NCBI GenBank assembly: GCA_028291405.1
Contig: JAQGID010000281.1
Coordinates: 1 to 64,000 of the forward strand
Source: Rhodospirillales bacterium
GTDB lineage: Bacteria; Pseudomonadota; Alphaproteobacteria; ATCC43930; CGMCC-115725
Length of the DNA: 64,000 bases
Direction of reading: 5' to 3'
A program made the position numbers and the translations under genes. The notes beneath the pieces were generated by a model. It saw only the letters and a list, made by a program, of their open reading frames with translations, made no database searches and was not told the DNA's origin. The number at the start of each line of letters is the position of its first letter. Position 1 is the first letter of the stretch. Positions 1 to 64,000 of this stretch are shown piece after piece.

Positions 1-2
1 AG

Positions 3-113
3 GCTCACATCCACGCCTTCATCGCGACCTACAACGACACCGCCAAACCCTTCGCCTGGACGAAATCCCAAGTCCATCAGAAGCGCCTCAAAGCCCATTT
101 CGCGGATCAATGA
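3..113 (+). mobile_element. C-terminal end of an IS630-family transposase (5' part outside window)
   Basis: Frame 3 reads AHIHAFIATYNDTAKPFAWTKSQVHQKRLKAHFADQ*, resembling the IS630/DDE transposase C-terminus (HxFIxxYNxxAKPFxWT). Confidence 0.75.
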
Positions 114-467
114 TTCCGGGTACTAGCCGACTATTACCGCGCCTTCGTCGGTCCTGCGGCTAAGGTCCAGGGCGGCGGCACAATGAATGACTATCTGGTA
201 GAGCTTGAGGATGCGGGGACAGAATGGGCCGCGGGTGTAGCGCCACAGAAGAAAACGTTACGGTGCCTCCGCGAGATCAAGGACCTCGACCGGAACAGAC
301 TCATGCACCCTCGCGAGACCCTTGACGAGGAAGAGGCAGAAATATTCTTCAATCTGGCGACAAGCGCTATCATGGGAATGACGCGGGACATGGCGGCATT
401 GCTACAGGCGGGGCAAGGAAAGCTTGCGCTCGTCGGCGCAGCTGCGTCGGCACTCCCGAGCCCGTGA
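114..467 (+). pseudogene. Possible 3' fragment of a conserved hypothetical gene; ORF 183..467 is its open part
   Basis: The frame stays open from the transposase stop (FRVLADYYRAFVGPAAKVQGGGT-MNDYLVELEDAG...EIKDLDRNRLMHPRETLDEEEAEIFFNLATSAI). Looks like the C-terminal part of a larger protein abutting the IS. Confidence 0.4.
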
Positions 468-926
468 GCCCTATAAGTCCCTTGCCAAGGGACAAATTGC
501 CAGCAAGAGTGCAAAAAAGAAGAGAGTGGCGGTCGCCGCTGAGTTCAGGTCAACTTCCTAGGCCCGGAAAGACTTCGGAAGAGAGCGGCAGTGGGAGGTA
601 ACTTTCTCCCACCTGCCGAACCGAAAGCGCTGGTACGCTTGAACGTACACAGGCATCGGCCAAGAGCAAAAGCCAACCATAGGTGGCCTCCTTTCTCATG
701 CCGGGGTGAGCCGGCACTCCGAGACGCACCATGCGTCCAACGGCAGAACACGTTGGAGCATCTGGAGGCGAAAAAGGCGGCGACCGCCGCAACCTGTATG
801 CCCGATTCGCGGGCAAGAGTCTATGGGAGCTGTTCTCTAGTCGTTCCCGCCCCTGGCTGCAGCCGCGATCAGGAGCCCGCGGCGGGGAAAGGTCCGATGC
901 AAGATTTAGTCACAAGCGCCTCTAAC

Positions 927-946
927 CCGCCTGATTTTACAGGCGG
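927..946. terminator. Inverted repeat downstream of gltB, possible terminator or repeat element
   Basis: CCGCCTG-ATTTTA-CAGGCGG, perfect 7-bp stem, 3' of the minus-strand gltB. Confidence 0.5.
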
Positions 947-1003
947 AGCATCAATATCTCGGATCTGCACAACTCTTGGGCACCGGCGACGAAAGCCTGC
1001 GCC

Positions 1004-5521
<4,518 letters not shown>

Positions 5522-5530
5522 GGCGCCCTC

Positions 5531-6979
5531 CTATTCGGCAGCGTCGGCGGAGACAGCCGCGACCGCCGCCTTCTGCCGCATGTATTCATGCATCTGCTCG
5601 GCGGCGTCGCGGCCGTCGCGGATCGCCCAGACGACCAGCGAGGCGCCGCGCACAATATCGCCGGCGGCGAAGACGCCATCGAGCGCCGTCATCATGCTGC
5701 GCTGGTCGATCGCGACGGTGCCCCAGCGCGTCACCTTGAGCTCCGGCGCGCCGAAGAGGCCCGGCAAATCCTCGGCGTCGAAGCCCAGCGCCTTGACGAC
5801 GAGATCGGCGTCGAGCGTGAAGCTGCTACCCTCGATCGGCTGCGGCGACTGGCGGCCAGAGGCGTCGGCGGTGCCGAGGTGCATGCGATGCGCACGTACG
5901 CCGCGGACCTTGCCGCGGCCGACGAAGGCCTCGGGCGCGGCGAGCCAGACGAACTCGACGCCCTCTTCCTCGGCGTTGCGCACCTCGCGCTGCGAGCCCG
6001 GCATGTTCTCGCGGTCGCGGCGATAGAGGCAGCGCACCGATTTGGCGCCCTGGCGGACCGCGGTGCGGACGCAATCCATCGCGGTGTCGCCGCCGCCGAT
6101 CACGACGACCCGCTTGCCGCTTGCGTCGAGATCGCCGCTGTCGAATTCCGGCACGGCATCGCCGAGACCTTTGCGGTTCGAGGCGATGAGATAGTCGAGC
6201 GCCGGCACGATGTTCTTGAGGCCGACTCCCGGACAGGCGATGTCGCGCGGCTGGTAGACGCCGGTTGCGATCAGGATCGCGTCATGGCGCTGCCGCAGCT
6301 CCGCCAAGGCTGCGTCGCGGCCGACCGCGAAATCGAGCACGAACTCGATGCCCCCGGCGCTCAGCAGGTCGTGGCGCCGCTGAATGATTTCCTTCTCGAG
6401 CTTGAAATTCGGGATTCCATAGACGAGCAGCCCACCGACCCGGTCGTAGCGGTCGTAGACGGTGATGCGGTAGCCCTTGCGGCGCAGCTGGTCGGCTGCG
6501 GCGAGGCCGCCGGGACCCGCGCCAATGATGCCGACCGACTGGCCGAGCTCACGGCGCGGCCGCGCCGGCTTCACCCAACCCTCGTTGAACGCGGTCTCGG
6601 TGATGTAGCGCTCGACCGAGCCGATCGTTACCGATTCGAAGCCCTTCTCGATGACGCAATTGCCTTCGCAGAGCCGGTCCTGCGGGCAGATGCGGCCGCA
6701 TACCTCGGGCATGTTGTTTGTCGCGGAGGAGACCTCATAGGCCTCTTCGAGCCGATCCTCGGCCGTCAGCTTCAGCCAATCGGGGATATTGTTCTGCAAC
6801 GGGCAATGGACCTGGCAGAACGGGATGCCGCATTGCGAGCAACGCGCCGCCTGCTCCGCCGCGTTGCGGCGAGCGAACTCGCCATAGATCTCGGAAAAAT
6901 CCTGCCGCCGCTCGCCTGCCGGGCGCTTCTGCGGCATGGATTTGTCGACGGAAACGAACTTCAGCAGCTTCTGCGGCAT
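5531..6979 (-). CDS. gltD: Glutamate synthase small subunit
   Basis: 482 aa; CSQCGIPFCQVHCPLQNNIPDWLKL Fe-S motif, GIIGAGPGGLAAADQLRRKG, VVVIGGGDTAMDCVRTAVRQGA. Confidence 0.97.
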   Translation of the reverse strand: MPQKLLKFVSVDKSMPQKRPAGERRQDFSEIYGEFARRNAAEQAARCSQCGIPFCQVHCPLQNNIPDWLKLTAEDRLEEAYEVSSATNNMPEVCGRICPQDRLCEGNCVIEKGFESVTIGSVERYITETAFNEGWVKPARPRRELGQSVGIIGAGPGGLAAADQLRRKGYRITVYDRYDRVGGLLVYGIPNFKLEKEIIQRRHDLLSAGGIEFVLDFAVGRDAALAELRQRHDAILIATGVYQPRDIACPGVGLKNIVPALDYLIASNRKGLGDAVPEFDSGDLDASGKRVVVIGGGDTAMDCVRTAVRQGAKSVRCLYRRDRENMPGSQREVRNAEEEGVEFVWLAAPEAFVGRGKVRGVRAHRMHLGTADASGRQSPQPIEGSSFTLDADLVVKALGFDAEDLPGLFGAPELKVTRWGTVAIDQRSMMTALDGVFAAGDIVRGASLVVWAIRDGRDAAEQMHEYMRQKAAVAAVSADAAE

Positions 6980-7174
6980 GGCGGCCCCTCACGCGGGCAG
7001 CGCCGCCCAGCGCCGGCGCCTCGGGGGAATATAAGCAGTTCTCGACGGAGCGCGAGGAGTTTTCGGCAATTAGGTCAGAAATATTTACCTATTTATCCAA
7101 AAACACTCACATTTCGCCGATGCCGACGCCGCTCAGTTGATCAAATCCCCTGATTTAGTCCCATTTTGAGACTA

Positions 7175-8128
7175 CTACGCCACCATCCCATGAGCGCCGA
7201 ACCAACCGCCGGGACGATAGCGATCGAGATAGGTCGGCAGGATTGCCTCGATCGTCGTCGGCGTGATGCCGAGATCGCGCAGGGTCAAGGCGCCGGGCGA
7301 GACGACATTGTCGCAGCGCAGCAGCCGCACCTGGTCGCGGGTCAGCAGCGGGACAGGTGCGAGCTCGAGCACCGCCGCCTCCAGCATGGCCAGGCTCCAC
7401 GGCACCGAGACGAGCAGCCGTTTCCGCCGGGTCTCTCTCAGGACGATCTCCATCAGCTCGCGGAACGTATAGACCTGCGGACCGCCGAGCTCGTAGGTGC
7501 GACCCGCCGTCGCCGGATCGTCCAGCGCCGCGACCACGGCAGCCGCGACGTCGCCGACATAGACCGGCTGGAACCGCGTCTTGCCGCCGCCGATCAGCGG
7601 CAGGGCCGGCAGGAACTGCGCCATCGCCGCGAAACGGTTGAAGAATTCGTCCTCCGGCCCGAACACGACGGAGGGCCGCAGGATCGTGACGCCGGGAAAT
7701 GCCGCGGCGATGGCGGCCTCGCCTGCCGCCTTGCTCCTCGCGTAGCTCGACTGCGAATCGGCGGCGGCGCCGAGCGCCGAGATATGGACCACGCGCTTCA
7801 CGCCGACTGCCGCCGCGATGCGGCCGACGCGGCGAGGGCCTTCGTGATGCACCGCCTCGAAGCGTTGCGCACCGCGCTCGTACAAGATGCCGGCAAGATT
7901 GACGACCATGTCGCTGCCGGCGAGTGCTGCCGCGAGCCGCTTTTCGTCGGCGATGCTGGCGCGGAACCGAGCGATCTGGCCGACGTCGCCCATCGGCTGG
8001 AGGGTCTGGCCGGAATCGATGTTCCGCATGACGGCGGCGATCACGTCGCCGCGCGATGCCAGGCGCTTGACGATGTAGCGGCCGATGAACCCCGAAGCGC
8101 CGATCACGGCGACGCGCTTGTCACTCAT
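7175..8128 (-). CDS. NAD(P)-binding / NDUFA9-like epimerase (complex I accessory family)
   Basis: 317 aa; RVAVIGASGFIGRYIVKRLASRG Rossmann start, ILRPSVVFGPEDEFFNRFA typical of NDUFA9-type SDRs. Confidence 0.88.
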   Translation of the reverse strand: MSDKRVAVIGASGFIGRYIVKRLASRGDVIAAVMRNIDSGQTLQPMGDVGQIARFRASIADEKRLAAALAGSDMVVNLAGILYERGAQRFEAVHHEGPRRVGRIAAAVGVKRVVHISALGAAADSQSSYARSKAAGEAAIAAAFPGVTILRPSVVFGPEDEFFNRFAAMAQFLPALPLIGGGKTRFQPVYVGDVAAAVVAALDDPATAGRTYELGGPQVYTFRELMEIVLRETRRKRLLVSVPWSLAMLEAAVLELAPVPLLTRDQVRLLRCDNVVSPGALTLRDLGITPTTIEAILPTYLDRYRPGGWFGAHGMVA

Positions 8129-8305
8129 CTTCGTGCTCTCTCGTTGGCGGGGGCGCTCCCAGTGGAGGAACCCGCGTTTCTGCTGGTCTTGAATCTATAT
8201 ATCAGCGCACTGCCGGAGGCGAGACGGGCAATGCAGAAGCGAGATTGCCAATTGACAACGCCCGGGAGCGGCACTAATCAGCGGTCTCGAAAATCAGCCC
8301 TGCCT

Positions 8306-8392
8306 GCCCAGGTGGCGGAATTGGTAGACGCGCAGGTTTCAGGTACCTGTGGGCGAAAGCTCGTGGAAGTTCGAGTCTTCTCCTGGGCACCA
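8306..8392 (+). tRNA. tRNA-Leu (anticodon CAG)
   Basis: GCCCAGGTGGCGGAATTGGTAGACGCGCAGGTTTCAGGTACCTGTGGGCGAAAGCTCGTGGAAGTTCGAGTCTTCTCCTGGGCACCA: 7-bp acceptor, long variable arm, TTCGAGT T-loop, encoded CCA, anticodon loop TTCAGGT. Confidence 0.95.
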
Positions 8393-8462
8393 TTGGCTAG
8401 GCTAAGCGGCTCGCCGCGCAGGGCAGCGGGCGGGCACTGACCGTTTCTCGCGAGCCCCATCC

Positions 8463-9074
8463 GTGAGCATTCATCTCCACCGCGGCGATCTCCCCGAAGA
8501 CGTGCAGCTCTCCGGGGTGGTCGCGATCGATACCGAGACGATGGGATTGAACCCGCATCGCGACCGGTTGTGCCTTGTCCAGCTTTCCGCCGGCGACGGT
8601 GTCTGCCATCTCGTGCAATTCGCCGCCGGGCAATATGCGGCACCCCGGCTGCGCGCCCTGCTGACGGATCCGTCGATCCTCAAGCTCTTCCATTTCGCAC
8701 GTTTCGACATCGCGGCGCTGCAGAAGCATCTCGGGATCGTCACGGCGCCGGTCTATTGCACCAAGATCGCCTCGAAACTCGTGCGCACTTTCACCGACCG
8801 TCACGGCCTCAAGGACCTCTGCCGCGATTTGCTCGGTGTCGATCTCTCGAAACAACAGCAATCGTCGGATTGGGGCGCCGCCGACCTGACCGACGAGCAG
8901 CTCCGCTACGCCGCCTCGGACGTCCTGCACCTGCATGCGCTGCGCAGCCGACTCGACGAGATGCTGGCGCGCGAAGGCCGCAGCGAGATCGCCGCCGCCT
9001 GTTTCGCCTTTCTCCCGACGCGCGCGGCGCTCGATCTATCCGGCTGGCCGGATCAGGACATCTTTGCACATTGA
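8463..9074 (+). CDS. rnd: Ribonuclease D
   Basis: 203 aa; VVAIDTETMGLNPHRDRLCLVQLS (DEDD exonuclease I), YAASDVLHLHALRSRL. Confidence 0.92.
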   Translation: MSIHLHRGDLPEDVQLSGVVAIDTETMGLNPHRDRLCLVQLSAGDGVCHLVQFAAGQYAAPRLRALLTDPSILKLFHFARFDIAALQKHLGIVTAPVYCTKIASKLVRTFTDRHGLKDLCRDLLGVDLSKQQQSSDWGAADLTDEQLRYAASDVLHLHALRSRLDEMLAREGRSEIAAACFAFLPTRAALDLSGWPDQDIFAH

Positions 9075-9262
9075 GCGCCCGACCGCGTTGCGTTCCCGGA
9101 CGGCGCGTCGCGACACATCGGTTCATTTGACATTCGGACTCGCATGCGCATAGTGAACCGGGACGGACCGCGTCGTTGCGCGCTCGGGAGTGCCTGCTGC
9201 TCGCCTGCGCCGACGTGCCGGCGCGAGCCCCGTGACCATTTATCGTGGGCGCGCATTCGTTT

Positions 9263-10264
9263 ATGACAAAACCCGCCAGGCAATCGGACCTGCAGACCGT
9301 CGAAAGCGCGACGGTCGCCGCGGCGCGGCGCGTGCTGCGCATGGAGATCGACGGGTTGCGCGCCCTCATCGACAGCCTCGACGGGTGTTTCGACGCGGCG
9401 CTCGAGCTGATCGCCGCGGTGCGCGGCCGCGTCATAGTCAGCGGCATGGGCAAGAGCGGCCATGTCGCGCGCAAGATCGCCGCGACTTTGGCCTCGACCG
9501 GGACGCCGGCGCAGTTCGTCCACCCCGGCGAGGCGAGCCACGGCGACCTCGGGATGATCACTGCGACGGATGCGGTGATCGCACTGTCGAATTCCGGCGA
9601 TACCGCCGAGCTCGCCGACCTCGTCGCCTATGCGAGACGTTTCAGCATCCCGCTCATCGCGATGACGCGACGTGCGACCAGTGCCCTCGGCGAGGCCGCC
9701 GATGTCTGCCTGCTGCTGCCGGAGAGCGCCGAAGCCTGCCCGATGGGACTCGCGCCGACGACCTCGACGACGATGATGCTGGCGCTCGGCGATGCGATCG
9801 CGGTCGCGCTGCTGGAGCGTAAGGGCTTCTCGGAGCAGGACTTCCAGATCCTCCACCCCGGCGGCCAGCTCGGCCGCAAGCTGTTGCGCGTCGCCGACAT
9901 CATGCACGAGGGCGATGAGATCCCGCTCGTGCCGAGCGGCATGCTGATGCACGAAGCCATCCTGATGATGACCGCGAAATCCTTCGGCTGCGTCGGCGTC
10001 GCCGATGTCGCCGGCCGGCTGATCGGCATCGTCACCGACGGCGATCTACGGCGCCACATGGGAAACGACCTGCTGAACGCGCCGGTCGACGCGATCATGA
10101 GTCGCAGCCCGCGCACGATTCGGCCACGCGCCCTCGCCGGCGAGGCGCTCAATCTGATGAATGCCCAGACGCCGCGCATTACCTGCCTGTTCGTCGTCGA
10201 CGAACAGAAGCGCCCGATCGGCATCCTGCATGTCCATGATTGCCTGCGCGCGGGAATCGTCTGA
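9263..10264 (+). CDS. kdsD: KpsF/GutQ-type arabinose-5-phosphate isomerase (SIS + CBS domains)
   Basis: SGMGKSGHVARKIAATLASTGTPAQFVHPGEASHGDLGMI, FQILHPGGQLGRKLLRVADIMHEGDEIP. A GTG at 9245 is an alternative start. Confidence 0.95.
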   Translation: MTKPARQSDLQTVESATVAAARRVLRMEIDGLRALIDSLDGCFDAALELIAAVRGRVIVSGMGKSGHVARKIAATLASTGTPAQFVHPGEASHGDLGMITATDAVIALSNSGDTAELADLVAYARRFSIPLIAMTRRATSALGEAADVCLLLPESAEACPMGLAPTTSTTMMLALGDAIAVALLERKGFSEQDFQILHPGGQLGRKLLRVADIMHEGDEIPLVPSGMLMHEAILMMTAKSFGCVGVADVAGRLIGIVTDGDLRRHMGNDLLNAPVDAIMSRSPRTIRPRALAGEALNLMNAQTPRITCLFVVDEQKRPIGILHVHDCLRAGIV

Positions 10265-10265
10265 G

Positions 10266-11003
10266 ATGGAGCCCATCGAGACGCCCTCGCCGACCGTGAC
10301 ACTCCCGCCGACCGTGCCGCCGCCGCACCCGACCGAAGAACCGACGGTGACGGCAAAATCAGGCGACGCGATCGGTATGACGCGCCACGTTACGGCGCGG
10401 CACGGCCATGCCTATACGCGCTTCGTGGCCCTGATGAAGTTCCTGCTTCCCGCGGTGGCCGTCGGTTTGCTGCTGTTGGTCGCCGTATGGCCGCGTCTAC
10501 AAGAGGGGCTCAATCGTCTCCGCGTCAGCTTCAACCGCCTTGATCTCGGCGAGGCCGGCGACTTGCGCATGGTCAACGCGCATTATTCCGGCCTCGACAA
10601 GCTTCACCGCCCCTATGTCGTGACCGCCGACGTGGCACGGCAAACGCCGAACCGCAGCGACCTTGTGGCGCTCGAGGGACCGAAGGCCGACATAACTTTG
10701 ACGAATGGCGCATGGCTCGCCGTCACCTCGCAGACCGGTGTCTATCTCTCGCAGGGCCAATTGCTCGACATGTTCGGCGCCGTGAAGCTTTTCCACGATC
10801 GCGGCTACGAGCTGACCACTGACAGCGCCCATATCGACATGCCGCAGGGCACCGCCGAAGGTCACGATCCGGTGCAGGGTCAGGGGGTCTTCGGCGACAT
10901 CACCTCGGAGGGATTTCTTCTGGCCGATCACGGCGACAACATCACCTTCACCGGCAAGGCGAAGCTCCACCTTGTGCCGCGCCCCACGGGGGAGCCGAAG
11001 TGA
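10266..11003 (+). CDS. lptC: LPS export ABC transporter periplasmic protein LptC
   Basis: Position between kdsD and lptA; one N-terminal TM (LMKFLLPAVAVGLLLLVAVWPRL) and a LptC-like periplasmic beta domain. Confidence 0.85.
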   Translation: MEPIETPSPTVTLPPTVPPPHPTEEPTVTAKSGDAIGMTRHVTARHGHAYTRFVALMKFLLPAVAVGLLLLVAVWPRLQEGLNRLRVSFNRLDLGEAGDLRMVNAHYSGLDKLHRPYVVTADVARQTPNRSDLVALEGPKADITLTNGAWLAVTSQTGVYLSQGQLLDMFGAVKLFHDRGYELTTDSAHIDMPQGTAEGHDPVQGQGVFGDITSEGFLLADHGDNITFTGKAKLHLVPRPTGEPK

Positions 11004-11908
11004 TCGGCGGTCGCTCGCTTGTGCTCCTCTTGCTGCTGGGTGCGATCGCATTCCCCCTCGGAGCCTCATCGGCGGGGGCGCAGGGGCTCGGGGTCGCCGC
11101 GCCCGGCGACCGTCGGCCGCTCGATATCCAGGCCGACAAGGGCATCGAGTGGCGGCAGAACGACAATGTCTATATCGCGCGCGGCAATGCGAGCGCGGCC
11201 CGCGGGAACGCGACGCTCTACGCCGACACGCTGGTCGCGCATTACCGTTCGACCTCGCCGGACCGGCCGAGGAATGCCGACACCGGCGCCATCAGCGGCC
11301 CGACCGAAGTCTATCGCGTCGAGGCCGACGGCAACGTCCGCCTCGTCAACGAGACGCAGACCGTCTACGGCAGCCATGCCGTCTATGACATCGACAGTGC
11401 GACCGCCGTCTTTACCGGCGCGAACCTGAAGCTCGTCACGCCGCGCGACACGGTGACGGCGCGCGACAGCCTCGAATGGTACGACAACAAGAACCTCGGC
11501 GTGGCGCGCGGCGATGCCCTGGCCGTCCGCGAGGACGCCAAGCGGCTCGCCGGCGACGTGCTGGTCGCCCTGGTGCTTCGGCCGCCGAACGAGCCGGCAC
11601 GCATCACTCGCATCGACGCGCAGGGCCATGTCACGGTGACGACCTTGGCCGACATCGCACAGGGCGCGAGCGGCGTCTACAATGTCGATACCGGCATCGC
11701 CACCCTCAAGGGCGGCGTCACCATCACCCGCGGCGAGAACCAGCTACGGGGGCAATATGCCGTCGTCGACCTCAACAACAACGTGAGCCGGATCCTCAGC
11801 GAGCTGCCCGGCGACGCCGCCTCTTCCGCGAATGGCACGGCGAGCCCGCGAACGCCGGTCCACGGCCTTGTCGTGCCGCGCTCGTCCGGAAAGCCGACGC
11901 CGCCATGA
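11000..11908 (+). CDS. lptA: LptA/OstA-like periplasmic LPS transport protein
   Basis: Signal peptide, then [45 protein letters not shown] (OstA motif). Confidence 0.9.
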
Positions 11909-12708
11909 CGTTGTCGCAGGATCGCGAGCATCGGGGCGCGAGCGGCGAGGACCGCGAAGTCGGTCTTCCCCACCTCGTCGCCGACAACACCGGGCTGGTC
12001 GCGCGCAGCCTCGGCAAGAGCTTTCGCAAGCGGCCGGTGCTGCGCGACGTCAACGTCGCGGTGCAGCGCGGCGAGGCCGTCGGCCTGCTGGGACCGAACG
12101 GCGCCGGCAAGACGACCTGTTTCTACATCATCACCGGGCTCATCCGGGCCGATCTCGGCACGATCAGCCTGGACGGGCACGACATCACCGACCTCCCGAT
12201 GTACCGACGGGCGCGGCTCGGCATCGGCTACCTGCCGCAGGAGGCCTCGATCTTCCGCGGCCTCTCGGTCGAGCACAATATTCGCGCCGTCCTCGAGGTC
12301 GTCGAACCGGTCGCCGAGGTCCGCGAGGCGACGCTCGACGCCTTGCTCGCCGAGTTCTCGATCACCCATCTGCGCCGCGCCCCGGCGATGGCCCTCTCGG
12401 GCGGCGAACGGCGCCGTGTGGAGATCGCGCGGGCGCTCGCGACGCGACCCCATTTCGTTCTTCTCGACGAGCCGCTCGCCGGCATCGACCCGATCGCCGT
12501 TAACGATATCCGCGACCTCGTCGCGCATCTCAAGGATCGCGGCATCGGCGTGCTGATCACCGACCACAACGTCCGGGAAACTCTCGAGATCGTCGACCGT
12601 GCCTACATTCTCCACGAGGGACGCGTCCTGATGGAAGGCCGACCGTCGGAGATTGTCGCCGACGTCGACGTACGGCGAGTTTACCTGGGCGAAAGGTTTA
12701 GCCTATAA
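11905..12708 (+). CDS. lptB: LPS export ABC transporter ATP-binding protein LptB
   Basis: [21 protein letters not shown] Walker [16 protein letters not shown] signature, [17 protein letters not shown] at 11905 overlaps the lptA stop. Confidence 0.95.
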
Positions 12709-12718
12709 GCCTTTAACC

Positions 12719-14221
12719 ATGGCACTTTCCCAGAGGCTCGACCTTCGTCAGACGCAAGCCCTCGTCATGACGCCGCAGTTGCAGCAGGCCATCAAGCTGC
12801 TGCAACTGTCGAATATCGAGCTGACGGCCTTCGTCGAGCAAGAGCTCGAACAGAATCCCCTTCTCGAGATCGACGACAGCGACCACGAGGGTCGCGACGC
12901 GACGACGAGTGCCGATCCCGTCGAGGAACCGGCGGCGCCGCCGTCGAACCAGACTGCGACGCTCGGCGGCGGCGACCCGCCTCTCGCCGGCGAGGACATC
13001 GATCAGTGGCACGCCGCCTCCGGCAGCGAGGGCGAAGGCGATGTCGATTTCGCCGGCGACGCGGAGGCGTGGCGCCTGCAAGCCGGGACGGGAGACAGCG
13101 GCGAGCTCCCCGGCCTCGAGCAAGGCGTCGCCCAGACGACGACGCTGCGCGACCATCTGCTGACGCAGCTCGGCCTCGACATTATCGATCCTGCCGACCG
13201 CATCATCGGCGTCTATCTCGTCGATCTTCTCGATGACGCAGGCTATCTTACCGGCGATCTCGCCGCCGCCGCAGAGGCTCTCGGGTGCGATCTCGCCCGC
13301 GTCGAGACGGTCCTCGCCAAGCTGCAGCGCTTCGACCCGCCGGGCATCTTCGCGCGCAACCTTTCCGAGTGTCTCGCGCTTCAGCTGCGCGAATGCAATC
13401 GGCTCGATCCGGCGATGCAGATGCTGCTCGCAAACTTGCCACTCCTGGCGGCGCGCGATGCTCCGGCCCTGATGCGGCTCTGCGGCGTCGACGCCGCCGA
13501 CCTGTCGGACATGATCACCGAGATCAGGGCGCTGAATCCGAAGCCGGGACTCGCGCTCGATACGGTGACGGCCGCGCCCGTCGTACCCGACATCACGATG
13601 CGACCGCAGCCGCTCGGCGGTTGGATCATCGAGCTCAACCAGGAAACCTTACCGCGCGTCCTAGTCAACAATCGCTATTACGCGACGCTGTCGCGCAGCT
13701 CCAGCAACAAGGTCGAGAAGGAGTATCTCGCCGAGCGTCTGCAATCGGCGAACTGGCTGGTGAAGTCGCTGCATCAGCGGGCGACGACGATCCTGCGGGT
13801 GGCGACCGAGATCGTCAACCAGCAGAGCATCTTCTTCACGCATGGCGTACAGTTCCTGCGCCCGCTGATTCTGCGCGACATCGCGGTTGCCATCAACATG
13901 CACGAGAGCACCGTCAGCCGCGTCACGACGAACAAATTCATGGCGACGCCGCGCGGCATCTACGAGCTGAAATATTTCTTCTCGTCATCGATCCAGGCGT
14001 CGAGCGGCGGCGACGCGCATTCCGCCGAGGCCGTCCGGTACCGCATCAAGGCCCTGATCGAGGCCGAGCTCCGCGGCGAGGTCCTGTCGGATGAGCGGAT
14101 CGTCGACATCCTTCAGAAAGACGGTGTCGACATCGCCCGGCGAACCGTCGCCAAGTATCGGGAGTCGCTGCATATTCCGTCGTCGGTTCAGCGCCGTCGC
14201 GACAAGTCCATGCAGATGTGA
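12719..14221 (+). CDS. rpoN: RNA polymerase sigma-54 factor
   Basis: MALSQRLDLRQTQALVMTPQLQQAIKLLQLSN region I; RRTVAKYRESLHIPSSVQRRR RpoN box. Confidence 0.97.
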   Translation: MALSQRLDLRQTQALVMTPQLQQAIKLLQLSNIELTAFVEQELEQNPLLEIDDSDHEGRDATTSADPVEEPAAPPSNQTATLGGGDPPLAGEDIDQWHAASGSEGEGDVDFAGDAEAWRLQAGTGDSGELPGLEQGVAQTTTLRDHLLTQLGLDIIDPADRIIGVYLVDLLDDAGYLTGDLAAAAEALGCDLARVETVLAKLQRFDPPGIFARNLSECLALQLRECNRLDPAMQMLLANLPLLAARDAPALMRLCGVDAADLSDMITEIRALNPKPGLALDTVTAAPVVPDITMRPQPLGGWIIELNQETLPRVLVNNRYYATLSRSSSNKVEKEYLAERLQSANWLVKSLHQRATTILRVATEIVNQQSIFFTHGVQFLRPLILRDIAVAINMHESTVSRVTTNKFMATPRGIYELKYFFSSSIQASSGGDAHSAEAVRYRIKALIEAELRGEVLSDERIVDILQKDGVDIARRTVAKYRESLHIPSSVQRRRDKSMQM

Positions 14222-14491
14222 AGCGCCCCTATCCCGCCGATCCCACGAACTTGACTTGCCAACCGATCGCTCGTAGGGTCCGCGCCTTGAACGGCCGCGC
14301 GATCATCCTCGATACAGATCGCCCTGAGGCAACGAAGTCTGCCTGATGCAGTTATCCGTTCGGAGTCATGAGATCGGATTCGGCGGCGAGTTGCGCCGCG
14401 ACGTCGTGAGCCTTGGCTTCGGGAGGCCAGGACAGGGTCGGTCGGTCGCGATGTCGCAAGAGGCCAATAGGGAAGTCAGGTCGAGCCTTCG

Positions 14492-14956
14492 ATGAACATC
14501 GCGGATCTCCTCACACCGAGCAGCGTCGTCGCCAACCTGCGCGTCGCCAACAAGAAGCAGGCACTCCAGGAGCTGGCGCGGCGCGCGGCGCAGATTGTCG
14601 GGCTGCCCGAGCGGCGCATCTACGACGTGCTGGTCGAACGCGAGCGACTCGGCTCGACCGGCGTCGGAATGGGCATTGCGATCCCGCACGGGAAGCTGGC
14701 CGAGCTGACCAGGCTTCATGGCCTCTTCGCGCGGCTCGAGCGACCGATCGATTTCGGCGCGATCGACGACCGTCCGGTCGACCTCATCTTCGTGCTGCTG
14801 GCGCCGGAAACCGCCGGAGCCGACCACCTCAAGGCGCTCGCGCGCATCTCTCGGCTGCTGCGCAGCGCCTCCGTCTGCGACAAGCTGCGCGGTAGTGAAA
14901 AATCGGATGCGCTCTACGCTCTCCTGACGGATCGCACGGCTGACGCCGCAGCCTGA
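14492..14956 (+). CDS. ptsN: PTS IIA-like nitrogen regulatory protein
   Basis: 154 aa; STGVGMGIAIPHGKLAEL active-site His motif; downstream of rpoN. Confidence 0.93.
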   Translation: MNIADLLTPSSVVANLRVANKKQALQELARRAAQIVGLPERRIYDVLVERERLGSTGVGMGIAIPHGKLAELTRLHGLFARLERPIDFGAIDDRPVDLIFVLLAPETAGADHLKALARISRLLRSASVCDKLRGSEKSDALYALLTDRTADAAA

Positions 14957-15100
14957 AATTCCCCCGAGAAGTGTGTCTCGGAAGTGCTTACGAAGCGGGG
15001 CCGGCTTGCCTTTCGGGAGCCGTTCTGAGCCAATATCGGCGGCCGGCCGAGACGGGTCGACACGGCGGGCAGCCATAAATTGGCGCAGAGGAGATCAAGA

Positions 15101-16720
15101 ATGGACGGAGCGGAGGTCGTCGCGAAGATCCTGCAGCTGGAGGGAACGGATTTCCTCACCTGCTATCCGCGCAACCCGCTGATCGACGCCTGCGCGCGGC
15201 TGGACATCCGGACCATCCTGTCGCGCCAGGAGCGTGTGGCGGTGGGCATCGCCGACGGCTACAGCCGGCTTCATCGCGGCCGGCGCATCGGCGTCTTCGC
15301 GCCACAGTCCGGACCCGGCATCGAGAACGCCTTCCCCGGCATCGCCCAGGCCTATTCCGAGAACGTACCCCTCCTGATCGTGACCGGCGGTTCGGCGCCG
15401 GAGCGACGCGACATCCGCCCGACCTTCAGCGCCGTCGACAATTGCCGCGGCGTCACCAAATGGGCGACCCAGATCACCGACATCAAGCAGCTCCCCAAGA
15501 CCCTGGGCCGCGCCTATCATATGATGCGCAACGGCAAGATGGGGCCGGTCCTCCTCGAGATCCCGGAATCGGTGTGGAGCGCGACTTTCGAGGGGCCGCT
15601 CAACTACACCCCGACCCGCAATTATCGCTACGCCCCCGACCCCGACGACGTCGCCGCCGCCGCGAAGCTGCTGCGCAGCGCGAAGGCGCCGGTCATCTTC
15701 GCTGGCCAGGGCATCCTTTACGCCGACGCGACGGCGGCGTTGGTCGAGCTTGCCGAGTTGCTGAACGCGCCGGTGCTGACGACGAACCCCGGCAAGAGCG
15801 CCTTCCCGGAGACGCATTTGCTGTCCCTCGGCGGCGCAGCAGTCTCGGCGCCGAAGCCGCTCAAGGATTTCCTCGCCGCCGCCGACGTCGTCTTCGCCGT
15901 CGGATCGAGCCTGACGACGACACCCTTCGGACCCAACATGCCGGCGGGCAAGACGGTCATCCACGCGGTCAACGATCCCGAGGACATCAACAAGGACGTC
16001 ACGGCAGAGATCGGCCTGATCGGCGATGCCGGGCTGGTACTCGACGCGCTGCTGGACGCCTTGCGCCGCGTCGGCGCCCGCAAGCCCGAGCTGCGCCGCG
16101 ACGTGCGCGCCGCCAAGGAGGCGTGGCTCGCCGAATGGAGGCCACAGCTGACCTCGACCGAGACGCCGATCAACCAATATCGGGTGATCGCCGATCTGAT
16201 GGGTGTCGTCGACCGCGACAACACGATCATCACACACGATTCCGGCAGCCCGCGCGAGCAGCTCCTGCCGTTCTGGGAATGCACCGTGCCGCAATCCTAC
16301 ATCGGCTGGGGCAAGTCGACGCAGCTCGGGCACGGGCTGGGTCTGATCATGGGCGCCAAGCTCGCCGCGCCGGACAAGCTCTGCATCAACGTCATGGGCG
16401 ATTCGGCGATCGGCATGGTCGGGATGGATCTCGAGACCGCGGCACGCAACGGCATCGCGATCCTCACCATCGTCTTCAACAACGGCGTGATGGCGGCCGA
16501 GCGCCACACGTTGGTCACCGCCACCGCGAAATACGGCGCCTACCTCGTCGGCGGCAATTACCAGAAGCTTGCGGAGGCACTGGGCGTCCAATCCTTCCGC
16601 GTCGAACGCCCCGACGACTTCGTTGCCGCCGTGACGAAGGCGATCGCCGTCACCAAGAGCGGCGCCCCTGCCCTCGTCGAGTGCATCGTCAAGGAAGGCT
16701 ACGACTTCTCGCGAAGCTGA
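15101..16720 (+). CDS. Thiamine-pyrophosphate-dependent enzyme (acetolactate synthase-like)
   Basis: ATG at 15101; SRQERVAVGIADGYSRL, FAPQSGPGIENAFPGIAQAYSENVPLLIVTGG, NVMGDSAIGMVGMDLETAARNGIAILTIVFNN TPP motif. Confidence 0.9.
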   Translation: MDGAEVVAKILQLEGTDFLTCYPRNPLIDACARLDIRTILSRQERVAVGIADGYSRLHRGRRIGVFAPQSGPGIENAFPGIAQAYSENVPLLIVTGGSAPERRDIRPTFSAVDNCRGVTKWATQITDIKQLPKTLGRAYHMMRNGKMGPVLLEIPESVWSATFEGPLNYTPTRNYRYAPDPDDVAAAAKLLRSAKAPVIFAGQGILYADATAALVELAELLNAPVLTTNPGKSAFPETHLLSLGGAAVSAPKPLKDFLAAADVVFAVGSSLTTTPFGPNMPAGKTVIHAVNDPEDINKDVTAEIGLIGDAGLVLDALLDALRRVGARKPELRRDVRAAKEAWLAEWRPQLTSTETPINQYRVIADLMGVVDRDNTIITHDSGSPREQLLPFWECTVPQSYIGWGKSTQLGHGLGLIMGAKLAAPDKLCINVMGDSAIGMVGMDLETAARNGIAILTIVFNNGVMAAERHTLVTATAKYGAYLVGGNYQKLAEALGVQSFRVERPDDFVAAVTKAIAVTKSGAPALVECIVKEGYDFSRS

Positions 16721-16739
16721 GGCGCCGAGTCGGAGTCGC

Positions 16740-16973
16740 TCAATGGACGCTGAGCGGCTCCAGCTCGTGCTGGCGCACGGTGGCGAGGGCGATCTCGCGG
16801 TCCGGCAACAGCGCAACCTCCGTTCCGTCCGCGGCGTGCACGGCATAGGCGACGGCGTCGTTGACGACGACGCGCTTCACATAGGCCAGTCCTTGCATCC
16901 CGAGGGACGCGAATTCCTGGGCGGATATCTGCTTGAGCTTATCGACCTGGTTCATGATTCCGTTCTCCTGCAA
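16740..16973 (-). CDS. DUF1150 family protein
   Basis: 77 aa; ISAQEFASLGMQGLAYVKRVVVNDAVAYAVHAADGTEVALLPDREIALATVRQHELEPLSVH; sits just downstream of Hsp20. Confidence 0.85.
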   Translation of the reverse strand: MQENGIMNQVDKLKQISAQEFASLGMQGLAYVKRVVVNDAVAYAVHAADGTEVALLPDREIALATVRQHELEPLSVH

Positions 16974-17039
16974 CCGCCGCGCACGCCTCTCATTGGCCGG
17001 CGCCCGCGGCCTTGATTCGATCTGGGTATTCCGACGGAC

Positions 17040-17501
17040 TTAAACTGGGGTCTTGCGCGCCCCGACGGAAACTTGGTGTGGTACGCCGGCGCCCGCCTGC
17101 TTGATCTCGATGTTGCGCACCCGGCTCTCCGGCGTCGGCCGCACCAGATCGATGTGCAACAAGCCGTTGTCGAGGAAAGCGCCGGCAACCTCGATTCCCT
17201 CGGCCAGGACGAAAGAGCGCTGGAACTGCCGCGACGCGATGCCACGATGGAGATAGACGCGGTCCTTGTCGTCTGCCTGCTTGCCGCGGACGACAAGCTG
17301 ATTGTCTTCGACCCGAATGCTCAGATCGTCCATCGTGAAACCGGCAACAGCCAGGGTGATCCGCAAGGTGTCGGGATGGGTCTGCTCGACGTTGTAGGGC
17401 GGGTAGCCGTCGGCTGCGACCTTGCTGACGCGATCGAGCGCACGCTCGAAATGATCGAAGCCCAGCAGCAACGGCGAATTAAACAGCGACAGGCGGCTCA
17501 T
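17040..17501 (-). CDS. Hsp20/alpha-crystallin small heat-shock protein
   Basis: 153 aa; PPYNVEQTHPDTLRITLAVAGFTMDDLSIRVEDNQLVVRGKQ, FQRSFVLAEGIEVAGAFLDNGLLHIDL. Confidence 0.95.
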   Translation of the reverse strand: MSRLSLFNSPLLLGFDHFERALDRVSKVAADGYPPYNVEQTHPDTLRITLAVAGFTMDDLSIRVEDNQLVVRGKQADDKDRVYLHRGIASRQFQRSFVLAEGIEVAGAFLDNGLLHIDLVRPTPESRVRNIEIKQAGAGVPHQVSVGARKTPV

Positions 17502-17587
17502 GTCTCCTCCTCCTCTGGCACGAGCGAGCAGGCCTCAGAAGGGTCCAACCGGCACCCAAATATGCGATCTTTGCAGCATCGCCACCC

Positions 17588-17618
17588 ATATCTAGGATTG
17601 GCGCGCGTCTCGATCAAG
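17588..17618 (-). promoter_or_regulatory. Candidate heat-shock (RpoH-type) promoter upstream of hsp20
   Basis: Minus strand reads CTTGATC-N15-CCTAGATAT, about 90-115 nt upstream of the hsp20 ATG. Confidence 0.35.
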
Positions 17619-17652
17619 GGCAATTGCAGCGCGAGAGCGCGATGGAAGAGGA

Positions 17653-18159
17653 ATGGCCGCGCAGGATAAGCGGAACGCGGACGTCATCGTCGTGCTTGGC
17701 TGCGCGGTCCGGGGCGACATCGCGAGCCCGGCTCTAGTCCGGCGAATGGATTGCGCGATCGCGCTCTTCCACCGCGGCGTCGCGCCGCGTCTCCTGCTGT
17801 CCGGCGGCGGCGGTCGGCAACGGGCCGAGGCGGCGGCGATGCGCGATCTCGCCCTGGCGGGCGGCGTCCCGGCAGAGGCGATCCTGACCGAATCCGCGTC
17901 GCACAATACGAACGAGAACGCGGCGTTCACGGCACGGCTGATGCGCGACCATGGGTTCAGCTCGCTGGTCCTCGTCAGCGAGGCCTATCATCTGCCGCGC
18001 GCGCGGCTGCTGTTTCGCGCCGCCGGGCTTGCGATTGCATCGATGGCGCATCCGCCGCGGCGTAGCTTGACGCGCGAATGGCCGTTATGGCTGCGTGAAG
18101 GCGTGGCTCTGGCGGTCAGCCTGATGCGATTGCTGCGAGCCGGCTTGCGCCGCAGCTAG
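17653..18159 (+). CDS. YdcF/DUF218-family protein
   Basis: DVIVVLGCAVRGD, LLLSGGGG, ILTESASHNTNENAAFTARLM, LVSEAYHLPRARLLFRAAG. Confidence 0.9.
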   Translation: MAAQDKRNADVIVVLGCAVRGDIASPALVRRMDCAIALFHRGVAPRLLLSGGGGRQRAEAAAMRDLALAGGVPAEAILTESASHNTNENAAFTARLMRDHGFSSLVLVSEAYHLPRARLLFRAAGLAIASMAHPPRRSLTREWPLWLREGVALAVSLMRLLRAGLRRS

Positions 18160-18902
18160 GCGGCGAACAGCCGCTTGATCCGCGCCGAAAACCGATGCCG
18201 CGATTGCTCGTGGCGGACAACCGCCGCGTCGCGGACCCAGTTCAGCTGCACGACGCGGCGCTCGCCCTCGATCGGCTCGTGACCGTGCCACGAATTCGGC
18301 GTCACCTTGAAGGCGACCAGCGTCCCCTCGATCGGCGGCACCTCGGCGATATAGTCTTCGAGGTTGTCGGCGCTGCGCAGGAGGCGCAGACGACCGCCGG
18401 ATTCTTCCCAAGCTGCGTTCATATAAACGAGAACGGTGATCAGCTTGCTCGTGCTGTCGGCGTGAATTCGCCCGTCCTTGCGCTGGGCCCGTCCCCGCAC
18501 GGTCACCATCGTCGGACGGTTATCGAGGTCCATTCCGAATTTGGCGGCAAAGGCTTCGCGCATTGCGGGACCCTCGAGCTCGTGGAGGAATGCCTGAAAT
18601 TGGGCGCCGTACCGGACCTCGCTGACCGGAAAGCTGCCAGGCTTCGAAATGCGGGGATAATCGCGCGCGACGGCTTCGAGGGTCTGTGACCGCAGGAAGC
18701 CGGGCACGATGAGATGCGGATAGGGCTCGCTCGTCAGCGGCGTCGCCGCGAGAGCATCGAGATCGAGGAGACTGCCGCCGGGTGTCACGATGACATGATC
18801 CTGAAAGCGCCCAATCGGGCTCGGAGGGGCATCTAAGGCCGCCGCGAAGATCGGGTCAATGCGTTTTGGCCGGTCATGTGCCGGCGGCGATACTGGATCC
18901 AT
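18156..18902 (-). CDS. 2OG-Fe(II) oxygenase family protein
   Basis: 248 aa; RIHADSTSKLITVLVYMNAAWEESGGRLRLLRS...GTLVAFKVTPNSWHGHEPIEGERRVVQLNWV with HxD...H pattern. Confidence 0.85.
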   Translation of the reverse strand: MDPVSPPAHDRPKRIDPIFAAALDAPPSPIGRFQDHVIVTPGGSLLDLDALAATPLTSEPYPHLIVPGFLRSQTLEAVARDYPRISKPGSFPVSEVRYGAQFQAFLHELEGPAMREAFAAKFGMDLDNRPTMVTVRGRAQRKDGRIHADSTSKLITVLVYMNAAWEESGGRLRLLRSADNLEDYIAEVPPIEGTLVAFKVTPNSWHGHEPIEGERRVVQLNWVRDAAVVRHEQSRHRFSARIKRLFAA

Positions 18903-19082
18903 CGATCGCCACGAAAAAACCGAAATCGGATGGCTTCCTCATCAGCGACATGCAGACTGCGGGCCGCGCCGGTCCCGTGGCCGTCCGGATTGTGATAGTC
19001 TCGTTCCATGGACCCCTCGCCGCTCCCGTCGCTCCGGCGTGTACCGTCGATGCTCGGCACCGCCCATTCCCGGCAGCGCTGA

Positions 19083-21143
19083 ATGGCTGAGCGCAACCGG
19101 CACGAGCTCCGCCTCGACCCCGAAGACAGCCGGCCGCGAAATGTCTCGCCGCGCGCCGAAAGCCCGGCGCGGGAGGCCCACGGCACCTCTGCGAAAGGCG
19201 ACGCCGCATCGCGACAGCGTGGAAATGGTGCCCGCCGCGCTTCCGGCGCGCCGGCCGGCGGCGGCGGCCGCCGAATCGGATGGACGCTCTTTCGCTGGGC
19301 TCTCGTCGTCGCGATCTGGGGCGGTGTCGCCCTTGCCGGAATTCTCGGCTATTTCGCCCTGACCCTGCCGGACACCGCCGATCTGAAAACAGCCGAGCGG
19401 CGGCCCAGCATAACGTTGCTGACGAGCGACGGCGGGCTGCTGGCGACGTTCGGTGATCTCTTCGGCGAGCCGCTCACCCTGCGCGAGATGCCGAAATACC
19501 TGCCTGAAGCGGTGATCGCGACCGAGGACAGACGGTTCTATAGTCATTTCGGTATCGACCCGATCGGTCTGGCGCGGGCATTGTACGTCAATCTCCGCGC
19601 CGGCCACGTCGTTCAGGGCGGCAGCACGATCACCCAGCAGCTCGCCAAGAACATCTTTCTGACGCCGGAACGAACCACCGCCCGCAAGATCCAGGAGGCG
19701 ATGCTGGCGCTGTGGCTCGAACGCAAGTTCACCAAAGACCAGCTGCTCGAGATCTACCTCAACCGCGTCTATCTCGGGGCTGGCACTTATGGCGTCGATG
19801 CCGCCGCGCATCGCTACTTCGGCAAATCGGCACGCCAGCTGACATTGTACGAATCGGCGATCATCGGCGGGCTGCTCAAGGCGCCCAGTAAGTTCAGCCC
19901 CGCCCGCGACCCTCAGGTCGCCGCAGCACGCGCCGGCCAGGTCCTCGCCAATATGGTCGACGCCGGCTTCATCTCACCGGAGCAATCGACCGCTGCGGCA
20001 CGGGAGAGCGTGCAGCTCGGCCATGTCGCCTCGTTGCACGGCAGCAACCGCTATTTCGCCGATTGGCTGATCGAGCAGATTCCCGATTTCGGTAACATCG
20101 GCAATCAGGATCTGACGATCGTCACGACCCTCGACCCGCGCATGCAGGCGGCGGCCGAGGCTTCCGTCGCCGAGACACTCGCCCGCGACGGGCCCAAGGC
20201 GGCAGCGAGCCAGGCGGCGCTGGTCGCCATGTCGCCGGATGGCGCGGTCCGGGCTCTGGTCGGCGGCCGCGACTACGGCAGCAGCCAATTCAACCGCGCG
20301 ACCCAGGCCCTGCGGCAACCTGGATCGGCATTCAAGGCCTTCGTCTATCTCGCCGCTCTCGAGGCCGGGCTGCGGCCGACCGATCGCATGGTCGACGGAC
20401 CCATCAGCATCGGCGGCTGGCAGCCGCACAATTACGGCGGCCGCTACCTCGGATCGGTCAGCCTTGCCGATGCCTTCGCCGAATCGATCAACACCGTCGC
20501 GGTGCAGGTCGAGATGCGGGCCGGCGTTTCGCGCGTCGTCGCGGCGGCGCATCGTCTCGGCATCACGGCTCCCCTCGGCAACGATGCGAGTCTCGCGCTC
20601 GGCACGAGCGAGGTGTCTCTGCTCGAGCTCACCGGCGCCTATGCGACCTTCGCCAATGGCGGCACCAGCGTATGGCCCTACGGGATCGCCGAGATCCGCG
20701 ATCGTCAGGGAAAAATCCTGTTTCAGCGCAGCGGCTCCGGCCTCGGCCGCATCATGACGCCTCAGGTCGCCGCCGACATGACGGCGTTGATGAGCGGCGT
20801 CATCGCCCGCGGCACCGGCAAGGGGGCGGCGATCGGCCGGCCGGCGGCCGGCAAGACGGGCACGACGCAGGATTCGCGCGACGCGGTCTTCGTCGGCTTC
20901 ACCGCGGATCTCGTCGCGGGGGTGTGGCTGGGCAACGACGACAACTCGCCGATGAACCGCGTCACCGGCGGAACCTTGCCGGCGCGCACCTGGAAGGACT
21001 TCATGCTCGTCGCGACGAAGGACATGCCGGTCCGGCCGTTGCAGAGCACGCCGCCGCCGGCGCCCTCGGGGCAACCGGAGCAGCCGGCCGTGATCGCGCG
21101 GGCCACAAACTGGCTCGAATCGCTGTTCAGCGGCCGTCGCTGA
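19083..21143 (+). CDS. Penicillin-binding protein 1A (transglycosylase/transpeptidase)
   Basis: AVIATEDRRFYSHFGIDPIGLARA, GGSTITQQLAKNIFLTPERT, QPGSAFKAFVYLAALEAG (SxxK), AGKTGTTQDSRDAVFVGF. Confidence 0.96.
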   Translation: MAERNRHELRLDPEDSRPRNVSPRAESPAREAHGTSAKGDAASRQRGNGARRASGAPAGGGGRRIGWTLFRWALVVAIWGGVALAGILGYFALTLPDTADLKTAERRPSITLLTSDGGLLATFGDLFGEPLTLREMPKYLPEAVIATEDRRFYSHFGIDPIGLARALYVNLRAGHVVQGGSTITQQLAKNIFLTPERTTARKIQEAMLALWLERKFTKDQLLEIYLNRVYLGAGTYGVDAAAHRYFGKSARQLTLYESAIIGGLLKAPSKFSPARDPQVAAARAGQVLANMVDAGFISPEQSTAAARESVQLGHVASLHGSNRYFADWLIEQIPDFGNIGNQDLTIVTTLDPRMQAAAEASVAETLARDGPKAAASQAALVAMSPDGAVRALVGGRDYGSSQFNRATQALRQPGSAFKAFVYLAALEAGLRPTDRMVDGPISIGGWQPHNYGGRYLGSVSLADAFAESINTVAVQVEMRAGVSRVVAAAHRLGITAPLGNDASLALGTSEVSLLELTGAYATFANGGTSVWPYGIAEIRDRQGKILFQRSGSGLGRIMTPQVAADMTALMSGVIARGTGKGAAIGRPAAGKTGTTQDSRDAVFVGFTADLVAGVWLGNDDNSPMNRVTGGTLPARTWKDFMLVATKDMPVRPLQSTPPPAPSGQPEQPAVIARATNWLESLFSGRR

Positions 21144-21182
21144 GCGCGCGAGGTCGTCGGTTTTCGTGGGGATTGGATTGCT

Positions 21183-21710
21183 ATGGAGCAAGCCCCCGGT
21201 CCCGAAGAGATTGTCACGCTGCCCGACGGGTCGTGCATCCGCTTGCGCGCCGTCCATCCCGGCGACGAAGCGCACCTCCAGGATCTGGTAGCACACATGA
21301 CGCCCGCCGACCTGCGGCGACGCTTCTTCGCGCCGGTCAGGGAGCTTGGCTCGGCGCTGGCGCATCGCTTGGCGAACCCCAATCCGACGCATGACGTGGC
21401 ACTCGCCGCAATGCCGCTCGACGGCGAGCGGTTTCTCGGGGTCGGCCGGCTTTCGGGAGCACGCGGCATTGCCGAGTTCGCGGTTGCGGTCAGCAGCGAC
21501 GCGCAAGGGCGCGGCATTGGATATTTGCTGATGGGCCGGCTCATCGAGCGGGCGCGGCTTCTCGGTCTCGCGACGGTCGAGGGCGAGGTGTTGCGCGACA
21601 ATGATCGGATGCTGCGACTGTGCCGCAAGCTCGGCTTCACGACGAGCGGGCATCCCAGCGACGCCGCGATTCTACGGGTGACGAAGCGCCTCTCCGTCGT
21701 ACCGCAGTGA
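21183..21710 (+). CDS. GNAT-family N-acetyltransferase
   Basis: 175 aa; AVAVSSDAQGRGIGYLLMGRLIERAR acetyl-CoA motif. Confidence 0.9.
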   Translation: MEQAPGPEEIVTLPDGSCIRLRAVHPGDEAHLQDLVAHMTPADLRRRFFAPVRELGSALAHRLANPNPTHDVALAAMPLDGERFLGVGRLSGARGIAEFAVAVSSDAQGRGIGYLLMGRLIERARLLGLATVEGEVLRDNDRMLRLCRKLGFTTSGHPSDAAILRVTKRLSVVPQ

Positions 21711-21717
21711 CCCGCGG

Positions 21718-22425
21718 TCAGGCGGCGTCGGCGCCCGCCAGGTCGAGCGAATAGCCGGCAGAGCGGACAGTTCGCACGAGGTCGGCCGTCTCGTTCTCGT
21801 TGAGCGCCTTGCGCAGGCGACGGATATGGACGTCGACGGTGCGCGGCTCGACGTAGACGTCGTGACCCCAGACCTGGTCGAGCAGCTGCTCGCGCGAGAA
21901 GACGCGGCCGGGATGCTGCATCAGGAAACGCAGCAGGCGGAACTCGGTCGGACCGAGATGCACCGGCTTGCCGTTGCGCGTCACGCGATGCGCCGCGAGA
22001 TCCATCGCGAGATCGGCGAACCGCAGCACCTCCTCGGCGCTCGCCGGCTTGGCACGCCGCATCACGGCGCGCAAACGCGCAATGAGCTCGCTCGGGCTGA
22101 ACGGCTTGACGACATAATCATCGGCGCCGCTGTTGAGGCCGCGGACGCGATCGCCCTCCTCGCCTCGCGCGGTCAGCATGATGATCGGCAGCGTGCGCGA
22201 GCTTGGCGAGCGGCGAATCTGCCGGCAGACCTCGATGCCCGAGACCAGCGGCAACATCCAGTCGAGCAGCACGACGTCGGGTTTGCGCTCGGCGATCTGG
22301 ACGAGCGCCTCTTCCCCGTCGGAGGCCTCGCAGACCGCGAACCCCTCCTTCTCGAGATTGTAGCGCAGCATGGTGACGAGGGCGGCCTCGTCCTCGACAA
22401 TGAGAACCAGCGGCTTCACGTTCAA
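21718..22425 (-). CDS. phoB: Phosphate regulon response regulator PhoB
   Basis: Receiver plus winged-helix; VLLDWMLPLVSGIEVCRQIRRS, VWGHDVYVEPRTVDVHIRRLRKAL; adjacent to phoU. Confidence 0.96.
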   Translation of the reverse strand: MNVKPLVLIVEDEAALVTMLRYNLEKEGFAVCEASDGEEALVQIAERKPDVVLLDWMLPLVSGIEVCRQIRRSPSSRTLPIIMLTARGEEGDRVRGLNSGADDYVVKPFSPSELIARLRAVMRRAKPASAEEVLRFADLAMDLAAHRVTRNGKPVHLGPTEFRLLRFLMQHPGRVFSREQLLDQVWGHDVYVEPRTVDVHIRRLRKALNENETADLVRTVRSAGYSLDLAGADAA

Positions 22426-23165
22426 TCCTCTTTCCCGCCGAGAGGCCGGTCGTCATCGTCCGGCTGGACCACCGCCAGGCTCGAGCGGTCGCCCTTCGGC
22501 CGCGCCTGGGTGAGCGGTTTGCCGTGCACGAGGAAGTAGACGGTCTCGGCGATGTTGGTCGCGTGATCGCCGATCCGCTCGATGTTCTTGGCCATGAACA
22601 GCAGATGCGTACAGGCGGTGATGTTGCGAGGGTCTTCCATCATGTAGGTCAGCAGCTCGCGGAAGAGGCCCGAGTACATCTCGTCGAGCTCTTCGTCGCG
22701 CGCCCAAACGACGAGCGCCCGTTCGGCGTCGCGCTCGACATAGGCGTCGAGCACGTCCTTCGTCAGCGTCTCGGCGAGCCGCGCCATGCGCGGCAGCGCG
22801 TAGACCGGCCGAACCGGGGGCGCCTGGTTGAGCGCGATCGAGCGTTTCGCGACATTCGCGGCATAGTCGCAGATGCGCTCGAGGTCGGCGGCGATGCGCA
22901 GGGCCGAGAGGATCTCGCGGAGATCGCGCGCCATCGGCTGGCGCAGCGCGAGCAGGCGAACGACGAGTCCGTCCACGTCGTGCTCGAGCTGATCGACCTG
23001 TGCATCGCCCTGCACGACCTCCGCGGCGAGATCGCTGTCGCGTTTGACGACGGCCTCGATCGCGGCGCTGAGCTGGCTTTCGGCGAGGCCGCCCATTTGG
23101 GTGATCGCATTGTTGAGCCGGCGAAGTTCGTCGTCGTAGCTCTTGATGATGTGTTCGGAGGCCAT
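22422..23165 (-). CDS. phoU: Phosphate transport system regulator PhoU
   Basis: ARDLREILSALRIAADLERICDYAANVAKRS, AKNIERIGDHATNIAETVYFLVHG. Confidence 0.96.
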   Translation of the reverse strand: MASEHIIKSYDDELRRLNNAITQMGGLAESQLSAAIEAVVKRDSDLAAEVVQGDAQVDQLEHDVDGLVVRLLALRQPMARDLREILSALRIAADLERICDYAANVAKRSIALNQAPPVRPVYALPRMARLAETLTKDVLDAYVERDAERALVVWARDEELDEMYSGLFRELLTYMMEDPRNITACTHLLFMAKNIERIGDHATNIAETVYFLVHGKPLTQARPKGDRSSLAVVQPDDDDRPLGGKED

Positions 23166-23191
23166 CGAGTGTTTCCTCTCGCTGGTCCGGT

Positions 23192-24064
23192 TCAGCCGAA
23201 CCGGCCGGTGATGTAATCTTCGGTGCGTCGGTCGCGCGGCTTGGTGAAGATCGTCTCGGTCTCGTCGAACTCGACGAGCTCGCCGAGGTACATGAAGGCC
23301 GTGTAGTCGGAGCTGCGCGCCGCCTGCTGCATGTTGTGGGTCACGATGGCGATACAGTAGTCCGACTTGAGCTCGGAGATCAGCTCTTCGATCTTCTGCG
23401 TCGAGATCGGGTCGAGCGCCGAGGCCGGTTCGTCTAGCAGCAGGATCTCCGGCCGGACCGCGATGGCGCGGGCGATGCAGAGCCGCTGCTGCTGGCCGCC
23501 CGACAGGCTGAGGCCGCTCTGCTTCAGCTTGTCCTTGACTTCTTCCCAGAGCGCCGCCCGGCGCAGCGCCGATTCGACGCGCTCCTCGAGCTCGGCCGCC
23601 GGAAGCTTTTCGTAGAGCCGGATACCGAAGGCGACGTTATCGAAGATCGACATCGGGAAAGGCGTCGGTTTCTGGAAGACCATCCCGACCTTGGCGCGCA
23701 GCAGGTTCAGATCCTGGCCGGGCTCGAGGATGTTGTGGCCGTCGATGAGTATCTCGCCGGTGGCGCGCTGTCCTGGGTAGAGATCGTAGATGCGGTTGAG
23801 GGTCCGCAACAGCGTCGACTTGCCGCAGCCCGACGGCCCGATGAAGGCTGTCACGTGGCGGTCGTAAAGCGCCAGATTGATCCCGCGGACCGCCTCGAAG
23901 TCCTTATAGAAGAACGACATGTCGCGAATGACGACCTTCTCGACAAGATCCGGCCTGGCCTGACCCTCGGGCTCGGTCGCCCTGGCCTTGACCTCGATGC
24001 GCGGCGCGCCGAGCGTGGCGTTCGAAGGCGCGGCGCCTGTCGTAGCGTGCTGCTGGGCGTTCAT
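23192..24064 (-). CDS. pstB: Phosphate ABC transporter ATP-binding protein PstB
   Basis: [61 protein letters not shown]. Start reset to ATG at 24064 from the over-extended ORF. Confidence 0.96.
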
Positions 24065-24915
24065 CGGCTGAAACTGCTCCATGTGGCGACGATTCGCGCC
24101 GTGATGTTGAGGATCAGGATGGTGAAAGTGATCAGCAGCGCACCGCCCCAGGCGAGGCTTTGCCAGTCCGCGTAGGGACTCATCGCGAATTGGAAGATGA
24201 CGACTGGCAGGTTCGCCATCGGCGCGTTCAGGTTCGTCGTCCAGAATTGATTGTTCAGCGCCGTGAAGAGCAGCGGCGCCGTCTCGCCGGCGATGCGCGC
24301 GATGGCGAGCATGATGCCGGTCAGCATGCCCTGCATCGCGGCGCGATAGGCGACCGTCACGATCACCTTCCACTTCGGTGCGCCGAGCGCGGTCGCCGCC
24401 TCGCGCAACCCATTCGGGACCAGCGTCAGCATGTCCTCGGTCGTGCGAACGACGACCGGCACGACGAGGATGGCAAGAGCGACCGAGCCGGCCCAACCCG
24501 AGAAATGCCCCATCTGCAACACCATGATGTCGTAGACGAAGAGGCCGACGATGATCGACGGCGCGCTGAGCAGGATGTCGTTGATAAAGCGGACGACACC
24601 GGCGATCCGACTGTGCTGCCCGTATTCCGCGAGATAGGTTCCCGCCATGATTCCGACCGGCGCGCCGATGAGCGTGCCGATGACGGTCATCAGGATGCTG
24701 CCCATGATCGGATTGAGCAATCCGCCCTTGCTGCCCGGCGGCGGCGTCATCTGCGTGAAGAGCGTCGGGCCGAGTGCCGACAGGCCATTAAGCAGCAACT
24801 CGTAGAGAATGACGAAGAGCCAGGCGACGGCGATGGTCGTGGCCGCCAGCGCGGCGGCGACCAGCAGCATGTTGGCGCGCTTGCGGCGGGCGTAGATTGG
24901 AGAGACGGCGCTCAT
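24061..24915 (-). CDS. pstA: Phosphate ABC transporter permease PstA
   Basis: [47 protein letters not shown] loop. Confidence 0.95.
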
Positions 24916-25874
24916 GTCCCGGCCCTCTTCGACATCTGTACCAGCATCAGCTTGGCGATCGCCAGCACGATGAAGGTGATCACGAAGAGGATGAAGCCGA
25001 GCGCGAAGAGCGACGACAGGTAGAGATCGCCGACCGCCTCGGTGAATTCATTGGCGAGCGAGGCGGAGATCGTCGTTCCTGGCGCTAGGATCGAGGTCTG
25101 CACGCGATGCGCATTGCCGATCACGAAGGTGACCGCCATCGTCTCGCCGAGGGCGCGGCCGAGGCCGAGCATGATGCCGCCGACGACGCCGATGCGGGTG
25201 AAGGGCAGCACGACCTGCCACATGACCTCCCAGGTCGTCGAGCCGAGCCCGTAGGCCGATTCCTTCAGGATCAGCGGCACGGTCTCGAAGACGTCGCGCA
25301 TGATCGAGGAGATGAACGGAAGCACCATGATGCCGAGGATGATGCCGGCAGTCAGGATCCCGATGCCGAGCGGCGGTCCCGCGAAGAATCTCCCGATCCC
25401 CGGGACGTTTCCGAGCGTGTTGACGATCGCCGGCTCGACGTAGGACTGCATGAAGGGGGCGAAGACGAAGAGGCCCCAGATGCCGTAGATGATGCTGGGC
25501 ACGGCGGCGAGCAATTCGATGATCGTCGAGAGCGGCCGTTTCAGCCAGACCGGGCAGAGCTCGGTGATGAAGACGGCGACTCCGAAGGCCAGCGGGATGC
25601 CGATCAGCATCGCGATGGCCGAGGTCAGGAGCGTGCCGACGATCGGCGCCAGGGCGCCGAATTTGTCGGTGACCGGGTTCCACGAATCGGTGAGGAGAAA
25701 GCCGAAGCCGAAATGTCCGAGCGCCGGCAGGGCGCCATGCACCAGCGCGATCATCACGCCGCTGAGGATGACGAGGACGAGGACCGCGAAGAAGGTCGCG
25801 ACGCCGCGAAAGAGGGGATCGCCGATCTTGCCGTTCGAGCTTCTGGGTAACTGACGTGCTGCGATGTCGGTCAC
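24912..25874 (-). CDS. pstC: Phosphate ABC transporter permease PstC
   Basis: [46 protein letters not shown]. Confidence 0.95.
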
Positions 25875-25896
25875 GAGGCGATCCCGAAAAGAGGTG

Positions 25897-25922
25897 CGGC
25901 GGGAGGAGATCTCCTCCCGCCG
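25897..25922. repeat. 26-bp perfect palindrome in the pstS-pstC intergenic gap
   Basis: CGGCGGGAGGAGA/TCTCCTCCCGCCG. Confidence 0.85.
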
Positions 25923-25935
25923 TTCTCGAGGCTGC

Positions 25936-26994
25936 TTACGAGGCCGGACCGGCGAAGATGGGCTTGCCGTCGGGGCCCTTGATCTGCGTCTTCCAGGTAT
26001 CCTCGACGAGCTTGACGACCGGATCCGGCATCGGAACGTAGTCGAGCTCTTCGGCCATCTTCTGGCCGTTGTGATAGGACCAGTCGAAGAACTGCAGCAC
26101 CTGCTTGGCGACCTCGGGCTTGTCCTGCTGCTTGTACATCAGGATGAAGCTGGCGCCGGTGATCGGCCAGCTCTGCTTGCCGGGCTGATCGGTCAGCAGG
26201 AGATAGAAGCCGGGCGCGTTCTTCCAATCGGCATTCGCTGCGGCGGCCTGGAAGGAGGACGCATCCGGCTTGTTGTAGACGCCTTCCTTATTGGCGAGCA
26301 GCGTGTAGGCCATCTTGTTCTGCAGCGCGTAGGCGTACTCGACGTAGCCGATCGAGCCGTCGGTGCGGGTGACGTTCGCAGCGACGCCCTCGTTGCCCTT
26401 GCCGCCAAGACCGACCGGCCATTCGACCGCGGTGTTCGAGCCGACCTTTTCCTTCCACTCCGGGCTGACCTTCGAGAGGTAGTCGGTGAAGATGAACGTC
26501 GTGCCCGATCCGTCCGAGCGATGCACGACGGCGATCGCCTGGTCGGGCAGCTTGAGGCCGGGATTGAGCTTGGTGAGCGCCGGGTCATTCCACTTGGTGA
26601 TCTTGCCGAGGTAGATGTCGGCGAGCGTCGGCCCGTCGAGCTTCATCTTGCCGCTCTCGATGCCCTTGACGTTGATCGCCGCGACCTCGCCGCCCATGAT
26701 CATCGGGAACTGCAGCAGACCGGATTTCTCGAGCTCCTCGGCCTTGAGCGGCATGTCGGAAGCGCCGAAATCGACGGTCTTGCTCTGAATCTGCTTGATG
26801 CCGCCGCCCGAGCCGATCGACTGATAGTTCATCGCGATCCCGGTCTTCGCCTTGAAGGCCTCGGCCCATTTGGCATAGATCGGATACGGGAAGGTCGCGC
26901 CGGCGCCGGAAATTTCCGCTGCTTGCACGTGGGTCGCGGCTGCCATCGTTGCGGCAACGAGCGCACCCATCAATGCGGTGCTGTAGCGTACCAT
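25936..26994 (-). CDS. pstS: Phosphate ABC transporter substrate-binding protein PstS
   Basis: ISGAGATFPYPIYAKWAEAFKAKTGIAMNYQSIGSGGGIKQIQSKTVDFGASDMPL. Confidence 0.97.
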   Translation of the reverse strand: MVRYSTALMGALVAATMAAATHVQAAEISGAGATFPYPIYAKWAEAFKAKTGIAMNYQSIGSGGGIKQIQSKTVDFGASDMPLKAEELEKSGLLQFPMIMGGEVAAINVKGIESGKMKLDGPTLADIYLGKITKWNDPALTKLNPGLKLPDQAIAVVHRSDGSGTTFIFTDYLSKVSPEWKEKVGSNTAVEWPVGLGGKGNEGVAANVTRTDGSIGYVEYAYALQNKMAYTLLANKEGVYNKPDASSFQAAAANADWKNAPGFYLLLTDQPGKQSWPITGASFILMYKQQDKPEVAKQVLQFFDWSYHNGQKMAEELDYVPMPDPVVKLVEDTWKTQIKGPDGKPIFAGPAS

Positions 26995-27077
26995 TCGGAG
27001 TCTCCTCGTGGGAATGTTCGGCGGCGCCGAGAGCGCCTCCGTCCCGCTGTCTGATAGACATGGTAGGCGGCGATCCT

Positions 27078-27095
27078 ATGACAAATATGTTTCAG
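27078..27095 (-). promoter_or_regulatory. Candidate Pho box upstream of pstS
   Basis: Minus strand CTGAAAC-ATAT-TTGTCAT (7-4-7), about 10/14 to CTGTCAT-N4-CTGTCAT by eye, ~85-100 nt 5' of pstS. Confidence 0.5.
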
Positions 27096-28435
27096 TTTGA
27101 TGACGATCGGCCGTCACCGCCCTCGCGGCCGACGACAGCCTCGGCCGTTGCGGCACGGAGCGAGACCGTAAAGACAGATCCTTCGCCGAGCTCGCTGGTA
27201 ATTTCGAGGCGGCCGCGGTGCCGGTTGATGATGTGCTTGACGATCGCGAGGCCGAGCCCGGTGCCGCCCATCGCCCGCGAGCGCGCTGTATCGACCCGGT
27301 AGAATCGCTCGGTCAGACGCGGCAAATGCTCGCGTGCGATGCCCTCGCCATGATCGCGCACCGCGATGGCGACCAGCGGCGCCGCCGCGTCGCGGCGCGG
27401 CGGCAGCCGGCTGGTGACCTCGATCACGGTCCCCTCGCGCCCGTATTTGATCGCATTCTCGAGAAGATTCTGAAAGACCTGCGCGAGCTCGTCGGGATCG
27501 CCTTGCGCATCGGGGAGATCGGATGGCAGATCGAGGGCGATCCGCATGCCGCGCGCCTTGGCGCGGAACTCGAGCGTCGCGCTGACGCTGCCGATGACGT
27601 GGCGGAGATTGGCGCGGCCGGTCGGCGTCACGTGCTCGTTCATCTCGATTCGCGACAGCGACAGGAGATCCTCGATCAGCCGCGCCATCCGCGACGCCTG
27701 CTCGTGCATGATCGTGAGGAAGCGATCCTCCGCATCGCGATCCTCGCGGGCGGGGCCGCGCAGCGTCTCGATGAAGCCGAGCAGCGTCGCGAGCGGCGTG
27801 CGCAGCTCATGGCTGGCGTTGGCGACGAAATCGGCGCGCATCTGCTCGCTGCGCTTGGTGGCGGTCAGATCGTGCAGCGTCAGAATGACGGCACCGCCGT
27901 CGACGTTCGCGGCGAAGGGTGCCAGCCGCGCGCTGAACTGCCGCTCGACTGGCAGGTTCATCGTCAGCTCGACGTTTCGCTCGCCGTCGCCGCGCAGCAC
28001 CGCATCGGCCGCGCCGAGAATCGCCGGGTTGCGCAGCACTGCCGCGAGATCGCGACCGACGAGATTGCTGCCGAACATGTCCGCCGCTGCCGCGTTGGCG
28101 CGGACGATGGTGCGGCGCTGATCAAGCAGCAGCACCGGATCCGGCAAGGCGGCGAGCACTGCCAAGGTCGCCGCCAGCTCGGCCTCGCGCTCGACGAGGC
28201 GATGACGCCAAGTCCGGGTCAATCGGAGGATCGCGATCCACAATTCGGTGACGATGGGGCTCGCGCTGCGCACCAGCGGCGCCGCGCCGTCGTGATCGGT
28301 CATCGCCTCGATCGCCTGCCGCAGCTCGCCGAGGCCGCGAGCCACCGGCACGACCAACAGAACGAGAACAACGAAGACTCCGAGTTCCGCGAGCAACGCG
28401 AGGTCGAGCGAGAGTGCTCCGCCGACCACCAGCAA
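27092..28435 (-). CDS. phoR: Phosphate regulon sensor histidine kinase PhoR
   Basis: PAS plus HisKA (FVANASHELRTPLATLLGFIETLRG), VRDHGEGIAREHLPRLTERFYRVDTARSRAMGGTGLGLAIVKHI; adjacent to pstS. Confidence 0.93.
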   Translation of the reverse strand: MLVVGGALSLDLALLAELGVFVVLVLLVVPVARGLGELRQAIEAMTDHDGAAPLVRSASPIVTELWIAILRLTRTWRHRLVEREAELAATLAVLAALPDPVLLLDQRRTIVRANAAAADMFGSNLVGRDLAAVLRNPAILGAADAVLRGDGERNVELTMNLPVERQFSARLAPFAANVDGGAVILTLHDLTATKRSEQMRADFVANASHELRTPLATLLGFIETLRGPAREDRDAEDRFLTIMHEQASRMARLIEDLLSLSRIEMNEHVTPTGRANLRHVIGSVSATLEFRAKARGMRIALDLPSDLPDAQGDPDELAQVFQNLLENAIKYGREGTVIEVTSRLPPRRDAAAPLVAIAVRDHGEGIAREHLPRLTERFYRVDTARSRAMGGTGLGLAIVKHIINRHRGRLEITSELGEGSVFTVSLRAATAEAVVGREGGDGRSSSN

Positions 28436-28729
28436 AATAAAGGCGATGAGGCTCGGCGCGGCAGCAAGGCCGGCTACCAGTAAGATGCGCGACAGAGGAA
28501 TTGGTTGATTTGTCAGCGGAGCCTCGCGACGACGTTCGGGCAGTATAAGTAGGTGGGGAAGAGGGGGGTCAAGCGGGCGATTTACTGCATCAGTCGCCGT
28601 AAAATTTCTGGCGTTAACCAGTTATCAACCAAATCTAGCGATTTTTTTGGTTCGGCCGCAAGATATGGCGCGACTATCGCTCCACGATCATGTATAAAAG
28701 GCCGTTCACTCGCCCTAGTGGGGGACAAC

Positions 28730-28963
28730 ATGGCACCAGTAAAGTCGACAGTGAAGAAGACAGTGAAGAAGGCGGCGCCGAAGAAGGCGCCGGCGAAGAA
28801 GGCTCCGGCTAAGGCCGCCGCGAGCAAGCCGGCCGCGAAGAAGGCGACCCCGGCGAAGAAGGCAGCTCCGGCGAAGAAGCCGGCAGCAGCCAAGAAGCCG
28901 GCCGCCAAGAAAGCGGCTCCGGCGAAGAAGGTTGCTGCCAAGAAGGCGCCGGCGAAGAAGTAG
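28730..28963 (+). CDS. Histone H1-like Lys/Ala/Pro-rich protein
   Basis: 77 aa MAPVKSTVKKTVKKAAPKKAPAKKAPAKAAASKPAAKKATPAKKAAPAKK...; ATG at 28730 preceded by an AT-richer region. Confidence 0.85.
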   Translation: MAPVKSTVKKTVKKAAPKKAPAKKAPAKAAASKPAAKKATPAKKAAPAKKPAAAKKPAAKKAAPAKKVAAKKAPAKK

Positions 28964-29052
28964 TCGCCGGACCTTCGAGCGTAAGTCAGGGCGGTACGTC
29001 GTTCGTGCCGGAACGCGCCGCCCACTAAAGAGTATCCGGCGCAGACTACCTT

Positions 29053-29082
29053 GATCGGGCGGCAGTCACGTGCCGCCCGATC
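29053..29082 (+). terminator. Strong hairpin, likely terminator of the histone-like gene
   Basis: GATCGGGCGGCA-GTCACG-TGCCGCCCGATC, perfect 12-bp stem followed by TTCGTTTC. Confidence 0.75.
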
Positions 29083-29131
29083 TTCGTTTCCGCCGCCATC
29101 TTCGCGTCGGCACCGACGCTCATGACGATCC

Positions 29132-29647
29132 TCAGATCGGCGAGCGCCCATGGATGTGCACGTTCTGGCCGCCCGCCGCGGCGAGGATGCGGGTCGCCCG
29201 GATCTCGCGGTCGTCGTCGGCGCAACGCACCCAGAGCAGCACGGCCCCCGCTGCGAGCGCCGCCGCGAATTCTTCGCTGTGCGGCCTGGTCGTGTAGCGA
29301 TCGAGCACCTCCTTGAGCGCGGCGCCGCCGAGCCCGGCGGCGACCAGCGCGCCGAGGCCGGCGGCGATCGGCCCGCCCGACAGCAGCACGATGCCGGCGA
29401 CGGTGAGCGGTCCGACCCATTTGATCTCGTCCGTGAGACCGGCCGGCAGCCAGGGATGCGGCTCCTTGGGATAGCCGGCGAGGCTGCCCGCGGCATCGAG
29501 CGAATCATGACGCGCGAGGACAGACAGATCGGTCGGCTCGAACCCGGCGGCGAAGAGCTCGCCGACGGCGGCTTGGAAATGCTCCCGATCGGCGAAGGAG
29601 GCGACCGCCTCGCGGACGATCGGAAACTTCTCGGTCGGTTCGGCCAT
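29132..29647 (-). CDS. Hypothetical membrane-associated protein with Gly-rich hydrophobic segment
   Basis: 171 aa; KFPIVREAVASFADREHFQAAVGELFAAGFEPTDLSVLARHDSL; GIVLLSGGPIAAGLGALVAAGLGGAALKEVLDRY. Confidence 0.7.
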   Translation of the reverse strand: MAEPTEKFPIVREAVASFADREHFQAAVGELFAAGFEPTDLSVLARHDSLDAAGSLAGYPKEPHPWLPAGLTDEIKWVGPLTVAGIVLLSGGPIAAGLGALVAAGLGGAALKEVLDRYTTRPHSEEFAAALAAGAVLLWVRCADDDREIRATRILAAAGGQNVHIHGRSPI

Positions 29648-29718
29648 GTCAAACTCCCTTTGCGTTCCGCGCCGCGGTGCGGGCGTGGTAGGTTCCTCCG
29701 GCATCGCGACCGCGACCC

Positions 29719-32508
29719 ATGATGCAGACCAAGCCTGCCCCCAGCCCGCATTCGAGCCCGAGCCCGCCCGCCAGCATGACCGCCAGCCTGCCCACCGCCG
29801 CGCCTGTCGATCCGAGCGACGCCGCATCGTCCAACGGGCCGCCATCCTATGGCAACGGCGCCGAGGCGGCTACGACGCCGATGATGGCGCAGTACCTCGA
29901 GATCAAGCGGGCAAACCCCGAGTGCCTGCTCTTCTACCGCATGGGCGATTTCTACGAGCTGTTCTTCGAGGACGCGGTGAAGGCCTCGGCGGCGCTCGAC
30001 ATCACGCTGACGCGGCGCGGCAAGCACGAGGGCGCCGACATCCCGATGTGCGGCGTCCCGGTGCATGCCAGCGAGGCCTATCTCTCGCGGCTGATCCGCC
30101 AGGGATTCAAAGTCGCCGTCTGCGAGCAGATGGAACATCCCGCCGAGGCGAAGAAGCGCGGCGGCAAATCGCCGGTGCGCCGCGCCGTCATCCGCGTCGT
30201 GACGCCGGGCACGATCACCGAGGACGGGCTGCTCGATGCGCAGCGGCACAATTACCTGCTGGCACTCGGCGATGCCGCCGGCGCCTTCGGCCTCGCGTGG
30301 CTCGACCTCTCGACCGGCGATTTCGCGACCCAGCCGGTCGCCGCCGCGACGCTCGGCGCCGCCCTCGCCCGCCTTGCGCCGGGCGAGATCCTGCTGCCCG
30401 AGCGGCTGCTGCAGCGCGACGATCTCCGCGAGACGCTCGGCGACTGGAAGACCGCGCTGTCGCCGCTCGCCAATCCGCGCTTCGACAGCGAGGGCGGCCG
30501 CAAGCGGCTGCAGGCGCTTTACGGCGTCGTCGCCCTCGATGCCTTCGGCAGCTTCGGCCGTGCCGAGCTCGCCGCCGCCGGCGCCCTCATCGATTACGTC
30601 GAGCTGACGCAGCGCGGCCGCCTGCCGCTGCTCGCGCCGCCGCGGCGTCTCGCCGTGGGCGCGGTCATGGAGATCGATGCCGCGACGCGGCGCAATCTCG
30701 AGCTGACCGAGACCTTGAACGGCGAGCGGCGCGGCAGTCTCCTCGCGGCGATCGACCGCAGCGTCACCGGCGCCGGCGCGCGGCTGCTCGCCGAGCATCT
30801 CGCAGCGCCGCTGACCGATGCGGCGGCGGTCGGCGCGCGGCTCGACATGGTCGAGTTCTTCGTCGTCGGCGAGCGGCTGCGCGAGGATCTCCGCGCTGTC
30901 CTGCGCCGCTGCCCGGATATCGAGCGGGCGCTGTCGCGCATCGCACTGGGGCGCGGCGGGCCGCGTGACCTCGCGGCGCTGCGCGACACGCTGGGTGAGA
31001 CCGCGGATTTGCGCAAGCTGCTGACCGGCGCGGCGCTGGCGGCGCCGCCGGCGCTCGTCGAGCAGGCCTGCCGCGACCTCGGCGAGCATGGCGCTCTGGT
31101 CGAGCGGCTGCAGCGCGCCCTCGCCGCCGAGCTGCCGCTGCTGACCCGCGACGGCGGCTTCGTCGCCGCCGGCTATGACGCCGAGCTCGACGAGCTGCGG
31201 CTGCTGCGCGACCAGAGCCGCCGCATGATGGCGCAGCTGCAGGCGCGCTATGCTGAGGAAACCGGCGTCGCCTCGCTCAAGATCCGCCACAACAACGTGC
31301 TGGGCTATTACATCGAGGTGACGCCGCAGCACGCGCCGAAGCTGATGCAGACCGCAGATGGTCCGTCGCGCTTCATCCACCGCCAGACGATGGCGAGCGC
31401 TATGCGCTTCACGACGGTCGAGCTCGGCGATATCGAGAGCCGCATTGCCAGCGCCGCCGACAAGGCGCTCGCCCTCGAGCTCGCGCTGTTCGACGCGCTG
31501 GTCGCCGCGGTGATGCAGGAGGGCGCCGCGATCGCCCGCGCTGCCGCCGCGCTGGCGGCGCTCGACGTCGGCGCCGCGCTGGCCGAGCTCGCTGTTGCGA
31601 ACCGCCACGTCCGCCCGGCGATCGACGACAGCACCGCCTTCGCGATCACCGGCGGGCGCCACCCGGTCGTCGCGGCGGCGCTGGCGGCGAGCGGCGCCGG
31701 CGGCTTCATCGCCAACGACTGCGATCTCCGCGCCGGCCAGCGGCTGTGGCTGCTGACCGGCCCCAACATGGCCGGCAAGAGCACCTTCCTGCGGCAGAAC
31801 GCGCTGATCGCGATCCTGGCCCAGATCGGTTCCTTCGTGCCGGCCGATGCCGCGCATATCGGCATCGTCGACCGGCTGTTCAGCCGCGTCGGGGCCGCCG
31901 ACGATCTGGCGCGCGGCCGCTCGACCTTCATGGTCGAGATGGTCGAGACCGCGGCGATCCTCAACCAGGCGGGTCCCCGGGCGCTCGTCATCCTCGACGA
32001 GATCGGCCGCGGCACCGCGACCTTCGACGGGCTCTCGATCGCCTGGTCCTGCGTCGAGCATCTCCACGATGCCAACCGCTGCCGCGCCCTTTTCGCGACG
32101 CATTACCACGAGCTGACGGCGCTGGCGGCGAAGCTGCCCGACCTCGCCTGCTTCACGATGCGCGTCAAGGAGTGGCAGGGCGACGTCGTCTTCCTGCACG
32201 AGGTGGCGCCGGGTGCGGCCGATCGCTCCTACGGCATTCACGTCGCCAAGCTCGCCGGCCTGCCGAGCCCGGTCATCGCGCGCGCCGAGCAGGTGCTGCA
32301 GACGCTGGAGACCGGCGAGCCCTCGAGCGCCCTCATCCGCCTGGCCGAGGATTTGCCGCTGTTCAGCGCGGCGCGGCGGCCGCCGCCGGCGCCCGCTGCG
32401 GAGCCCTCCGCCCTCGAGGCGGCGCTCACCGCGATCAGCCCCGACGAGCTGACGCCGCGCAGCGCGCTGGAGACGCTGTACCGGCTGAAGGCGCTGCTCA
32501 AAGATTGA
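29719..32508 (+). CDS. mutS: DNA mismatch repair protein MutS
   Basis: [79 protein letters not shown]. The Pro/Ser-rich first ~50 residues may be untranslated. Confidence 0.97.
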
Positions 32509-32533
32509 GCAAAACGCGCGGTCTTGGGGAGTG

Positions 32534-32564
32534 CCGCCTGTAAGAACAGGCGATTTACAGGCGG
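32534..32564. repeat. 10-bp-stem inverted repeat just 3' of mutS
   Basis: CCGCCTGTAA-GAACAGGCGAT-TTACAGGCGG. Confidence 0.7.
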
Positions 32565-32803
32565 CCACGCGATCTTGGCACCGAAGCGTTGCGCGTCGAC
32601 GGTCCGCGGCGGCCTGGGGGCGCGTCCGCACGTCGTGCCGGGCCGCCCGGCCCGTCGGGAGTTCAGAGAAATCGCGTTGGAACGGCCAGCGGACAGAAAT
32701 TTTCGCCTCGGAAAATTAAAATGGACATTAATTTATCCGATCCGAAAAATCATGTCCAGAACATTCGGCGCGCCGAGCCGAGGCGGTCACCCCGAAAGGT
32801 CGT

Positions 32804-33703
32804 TCAACGCCTCAGCCCGGCCATTCCCTCCAGCACGGCGCAGACCGCCGCGGTGTCGCTGCTGCCGAGGCCCTGCGCCACCGCCGCGTCGTAGAGCGGC
32901 GCGGTGGCGGCGAAGAGCGGCGCGGTGACGCCGAGGCCAGCGGCGAACTCGGCGATGATCGCCATGTCCTTCTGCCAGATGTCGATCTTCATGCTCGCCG
33001 GCTCGTAGCGCGATTGCGCCATCAGCGGCGCGCGCAGCTCGAAGACGCGCGAGTTGCCGGCGCCGCCCTGGATGACGTCGACGATCGTCGCCGGGTCGAG
33101 GCCGGATTTGATGCCGAGCACCATCGCCTCGGCCGAGGCGACGTTGTGGATCGCGACCAACAGATTGGCGACGAACTTCATCCGGCTGCCGTTGCCGAAC
33201 GCGCCGAGATAGTGATGCACGCGCGAGAACATCGGGAAGACCGCCTCGGCGCGATCGTAGGCGGCGCGGTCGCCGGAGGCGTAGACCGCGAGATCGCGCG
33301 TCACCGCCTGCGCGCCGGTGCCGCTCAGCGGGCAGTCGAGCAGGGTGATGCCGGCGGCGGCGAGTGCGTCGCGGGCGCGCTGCTTGTCGGCGATCGGCAG
33401 GGTGCTGAGCTCGCAGACGATCTGCCCGGCGCGCCGCACCGCGACCAGCTGCTCGACCGTCGCGTCGAGCGCCTTGGTGCTGGGCAGGCTGGTCAGCACG
33501 ATCTCGGCGGCGCCGGCGACTTCCGCCGCCGAGGCCGCGACGGTCCCGCCTTGCGCGCCGAGCTCGGCCAGCCGAGCGGCGTCGATGTCGAAGCCGGCGA
33601 CGACGGCGCCGCTCGCCAGGATGTTGCGCGCGATCGCCGATCCCATGATGCCGAGACCGACGATGCCGACCTGCCGCGTCATGCCGCGCTCCCGGCCGGT
33701 CAT
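32804..33703 (-). CDS. NAD(P)-dependent oxidoreductase, 3-hydroxyisobutyrate dehydrogenase-like
   Basis: QVGIVGLGIMGSAIARNILASG; DCPLSGTGAQA; NLLVAIHNVASAEAMVLG. True start (MTGRERGMTRQ) overlaps the upstream stop. Confidence 0.88.
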   Translation of the reverse strand: MTGRERGMTRQVGIVGLGIMGSAIARNILASGAVVAGFDIDAARLAELGAQGGTVAASAAEVAGAAEIVLTSLPSTKALDATVEQLVAVRRAGQIVCELSTLPIADKQRARDALAAAGITLLDCPLSGTGAQAVTRDLAVYASGDRAAYDRAEAVFPMFSRVHHYLGAFGNGSRMKFVANLLVAIHNVASAEAMVLGIKSGLDPATIVDVIQGGAGNSRVFELRAPLMAQSRYEPASMKIDIWQKDMAIIAEFAAGLGVTAPLFAATAPLYDAAVAQGLGSSDTAAVCAVLEGMAGLRR

Positions 33704-34794
33704 GACCCACCACCAATCGCGCGGTTGAGCCGCGGCATCACCTCGGTCGCCACCAGCTCCATCGAGCGGCGGGCGAGGCCGCCGTCGACCCAATCCATCC
33801 CGGCATAGACCAGCGTCCCGAAATCGCCGATCCGCTCGCGGAACGCCAGCAGCTGCTCGACGACGCTCTCGACGGTGCCGCAGATCACGAGCTTGTCGAG
33901 GACGTAGTCGAGGGTGATATCCGAATCCGGCATCGCGCGGTCCTCCTTGAACAGCTCCGGCCGTCCATTGCCGATCAATTTCCGCATCAGCTGCTTGTAA
34001 TAGAACCGGTAGGGCGCGTCGGGCCCCTTGCCGTAGCGCTGCGCCGTCGCTTCGTCGTCGGCGACGAAGATCGTGCGGGCGACGCGCCAGTCGGCACGAT
34101 CGGCGGTGCGGCCGACCCCGGCGCAACCCTCCTCGTACATCTTCCAGTGCGAGGCGACCCAAGGGGACATCAGGAAATTGGCGGAGATCATGGTCCAGAA
34201 GCGCGCCCCGGCGCGCGTCGCGCTTTTCGAGAACGGCGACATCACGGTCACGACGATCGGCGGATGCGGCTTCTGAAAGGGCGTCATGATAATGCCCTGG
34301 CCGATCTCGAGATCCATCTTGCGCCGCGTCGAGATGTTCCAGAACTGGCCCTCGCGGTCGTAGGGCGCCTCGCCGGACCAGATGCCGAGGACGTGGTCGA
34401 TCGCCTCGACGAACATCGCGCCGCGATCCTTGTCGAGATTGCCGAAGGCTTCGGCATCCGAAAGCAGCCCGCCGGGGCTGATGCCGAAGAGGAACCGTCC
34501 TTTCAGCAAATGGTCGATCATCGCGACCTGCGAGGCGGTCGCGACGGGATGCATGTTCGGCATATTGACGGTGCCGCTGCCCAACTTGATCTGCCTTGTG
34601 TCGTGCACCAGGCTGGCGATGAACATCAGACATGAGGTGATGGTCTCGGCACGGTCGGTCGCGTGCTCGCCGATGAAGGCCTCACTGAAACCGAGCCGGT
34701 CGGCGAGCAGGATCGACTCGCGGTCCTCCTTCAGCGTCTCGCCGTAATCGCGCCACGGCGGATGCAGCGGCATGGTGAAATAGCTGAGTTTCAT
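33700..34794 (-). CDS. LLM-class (luciferase-like) flavin-dependent oxidoreductase
   Basis: 364 aa; MKLSYFTMPLHPPWRDYGETLKEDRESILLADRLGFSEAFIGEHATDRAETI. Confidence 0.92.
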   Translation of the reverse strand: MKLSYFTMPLHPPWRDYGETLKEDRESILLADRLGFSEAFIGEHATDRAETITSCLMFIASLVHDTRQIKLGSGTVNMPNMHPVATASQVAMIDHLLKGRFLFGISPGGLLSDAEAFGNLDKDRGAMFVEAIDHVLGIWSGEAPYDREGQFWNISTRRKMDLEIGQGIIMTPFQKPHPPIVVTVMSPFSKSATRAGARFWTMISANFLMSPWVASHWKMYEEGCAGVGRTADRADWRVARTIFVADDEATAQRYGKGPDAPYRFYYKQLMRKLIGNGRPELFKEDRAMPDSDITLDYVLDKLVICGTVESVVEQLLAFRERIGDFGTLVYAGMDWVDGGLARRSMELVATEVMPRLNRAIGGGS

Positions 34795-35034
34795 GCTTTC
34801 CTCCTCGCGGCAATGAGCCGGCGCGTTTCTTGTCGATCAAGGGACCACATTCGTGGGCGGCGTTCAACCAGCCCTTGGTGTGTCATCGACTCTCCTCACA
34901 AATGAGGATGGGCCGGCGATGGGCCCAAATATTCCTTGCTCATCAGGCCCCGCCGCTCGATCATCGCCCACAAGCTTCCGGTGAAACCCCACCGGACGAC
35001 ATGTCCCGGCAAACGGGCATCTGGGAGGAAAGCG

Positions 35035-36300
35035 ATGACCAAGTCAGTCAGTCGCCGCAAGTTCCTGGCCGGCACAGCGGCGGCCGGCGCAGCCCTCGGT
35101 ATTCGTCCCGATCTCGGCTTCCGAATCGCCGCCCCGGCGCTGGCGCAGAGCGCGCCGGCGAAGATCGGCCTGCTGACCGTCAAGACCGGACCCTTCGCCA
35201 CCGGCGGGCTGCAGATGGAGCAGGGGCTGACGACTTTCCTCAAGGAGAAGAACTACGTCCTCGCAGGCCGCAAGGTCGAGCTGATCTCCGCCGACACCGC
35301 CGGCAATCCGACCGGCGCCAAGACCAAGGCGCAGGAGCTGGTCGAGCGCGATCACGTCGATTTCGTCGTCGGCCCCCTCGCCGCCTTCGAGCTGCTCGCG
35401 ATCACCGACTACATCGAGCAGTCGAAGGTGCCGCTGCTGAGTCTCGCAGCGGCCGACGACATGACGCAGCGCAAGCCGAACCCGTGGTTCATCCGCGCGT
35501 CGGCGACATCGTCGCAATGCTGCATGCCGCTCGGCGACTATGCCGCGACCGAGCTGAAGATGAAGCGCGTCGCGACGGTCTGCGAGGATTTCGCCTTCGG
35601 CTACGAGCAGGTCGGCGGCTTCCAGACGGTCTTCGAAGCGCACGGCGGCACCATCACCAAGAAGCTGTGGACGCCGATCGTCACGCCCGACTACGCGCCC
35701 TATATCGCGCAGCTGAGCGAGGTCGACGGTGTCTGGCAGGGCTTCGCCGGCTCGAACCCGCTGAAGTTCACGCAGCAATACGCCGAGCTCGGCGCCAAGA
35801 CGAAATTCCCGCTGCTCGGCGGCGAGACCGCCTTCGACGACGCGCTGCTGAAGAGCCTCGGCGACGAGGCGCTCGGCGCGATCTCGGCATGTTTCTACTC
35901 CGCCGAGTTCGACTCGCCGAGCAACCAGCGCTTCGTCGCGGCGATGCTCAAGGACTACGACAACCTCCCCGGCATGTACGCCTCTGGTTGCTACATCAAC
36001 GGCATGTGCATCGAGGCGGCGCTCGCCAAGACCGGCGGCAAGACCGACGACAAGACGGCGCTGATGGCGGCGCTGCGCGGCGTCGCGATCACGGATACGC
36101 CGCGCGGCCCGATCGAGTTCGACCACCTCGGCAACGTCGTCGGCAACGTCTTCATCCGCAAGGTCGAGCGCAAGAACGGCAAGCTCGTCAACACGATCAT
36201 CAAGACCTATCCCAAGGTCAGCCAGTTCTGGACGGCGAAAGAGGCCGAGTATCTCGCCAAACCCAGCTACTCGCGCGACTACCCGCCGCTCAAGTCGTAG
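35035..36300 (+). CDS. ABC transporter substrate-binding protein (Leu/Ile/Val-type fold), Tat signal
   Basis: SRRKFLAGTAAAGAALG twin-Arg signal; KIGLLTVKTGPFATGGLQMEQGLTTFLKEKNYVLAGRKVELISADTAGNPTGAKTKAQELVERD. Confidence 0.9.
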   Translation: MTKSVSRRKFLAGTAAAGAALGIRPDLGFRIAAPALAQSAPAKIGLLTVKTGPFATGGLQMEQGLTTFLKEKNYVLAGRKVELISADTAGNPTGAKTKAQELVERDHVDFVVGPLAAFELLAITDYIEQSKVPLLSLAAADDMTQRKPNPWFIRASATSSQCCMPLGDYAATELKMKRVATVCEDFAFGYEQVGGFQTVFEAHGGTITKKLWTPIVTPDYAPYIAQLSEVDGVWQGFAGSNPLKFTQQYAELGAKTKFPLLGGETAFDDALLKSLGDEALGAISACFYSAEFDSPSNQRFVAAMLKDYDNLPGMYASGCYINGMCIEAALAKTGGKTDDKTALMAALRGVAITDTPRGPIEFDHLGNVVGNVFIRKVERKNGKLVNTIIKTYPKVSQFWTAKEAEYLAKPSYSRDYPPLKS

Positions 36301-36322
36301 AAAGCTCAAGGAAAACCTCAAG

Positions 36323-37468
36323 ATGTTCCACACCTGCCTGCCGGCCGCCGCCCGGCCTGCGACCGTGCGCGCCCCCGCGGCCAAGGCGCGGCGCGGCAAG
36401 CGGCATTTCACGATCGACATCCATGCGCATCTCTTCTCGGTCGCGGCCGACGCGCTGACGAAGCCGCATTTCAAGCCGGAGGACGAGACCTTCCTGGTCT
36501 TCTCGAACGAGGCGACGCGCGAGGTCAACCGCAAGCAGGAGGCGACGATCCACGAGCGGATCCGCCTGCCCGAGCCGCGGCTCGCCGACATGGATGCGCG
36601 CGGCATCGACATCCAGGTGATCTCGCCTTCGCCGCATCAATACCACTACTGGACCGAGCCCGAGCTCGGCCGCGAGGCGGCGCGACTCTGCAACGACCGC
36701 ATCGCCGAGGTCGTGGCGCAGCATCCCGACCGTTTCGTCGGTCTCGGCACCGTGCCGCTGCAGGCGCCCGAGCTGGCGATCGCCGAGCTCGAGCGCGCCG
36801 TCAAGCAACTCGGCCTGCGCGGCGTCGAGATCGGCACGAACGTCGGCGGGCGGGAACTTTCCGAGCCGGAACTGCGGCCGTTCTGGGCGAAGGCGCAGGA
36901 GCTCGGCATCGTCGTCTTCATGCACCCGGCGGGAACGACCGAGGGGCGCCGCCTTGCCGAGCATTACTTCGTCAACCTGATCGGCAATCCGCTGGAATCG
37001 ACGCTCGCCGTCAGCCATCTCATCTTCGGCGGCGTGCTCGACGCCTATCCCCGGCTGAAGATCTGCGTCGCCCACGGCGGCGGCTATCTTGCCTCGTATC
37101 CCGGCCGTTTCGACCATGCCCATCAGGCGCGCCCGGACTGCCGCCTGCTGATCAAGCGGCGGCCCAGCAGCTATTTGAAGAAACTCTATTTCGACACGCT
37201 CGTCTTCACGCCGGAACAACTCGAGCATCTCGTCCGCCTCTACGGCAGCGACCATGTGCTGCTCGGCACCGACTATCCGTTCGACATGGGCGACGAGGAC
37301 CCGGTCGGCTTCATCGCCGGCGCCACGCGGCTCAGCAGTGCCGATCGCGCCGCGATCATGGGGCTGAACGCGGCGCGTCTTCTCAAGATCCGGATCCCGG
37401 CAGCGAAGAAGCCGGTCGCGAAGAAGCCGGCGGCGAAGACCCTTGCCGCACGGCGCGCTCGCCGCTGA
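36323..37468 (+). CDS. Amidohydrolase (ACMSD-like amidohydrolase_2) with Lys/Ala-rich C-terminal tail
   Basis: IDIHAHLF HxH motif, MHPAGTTEG, VAHGGGYLASYPGRFDHA, LGTDYPFDMGDEDPVGF; tail AAKKPVAKKPAAKTLAARRARR. Confidence 0.88.
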   Translation: MFHTCLPAAARPATVRAPAAKARRGKRHFTIDIHAHLFSVAADALTKPHFKPEDETFLVFSNEATREVNRKQEATIHERIRLPEPRLADMDARGIDIQVISPSPHQYHYWTEPELGREAARLCNDRIAEVVAQHPDRFVGLGTVPLQAPELAIAELERAVKQLGLRGVEIGTNVGGRELSEPELRPFWAKAQELGIVVFMHPAGTTEGRRLAEHYFVNLIGNPLESTLAVSHLIFGGVLDAYPRLKICVAHGGGYLASYPGRFDHAHQARPDCRLLIKRRPSSYLKKLYFDTLVFTPEQLEHLVRLYGSDHVLLGTDYPFDMGDEDPVGFIAGATRLSSADRAAIMGLNAARLLKIRIPAAKKPVAKKPAAKTLAARRARR

Positions 37469-37578
37469 GAACGGCGGGAAGTCGCCGCTCCGGACCAGCT
37501 ATCCGCGAGTTGTTTTCAGGGAATCTTAACCACCTTTCTGCAAAAACCTATGACGCTCAACCGCTCCAGGGAGCCGAG

Positions 37579-37947
37579 ATGCAGAAGATCCATGAGGGTC
37601 GGGCATCCGCCGGACGCTCGCCGCCGCGCGGCGCGACGATTCTGCTCGGCTTGTTTCTCGCCGGACAATGCGCCGTGCTTGCCGCTGCCACGGAGAGCCA
37701 CATCGTGGTGCAGCGGAACCGCGCCTTCAGCCTTCGCGATGTCGTCCTCAAGACGGGCGATACGATCAGGTTCAGCAACGAGGACGAGTTCCTGCACCAG
37801 ATCTACATCGCCTCGCCGGCCTTCACCTTCGATTCCGCGGAACAGCCGCCGGGACAGGTGATCGACGTGACGTTTTCAGCGTCAGGCATGTTCGAGGTGC
37901 AGTGTCACATCCACCCGAAGATGCACCTGAACGTCACGGCTCAATAG
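37579..37947 (+). CDS. Cupredoxin-domain periplasmic protein
   Basis: HIVVQRNRAFSLRDVVLKTGDTIRFSNEDEFLHQIYI...GMFEVQCHIHPKMHLNVTAQ: H...CxxHxxM type-1 Cu ligand pattern. Confidence 0.82.
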   Translation: MQKIHEGRASAGRSPPRGATILLGLFLAGQCAVLAAATESHIVVQRNRAFSLRDVVLKTGDTIRFSNEDEFLHQIYIASPAFTFDSAEQPPGQVIDVTFSASGMFEVQCHIHPKMHLNVTAQ

Positions 37948-38055
37948 TACTTCTTTGCGCGAAATTCAGGGATACTTAAGCACAAGCGGCCAAACTGCAG
38001 CGAATTTGGTCCGTGACCCTGCCGCCGTATCCCCGGCGCCGCCGCGAGGCTTCGC

Positions 38056-40020
38056 TTGACCTGGATTCGCATGCCGCGGCGGAGCTCGATCGGCGCCAAG
38101 CTGTTCGGCGCCTTCATCGCCATGAGCCTGACCACCGCCGCGCTGGGCGCCTACGGGCTCTATGTGCTGTCCGGCGCCGGCGCGATCGTCGTCGACACCT
38201 ACGACCGCCCGCTGATGGCGATCAACTTCGCCCGCTCGGCGAGCCTCAACTTCATGCAGATGGACAAGGAGCTGCTGCGCCGCAAGCTCGTCCCGATGAC
38301 GGGGCGCGCCGCGGTCGATGCCAGGATCGAGCAGCTCACCCGCAGCTTCGCCGAGGATCTCGAAATCGCCGAGCAGCGCTCGCTCGCCGAGGACGAGCGC
38401 GCCGTCACCGGGCAGATCCGAACGCTCGTTTCGGACTGGAGCGAGGCGCGGCGCAACGATCCGACCGGCGAGGCCGAGCGCGAGGTCGACATCATCGCCG
38501 AGAAGGTCATCGAGCGGTTCGATGCGCTGATCGAGCTTACCGCCGGGCACAGTTTCGTCGAGCGCCGCAAGGCGACGTCGGCGATCGCCCGGTTCAAATA
38601 CACCTTCGCCGCGGCCTCGCTGCTGGCGATCTTGCTGTCCGCCGGCATCAAGCTCGTGCTGGCGCGGCGCATCAGCCGGCCGCTCGCCGCGGCGGCGACG
38701 GTCGCCAATCGCATCGCCGGCGGCGAGCTCGAGACGCCGATCCCGCCGGGCGGCGCTGACGAGACCGGCACGCTGCTGCGCTCGATGACCGTCATGCAGG
38801 ACAATCTCCGCGTCATGATGGAGCGCGAGCAGGCGCAGCGCCGCTCGGCGCAAGGCCGCCTGGTCGACGCCGTCGAGAGCTCGCGCGAGGGCATGGTGCT
38901 GGTCGATGCCGAGGGCCGCATCGTCCTGGCGAACAGCCAGTTCGCCCGGTTCTTCCCGGTGGTCGTGCCGCACGTCGTCGCCGGCGCCGATTTCGCCGCC
39001 GCCTTCGAGATCGTCAGCTCGCAGCTAGCCCTTGCCGGCACCCCGGACGCCTCCCTGCCGATCACCTTCGCCGGCGGCAAAGTCGAATTCCTCGCCGCCG
39101 ACGGCGAGTTCCCGCTGACCGACGGCCGCTGGATCCGCTTCAGCCGGAGCGTCACGCGGGACGGCGGGTTTTTCCTCTTCCTCAGCGACTTCACCGACAT
39201 CAAGGAGCGCGAGGAGCGCTTCAAGGAGGCGAAGCAGCTGGCCGAGGCGGCAAGCATGGCCAAGAGCGCCTTCCTCGCCAACATGAGCCACGAGCTGCGC
39301 ACGCCCCTCAATGCGATCATCGGTTTCTCCGAGATGATCGCCAGCCAGATGTTCGGCGCGATCGACCAGCCGGAATACGTCGAATACGCCGGCGACATCG
39401 TCAGCAGCGGACGCCATCTGCTCGACGTCATCAACGGCGTCCTCGATCTCGCCAAGAGTCAGGCCGGCAAGCTGCAGCTCAACGGCGAGATTCACGATCT
39501 CCGTGGCGTGCTCGACGATTGCGTGACGATGGTGCGCGAGCAATGCGCCCGTGCCGAGCTGACGCTCGACATCGCGATGCCGAGCGAACCGCTGACGGTG
39601 TTCGGCGAGCCGGCGAAGCTGCGGCAGATCTTCCTCAATCTGCTGTCGAACGCCGTCAAGTTCACCGAACCCGGCGGGACGGTTTCGGTCAGCGCCGTGC
39701 CGCTGCCGGCCGGCGGCGGCGTGGTGCGCATCGCCGATACCGGAATCGGCATGGCCAAGGAGGATCTGCCGATCGCAATGTCGGCGTTCGGGCAGATCGA
39801 CAGCCGGTTGGCGCGCCGCTACGAGGGCACCGGGCTGGGCCTGCCGCTGACCAGCGCCCTCGTCGAGCTGCATGGCGGCCAGCTGACGATCGACAGCGAG
39901 CGGGGCGTCGGCACCGTCGTCACCGTGACCCTGGCGATGGCGCTCGATACGACGCCGAATCCCGCTGCCGCCGTGCAGCAGCTCAATCCTCAGCTCAATT
40001 CACGGCGGCATCTCGCGTGA
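38056..40020 (+). CDS. Membrane sensor histidine kinase (HAMP-PAS-HisKA-HATPase)
   Basis: FLANMSHELRTPLNAIIGFSEMI H-box; LLSNAVKFTEPGGTVSVSA N-box; RRYEGTGLGLPLTSALVELHGG. ATG at 38071 is an alternative start. Confidence 0.93.
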   Translation: MTWIRMPRRSSIGAKLFGAFIAMSLTTAALGAYGLYVLSGAGAIVVDTYDRPLMAINFARSASLNFMQMDKELLRRKLVPMTGRAAVDARIEQLTRSFAEDLEIAEQRSLAEDERAVTGQIRTLVSDWSEARRNDPTGEAEREVDIIAEKVIERFDALIELTAGHSFVERRKATSAIARFKYTFAAASLLAILLSAGIKLVLARRISRPLAAAATVANRIAGGELETPIPPGGADETGTLLRSMTVMQDNLRVMMEREQAQRRSAQGRLVDAVESSREGMVLVDAEGRIVLANSQFARFFPVVVPHVVAGADFAAAFEIVSSQLALAGTPDASLPITFAGGKVEFLAADGEFPLTDGRWIRFSRSVTRDGGFFLFLSDFTDIKEREERFKEAKQLAEAASMAKSAFLANMSHELRTPLNAIIGFSEMIASQMFGAIDQPEYVEYAGDIVSSGRHLLDVINGVLDLAKSQAGKLQLNGEIHDLRGVLDDCVTMVREQCARAELTLDIAMPSEPLTVFGEPAKLRQIFLNLLSNAVKFTEPGGTVSVSAVPLPAGGGVVRIADTGIGMAKEDLPIAMSAFGQIDSRLARRYEGTGLGLPLTSALVELHGGQLTIDSERGVGTVVTVTLAMALDTTPNPAAAVQQLNPQLNSRRHLA

Positions 40021-41252
40021 CTGCCTGGCGCGGCACACCACCGGTCGCCGGCGCGTTTCTCTGCCTCGCTGTCGCCGCCTCGATCGGCAGCGCCCAGGAG
40101 TTCAGCCTCAACGGCTTCGCCGATGCCCGGCTGGTGCAGCCCTCGAGCCAGCAAAGCTGGATGAACGGCGGGCTGGGCAAGCTGCGCTACGGCAGCGCCG
40201 GCGATCCCCAGCCGGGCTTCCATTTCGACGAGATCATCGCCGACGGACGGGCGCTCCTCGCCCCCGGGCTCGCGATTCTCGGGACCCTTCGCGCCGCGCC
40301 GGGCCAGCGCACCGCGCTCGACGTCCTCGAGGCCTATGCCCGCTACCAGCCGATCGCGACGAGCGGATTTCTCTGGTCGAACAAGCTCGGCGCCTTCTAC
40401 CCGCCGGTCTCGCTGGAGAACGAGGGCACCGGCTGGAGCAGCCCGTGGTCGCTGACGCCCTCGGCGATCAACAGCTGGGTCGGCGAGGAGCTGCGGACCT
40501 TCGGCCTGGAGAGCGCGATCGAGCGGCGCGTCGCGCGCGGCGCGCTGGCGCTGACGCTTTCTGTCTACGGCTGGAACGACCAGGCCGGAACGCTGCTCGC
40601 CTGGCGCGGCTGGGCCATGGGCGATTTTCCGACCGGAATTTTCGACAAGCCACGGCTGCCCGATGCGCTGGCGCGGCAATTCCGCCGCTCGGTCCCCTAT
40701 TACGACGGCAGCTTCAAGGAGGTCGACGACCGGCCGGGCTGGTACGGCGGGCTGTCGTGGCGCGAGAACGGGCTCGGCCGGGTGAACTTTCTGCATTACG
40801 ACAATATCGGCGACCCGCGTGCGGTGCGCGATGGGATCGTCGCCTGGCGGACCAGCTTCGACAGTCTCGGCACCGAAGTCGATCTCGGCGAGTTCGTGGT
40901 GCTCGGTCAGGTGATGGCCGGCGAGACCGAGATCGCCCGCACCCCCGCCTTTCGGGCCCTGACGAAGTTTCAATCGGCCTATGTGCTCGCCGGCCGCTAT
41001 TTCGGCGACTGGAGCCTGGCAGCGCGGGTCGACACCTTCGCGACGCAGGAGGACAACCCGCCGAACGCCATCGATCTGAGCGAGCACGGCCATGCCGCGA
41101 CCGTCGCACTGTCGTGGCGGCCGCGACGCTGGCTGCGGCTGACGAGCGAGATCCTGCGGCTCGATTCCTACCGGGCGCAACGGTTGCAGGCCGGACTCGC
41201 CGCGCAGGCCGTCGAAACCCAGCTGCAGCTCAGCATGCGCACGTCGTTCTGA
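40017..41252 (+). CDS. Predicted outer-membrane beta-barrel protein
   Basis: GTG at 40017 overlaps the kinase TGA; signal peptide AGAFLCLAVAASIGSAQ; alternating amphipathic strands; C-terminal LQLSMRTSF ending in Phe. Confidence 0.65.
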   Translation: MTAWRGTPPVAGAFLCLAVAASIGSAQEFSLNGFADARLVQPSSQQSWMNGGLGKLRYGSAGDPQPGFHFDEIIADGRALLAPGLAILGTLRAAPGQRTALDVLEAYARYQPIATSGFLWSNKLGAFYPPVSLENEGTGWSSPWSLTPSAINSWVGEELRTFGLESAIERRVARGALALTLSVYGWNDQAGTLLAWRGWAMGDFPTGIFDKPRLPDALARQFRRSVPYYDGSFKEVDDRPGWYGGLSWRENGLGRVNFLHYDNIGDPRAVRDGIVAWRTSFDSLGTEVDLGEFVVLGQVMAGETEIARTPAFRALTKFQSAYVLAGRYFGDWSLAARVDTFATQEDNPPNAIDLSEHGHAATVALSWRPRRWLRLTSEILRLDSYRAQRLQAGLAAQAVETQLQLSMRTSF

Positions 41253-41340
41253 ACGACGCCGTCGCTAGATGTGACGCGGCGCACTGACGCGGCCTCGGAA
41301 AAGCGCGAGACTGCGGTATTCCTTGCGACGGAGAGCGATC

Positions 41341-41541
41341 ATGAGTGGCCGGTTGTCGCGCGCGGAATACGACGAGTGCTTTGCCAAGCTGTTCGGGATC
41401 GACAGCCCGCTTCGCCGGCCGCCGATCGTGGCCAGACCGTGGCGCCGGCGGCTGCTCGACGCGTTCGGATGCACCGTTCCGCGCCCGAGGCCACGGCCGC
41501 GGCTGCGGGTGCATCCCGGCGGCGGCGGGGCGTCGCGATAG
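41341..41541 (+). CDS. Small Arg/Pro-rich hypothetical protein
   Basis: 66 aa MSGRLSRAEYDECFAKLFGIDSPLRRPPIVARPWRRRLLDAFGCTVPRPRPRPRLRVHPGGGGASR. Confidence 0.3.
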   Translation: MSGRLSRAEYDECFAKLFGIDSPLRRPPIVARPWRRRLLDAFGCTVPRPRPRPRLRVHPGGGGASR

Positions 41542-41545
41542 CCCG

Positions 41546-42268
41546 CTACCAGTAACCCGGCAGGTCGTAATAATCGTGCAGCCGCGTCTCGTAGCCGCGG
41601 TCGGGCGCGGCATCCGGATCCCACTCCGGACTGTCCTCGATCTGCCGCCGCGTCAGCGCGACGTCGACGTCGCCCCGTTCCCCCTGCGTGCCACGCAGCC
41701 ATCGCGGCGATATCAGCACTTTCTTTCCCGGCAGCCAGTTGCGCGTATCGGCGATCATGTAGCGCACCGCCCAGCCATCGCTGTCGACGAGGAAATCCTC
41801 GACATGCCCGATCTCGCCATCGATAGCGTGGATACCCGTGCCGGTGACCTCACGCATGCTGCGCAGGGCCGGCTGGGCGTCGCCACCGCCCGGCGGCGCG
41901 CTCGCCGGCCGGTCGCCAGCGAGGGCAACCGGGACGGGGTCCGACCAATAAGGCGCCAGCGCATAATGCGCCAGCATCGCCTCCTCATAGCGCCGCGACA
42001 GCAGCGCCTCCTCGTTCTCGGCGGGCGGGCTATCCTCGACCTGCCGGCGGGTCAGCAAGACCGGCAGCCGGCCGCCGTTGTCGGTCGGCTCGCCGAGGCA
42101 CGACGGCGGCAGCAGGACCTTGCGACCGGCAAGCCAGCCGCCGGTATCGACGACGATCCAGCGGATCGTCCAGTCTGTATCGTCGAACAGCAGATCGTCG
42201 ACGCTGCCGATCTCGCCGTCGCTCGCGGCGATCGCCGCCCCGGTGAGCCGTGAGCCGGTATAGAGCAT
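41546..42268 (-). CDS. Protein with two PRC-barrel domains
   Basis: Two copies of the pattern DGEIGSVDDLLFDDTDWTIRWIVVDTGGWLAGRKVLLPP / DGEIGHVEDFLVDSDGWAVRYMIADTRNWLPGKKVLISP. Confidence 0.88.
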   Translation of the reverse strand: MLYTGSRLTGAAIAASDGEIGSVDDLLFDDTDWTIRWIVVDTGGWLAGRKVLLPPSCLGEPTDNGGRLPVLLTRRQVEDSPPAENEEALLSRRYEEAMLAHYALAPYWSDPVPVALAGDRPASAPPGGGDAQPALRSMREVTGTGIHAIDGEIGHVEDFLVDSDGWAVRYMIADTRNWLPGKKVLISPRWLRGTQGERGDVDVALTRRQIEDSPEWDPDAAPDRGYETRLHDYYDLPGYW

Positions 42269-42431
42269 CGCGTCTCCGAAATCGCGTTCACGTTCTGCCA
42301 ACGGGAGCACCGGCCGCGGCGTTCCGAGGCCGGACCGGGCGCAAACTGCTGTTTTCGCAACCCTGCATCGCGGCAAGCTCCCATTGCGTGTATAAATGAG
42401 CCTAACCATCTAAAGGGCATAACGAGGGACA

Positions 42432-45218
42432 ATGGGCGCGATCGCGAAACAACGGGACATCGTCGACCGCCGCGCGCTGAGCGAGCAGCTTGCGGCGATC
42501 GGCGGGATGCCGGCCGTCGCCGCGGGCGACCGGCAGCCGCTCGTCGCCATCCTGAAGACGGCGCTCGCGTCCGGGCACAATGAGATCCGGCGGCGTTTCG
42601 AGGCCGGTGCGGGCGGCGAGCAGACGGTGCGGGAGCACTGTTTCCTGGTCGATCAGCTGATCCGCACGCTCTACGATTTCGCGACGACGCACGTCTTCCC
42701 GCTCGCCAACCCGACCTCGGCCGAGCGGCTTTCGGTGGTTGCCGTGGGCGGCTACGGCCGCGGCGAGCTCGCGCCCTATTCCGACGTCGATCTGCTGTTC
42801 CTGCTGCCCTACAAGCTGACGGCGCATATTGAGCAGATCGTCGAGTTCACGCTCTATACGCTCTGGGACCTCGGGCTCAAGGTCGGCCATTCGACCCGCT
42901 CGATCGATGAGAGCCTGCGTCAGGCGCGCGCCGATCTGACGATCCGCACGGCGCTTCTCGAGGCGCGCTACGTCTGGGGCGACGAGAAGGTCTTCGATGA
43001 GCTGAAACGGCGCTTCGAGGCGGAGATCGTCAAGGACAGCGCCGCCGAGTTCGTCCAGGCCAAGCTCGCCGAGCGCGACGCGCGGCATCAGCGGCTCGGC
43101 GATTCGCGCTACCACGTCGAGCCCAACGTCAAGGAGGGCAAGGGCGGGCTGCGCGATCTCCACACCCTCTTCTGGCTCGCCAAATACATCTACCGCGTCG
43201 ACGAGATCGGCAAGCTGGTCGAGCTCGGCGTGCTCTCGGACGAGGAGGCGACGCGCTTCGACCGTGCCCAGAACTTCCTGTGGGCGGTGCGCTGCCACCT
43301 GCACTATCTCACCGGCCGCCCCGAGGAGCGCCTGACCTTCGACGTGCAGGTCGAGATGGCCAACCGCATGGGCTATACCGACCATGCCGGAACGCGCGGC
43401 GTCGAGCGCTTCATGAAGCATTACTTCCTGGTCGCCAAGGACGTCGGCGACCTCACCCGCATCTTCTGCGCCGTGCTCGAGGCCGAGCAGGAGCGCAAGC
43501 CGCGGTTCGCCTGGAAGGGTCTCGGCTTCCGCCGCAAGAGCATCGCCGGCTTCGCGATCGACGCCGGCCGCCTGACCGTCGCCAAGGACACCGCCTTCGC
43601 GGACGATCCGGTCAATTTGCTGCGCCTTTTCCACGTGGCGCAGGAGCACGACCTCGACATCCATCCCAAGGCGCTGCGCCTGATCACGCAGAGCCTCAAG
43701 CTGATCAAGGCGAGCCTGCGCGCCGATCCCGAGGCGAACCGGCTGTTCCTCGAGATCCTGACCTCGCGCAAGGATCCCGAGATCGCGCTGCGGCGGATGA
43801 ACGAGGCCGGCGTCCTCGGCCGCTTCATTCCGGATTTCGGCCGCGTCGTCGCGCAGATGCAGTACGACATGTACCATATCCACACGGTCGACGAGCACTC
43901 GCTGGTCGCGATCGGCATGCTCGGCAAGATCGAGCGCGGCGAGCTCAAGGGCGAGCTGCCGCTGTGCACCGAGGTGATGGGCGCCGTCGTCTCGCGCCGC
44001 GTCCTCTATCTCGCGGTCATGTTGCACGACATCGCCAAGGGGCGCGGCGGCGACCATTCGATGCTCGGCGAGACCGTCGCGCGCAAGCTGTGCCCGCGGC
44101 TCGGCCTCACCGGCGAGGAGACCGAGCAGGTCGCCTGGCTGGTGCGCTGGCACCTGCTGATGAGCAACGTCGCGCAGAAACGCGACATCGACGACCCCAA
44201 AACGATCGAGGATTTCGTCGGCGAGGTGCAATCGCCCGAACGGCTCAAGCTGCTGCTCGTCCTCACCGTCGTCGACATCCGCGCGGTCGGTCCGAAGACG
44301 TGGAACGGCTGGAAGGCGGCGCTGCTGCGCGAGCTCTACAGCCGCAGCCTCGACGTCATGTCGGGTGGCCTCGTCGCCGAGCCGCAGGATCGCCGCATCG
44401 CCGCGGCGCAGGAGGCGGCGCGCCGCCAGCTGCCGGAATTCACCGACGCGGAGTTCGCCGCCTTCGTCGCGCGCGGCTATCCGTTCTACTGGCTCTCGTT
44501 CGACGCCGCGACGCATGCCCGCCACGCCAGGCTGATCCGCGAGGCCGAGCGCAACGAGGCGCCGCTCACCGTCGACAAGCGCGTCGATATGGCGCGCTCG
44601 GTCACCGAGGTGACGCTCTATACCGCCGACCATGCCGGGCTCTTCTCGCGCATCGCCGGGGCCCTCGCCCTCGCCGGCGCCAACATCGTCGATGCGCGCA
44701 TCATGACGATGACCAATGGCATGGCGCTCGACACCTTCTGGGTCCAGGACCCAAGCGGCGGCGCCTTCGACCGCCCAGACAAGCTGGCGCGGCTCGCCGT
44801 GCTGTTCGAAAACGTCCTCAGCGGCCGCACCAAGCCGCACATCGAGCTCGCCCGCGCCCCGGTCATCGCCAGCCGGACCAACGTCTTCACGGTGGAGCCC
44901 CGCGTCCTCCTCGACAACAAGGCGAGCGCCGGCCACACCGTGATCGAGATCAACGGCCGCGATCGGCCCGGCCTGCTGTTCCGCCTGACCCGCGCGATCA
45001 CCTCGCTCAACCTGCAGATCTCAAGCGCCAAGATCTCGACCTACGGCGAGACGGTCGTCGACGTCTTCTACGTCAAGAATCTGTTCGGCCATAAGGTCGA
45101 GCACGACAGCAAGCTGAAGGAGATCCAGCGCGTGCTGCTCGAAGTGCTGATGGAGCCCGACGCCGCAACGGGCACGCGCAAGCGCGCCCGCGCCACCGTC
45201 GGCGCGGCAGCGGAGTAG
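42432..45218 (+). CDS. glnD: [Protein-PII] uridylyltransferase
   Basis: AVGGYGRGELAPYSDVDLLFLL, HD domain (VMLHDIAKGRGGDHS), two ACT domains (ADHAGLFSRIAGALALAGANIVDARI; NGRDRPGLLFRLTRAI). Confidence 0.97.
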   Translation: MGAIAKQRDIVDRRALSEQLAAIGGMPAVAAGDRQPLVAILKTALASGHNEIRRRFEAGAGGEQTVREHCFLVDQLIRTLYDFATTHVFPLANPTSAERLSVVAVGGYGRGELAPYSDVDLLFLLPYKLTAHIEQIVEFTLYTLWDLGLKVGHSTRSIDESLRQARADLTIRTALLEARYVWGDEKVFDELKRRFEAEIVKDSAAEFVQAKLAERDARHQRLGDSRYHVEPNVKEGKGGLRDLHTLFWLAKYIYRVDEIGKLVELGVLSDEEATRFDRAQNFLWAVRCHLHYLTGRPEERLTFDVQVEMANRMGYTDHAGTRGVERFMKHYFLVAKDVGDLTRIFCAVLEAEQERKPRFAWKGLGFRRKSIAGFAIDAGRLTVAKDTAFADDPVNLLRLFHVAQEHDLDIHPKALRLITQSLKLIKASLRADPEANRLFLEILTSRKDPEIALRRMNEAGVLGRFIPDFGRVVAQMQYDMYHIHTVDEHSLVAIGMLGKIERGELKGELPLCTEVMGAVVSRRVLYLAVMLHDIAKGRGGDHSMLGETVARKLCPRLGLTGEETEQVAWLVRWHLLMSNVAQKRDIDDPKTIEDFVGEVQSPERLKLLLVLTVVDIRAVGPKTWNGWKAALLRELYSRSLDVMSGGLVAEPQDRRIAAAQEAARRQLPEFTDAEFAAFVARGYPFYWLSFDAATHARHARLIREAERNEAPLTVDKRVDMARSVTEVTLYTADHAGLFSRIAGALALAGANIVDARIMTMTNGMALDTFWVQDPSGGAFDRPDKLARLAVLFENVLSGRTKPHIELARAPVIASRTNVFTVEPRVLLDNKASAGHTVIEINGRDRPGLLFRLTRAITSLNLQISSAKISTYGETVVDVFYVKNLFGHKVEHDSKLKEIQRVLLEVLMEPDAATGTRKRARATVGAAAE

Positions 45219-45227
45219 GACGGCAGC

Positions 45228-46526
45228 ATGGCGACGGCAGCAACCGCCCGTATCCTCGCGACTGGACCGCTCCGCCCCGTCGCCACCGAGGTCGCGGGCG
45301 GCTTCATCACGGTCGTCGACACGATCATCGGGAAAGGGCATCCGATCGTCGACGGCGACATCGTCGATTGGATGCTGAGCCGCGGCCGCCACCTGCCGCA
45401 TGACGGCGAGTTCTTCGACGCGCTGTGCTGGCGCCTGCTCGGCGCCGGCCTGCCGATCTCGCGCGTCTCCTTGTCGGTCTCGACGCTGCACCCGCAGATC
45501 CTCGGCTTCGGCTTCCGCTGGAACCGCGCCAAGCGGACGACCGAGATCTATCGCGTCGGCCACGGCATCCAGGACACCGCCGACTATCTCGATTCGCCGA
45601 TGCGCAGCGTCTCGGAAACCGGCCAGGCGGCGCGCTATCGCCTCGACGACGAGGCGGCGATCGCCCGCTTTCCGCTGCTCGTCGACCTGCGCAAGGCCGG
45701 CGCCACCGACTATCTCGCCTCGCCGCTGACCTTCCTCAACGGGCGGCACCAGGTGATGACCTGGACGACCGACCACGAAGGCGGCTTCACCGAGGCGCAT
45801 ATCGCGCAGATCGGGCAGCTCATGCCGAGCTTCTCGCTGGTCGTCGAGAACAAGGCGGCGCGCCGCACCACCGAGACGCTGCTCGCGACCTATCTTGGCC
45901 GCACGGCGCGCGACCACATCCTCGACGGCGAGATCCGCCGCGGCCAGGGCGAGCGCATCTCGGCGGTCATCATGGCGACCGACATGCGCGGCTTCACGGC
46001 GCTCTCCGACCGCCTGCCGAGCGAGGAGCTGATCGCCCTGCTCGACGATTATTTCGACGCCGTCACCGCGCCGGTCCAGGCGCGCGGCGGCGAGGTCCTG
46101 AAATTCATCGGCGACGGCGTCCTCGCGATCTTCCCGCTCGGGTTCAGCAGCCGCGAGGAGGCCGCCGAGATCGCCCTCGCCGCCGCCAAGGAGACGCTGG
46201 AGCGGATCGCCGGGATCAACCGCGATCGCACCGCCGCGCAACGCAGCGAGCTGCGCATCGGCATCGGGCTGCATATCGGCGAGGTCATTCTCGGCAATGT
46301 CGGCGCGGCCGACCGGCTCGACTTCACCGCGATCGGCCCGGCAGTCAACCTCGCCTGCCGCCTCGAGACGCTGACCAAGCGGCTGTGGCGCCCGCTGCTC
46401 GTCTCCGAGGCCTTCGCCAAGGCGGCGTTCTGCCAGCTCGTCTCGCTCGGGTTCCACCCCGTCAAGGGGATGAGCGAGCCGGAAGAGGTCTTTGGCCTGC
46501 CCGGCGGCGACGGCTACGATATCTGA
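45228..46526 (+). CDS. Class III adenylate/guanylate cyclase
   Basis: VIMATDMRGFTALSDRLP, GGEVLKFIGDGVLAIFP, IGIGLHIGEVILGNVGAADRLDFTAIGPAVNLACRLE: metal-binding Asp and substrate Lys/Asp positions present. Confidence 0.93.
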   Translation: MATAATARILATGPLRPVATEVAGGFITVVDTIIGKGHPIVDGDIVDWMLSRGRHLPHDGEFFDALCWRLLGAGLPISRVSLSVSTLHPQILGFGFRWNRAKRTTEIYRVGHGIQDTADYLDSPMRSVSETGQAARYRLDDEAAIARFPLLVDLRKAGATDYLASPLTFLNGRHQVMTWTTDHEGGFTEAHIAQIGQLMPSFSLVVENKAARRTTETLLATYLGRTARDHILDGEIRRGQGERISAVIMATDMRGFTALSDRLPSEELIALLDDYFDAVTAPVQARGGEVLKFIGDGVLAIFPLGFSSREEAAEIALAAAKETLERIAGINRDRTAAQRSELRIGIGLHIGEVILGNVGAADRLDFTAIGPAVNLACRLETLTKRLWRPLLVSEAFAKAAFCQLVSLGFHPVKGMSEPEEVFGLPGGDGYDI

Positions 46527-46530
46527 GGTG

Positions 46531-46557
46531 GCGTCAGCCGCCTGGCGCGGCTGACGC
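46531..46557. terminator. Hairpin between the convergent cyclase and 907-aa gene
   Basis: GCGTCAGCCGC-CTGGC-GCGGCTGACGC, perfect 11-bp stem 4 nt after the cyclase stop. Confidence 0.7.
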
Positions 46558-46628
46558 GAGGCCGGGCGTGCCGATGCTTCCGCTCCCTTGCGTGAGGACG
46601 CATGGTCGAGTCGACGCTCGGGCGCCGG

Positions 46629-49352
46629 TCACGATCGAGGAGCGGAAGCCCCGGCGCGCGTGCCGACGTCAGTCTTCATCTCGGGTTCGTTTCCCCTGCC
46701 CGCGTCTGCCGGCTGATCGCCAGGCGCTTTACAAGCCGTTGCCTGCTGATCGAAGCGTTCCCTCGCGTCGAGGCGCTGTGCGGATGGCGGGCTCGTCAAC
46801 TTCGTGCTCGCCGGTCGACTCGATGTTGGCCCGACGACCTCGTGCTTGCTCGCGGGGTCGAGCGGGAAGTCCATGAAATTCGTATTCGCCTGTTGATCCG
46901 ACGTTAATCCCGCGACGGCCTGCTTGCTCGGCGGGTCGAGCGTCTCCTTCAAGCTGCGGCGGACGATGCATACAAATCCCGCCGATGTCTCACCTTCGCT
47001 GGTCCAAACGCTGACCGGAATGGTTGTGCCGTAACGATGCTCCCAGTGAACCGGGTCGGGCACGTGATCGAAGTCGGCAATGATGCCTTTCATGTTCGGC
47101 AGCACCTCGATACGCTTGGCCCGCTGCGCACCCATCGTGACGACGGTGCTGCGCCAAAGATCGCCGCCCGGGATGAGAATCCTCACGTCCTCCGTGTCGC
47201 CCTCATAAAAATACCCGAGGATATCCGGAACGTCCTCTTCTACATGTGGCACTCGGTCAACCGTATAGCCGAGCTTTCGCTGCACTTCGGCGACCGTGTA
47301 GGGAACCCGCAAACTGAACAGCCGCGCTTCGACGTGCGGACCGGGCCTGCAAACCTCAGTGGTGAAATGGGAACCGGTCAGCGACGCGTCGTCCGGAGCA
47401 ATCCAACAGGTCGTCACGTCGACGCGCAACCGACTCCACCAACTCGGCAGCGAGATGATCGCGGATAGGCCGTGCTGGACCGCCGTATGAAGAAAGGCAG
47501 GGTTTCCGCTTTGCGGATCGAAATCGGCACGAGGGCCGAGCAGCCAACCGAACTCGGCCACCGCGGGCGGCGCGGCTTCGGCGACCGTCTCGGAGTGACC
47601 GATATTTCCAAAACCGACGACGAGCGGGCGCCGATTGATCGTACCCAGCGTGCGTTGAGCCTTGCTCAAAGCGTCCAACTCCTGTGAGCCGTTGACGGCG
47701 ACTCCTTGCTGAGACATCGCGAGGAGCAATTGGCGCGACCGTACGCTTGCCGAAAGCTCGGAAATCCGCTGAACGGATTCCTTGGGCGTAACGGCATAGG
47801 CGTAGATCGGGCTGTCTTGATGTGCATCCAGCCTGTCGAAAAGCGTCCTGATCGCCGAGCCGGCAATGCAGCCGCCACCATATCTTTCGTACTCGGGACA
47901 GTCCGCATCCGGGCCTTCCGGCGACGCGCCCGTCGTCTTCATCAGCGGCTCGAGAATGAAACGGCAGTCTCCGATCTCGCAGCCGACCTCACCGACATGC
48001 GCGAGCTCCTTGAGCCGGGCGCGCAGCTCGTATTTGTCGATCATGTACTGGACGATCGCGTGCCGCAGAAAACCCCGCTCTTCCCGCGTCAAATCGCCAA
48101 TCGACGTTGCCAGGTCCGCGCAGCTCTGATGGGCGCAACCGGGCGAGGCTGAGGTATTGCCTGGGATCATTCCCGGCGGGGCCAGCAACTGGCTGGCCCT
48201 CGCCATGTTGGCCCGCCACCGCCGGTACCTTTCCCGGCTCACCGAGTCCGATTGTTCGCTCATGTAGTAGACGATCATCGGTCGTATTCTGAGGAAAGAC
48301 CGCATCTCGTCCGATGCGTAATCGGCCGGTCTTTTGATCCGCTCGAAGTATGGATCGACAGACCTGCTACTTGCGTCGGGCGCATTTCCCCATACCGAAT
48401 CGAAGCAGCGGGAAAGACCGACGAGCGACACCGGACTCCATTCGTCGCCTTTGCGGTCGGACAGACGTTCGTCGCAGAGAATTGATGTCACCGACACAAG
48501 CTCACCACGGGAAAACCCGGGTTCCACCCGACGCAAAAGAAAACGGAAGAAATCTTGCAGGTCGTCGGCATTCATCTTTCCACTGAGAAAGGCAATCTCG
48601 CGAAGCTTTAGGCTTCTCAGGAGCTCTCGTTCCGACTCGCGAATCCAATCGGCGTAGACCTTCGCCTGCCCTTCCGGCTTATCATCATTCGCGACGCGGA
48701 CGCGGAGCACCGCCCAGGCGCTCGCGCCATGCGACGGCAGGATCGTCGTGTCGAACTTGAGTCGGTAGATCGTGTTCCCGCGGATGTCGTGCCCGTCATC
48801 GAGCATCGTTTCCATCATCTCGGTCCGTACGTCCTCGCGATAAGCGAGGATATCGTGGAATAGCTCGATCGGCGAGGATACGGGCGGCTCCGGCCGCGGC
48901 GCATTGCCGTTTGCGGCACTCGTCCTTTCGGTCGGTGCGGCATCGCCGCCGGATTGGGCCGGCGGGCCGGCCTTCGGCGACTCGCCTGTTGCGGGTACGG
49001 TTTCCCGCAATGCGTTGGGCAACGTCGCCGCCCCCCTTGCCGCGATGCGCGAGTCATTGACCATGTAGAGATCAAGGATAGCCTGATCTCCGAAGACGAG
49101 TTCCTTTTCGTCTTTCTTGAATGTTCGATCCAGTTGCGTCGTGAGCCAGGCGTTTTGATCGAAGCGGTCGTTCACCAAGCGCGCGCGAGAGTAGATCTGT
49201 GGCATGTCGACGAAGATCATGCCGCCGGATGGTGACCACGACTCGATCGCGCGATACGCAGGCGGAATCGCGACGAAAGCTAAAATCGGAAGCGCCAAGA
49301 GGGCAGACACGGTCCGGTAGCCGCGTATCAAGGCAGCGAATCTTGCAAACAT
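46629..49352 (-). CDS. Uncharacterised 907-aa N-terminally anchored protein associated with the RiPP locus
   Basis: N-terminal TM (TVSALLALPILAFVAIPPAYRAIES), long soluble part with several Cys (GCAHQSC, CEIGDC, DCPEYERYGGGC). 5' end overlaps the rSAM 3' end by ~25 nt. Confidence 0.8.
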   Translation of the reverse strand: MFARFAALIRGYRTVSALLALPILAFVAIPPAYRAIESWSPSGGMIFVDMPQIYSRARLVNDRFDQNAWLTTQLDRTFKKDEKELVFGDQAILDLYMVNDSRIAARGAATLPNALRETVPATGESPKAGPPAQSGGDAAPTERTSAANGNAPRPEPPVSSPIELFHDILAYREDVRTEMMETMLDDGHDIRGNTIYRLKFDTTILPSHGASAWAVLRVRVANDDKPEGQAKVYADWIRESERELLRSLKLREIAFLSGKMNADDLQDFFRFLLRRVEPGFSRGELVSVTSILCDERLSDRKGDEWSPVSLVGLSRCFDSVWGNAPDASSRSVDPYFERIKRPADYASDEMRSFLRIRPMIVYYMSEQSDSVSRERYRRWRANMARASQLLAPPGMIPGNTSASPGCAHQSCADLATSIGDLTREERGFLRHAIVQYMIDKYELRARLKELAHVGEVGCEIGDCRFILEPLMKTTGASPEGPDADCPEYERYGGGCIAGSAIRTLFDRLDAHQDSPIYAYAVTPKESVQRISELSASVRSRQLLLAMSQQGVAVNGSQELDALSKAQRTLGTINRRPLVVGFGNIGHSETVAEAAPPAVAEFGWLLGPRADFDPQSGNPAFLHTAVQHGLSAIISLPSWWSRLRVDVTTCWIAPDDASLTGSHFTTEVCRPGPHVEARLFSLRVPYTVAEVQRKLGYTVDRVPHVEEDVPDILGYFYEGDTEDVRILIPGGDLWRSTVVTMGAQRAKRIEVLPNMKGIIADFDHVPDPVHWEHRYGTTIPVSVWTSEGETSAGFVCIVRRSLKETLDPPSKQAVAGLTSDQQANTNFMDFPLDPASKHEVVGPTSSRPASTKLTSPPSAQRLDARERFDQQATACKAPGDQPADAGRGNEPEMKTDVGTRAGASAPRS
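46785..46940 (-). repeat. Two tandem 26-aa (78-bp) imperfect repeats in the 907-aa protein tail
   Basis: LDPPSKQAVAGLTSDQQANTNFMDFP / LDPASKHEVVGPTSSRPASTKLTSPP. Confidence 0.75.
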
Positions 49353-50605
49353 GCGATGCCCTCCGAGTGTTTCGAAGTACGCCCCTCGTCTAGGCTAATG
49401 CCGCTGCCCGGCGTCGGCGCGGCGTCCATCGAGCTTCCGATCGCCGGCGGATGAGCCTTGAGATCCTCGAGCACCACATCGAGCACTGTCTTCTTGGTCA
49501 GCCGACAGTACATCGTCTCGGTGCCTTCGAAAGTGCCGAGCTCGTATAGCTTGTTGGCCGGGGCGCCGCCGCCGCACACCGAGAAATATTCGCACGTCTC
49601 CCGACAGCGCGTTACGCCGCGCTCGATCTCGTCCCGCAGCTTCCGGAAGGTCGGCATCCTCTCGATCGCGTGGAGATCGTCGTGGTGAACGTTGCCGAAG
49701 ATGAAGTTCCCGTAGTCGGCGCGGCGCTGGCCGAGCAGCTCGGGCGAGAACGTCGAGACATTGCCGGCATGGTCAATGCTCACGATCCCGAAAGGGTCGA
49801 CCTGATGGTTGTGCCGCGTCCCGCTCCCCGCCAGTCGGATCGCAGCATATGCCCCGACGAATTCGCGCACCCTCAGCCGCGCAGGACCGGTTCGGACGAG
49901 ACGCAGGAAGCGCGCCAGGAAGCTCCCGAACAGCTCGGTGGTGCCAGCCGCGCCGAGGCTCGATTCGGTATGCTCGGCTTCGATCTCCTCAATGTTGAAG
50001 CCGACATCGCCGATCTCCGCACCGACGAAGAACTCGTAGAGCTGCTCGGGAAAGTCCAAGGAGGCCCGGGTCAAGACGGTAATCACGTGAAAGGGTACGG
50101 CATGCTCCTGAAGGCAGCGGATTCCTCGCATGACTTTCTCGAACGTGCCGCCGCCCGCGCGTGTCTGACGATGCGCATCATGGAGGAACGCCGGCCCGTC
50201 GAGGCTTACCCCCAAGCGAACCTCGTGCGCCGTTAGAAAGCTGCACCACGCCTCGTCGATGAGGACGCCGTTCGTTTGGATCGAGTGGTCGAGTCCGATG
50301 TTCGGCGGCCTTCGGCTCGCTGTGACCGCGAACGCCTCGCGGTAATAGTCGACCGGCAGCGTGAGCGGTTCTCCCGCGTGCCACACCACCGTCAGCCGAT
50401 CAGATACCCAGCCGCTCTCGAACGCGCATTTCAACGCCGTGTCGAGCGTGCCCATCGACATACGCGCACGGGACGCGCGATTCGGAAGATAGCAGTAGTC
50501 GCAATTCAGGTTGCAGAACGGCGTCGGCTGCAGGACCAGAAGATCGATGCGCCTTGCTGCCTGGGGAGCGGCCAGGGCTCCGGAGAACAAATTGCGGCCC
50601 TCCAC
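49328..50605 (-). CDS. Radical SAM/SPASM peptide maturase, probable three-residue cyclophane-forming enzyme
   Basis: LLVLQPTPFCNLNCDYCYLPNR (CxxxCxxC), WHAGEPLTLP, IQTNGVLI, GNVSTFSPELLG, CRETCEYFSVCGGGAPANKLYELGTFEGTETMYC. The frame is open to GTG 50713; GTG 50605 and TTG 50623 are alternative starts. Confidence 0.88.
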   Translation of the reverse strand: MEGRNLFSGALAAPQAARRIDLLVLQPTPFCNLNCDYCYLPNRASRARMSMGTLDTALKCAFESGWVSDRLTVVWHAGEPLTLPVDYYREAFAVTASRRPPNIGLDHSIQTNGVLIDEAWCSFLTAHEVRLGVSLDGPAFLHDAHRQTRAGGGTFEKVMRGIRCLQEHAVPFHVITVLTRASLDFPEQLYEFFVGAEIGDVGFNIEEIEAEHTESSLGAAGTTELFGSFLARFLRLVRTGPARLRVREFVGAYAAIRLAGSGTRHNHQVDPFGIVSIDHAGNVSTFSPELLGQRRADYGNFIFGNVHHDDLHAIERMPTFRKLRDEIERGVTRCRETCEYFSVCGGGAPANKLYELGTFEGTETMYCRLTKKTVLDVVLEDLKAHPPAIGSSMDAAPTPGSGISLDEGRTSKHSEGIACLQDSLP

Positions 50606-50649
50606 TGCTGTGCGGGCATGCAATTCTCGACGGCTGCCAGCCGACGAGG

Positions 50650-50949
50650 CTAGTAATTCCGAAAATTTCCGTTCGGCCAGTTGCTGAAGCTGTGATCCCG
50701 CCAGTTGAACCACTGCGCTAGACTCTCGTCGGACCCCGCCGACGATTGGCTTTGACCGAGTTGCAGCAGCGATCTCACTTCATCGATTCGCTCGACCAGC
50801 GGCCTCGTGGGTTGCACCCAATCATGCGTCGGCGCCGGGGACATCGGCAAGGCCGAGACGAGACCGACGAGAATGCCGTTTAGCGCCAGATGCGTCGCAG
50901 CCTTGACCTTCTTGCGATCAGGTCCTTTTTCGCGGCCACTATCGTCCAT
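50650..50949 (-). CDS. RiPP precursor peptide with aromatic-X-N/D core
   Basis: MDDSGREKGPDRKKVKAATHLALNGILVGLVSALPMSPAPTHDWVQPTRPLVERIDEVRSLLQLGQSQSSAGSDESLAQWFNWRDHSFSNWPNGNFRNY. GGGGAG 7 nt before ATG 50949 (ATG 50964 also possible); directly upstream of the rSAM gene. Confidence 0.82.
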   Translation of the reverse strand: MDDSGREKGPDRKKVKAATHLALNGILVGLVSALPMSPAPTHDWVQPTRPLVERIDEVRSLLQLGQSQSSAGSDESLAQWFNWRDHSFSNWPNGNFRNY

Positions 50950-51231
50950 GGCATTACTCCCCATAGTATCGGAACGTTCGTCCCAAACTGGGGCCTCAAC
51001 CGAGGCGTAGAATATAACCGGCCTTTCAATGCTGTGGAAGAAAAAACCACGGGACTCAGTCCATTTTTTATTCCATCCCTTTGTGTTCTCACGAAGTTAT
51101 CTTTATTATTGGCTTTTGGTAGTACTCTCGCCATTTCTGCAATACTTATCTTCAAAGTTGATCGGAAGTTGCAGAGCGAGCAACTGGTCGGTGATCGCTA
51201 TTTGGCTACGCGCCGCCTCGTCCGGCACGCC

Positions 51232-52761
51232 CTAACGCCATTTGAGCTTGTAGAGCTCGAGGTTCCACTTGTTGTTGGAATCTTGCGGGACCGCGAGATC
51301 CCTCGCGTGGACGAAGACGCCGGGGTTGGAGGCGATCGGCAGAATATAGGCCTCGCGGTTCATGCGGTCGTGAATCCGGGCGTAGATCGCCAGGCGCTTG
51401 CCATGGTCGAGCGTCTCGCGGCCGGCCTCGACCAGCGGCGCGATCGCCGGGTCGCGCCAGGCATCCTTGGCGGTCCCGTCGAAGAACAGCTCGACGTTGC
51501 TGGCGACGTCCGGCAGGCCGAAGCTGCTCGCCGAGAGCTGGATCTTGCCGGCGGCCATCTGCTGGATATAGGCCGGGGCGGTGAGCGGGCTGACCTTGGC
51601 GCGAATTCCGACCTTGCGCAGCTCGCCCGACAGGGCCTCGGCGAGCGTCGCCATCCCGCCCGATGCCGCGATTTCGACATCGAGCCCATCGGGATAGCCG
51701 GAATCTGCGAGCAGCCGGCGCGCCGCGGCGGGATCGTAGGGGTAAGGTTTGTCGGCGACGCCGCAGTCGCGCGTCAACGGGGCGCAGAGCCCGTCGGTGA
51801 CGCGCACCGCGTCGCCGCCGGACATGACGTGATGCGCCACGGTCGCGCGATCGACCGCCTGGACGATCGCCTGCCGCACCGGCTCCTTCGTCAGCGCCGC
51901 ATTGCCGGCGCGGCCGAGCGCGTCGATCGTCAGATAACTGAACGAGGCGCCTTCGACCGCCGTCACCATGAAATCCGGGTTGCCGGCGAAGACCTCGGCC
52001 TGGTCCTTGCTCTCGGCGCGCAGGATGTCGAGCCCGCCGGTGACGAGCTGCGCCATCCGCGTCTGCGCGTCGGGAATCGAGGCGATTTCGATCGTGCCGA
52101 TCGCCGCCGCCGGCTTGCATTCGTTGCCGTGGCGATAGTCGGGGTTGCGCGCCAGCGTCACATGCTTGCCGGGATCGATCGCGACGACCTTGTAGGGGCC
52201 CGTGCCGATCGGGTGGAGGCGGCCGAAATCCTGCTTGTTCTCGTTGGCGGAGTGCAGCTTCGCCGGCAGCATGTTGCCGACGTTCGCCAGGTTGATCAGC
52301 GCCAGCGGATCGATCCTCTTGGCAACCAGCCGGACGCGGTGGTCGTCGATTTTCTCGACGCGCGCCAGCCAGGAGAAATTCTCCGGCGCGAAGCGCAGCT
52401 TGCTCGCCGGGTCGACGAAGTACCGCAAAGTGTAGACCACGTCGTCGGCCGTGAAGGGCGAGCCGTCCTGCCAGGCGACGTCCTCGCGCAAGGCGAACTC
52501 GGTCGTCAGATCGTCGATCTGCGTCCAGGATTCCGCCAACAGCGGGGCAAAGCTCGCGGTCTTGATGTCGTAACAGGCGAGGCCGTCGTAGACCGCCTCG
52601 TTGACGAGATCGGTCTCCGGCTGGGGGTTTTCGACCGAGACCGTGGTGTTGGTCTGACCCGTCGTCGCAACGCGCAGCGTATTCTTCGCCTTCTGCGCCT
52701 GCGCCGGAGCCGCCAGCAGCACCGCAACGGCGGCGGCCAGCGCGGCATCGACAATCCTCAC
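51232..52761 (-). CDS. ABC transporter substrate-binding protein, family 5 (peptide/opine/nickel type)
   Basis: KNTLRVATTGQTNTTVSVENPQPETDLVNEAVYDGLACYD...FALREDVAWQDGSPFTADDVVYTLRYF; GTG 52761 precedes a clear signal peptide. Confidence 0.92.
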   Translation of the reverse strand: MRIVDAALAAAVAVLLAAPAQAQKAKNTLRVATTGQTNTTVSVENPQPETDLVNEAVYDGLACYDIKTASFAPLLAESWTQIDDLTTEFALREDVAWQDGSPFTADDVVYTLRYFVDPASKLRFAPENFSWLARVEKIDDHRVRLVAKRIDPLALINLANVGNMLPAKLHSANENKQDFGRLHPIGTGPYKVVAIDPGKHVTLARNPDYRHGNECKPAAAIGTIEIASIPDAQTRMAQLVTGGLDILRAESKDQAEVFAGNPDFMVTAVEGASFSYLTIDALGRAGNAALTKEPVRQAIVQAVDRATVAHHVMSGGDAVRVTDGLCAPLTRDCGVADKPYPYDPAAARRLLADSGYPDGLDVEIAASGGMATLAEALSGELRKVGIRAKVSPLTAPAYIQQMAAGKIQLSASSFGLPDVASNVELFFDGTAKDAWRDPAIAPLVEAGRETLDHGKRLAIYARIHDRMNREAYILPIASNPGVFVHARDLAVPQDSNNKWNLELYKLKWR

Positions 52762-52916
52762 CCTTTCCTCCCGTCGCGGTCGCGAGTCCTGAGCCCGTCT
52801 TCCGACGATGCTACCCGGCACTGGCGGCGACGTCGACGCGCCAGCCGGTTGTATTAAATGTTATGCACCGAATTTATGTTGATGCGTTTGTCGCATTCAC
52901 GCGATAGCGTCCCGCC

Positions 52917-53099
52917 ATGGCCGAAGACATCGAGCGCGCAGCGCGCAACCTCATCGAAGCCCATGGCAAGAACGCCGCGATCGTCGCCGAGAAGCGGGCG
53001 GCGAATGCCGAGCTCGGCGACTCCGGCGGCGCCGCGCATATCTGGCACCAGATCGCGAGCGTCATCCGGCAGATCCAGACGAAGCGGTCGGAGCGATAG
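52917..53099 (+). CDS. Small 60-aa helical hypothetical protein
   Basis: MAEDIERAARNLIEAHGKNAAIVAEKRAANAELGDSGGAAHIWHQIASVIRQIQTKRSER; stands alone, followed by a hairpin. Confidence 0.65.
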   Translation: MAEDIERAARNLIEAHGKNAAIVAEKRAANAELGDSGGAAHIWHQIASVIRQIQTKRSER

Positions 53100-53100
53100 C

Positions 53101-53121
53101 GCCGCCGCTCTCCGCGGCGGC
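53101..53121. terminator. Hairpin between convergent genes
   Basis: GCCGCCGC-TCTCC-GCGGCGGC. Confidence 0.55.
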
Positions 53122-53138
53122 CGTCTTCGGCTTGCGGG

Positions 53139-54728
53139 CTACGCCACCATGTCGTAGGCCGGCAACGTCAGGAAATCGACGAACTCCGGCGCCGCGATCA
53201 GCTCGTGGAACAGCGCCGCCGCGTCGTCGTAGCGGTTGCCGGCACCCGCCGCCGCCTTGAGCTTGGCGAGCTCGTCGGCGAGGATCGCCTCGCAGAACGG
53301 CAGGTGGACGAGACGGCCGTCGTCGAGATGTGCCTTGTGGCGGATCCATTGCCAAATCTGCGAGCGGCTGATCTCCGCCGTCGCGGCATCCTCCATCAGA
53401 TTGTGCAGCGGCACGCAGCCGATGCCGCGCAGCCAGCTTTCGATGTAGCCGAGCCCGATGTTGACGTTGGCGCGCAGCCCGGCCTCGGTGATCGTGCCGG
53501 TCGGCGCCTTGATCAGATCGCTCGCCGCGACATTGACGTCCTGCCGCTTGCGCGCCAGCTGATTCGGCCCCGGCATCGCCTTGTCGAAAATCTCCTTGGC
53601 GATCGGCACCAACCCGGGATGCGCGACCCAGGTGCCGTCGTGACCCTCGCTCGCCTCGCGCTCCTTGTCGGCGCGGACCCGCGCCATCGCCGCCTCGTTC
53701 GCGGCGGCATCGTTGCGGATCGGGATCTGGGCCGCCATGCCGCCCATCGCGTGGACGTTGCGGCGATGGCAGGTCTTGATCAGAAGCCGGACGTAGGACT
53801 GCAGGAAATGCGTCGTCATCGTGACCTGCGAGCGGTCCGGCAGTACGGCCGCGGGATCGGCCCGGAACTTCTTGATATAGCTGTAGATGTAGTCCCAGCG
53901 GCCGCAGTTGAGCCCGGCCGAGTGGTCCTTCAGCGCATGCAGGATCTCATCCATCTCGAAGGAGGCGAGGATCGTCTCGATCAGCACGGTCGCCTTGATC
54001 GTGCCGTTCGGCACGCCGAGCGCGGTCTGCGAGTGGACGAAGACCTGGTTCCACAGCGCCGCTTCCTCGGCGCTCTCGAGCTTCGGCAGGTAGAAATAGG
54101 GGCCGGTACCCTTGGCGATCAGCGCCTTGGCGTTGTGGAAGAAGTAGAGGCCGAAATCGAGCAGCGAGCCGGACATCGGCTCGCCGTCGACGACAATGTG
54201 CTTTTCCGGCAGATGCCAGCCGCGCGGCCGCACCATGAGAACCGCGGTCTTGGGATTGAGGGCGTAATGCTTGTGCGTCGTCGGGTCGTCGAAGGTGATG
54301 GTGCCGGCGATCGCGTCGCGCAGGTTCATCTGGCCTTCGATGAGATTGGCGAAGGTCGGCGTTGAGGAATCCTCGAAGTCGGCCATGAAGACGTTGGCGC
54401 CGCAGTTCAGCGCATTGATGATCATTTTGCGGTCGACCGGGCCGGTGATCTCGACGCGGCGATCGAGCAGATCCTTCGGCAGCGGCGCGACGGTCCAGTC
54501 CGCGTCGCGAATCCCCTGCGTCGCCTTCGGGAACTCCGGCTTCCAGCCGGCATCGAGCTTCGCCTGGATCGCGTCGCGCTGCGCCAGCAGCCGCTTGCGC
54601 TCGGGTCCGAACTTGCGCTGCAGCCCGACGACGAAGGCAAGCGCCTCAGCCGTGAGGATGGAGGCGAACCCGGGCTCCAGCGTCGCCTTGAACTCGACGC
54701 CCGGCGGGAAGGTGACAGTCTCGCTCAT
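53139..54728 (-). CDS. aceB: Malate synthase A
   Basis: FMADFEDSSTPTFANLIEGQMNLRDAI, VLMVRPRGWHLPEKH, LNCGRWDYIYSYIKKF, GMAAQIPI, TWVAHPGLVPIAKEIFD. Confidence 0.96.
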   Translation of the reverse strand: MSETVTFPPGVEFKATLEPGFASILTAEALAFVVGLQRKFGPERKRLLAQRDAIQAKLDAGWKPEFPKATQGIRDADWTVAPLPKDLLDRRVEITGPVDRKMIINALNCGANVFMADFEDSSTPTFANLIEGQMNLRDAIAGTITFDDPTTHKHYALNPKTAVLMVRPRGWHLPEKHIVVDGEPMSGSLLDFGLYFFHNAKALIAKGTGPYFYLPKLESAEEAALWNQVFVHSQTALGVPNGTIKATVLIETILASFEMDEILHALKDHSAGLNCGRWDYIYSYIKKFRADPAAVLPDRSQVTMTTHFLQSYVRLLIKTCHRRNVHAMGGMAAQIPIRNDAAANEAAMARVRADKEREASEGHDGTWVAHPGLVPIAKEIFDKAMPGPNQLARKRQDVNVAASDLIKAPTGTITEAGLRANVNIGLGYIESWLRGIGCVPLHNLMEDAATAEISRSQIWQWIRHKAHLDDGRLVHLPFCEAILADELAKLKAAAGAGNRYDDAAALFHELIAAPEFVDFLTLPAYDMVA

Positions 54729-55006
54729 GGTCCGTCCTTTACGTGCACGGGCTCACCGCAGCCATCGCTCGGCGAGCGTCTCATCATTCTTGCCCACTAT
54801 AGCCCGATGCAGCCTCCGGTCGACAGAAGCCTCGCATGGCGCATCGCGTCGGAGAAGATAGGGCTTATCGGAAAAATCCAAAGGGCGCACGGCAGGAGGG
54901 GCGCAACGCGCGAGGTGCCGCGCCGCCTTTCGGCAGGCTGTCCCGTGCTCCGCGTCATGCCCGCGAATCGCGACGGAGCGAGTCGCGACGACGCCAGAGA
55001 ATCTGC

Positions 55007-55447
55007 TCAGCTCCAGGGGGTCGGCGGCGGCACCGGCGCGGGGCCGGGCATTTCGATCGTCTTGAAATCCGCCGGCGAGGCGATCTCAAGGTATTCCATG
55101 TCCGGCGAGTAGTCGAACAGGAAATGGACGATGCCGGGGCGCTGGTGGACGCAGTCGCCGGCCTTCACCAGCGTCACCTTATCCTCGTACATGAAGCGCG
55201 CCCAGCCCTGGAGCATCAGGACGATGTGGAAATTCGCCTCGTGGCGATGCCAGCCGGTGCCCTCCTCGGGCGGCCGCTCAGCCTTGACGAGCTGGGCGAT
55301 GACCTGGCCGTTCGTCGCGGCGGCGATGCCGAGGTCGCGATACCGGAAGAAATCGCGCAGCCCGCCGCTGACGAACTCGGTGTCGCCTTCGCGATTGTGG
55401 GAAAAAACGGTCGCAGGCGTTGAATTCGTCGGATCAAGAGTGTCCAT
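55007..55447 (-). CDS. Cupin-domain protein
   Basis: GTGWHRHEANFHIVLMLQGWARFMYEDKVTLVKAGDCVHQRPGIVHFLFDYSPDMEYLEI. Confidence 0.85.
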   Translation of the reverse strand: MDTLDPTNSTPATVFSHNREGDTEFVSGGLRDFFRYRDLGIAAATNGQVIAQLVKAERPPEEGTGWHRHEANFHIVLMLQGWARFMYEDKVTLVKAGDCVHQRPGIVHFLFDYSPDMEYLEIASPADFKTIEMPGPAPVPPPTPWS

Positions 55448-55671
55448 CGTCGCTCTCCCTGATTCCGCGCCGGCGCCGGCTACACGCAGCCGGCGAATCT
55501 CGTCGACCAGGGACGCAAAATTCGGGCCAAGCAACGCTTCCGTCCAAAGCGCACCGAATCGGCAGCGCCGAAGCCGCGCCGCGATCGGCGCGTAACTGGG
55601 AACGGGCAAGGGTTGCCTGCCGGTTGGGCGGTGCCTGCCGCTTAAGCAAGCCGTGGCGGCGCGAAGCCGGC

Positions 55672-56328
55672 TCAGAACTCGACCTCCAGCTCCTCGATGT
55701 CCTCGGGCTCGAGCTTGGCCGCCGTGATCCATTCTCCCATCTCAGGGAGCGCCATGATCGTCTTGCAATAGGCCGCCGACGCCTTGTCGAGCTTGACGTC
55801 ATAGGTCGTGAACCGTGTCGCGACCGGCGCGAACATCGCATCGGCCATGCCGCGGCGCTTGCCGAACAGGAAGGGGCCGCCGTGCTCGGCGAGGCAGTCG
55901 CCCCAGATCGTGCAGATCCGCTCGATGTCGGCTTCGGCGCGCGACCAGACCTTGAAGCCCGGGAAGTGTCCCTTGAGGTTCATCGGCAATGCCGAGCGCA
56001 GGGCGCTGAAGCCGGAGTGCATCTCGCCGCAGATCGACCGGCAGCGCGCGCGGAGCGCAAGATCCTCCGGCAGCAGCCCCGCCTTCGGCTTGATCTCGTT
56101 GAGGTATTCGCCGATCGCCAGCGTGTCCCAGACGGCGATCCCGTTGTGCGTCAAGCACGGCACGAGGATCGAGGACGAGAGCAGCAGGATCTCGGCGCGT
56201 GCCGCGGCATCGTCCGGCGGGATCTCGACCTCGTCGAATTCCAACCCCCCGAATTTCGCGAGCAACCAGCCGCGCAACGACCACGACGAGTAGTTCCGGC
56301 TGCTGATCGTAAGAGTGGCCTTGGCCAT
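55672..56328 (-). CDS. Glutathione S-transferase family protein
   Basis: LTISSRNYSSWSLRGWLLAKFGGLEFDEVEIP; CLTHNGIAVWDTLAIGEYLNE; MHSGFSALRSALPMNL. Confidence 0.92.
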   Translation of the reverse strand: MAKATLTISSRNYSSWSLRGWLLAKFGGLEFDEVEIPPDDAAARAEILLLSSSILVPCLTHNGIAVWDTLAIGEYLNEIKPKAGLLPEDLALRARCRSICGEMHSGFSALRSALPMNLKGHFPGFKVWSRAEADIERICTIWGDCLAEHGGPFLFGKRRGMADAMFAPVATRFTTYDVKLDKASAAYCKTIMALPEMGEWITAAKLEPEDIEELEVEF

Positions 56329-56479
56329 GCGGTGCTCCGTCTTCAGGTGCGCTGCATCTCGCAGTCGTTCGCAGCGATAAACGCAAACCCTGTGCCAAGT
56401 GGGGGCACCCTCTGGCGTGCATCTTGCATTTCAAAACCCGCGCGGCGCATCGGCCGCCTCATACATTCGGTCAGCCTCG

Positions 56480-57721
56480 ATGCTCTACAAGGCCTACCAG
56501 TTTCAAAAGGATTTGGCGGCGCCCTTTCGCCTGATGGCGCAAGCTCTCGGCGAGCTGTTGAACACCTCGCCGGCGCAGCTCGCCAGCGACATAACGCTGC
56601 GCCGGACGGTGGCGGCGTGCCAGATCGCGGCGTGGGGCGGGCTGACGCATCGCCGCCCTGAATTCGGCATCGATATCGTCATGGTCGGCAACCGCGAGCG
56701 TGCGATCCGCGAGGAGATCGTCCATTCGACGCCCTTCGCGAGCCTGCTGCATTTCAAGAAGGTCGCGGAGTTCAAGAAGGACATCGTCGCCAGCCAGCCA
56801 CGCGTCCTCGTGGTGGCGCCGCTGTCGGGTCATTTCGCGACGCTGCTGCGCGGCACGGTGACGACGCTGCTGCCCGACCACGACGTCTACATCACCGACT
56901 GGCACAACGCGCGCGACGTGCCGTTGCGCGAGGGCCAGTTCGGGCTCGATTCCTTCATCGAGCACGTCATCGAGTTCCTCGAGGTGCTCGGCGCCGGCTC
57001 CCATATCGTGGCGATCTGCCAGCCGTCGGTGGCGGCCCTCGCCGCCGTCGCGGTGATGGCCGAGGATGGCAATCCCTGCGTGCCACGCAGCATGACGCTG
57101 ATGGCGGGGCCGATCGACACGCGGATCAATCCGACGGGGGTCAACGATTTTGCGACTGAGCATTCGATCGAATGGTTCGAGAAGAACCTCGTCGACATGG
57201 TGCCGTCGCGCTTCCCCGGCGCGACGCGCAAGGTCTATCCCGGCTTTCTCCAACTCACCGGATTCATGACGATGAACCTCGAGCGCCATCTCAAGGCGTT
57301 CAAGGACATGCAGGAGCATCTCGCCGCCGGCGAGAACGAGAAGGCGAAGATCATCCAGGATTTCTACGACGAGTATTTCGCCGTGATGGATCTCCCGGCC
57401 GAGTTCTATCTCGAGACGGTGCGGCTGGTCTTCCAGGAATACGCCCTGCCGCTCGGCAAGCTGACCCTCAGAGGCCGCACGATCGATCCCGGCGCGATCA
57501 AGCGGACCGCGCTGCTGACCGTCGAGGGCGAGCGCGACGACATCTGCTCGATCGGCCAGACGCTGGCAGCGCAGGACCTCTGCACCGGCCTGGCGCCCTA
57601 TATGAAGCGGCATTACGTGCAGACCGGCGTCGGCCATTACGGCGTCTTCAGCGGCCGGCGCTGGAACAACGAGATCTATCCGATCGTCCGAGACGTCGTG
57701 CACAGCAGCACGGTCGGCTGA
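56480..57721 (+). CDS. phaZ: Intracellular polyhydroxyalkanoate depolymerase
   Basis: MLYKAYQFQKDLAAPFRLMAQALGELL, VLVVAPLSGHFATLLRGTVTTLLPDHDVYITDWHNARDVPL, HIVAICQPSVAALAAVAVMAEDG. Confidence 0.92.
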   Translation: MLYKAYQFQKDLAAPFRLMAQALGELLNTSPAQLASDITLRRTVAACQIAAWGGLTHRRPEFGIDIVMVGNRERAIREEIVHSTPFASLLHFKKVAEFKKDIVASQPRVLVVAPLSGHFATLLRGTVTTLLPDHDVYITDWHNARDVPLREGQFGLDSFIEHVIEFLEVLGAGSHIVAICQPSVAALAAVAVMAEDGNPCVPRSMTLMAGPIDTRINPTGVNDFATEHSIEWFEKNLVDMVPSRFPGATRKVYPGFLQLTGFMTMNLERHLKAFKDMQEHLAAGENEKAKIIQDFYDEYFAVMDLPAEFYLETVRLVFQEYALPLGKLTLRGRTIDPGAIKRTALLTVEGERDDICSIGQTLAAQDLCTGLAPYMKRHYVQTGVGHYGVFSGRRWNNEIYPIVRDVVHSSTVG

Positions 57722-57724
57722 GGC

Positions 57725-59554
57725 TCACCGCGCCGCGAAGGCCTCGCCGAAGAACTCGATCAACCGGGCGTAAAGCACGCGCAGGTTCTTCGGCTTGCGG
57801 ATGCCGTGACCCTCGTCGTCGAAGAGCAGCGTCTCGTAGGGGATCGCCGCGGCCTCGAGGGCGGCCTCGACGGCGGTCAGATTCTCGGGCGTGACGTTGG
57901 GATCGTTCATCCCCTGGACGATCAGCAGCCGCGCCGCGATGCGGTCGACGAAGTGGATCGGCGAGCGCTCGTGATAGCGCGTGGGGACGGTCTCGGGGCT
58001 GCCGCCCAGCATCTCCTCGCTGTAGGGGCGCAGATCTGGACGCGTCGAGTAATAGTCGACGACGAGATCCGTCATGCCGCAGATCGGCGCCGCCGCGGCG
58101 AGGAGATCGGCGGGCCAGCGCGTCACCGCGCACCACGACGAATAGCCGCCGTAGGAGGTGCCGGTGACCGCGACCTTGCCGGGCGGCGCGTGGCCGCGCA
58201 CGATCACCGCCTCGGCGCCGGCGCGGATATCGTCCTGCTCGATCCCGCCCCAGAACTCGCGCCGGATCGCCTCGCGGAATTCGAGGCCGAAGCCGGTGCT
58301 GCCGCGGTAGTTGGGATCGAGCACCGCGAAGCCGGCGGCGCGGCACGATTGGATGAAGGCGGAGAACGCGTCCTCGCTGTGCCCGGTCGGGCCGCCGTGC
58401 ACCTGGACGACGAGGCCCTTGGCGGGCTGCGCCGGATGATAGAGCCAGCCCTGGATCTCGATACCGTCGGTCGAGCGCCAGCAAAAGTCTTCGGGACGTG
58501 CGAGATCCGCTTCGCTCAAGGCGCTGCCGGCGAAGGGGCTGGCGAGCGGCGCCGCTTCGCCCCCCGGCGAAAACCGCACGAGCTCGTCGGGATGCGCGGC
58601 GTCGTAGCGCCGCCCGAGCCAGGCGCCGTCGGGCAGCTGGCCCAGTGGCAGCAGCGTCCCCTGCGTCGTCGCCACCGGCGTCTCCTCCCCGCTCACGGGA
58701 TCGAGCAGGAAGGCGCGGCTGCGCGCCTCGACCGTCTCGACCACGACGATGCGGCCGCCGCGGTCCGGCACATGCGCCGCCTCGATGCTGCGCGACGCAT
58801 CGTCGATCAGCCAGGCGACCTCGCCGCCCGCGAGGTCGTAGACGCCGAGACGCTTATGGCTCGGCGTCTCGGCGAGGACCAGGATGCGGTTCCCGTCGGG
58901 AAACCACGAGGCGCTCGCCTTGACGGCGGCGCCGAAGTCGAGGATCTCGCGGTCGTCGCCGCCGTCGATGCCGACCAGCCAGATCTGCGTCCCGGCGGGA
59001 TCGCGGTCGCGCCGCGAATAGAGGATCCGCCTGCCGCTGCGGTCGAGGCTCGGGCGAAAGGCATGCGGCTTCGCCGGCCGCGCCAAAGCGATGCGCTTAC
59101 CGGTCGCGAGGTCCTGGCGGATGACCCAGCTCGCCGCGATGCCGGCGCGCGAGCCGGGATCGTAATTCGCCGCGAAGACGAGATAGCGGCCGCTCGCGTC
59201 GATCTCGCCGCCGCGCGCGAAGAACGGCGGCGAGGGCTCGGTCAGTGCCGTCATCGTGCCGTCGAGCTCGAGACGGAAAAGCTGCAGCCGCTCGTCGCCG
59301 CCGCGGTCCTCGGCGACGATCAGCGCCGTCGAATCCGGGACCCAGGAGATGAGGTAGGTATCGTTCGGCGTCGCCGTAAGGCGCTGCGGCGCGGCTTCGC
59401 CGGCGGTCGGGGCGAGATAGATGTCAGCGGCCGGCGCCTTGCGCGACCAGCTCCAGGCGACGAGGTTTCCGTCGGGCGACAGCAGCGCCCGCCCCATGAC
59501 CGGCAGGGCGAGCAGCGCGTCGAGGAACTCGGCAGACTCAACCATGAGACTCAT
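57725..59554 (-). CDS. S9-family prolyl oligopeptidase-like peptidase
   Basis: GLVVQVHGGPTGHSEDAFSAFIQSCRAAGFAVLDPNYRGSTGFGLEF, VTGTSYGGYSSWCAVTRWP, LLIVQGMNDPNVTPENL, FDDEGHGIRKPKN. Start reset to 59554. Confidence 0.92.
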   Translation of the reverse strand: MSLMVESAEFLDALLALPVMGRALLSPDGNLVAWSWSRKAPAADIYLAPTAGEAAPQRLTATPNDTYLISWVPDSTALIVAEDRGGDERLQLFRLELDGTMTALTEPSPPFFARGGEIDASGRYLVFAANYDPGSRAGIAASWVIRQDLATGKRIALARPAKPHAFRPSLDRSGRRILYSRRDRDPAGTQIWLVGIDGGDDREILDFGAAVKASASWFPDGNRILVLAETPSHKRLGVYDLAGGEVAWLIDDASRSIEAAHVPDRGGRIVVVETVEARSRAFLLDPVSGEETPVATTQGTLLPLGQLPDGAWLGRRYDAAHPDELVRFSPGGEAAPLASPFAGSALSEADLARPEDFCWRSTDGIEIQGWLYHPAQPAKGLVVQVHGGPTGHSEDAFSAFIQSCRAAGFAVLDPNYRGSTGFGLEFREAIRREFWGGIEQDDIRAGAEAVIVRGHAPPGKVAVTGTSYGGYSSWCAVTRWPADLLAAAAPICGMTDLVVDYYSTRPDLRPYSEEMLGGSPETVPTRYHERSPIHFVDRIAARLLIVQGMNDPNVTPENLTAVEAALEAAAIPYETLLFDDEGHGIRKPKNLRVLYARLIEFFGEAFAAR

Positions 59555-59571
59555 ACCATGCGCGTCGGCGC

Positions 59572-60231
59572 CTAGAATTCCGCGTCGTCGATGATCATGG
59601 GCTCGTTGGTGGCTGCGACCAGCCATTCCTGCAGCTCCGGCATCGCCCAGATGGCGTCGGCATAGGGCAGCGTAATCTCGTCGAGCTCGATCTTGTAGGT
59701 GCGGAAGCGGCTGACGACCGGCGCGTACATCGCGTCGGCGATCGTGAAATGGCCGAACAGGAAGGGCTCGTCGCCGCCGCCGAATCGCGCGCGGCACTCG
59801 CGCCAGATCGCAGTGATGCGATTGATGTCGGCGGTGACCTCCGGCGTGACGCCGCGATTGGGAAAGGACGAGCGCATGTTCATCGGCAGATGGCTGCGCA
59901 GCGCCGCGAAGCCGGAGTGCATCTCGGCGCTGACCGAGCGCGCCATGGCGCGCGCCAGCCGATCCTGCGGCAGCAGCCGCGCCTCCGGGAAGGTCTCGGC
60001 GAGATACTCGCAAATCGCGAGGCTGTCCCAGACGAGAGCGTCGCCGTGGCGCAGCGCCGGCAGCTTGCCCGACGGCGAATGCCGCAGGATGTCGCTGCGG
60101 GTCGTCGTCTGGCGCAGCGGAATCACCTCCTCGTCGAAGGCGAGCCCCGTCCGCTTCAGCGCCAGCCAGGGACGCAGCGACCACGAGGAATAATTCTTGT
60201 TCGCGAGGTAGATCGTCGCTTCGGCCATCAC
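59572..60231 (-). CDS. Glutathione S-transferase family protein (paralogue of 55672..56328)
   Basis: IYLANKNYSSWSLRPWLALKRTGLAFDEEVIPL; LRHGDALVWDSLAICEYLAET; MHSGFAALRSHLPMNM. Confidence 0.92.
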   Translation of the reverse strand: MMAEATIYLANKNYSSWSLRPWLALKRTGLAFDEEVIPLRQTTTRSDILRHSPSGKLPALRHGDALVWDSLAICEYLAETFPEARLLPQDRLARAMARSVSAEMHSGFAALRSHLPMNMRSSFPNRGVTPEVTADINRITAIWRECRARFGGGDEPFLFGHFTIADAMYAPVVSRFRTYKIELDEITLPYADAIWAMPELQEWLVAATNEPMIIDDAEF

Positions 60232-60407
60232 CCAGCCCCGTCGCTGTTACGGTCGCGCACTGTGGCGGCAACGCCGAGCCGACGCAACCCAACTCGGAAG
60301 TACGGTCTTTCGGCGCCATGGCTCTTTTCAAGCGGTGCCATCGGCGGCATGTTACGCGACGGTACGCTCTCAACCCTTCCTCCTCCGAACACCCGGGAGG
60401 TCTCATC

Positions 60408-61781
60408 GTGCTCGCGAATTTCACATCCGATCCCGGAAACGCGGTGACGTTGACGCCGCTGACGCGCGACGAGCTGCCGGGCTTCCTGCTCGGCGCGGCG
60501 GAGCACGAGCGCAACTGGCTGAAGGCGACGGGCTTCACCGCCAAGCCCGGCAAGACCGCCCTGCTGCCGCGTCCGGACGGCTCGCTCGGCGGTGTGCTGG
60601 TCGGCGTCGAGCGCGACGATCCGCTGTGGGCGCTTGCCAGCCTTCCCGAGAGGCTGCCCGAGGGGTCCTATCGCCTCGCCGCGGATTGGGACGCGGCCGC
60701 GACGACCCAGGCGGCGCTCGGCTGGGCGCTCGGCACCTACGGCTTCAGCCGCTACAAATCGCGCAAGCCCAGCCCGGCGATGCTGGTCTGGCCGGAGCGC
60801 GCCGATCGCGGCACGGTCGAGCGCCTGGCGCGCGGCATCTTCCTGGCGCGCGACCTCATCAACACGCCGGCCGAGGACATGGGACCGGCCGAGATGGCCG
60901 CCGCGGCGCAGGCGCTGGCCGAGCGCAGCGGGGCGCGCTGCACGGTGATCGCAGGCGACGCGCTGCTCGCCGCCAACTATCCGACGATCCATGCCGTCGG
61001 CCGCGCCAGCGCCCGCCCGCCGTGCCTGATCGATTTGCGCTGGGGTGACGAGGGCGCCCCGAAGGTGACGCTGGTCGGCAAGGGCGTCGCCTTCGACACC
61101 GGCGGGCTAGACATCAAGGGCGCCGGCAACATGCGGCTGATGAAGAAGGACATGGGCGGCGCCGCCATCATGATGGGGCTGGCCGGCGCGCTGATGGAGG
61201 CGAATTTGCCGATCCGCCTGCGCCTGCTCGTGCCCGCGGTCGAGAACGCGATTTCGGCGAACGCGATCCGGCCGCTCGACGTCGTCAAGACGCGCAGCGG
61301 CAAGACGGTCGAGATCGGCAATACCGACGCCGAGGGCAGGCTCATCCTGTGCGACGCGCTGACCGAAGCCAACAGCGAGACGCCGGCGCTGATCCTGGAT
61401 TGCGCGACGCTGACCGGCGCCGCCCGCGTCGCCCTCGGTCCCGATCTCCCGGCGTTGTTCAGCAACGACGATGCCCTCGCCGACGGTCTGCTGCGCGCCG
61501 GTATCGCGCAGGCGGACCCGCTGTGGCGCTTGCCGTTGTGGCAGCCGTATCGCAAATTGATCGACAGCAAGGTCGCCGATCTCAACAACGTGTCGGAATC
61601 GCCGTTCGCCGGCGCGATCGTCGCGGCGCTCTACCTCGCGGAGTTCGTCTCGAGCGCGACGCCGTGGGCGCATCTCGACGTGATGGCGTGGAACGGCAGC
61701 GCGCGGCCCGGCCGGCCGGAAGGCGGCGAGGCGATCGGTCTGCGCGCGCTGTACGAATACATCCGCGGGCGGTTCGGCTAG
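60408..61781 (+). CDS. Leucyl aminopeptidase family (M17) peptidase
   Basis: LVGKGVAFDTGGLDIKGAGNMRLMKKDMGGAAIMMGLA, NTDAEGRLILCDALTEA; GTG 60408 preceded by GGGAGG. Confidence 0.95.
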   Translation: MLANFTSDPGNAVTLTPLTRDELPGFLLGAAEHERNWLKATGFTAKPGKTALLPRPDGSLGGVLVGVERDDPLWALASLPERLPEGSYRLAADWDAAATTQAALGWALGTYGFSRYKSRKPSPAMLVWPERADRGTVERLARGIFLARDLINTPAEDMGPAEMAAAAQALAERSGARCTVIAGDALLAANYPTIHAVGRASARPPCLIDLRWGDEGAPKVTLVGKGVAFDTGGLDIKGAGNMRLMKKDMGGAAIMMGLAGALMEANLPIRLRLLVPAVENAISANAIRPLDVVKTRSGKTVEIGNTDAEGRLILCDALTEANSETPALILDCATLTGAARVALGPDLPALFSNDDALADGLLRAGIAQADPLWRLPLWQPYRKLIDSKVADLNNVSESPFAGAIVAALYLAEFVSSATPWAHLDVMAWNGSARPGRPEGGEAIGLRALYEYIRGRFG

Positions 61782-61812
61782 ACCGGGCGCGATCGGCGGA
61801 ACGGGAGGACCG

Positions 61813-62208
61813 ATGGAATTCGATTTGACGCCGACCGAGGCGCTGGATCTGTGGCGGCGCGTCCTGGTCGCGAACGTGCGGCAGGAGGGGCCCGATCTGT
61901 CGTCGCGCCAGCTTGCCCTGGTGCTGACCGTCTACATGACGGCGGGACCGCACACCGTGCGCGGCCTCGCCGCGCTCCTCAACATCTCCAAGCCGGCCGT
62001 GACGCGCGCGCTCGACCGGCTGGGCAAGCTCGGCTTCGCCCGCCGCAAGGTCGACGAGCACGACCGCCGCAGCGTCCTCGTGCAACGCACCGTGAAAGGC
62101 TCGGTCTTCCTGCGCGAGTTCGGCGATCTGGTCGGCGCGACCGGCCGCACCCTGTGCGACGGCGGCGCGCCCGCGGCGCAGCCGGACGCGCCGCCGCCGG
62201 CGGAATGA
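61813..62208 (+). CDS. MarR-family transcriptional regulator
   Basis: HTVRGLAALLNISKPAVTRALDRLGKLGFARRKVDEHDRRSVLVQRTVKG winged-helix. Confidence 0.88.
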   Translation: MEFDLTPTEALDLWRRVLVANVRQEGPDLSSRQLALVLTVYMTAGPHTVRGLAALLNISKPAVTRALDRLGKLGFARRKVDEHDRRSVLVQRTVKGSVFLREFGDLVGATGRTLCDGGAPAAQPDAPPPAE

Positions 62209-62239
62209 CGCGCGCAGCTTCGACAAGGGAGATTCGGCG

Positions 62240-62968
62240 ATGACGACGATCGTTCTCGTGCACGGCGCCTGGGCCGGTGCCTGGTCCTGGAAGGGCGCGG
62301 CGAAGCTGCTGCGCCAGCGCGGCTTCGACGTCTACGCGCCGACACTGACCGGCATCGCCGAGCGCAGCCACGTCCCGCCGGAGAACGTCTCGCTGGCGAG
62401 CCACATCGCCGACGTCGCCGGCCTCATGCGCTACGAAGAGCTGGAGAATGTGCTGCTCGTCGGCCACAGCTACGGCGGCATGGTGATCACCGGCGCAGCC
62501 GATCGCGAGCCGGGCCGCGTCGCCGGCATGATCTACCTCGACGCCTTCGTTCCCGAGAGCGGGCAATCGCTCTGGGACCTCGTCGGGCCGCACGGCGCGG
62601 CGCTGCATCGCAAGCTGGCGCAGGACCACGACGGCGGCAAATCGGTGCCGCGCCCACCCAGCCCGACCGCGCTCAGCGCCGCCGACGCCGAGCGGATCGG
62701 CCGCATGTTCACGCCGCAGCCGGTCAAGACGCTCGAGGACAAGTTCGTGTCGGTGCGCCCGACCCAGACCTGGCCACAGCGCCACTACATCCTCTGCCGC
62801 GCCTATGCCGGCAGCCCATTCCATGCGATCGCGGCGCGCGTCAAGGATGCGCCGGGCTGGAGCTATGGCGAGTTCGACGCGCTGCACGACGTTCCTCGCA
62901 CCGATCCCAAGCTGGTCGCCGATACGATCGCGGAGATCGCCCGCGGGTGGGGACTCGCGGGCGCCTGA
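62240..62968 (+). CDS. Alpha/beta hydrolase
   Basis: TIVLVHGAWAGAWSWKGAAKLLRQRGFDVYAPTLTGIAERSH, VLLVGHSYGGMVITGAAD nucleophile elbow. Confidence 0.93.
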   Translation: MTTIVLVHGAWAGAWSWKGAAKLLRQRGFDVYAPTLTGIAERSHVPPENVSLASHIADVAGLMRYEELENVLLVGHSYGGMVITGAADREPGRVAGMIYLDAFVPESGQSLWDLVGPHGAALHRKLAQDHDGGKSVPRPPSPTALSAADAERIGRMFTPQPVKTLEDKFVSVRPTQTWPQRHYILCRAYAGSPFHAIAARVKDAPGWSYGEFDALHDVPRTDPKLVADTIAEIARGWGLAGA

Positions 62969-63007
62969 ATTGCGTCCGACTATTCGCGGGACGGATCGGA
63001 GAGCCGC

Positions 63008-64000
63008 ATGAGGCCATGGCAACCGGGCAGCGGGGGCGCCGATCTGACACGCCGCTCGTTTCTGCGTGCGACCGGCGCCGCGGCCTCGCTACTCGCCGCG
63101 CCGGCGCTGGTCGGCTGCGTCGGCGAACGCGCGCCACGGTGGACGGGCGACCCGTTCAGCCTCGGCGTCGCCGCCGGCGAGCCCACGCCCGACGGCTTCG
63201 TCCTGTGGACGCGGCTCGCGCCGGAACCGCTGTCGCCCGATCCGGCGACGCCGGGCGGCATGCGCGGCGGACCGGTCGAGCTGACCTACGAGATCGCGAC
63301 CGATCCGCAGCTCCGCGACATCGTGCGACGCGGCACGGCGGTCGCCGAGCCGCAATTCGCCTGGTCGACGCATCTCGAGATCGCCGGGCTGAAGCCGGGC
63401 CGGCCGTACTGGTACCGCTTCGCCAGCGGCGACGCGACGAGCCGCATCGGCCGCGCCATCACGGCACCGGCACCGGGCAGCCGTCTCGACAGGCTGCGCT
63501 TCGCCTTCGTCTCCTGCTCGAACTGGGAGTACGGATATTTCTCGCCCTATCGCCATCTCGCCGACGAGCATCCCGACCTCGTGCTGTTCCTCGGCGACTA
63601 CATCTACGAGGTCACCAACCGGCGGCGGCCGACGCTGCGCCAGCACAGCGACGGCGTCACGGCGTCGACGCTGCCCACCTACCGCAACCGCTACGCGCAG
63701 TACCGCACCGACCCCGATCTGCAGCGTCTGCATGCCGAGGTCACGGCGCTGATGACCTGGGACGACCACGAGGTGCAGAACGACTACGCCGACGAATGGT
63801 CGGAGACCTTCGACGATCCGCAGCAATTCCTGCTGCGCCGCGCCGCCGCCTACCAGGCGTTCTACGAGCACATGCCGGTGCGGCCGAGCCGCTCGCGTCC
63901 GGACGGGCCGAGCATGCGGCTCTACGACCGCTTCGCCTTCGGCGATCTCGCCGAGATCTCGATGATCGACGGGCGGCAATACCGCTCGCGCGAGGCCTGC
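63008..64000 (+). CDS. PhoD-like alkaline phosphatase (3' truncated by window end)
   Basis: Tat signal DLTRRSFLRATGAAASLLAAPALVGC; FSLGVAAGEPTPDGFVLWTRLAP; FVSCSNWEYGYFSPYRHLA; LFLGDYIYE; MTWDDHEVQNDYADEW. Confidence 0.93.
   Translation, partial: MRPWQPGSGGADLTRRSFLRATGAAASLLAAPALVGCVGERAPRWTGDPFSLGVAAGEPTPDGFVLWTRLAPEPLSPDPATPGGMRGGPVELTYEIATDPQLRDIVRRGTAVAEPQFAWSTHLEIAGLKPGRPYWYRFASGDATSRIGRAITAPAPGSRLDRLRFAFVSCSNWEYGYFSPYRHLADEHPDLVLFLGDYIYEVTNRRRPTLRQHSDGVTASTLPTYRNRYAQYRTDPDLQRLHAEVTALMTWDDHEVQNDYADEWSETFDDPQQFLLRRAAAYQAFYEHMPVRPSRSRPDGPSMRLYDRFAFGDLAEISMIDGRQYRSREAC

Follow-up and report, generated by a model that had tools for sequence, protein, structure and literature searches.

Layout of the locus

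The 64,000-nt alphaproteobacterial stretch of DNA that we analysed (hereafter the window) contains a locus, labelled L088, composed of three tightly packed minus-strand genes. They code for a small precursor peptide, a radical SAM/SPASM maturase and a large protein of 907 residues. Re-reading of the ORFs found all three where an initial annotation had placed them, and the overlap that it had described between the 5' end of the large gene and the 3' end of the maturase gene is indeed present.

The ORF of the peptide extends to position 50964 (104 aa). The best ribosome-binding site, GGGGAG, is well placed for its second ATG at 50949, and the precursor gene is therefore probably 50650-50949 (99 aa). 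The maturase gene, at 49328-50713, codes for 461 residues as an ORF starting from a GTG. Its true start is uncertain, the candidates being this GTG at 50713, which creates a 64-base overlap with the peptide gene, and an alternative GTG at 50605. The gene of the large protein spans positions 46629-49352; its ATG (49352) is preceded just upstream by the sequence GGAGGG and lies inside the 3' end of the maturase gene, resulting in an overlap of 25 bases. Upstream of the precursor gene, a promoter-like site is present on the same strand (51011-51038), with a weak match of 9 out of 12 positions; about one such site is expected by chance in the region. The flanking genes code for an adenylate cyclase-like protein, convergent with the locus (45228-46526, plus strand), and for a family-5 solute-binding protein, upstream of it (51232-52821, minus strand). 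No transporter or peptidase gene is found at the locus.

The maturase and its precursor peptide

The maturase matches the NCBIfam model of GrrM/OscB enzymes, TIGR04261, with 448 bits (cut-off 310) over profile positions 1-362 of 363, and by this curated cut-off it is a member of the GrrM/OscB family. The second-best match is AmcB (NF041718), the enzyme of the AmcA/AmcB systems, but its score of 304.7 bits is below the cut-off of 425, and the window enzyme is not a member of that family. The scores against the anaerobic sulfatase maturase model TIGR03942 (166.5 bits, cut-off 349) and the FxsB model (117 bits, far under the cut-off of 370) are lower still, and the enzyme also matches the Pfam Radical_SAM family (1.2e-15). 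These results bear out the initial assignment of the locus to the triceptide (3-CyFE) class and its placement nearest to the Grr- and Amc-like groups; the enzyme does not group with sulfatase-maturating or quinohemoprotein enzymes in family-model searches. Seven of its Cys residues are invariant in 18 GrrM sequences. Three of them, C67, C71 and C74, form the CX3CX2C signature within the radical SAM motif CNLNCDYC, and the other four, C370, C374, C380 and C403, would be consistent with a single auxiliary iron-sulfur cluster.

The precursor has a signal-like N-terminus, KKVKAATHLALNGILVGLVSALPMSPAP, a leader with the motif VERIDEVRSLL and the core QWFNWRDHSFSNWPNGNFRNY, encoded at 50650-50712 on the minus strand. 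Within its last 24 residues are five [WF]-x-[ND] motifs, WFN, WRD, FSN, WPN and FRN, starting at residues 85, 88, 93, 96 and 101, respectively, in the numbering of the 104-aa ORF. Five motifs were reached in 64 of 100,000 shuffles of the tail (0.06%), and shuffling the whole protein 100,000 times never gave this number. The cross-links made by OscB connect C7 of Trp with the Asn or Asp beta-carbon, and C4 of Phe with the Asn beta-carbon (PMC11002830); all five motifs of the window core therefore fit its chemistry. Based on motif content and on the specificity of OscB, the side chains of the precursor are thus probably stapled into five rings by the GrrM/OscB-type enzyme.

The precursors encoded before GrrM elsewhere, the presence of which in homologous loci agrees with the initial annotation, have in common a hydrophobic, signal-like N-terminus, an R[IL]xxIR-like leader motif and an aromatic-x-Asn core. 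The window peptide displays this GrrA-type architecture, namely a signal-like N-terminus, an R[IL] leader motif, an aromatic-x-Asn core and a gene located directly before that of GrrM. A profile built from 12 precursors of other loci ranked it first among the 503 ORFs of the window (E 4.8e-10), and so did a leader-only profile from which the core had been removed (E 8.7e-4). In contrast, the NCBIfam model of GrrA, TIGR04260 (cut-off 31 bits), gave no match to it at E 1; the same model scored 30.4 bits (E 4.6e-7) with the precursor of locus L016 and 23.5 bits (E 6.5e-5) with that of L084. The window peptide, found by the profile of foreign precursors and missed by TIGR04260, is thus a precursor of the GrrA type that the curated model does not cover. 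Its ordinary export by way of the signal-like N-terminus is plausible. A dedicated transporter would then be unnecessary, which would account for the absence of an exporter gene at the locus. The signal-like N-terminus had been overlooked in the initial annotation.

GrrM is present in a single copy in the genome of the window. Across the bacterial family to which this genome belongs, 11 of 39 genomes have a GrrM above cut-off, and the large protein is found in the genome of the window only. In G038, a genome of the same genus, the glnD-like and cyclase genes are kept and the locus is absent beside them. The GC content is 0.55-0.64 across the locus versus 0.63-0.71 in the flanks. The absence in G038, the dip in GC content and the patchy distribution in the family fit horizontal gain or patchy retention of the locus.

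The large partner protein and its relatives

The 907-aa protein has a predicted transmembrane (TM) helix at approximately residues 14-32, a GCEIGDC sequence at 457-463, conserved polar stretches (LDDxHDxxGNT) and a disordered tail from residue 800. Positive charge precedes the TM helix, and hence the bulk of the protein is predicted to lie outside the cytoplasm, probably held by disulfides in the periplasm. No match to a known family was obtained in Pfam, NCBIfam or PADLOC, and a sequence profile search of the PDB returned nothing. At the thresholds used, the protein is thus the representative of a new family, absent from these four resources, in line with its initial description as an uncharacterised, N-terminally anchored and Cys-containing partner. 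The one PHROGs match, short and weak, is to a family of unknown function, and we do not believe it. AlphaFold2 models were poor, with mean pLDDT values of 51 for the full-length protein and 48 for residues 420-800, and the matches from fold searches with them were limited to tandem Ig-like and IPT/TIG folds (E values of 6e-4 and above). The better-modelled segment, approximately residues 720-800, resembles the IPT/TIG folds of EBF, CSL, plexin and Bacteroides SGBP-B, a hint that it is possibly an IPT/TIG-like beta-sandwich.

In L016, L084, L017, L036 and L060, five loci besides that of the window, a homolog of the large protein is encoded directly downstream of GrrM. L016 is from an alphaproteobacterial MAG, and its contig is also part of G428; L084 belongs to G228, and GrrM is present in both G228 and G428. 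L017 is a contig labelled Nitrospinota with the same three-gene layout as the window. In L036 (Rhodospirillaceae) and L060 (Rhodobiaceae), the partner gene is cut by contig ends. L016, L017, L036 and L060 come from metagenome assemblies. The linked loci belong to different families and, by label, to two phyla, and they share the gene order precursor, GrrM and partner, with genes that overlap or nearly touch; in L016, L084 and L036, the genes of GrrM and the partner are separated by one further gene, which codes for a protein of 181-251 aa not assigned to a family. The GCx4C motif and the TM anchor are both present in each of the five linked partners of sufficient length (those of the window, L016, L084, L017 and L036). 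On the best tree of GrrM sequences, the enzymes with a linked partner fall into more than one clade; a single clade is not rejected (p-AU 0.11). By this conserved gene order, the 907-aa protein is probably a dedicated partner in the locus and is not a chance neighbour.

Relatives of the partner that are not linked to GrrM are rare, namely L011 (BFG51036.1, encoded by plasmid pMAO6 of Vibrio sp. MAO6), L101 (G774), L102 (G795), L094 (G435), L126 (G1145) and a fragment in G432. Those of L011, L101 and L102 are homologous to the window partner over the N-terminal region and residues ~510-760. In contrast with it, they start with a lipobox in place of the TM anchor, and lipoproteins are thus the form found where the N-terminus is intact; they also lack the GCx4C motif, as does L094, a truncated copy beside an IS21-like element. 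L126 is a decayed copy. None of these relatives has a peptide-GrrM pair nearby, and no GrrM above cut-off was found in G774, G795, G435, G1145, G432 or the pMAO6 record, G432 alone having sub-cut-off matches. The initial annotation had overlooked the relatives of the large protein.

Occupants of the partner slot and possible roles

The genes found in the same position in other GrrM systems are diverse. In 19 cyanobacterial loci, homologs of GrrP (TIGR04262) are present. To our knowledge, GrrP has no proven role. In other alphaproteobacteria (L018-L020), the slot is occupied by a multi-pass membrane protein of 624-665 aa, with a split relative in L021. In L040, L056, L071 and L080, it holds an nSTAND1 NTPase with one TM helix and ~400 residues beyond, and where read, the gene before that of the NTPase in these GrrA-GrrM operons codes for an EAD1- and/or TIR-like protein. 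All these alternatives are membrane or exported partners beside an exported-type peptide. Comparisons using hhalign found no homology of the window partner to the STAND C-terminus, the Bradyrhizobium membrane protein or the 251-aa protein.

The window locus thus resembles the cyanobacterial GrrA/GrrM/GrrP (Osc) systems (TIGR04260/TIGR04261/TIGR04262) by its maturase, which exceeds the family cut-off, by the same leader motif, exported-type precursor and Trp/Phe-x-Asn/Asp core, and by a predicted extracytoplasmic partner encoded nearby. It differs from them by a core rich in Asn rather than Gly and a precursor missed by the GrrA model, and also by the absence of a homolog of the small, solute-binding-like GrrP, with the unrelated 907-aa anchored protein instead. 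The coupling of an rSAM-modified peptide to larger proteins is also a feature of FxsA/FxsB and other rSAM peptide modules of VMAP/STAND conflict systems (PMC7159879), but the FxsB score is far too low in the window, and no VMAP, vWA or metallopeptidase gene is found at the locus.

With the family of the enzyme, the architecture and homology of the precursor and the recurrent linkage of the partner established, we infer ring formation, export, the location of the partner and its direct binding to the peptide as follows. GrrM would bind the leader of the precursor in the cytoplasm and connect Trp (through C7) or Phe (through C4) with the beta-carbon of the Asn or Asp two positions further on, so that up to five rings of three residues each are made. 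The peptide with its rings would then leave the cytoplasm by its own N-terminal signal sequence and, in the periplasm, meet the 907-aa protein, translated together with GrrM and anchored by one N-terminal helix. The latter would bind or display the peptide, in the slot held by GrrP in cyanobacteria. We consider it rather probable that the three genes form a cyclophane RiPP operon of the GrrA/GrrM type, in which the third gene codes for a dedicated envelope partner, and by analogy this partner is most likely a receptor or a scaffold for the exported ringed peptide. As no domain was recognised confidently and both models are poor, the proposal of a receptor rests on gene order, topology and the analogy with GrrP.

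The alternatives concern mainly the large protein. It might be a mere neighbour of an ordinary two-gene GrrA-GrrM locus, considering that GrrM occurs in 11 genomes of the family and the partner in one only, but the same order and tight linkage recur in five other loci from different families and two labelled phyla, and the homologs are otherwise rare. This recurrence led us to reject the idea, which is barely credible. The absence of a peptidase gene, the extracytoplasmic topology, the conserved polar stretches and the GCx4C motif would suit an enzyme that processes the exported peptide by leader removal or further tailoring; however, with no match to a protease or oxidoreductase family and with unlinked relatives devoid of a peptide-GrrM pair nearby, such a function is quite improbable.

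Darobactin and dynobactin are examples of small, exported, aromatic peptides with side-chain rings that act as antibiotics. The window peptide might likewise be a triceptide with antimicrobial activity, for which the large protein provides immunity or assists export, in keeping with the patchy distribution of an accessory locus whose GC content dips to about 0.61 versus 0.66-0.71 and which is missing at this site in G038. The absence of a transporter or peptidase gene, the size of the partner, far larger than usual immunity proteins, and the occurrence of relatives as lone lipoproteins without GrrM make this unlikely. We also doubt that the locus senses envelope stress or conflict in a way parallel to the nSTAND1 operons, with the partner as the sensor and the ringed peptide either sensed by it or acting as a gating element. 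GrrA-GrrM do directly follow an EAD1/TIR-like and nSTAND1 pair in L040, L056, L071 and L080, and rSAM-modified peptides in conflict systems were predicted earlier (PMC7159879), but neither an NTPase nor an effector domain is present in the window partner, which also has no PADLOC match and no detectable similarity to the STAND C-terminus in profile comparisons.

The chemistry expected here is of a known kind, and the partner family is what is new. We know of no settled biological role of Grr cyclophane peptides, and none was found in the searched literature; a dedicated, recurring and otherwise rare ectodomain protein is a concrete candidate for their binding partner. That the same peptide-enzyme pair occurs with different partners, nSTAND1 NTPases included, suggests a receptor or conflict-system role. 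More tentatively, GrrA-GrrM could possibly be a portable module whose cyclophane peptides, once exported, act as dedicated ligands or gating elements of receptors that are located in the membrane or periplasm and are interchangeable. These might be GrrP in cyanobacteria, the multi-pass protein in Bradyrhizobium, membrane-anchored nSTAND1 NTPases with TIR/EAD partners in other Rhizobiales and the giant ectodomain protein in the window. If so, the triceptide would act as a signal or as part of an immune-type system rather than as an antibiotic.

Finally, the family-5 solute-binding protein encoded upstream of the locus was considered as a substitute for GrrP. It was rejected because it has ~17 near-full-length paralogs in the genome.

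Proteins encoded around, or related to, the large partner

Three comparison loci with GrrM-linked homologues of the 907-aa partner encode a protein of 181-251 aa between the GrrM maturase and the large partner (L016:7152-7907, L084:7613-8368 and L036:7133-7678). This intervening protein matches no known family, and neither the window nor L017, which also carries a GrrM-linked partner homologue, was seen to encode one. A rare family of large lipoproteins (L011:6564-9137, L101:7244-10072 and L102:7603-11343) is homologous to the partner as well; GrrM is absent from the genome or record of these three proteins. The window also codes for a family-5 solute-binding protein (51232-52821), with no permease gene seen adjoining it and ~17 near-full-length paralogues in the same genome.

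Precursors in Bradyrhizobium-type and Phaeobacter loci

The Bradyrhizobium-type GrrA precursors (L018:5664-5945, L019:5719-5964, L020:5700-5945 and L021:5548-5796), whose genes are adjoined by those of GrrM and a multi-pass membrane protein, end with a single ...KIAQWRN(R), possibly corresponding to one cyclophane. A conjugative plasmid of Phaeobacter harbours a grrM locus (L130:228-1231) with a GrrA-type precursor, WP_123618948.1, annotated as hypothetical only. A 220-aa protein with a signal-like start, to which no family could be assigned, is encoded upstream.

Operons with nSTAND1 NTPases

Four operons (L040:561-7299, L056:828-8316, L071:375-8213 and L080:2216-8313) end with the GrrA-GrrM pair and also code for an nSTAND1 NTPase, which has one transmembrane segment and a large C-terminal domain, together with an EAD1- and/or TIR-like protein. 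Those of L056 and L080 additionally encode a patatin, that of L056 being a PADLOC effector match, and an EAD1-trypsin protein is encoded on the opposite strand in L071.
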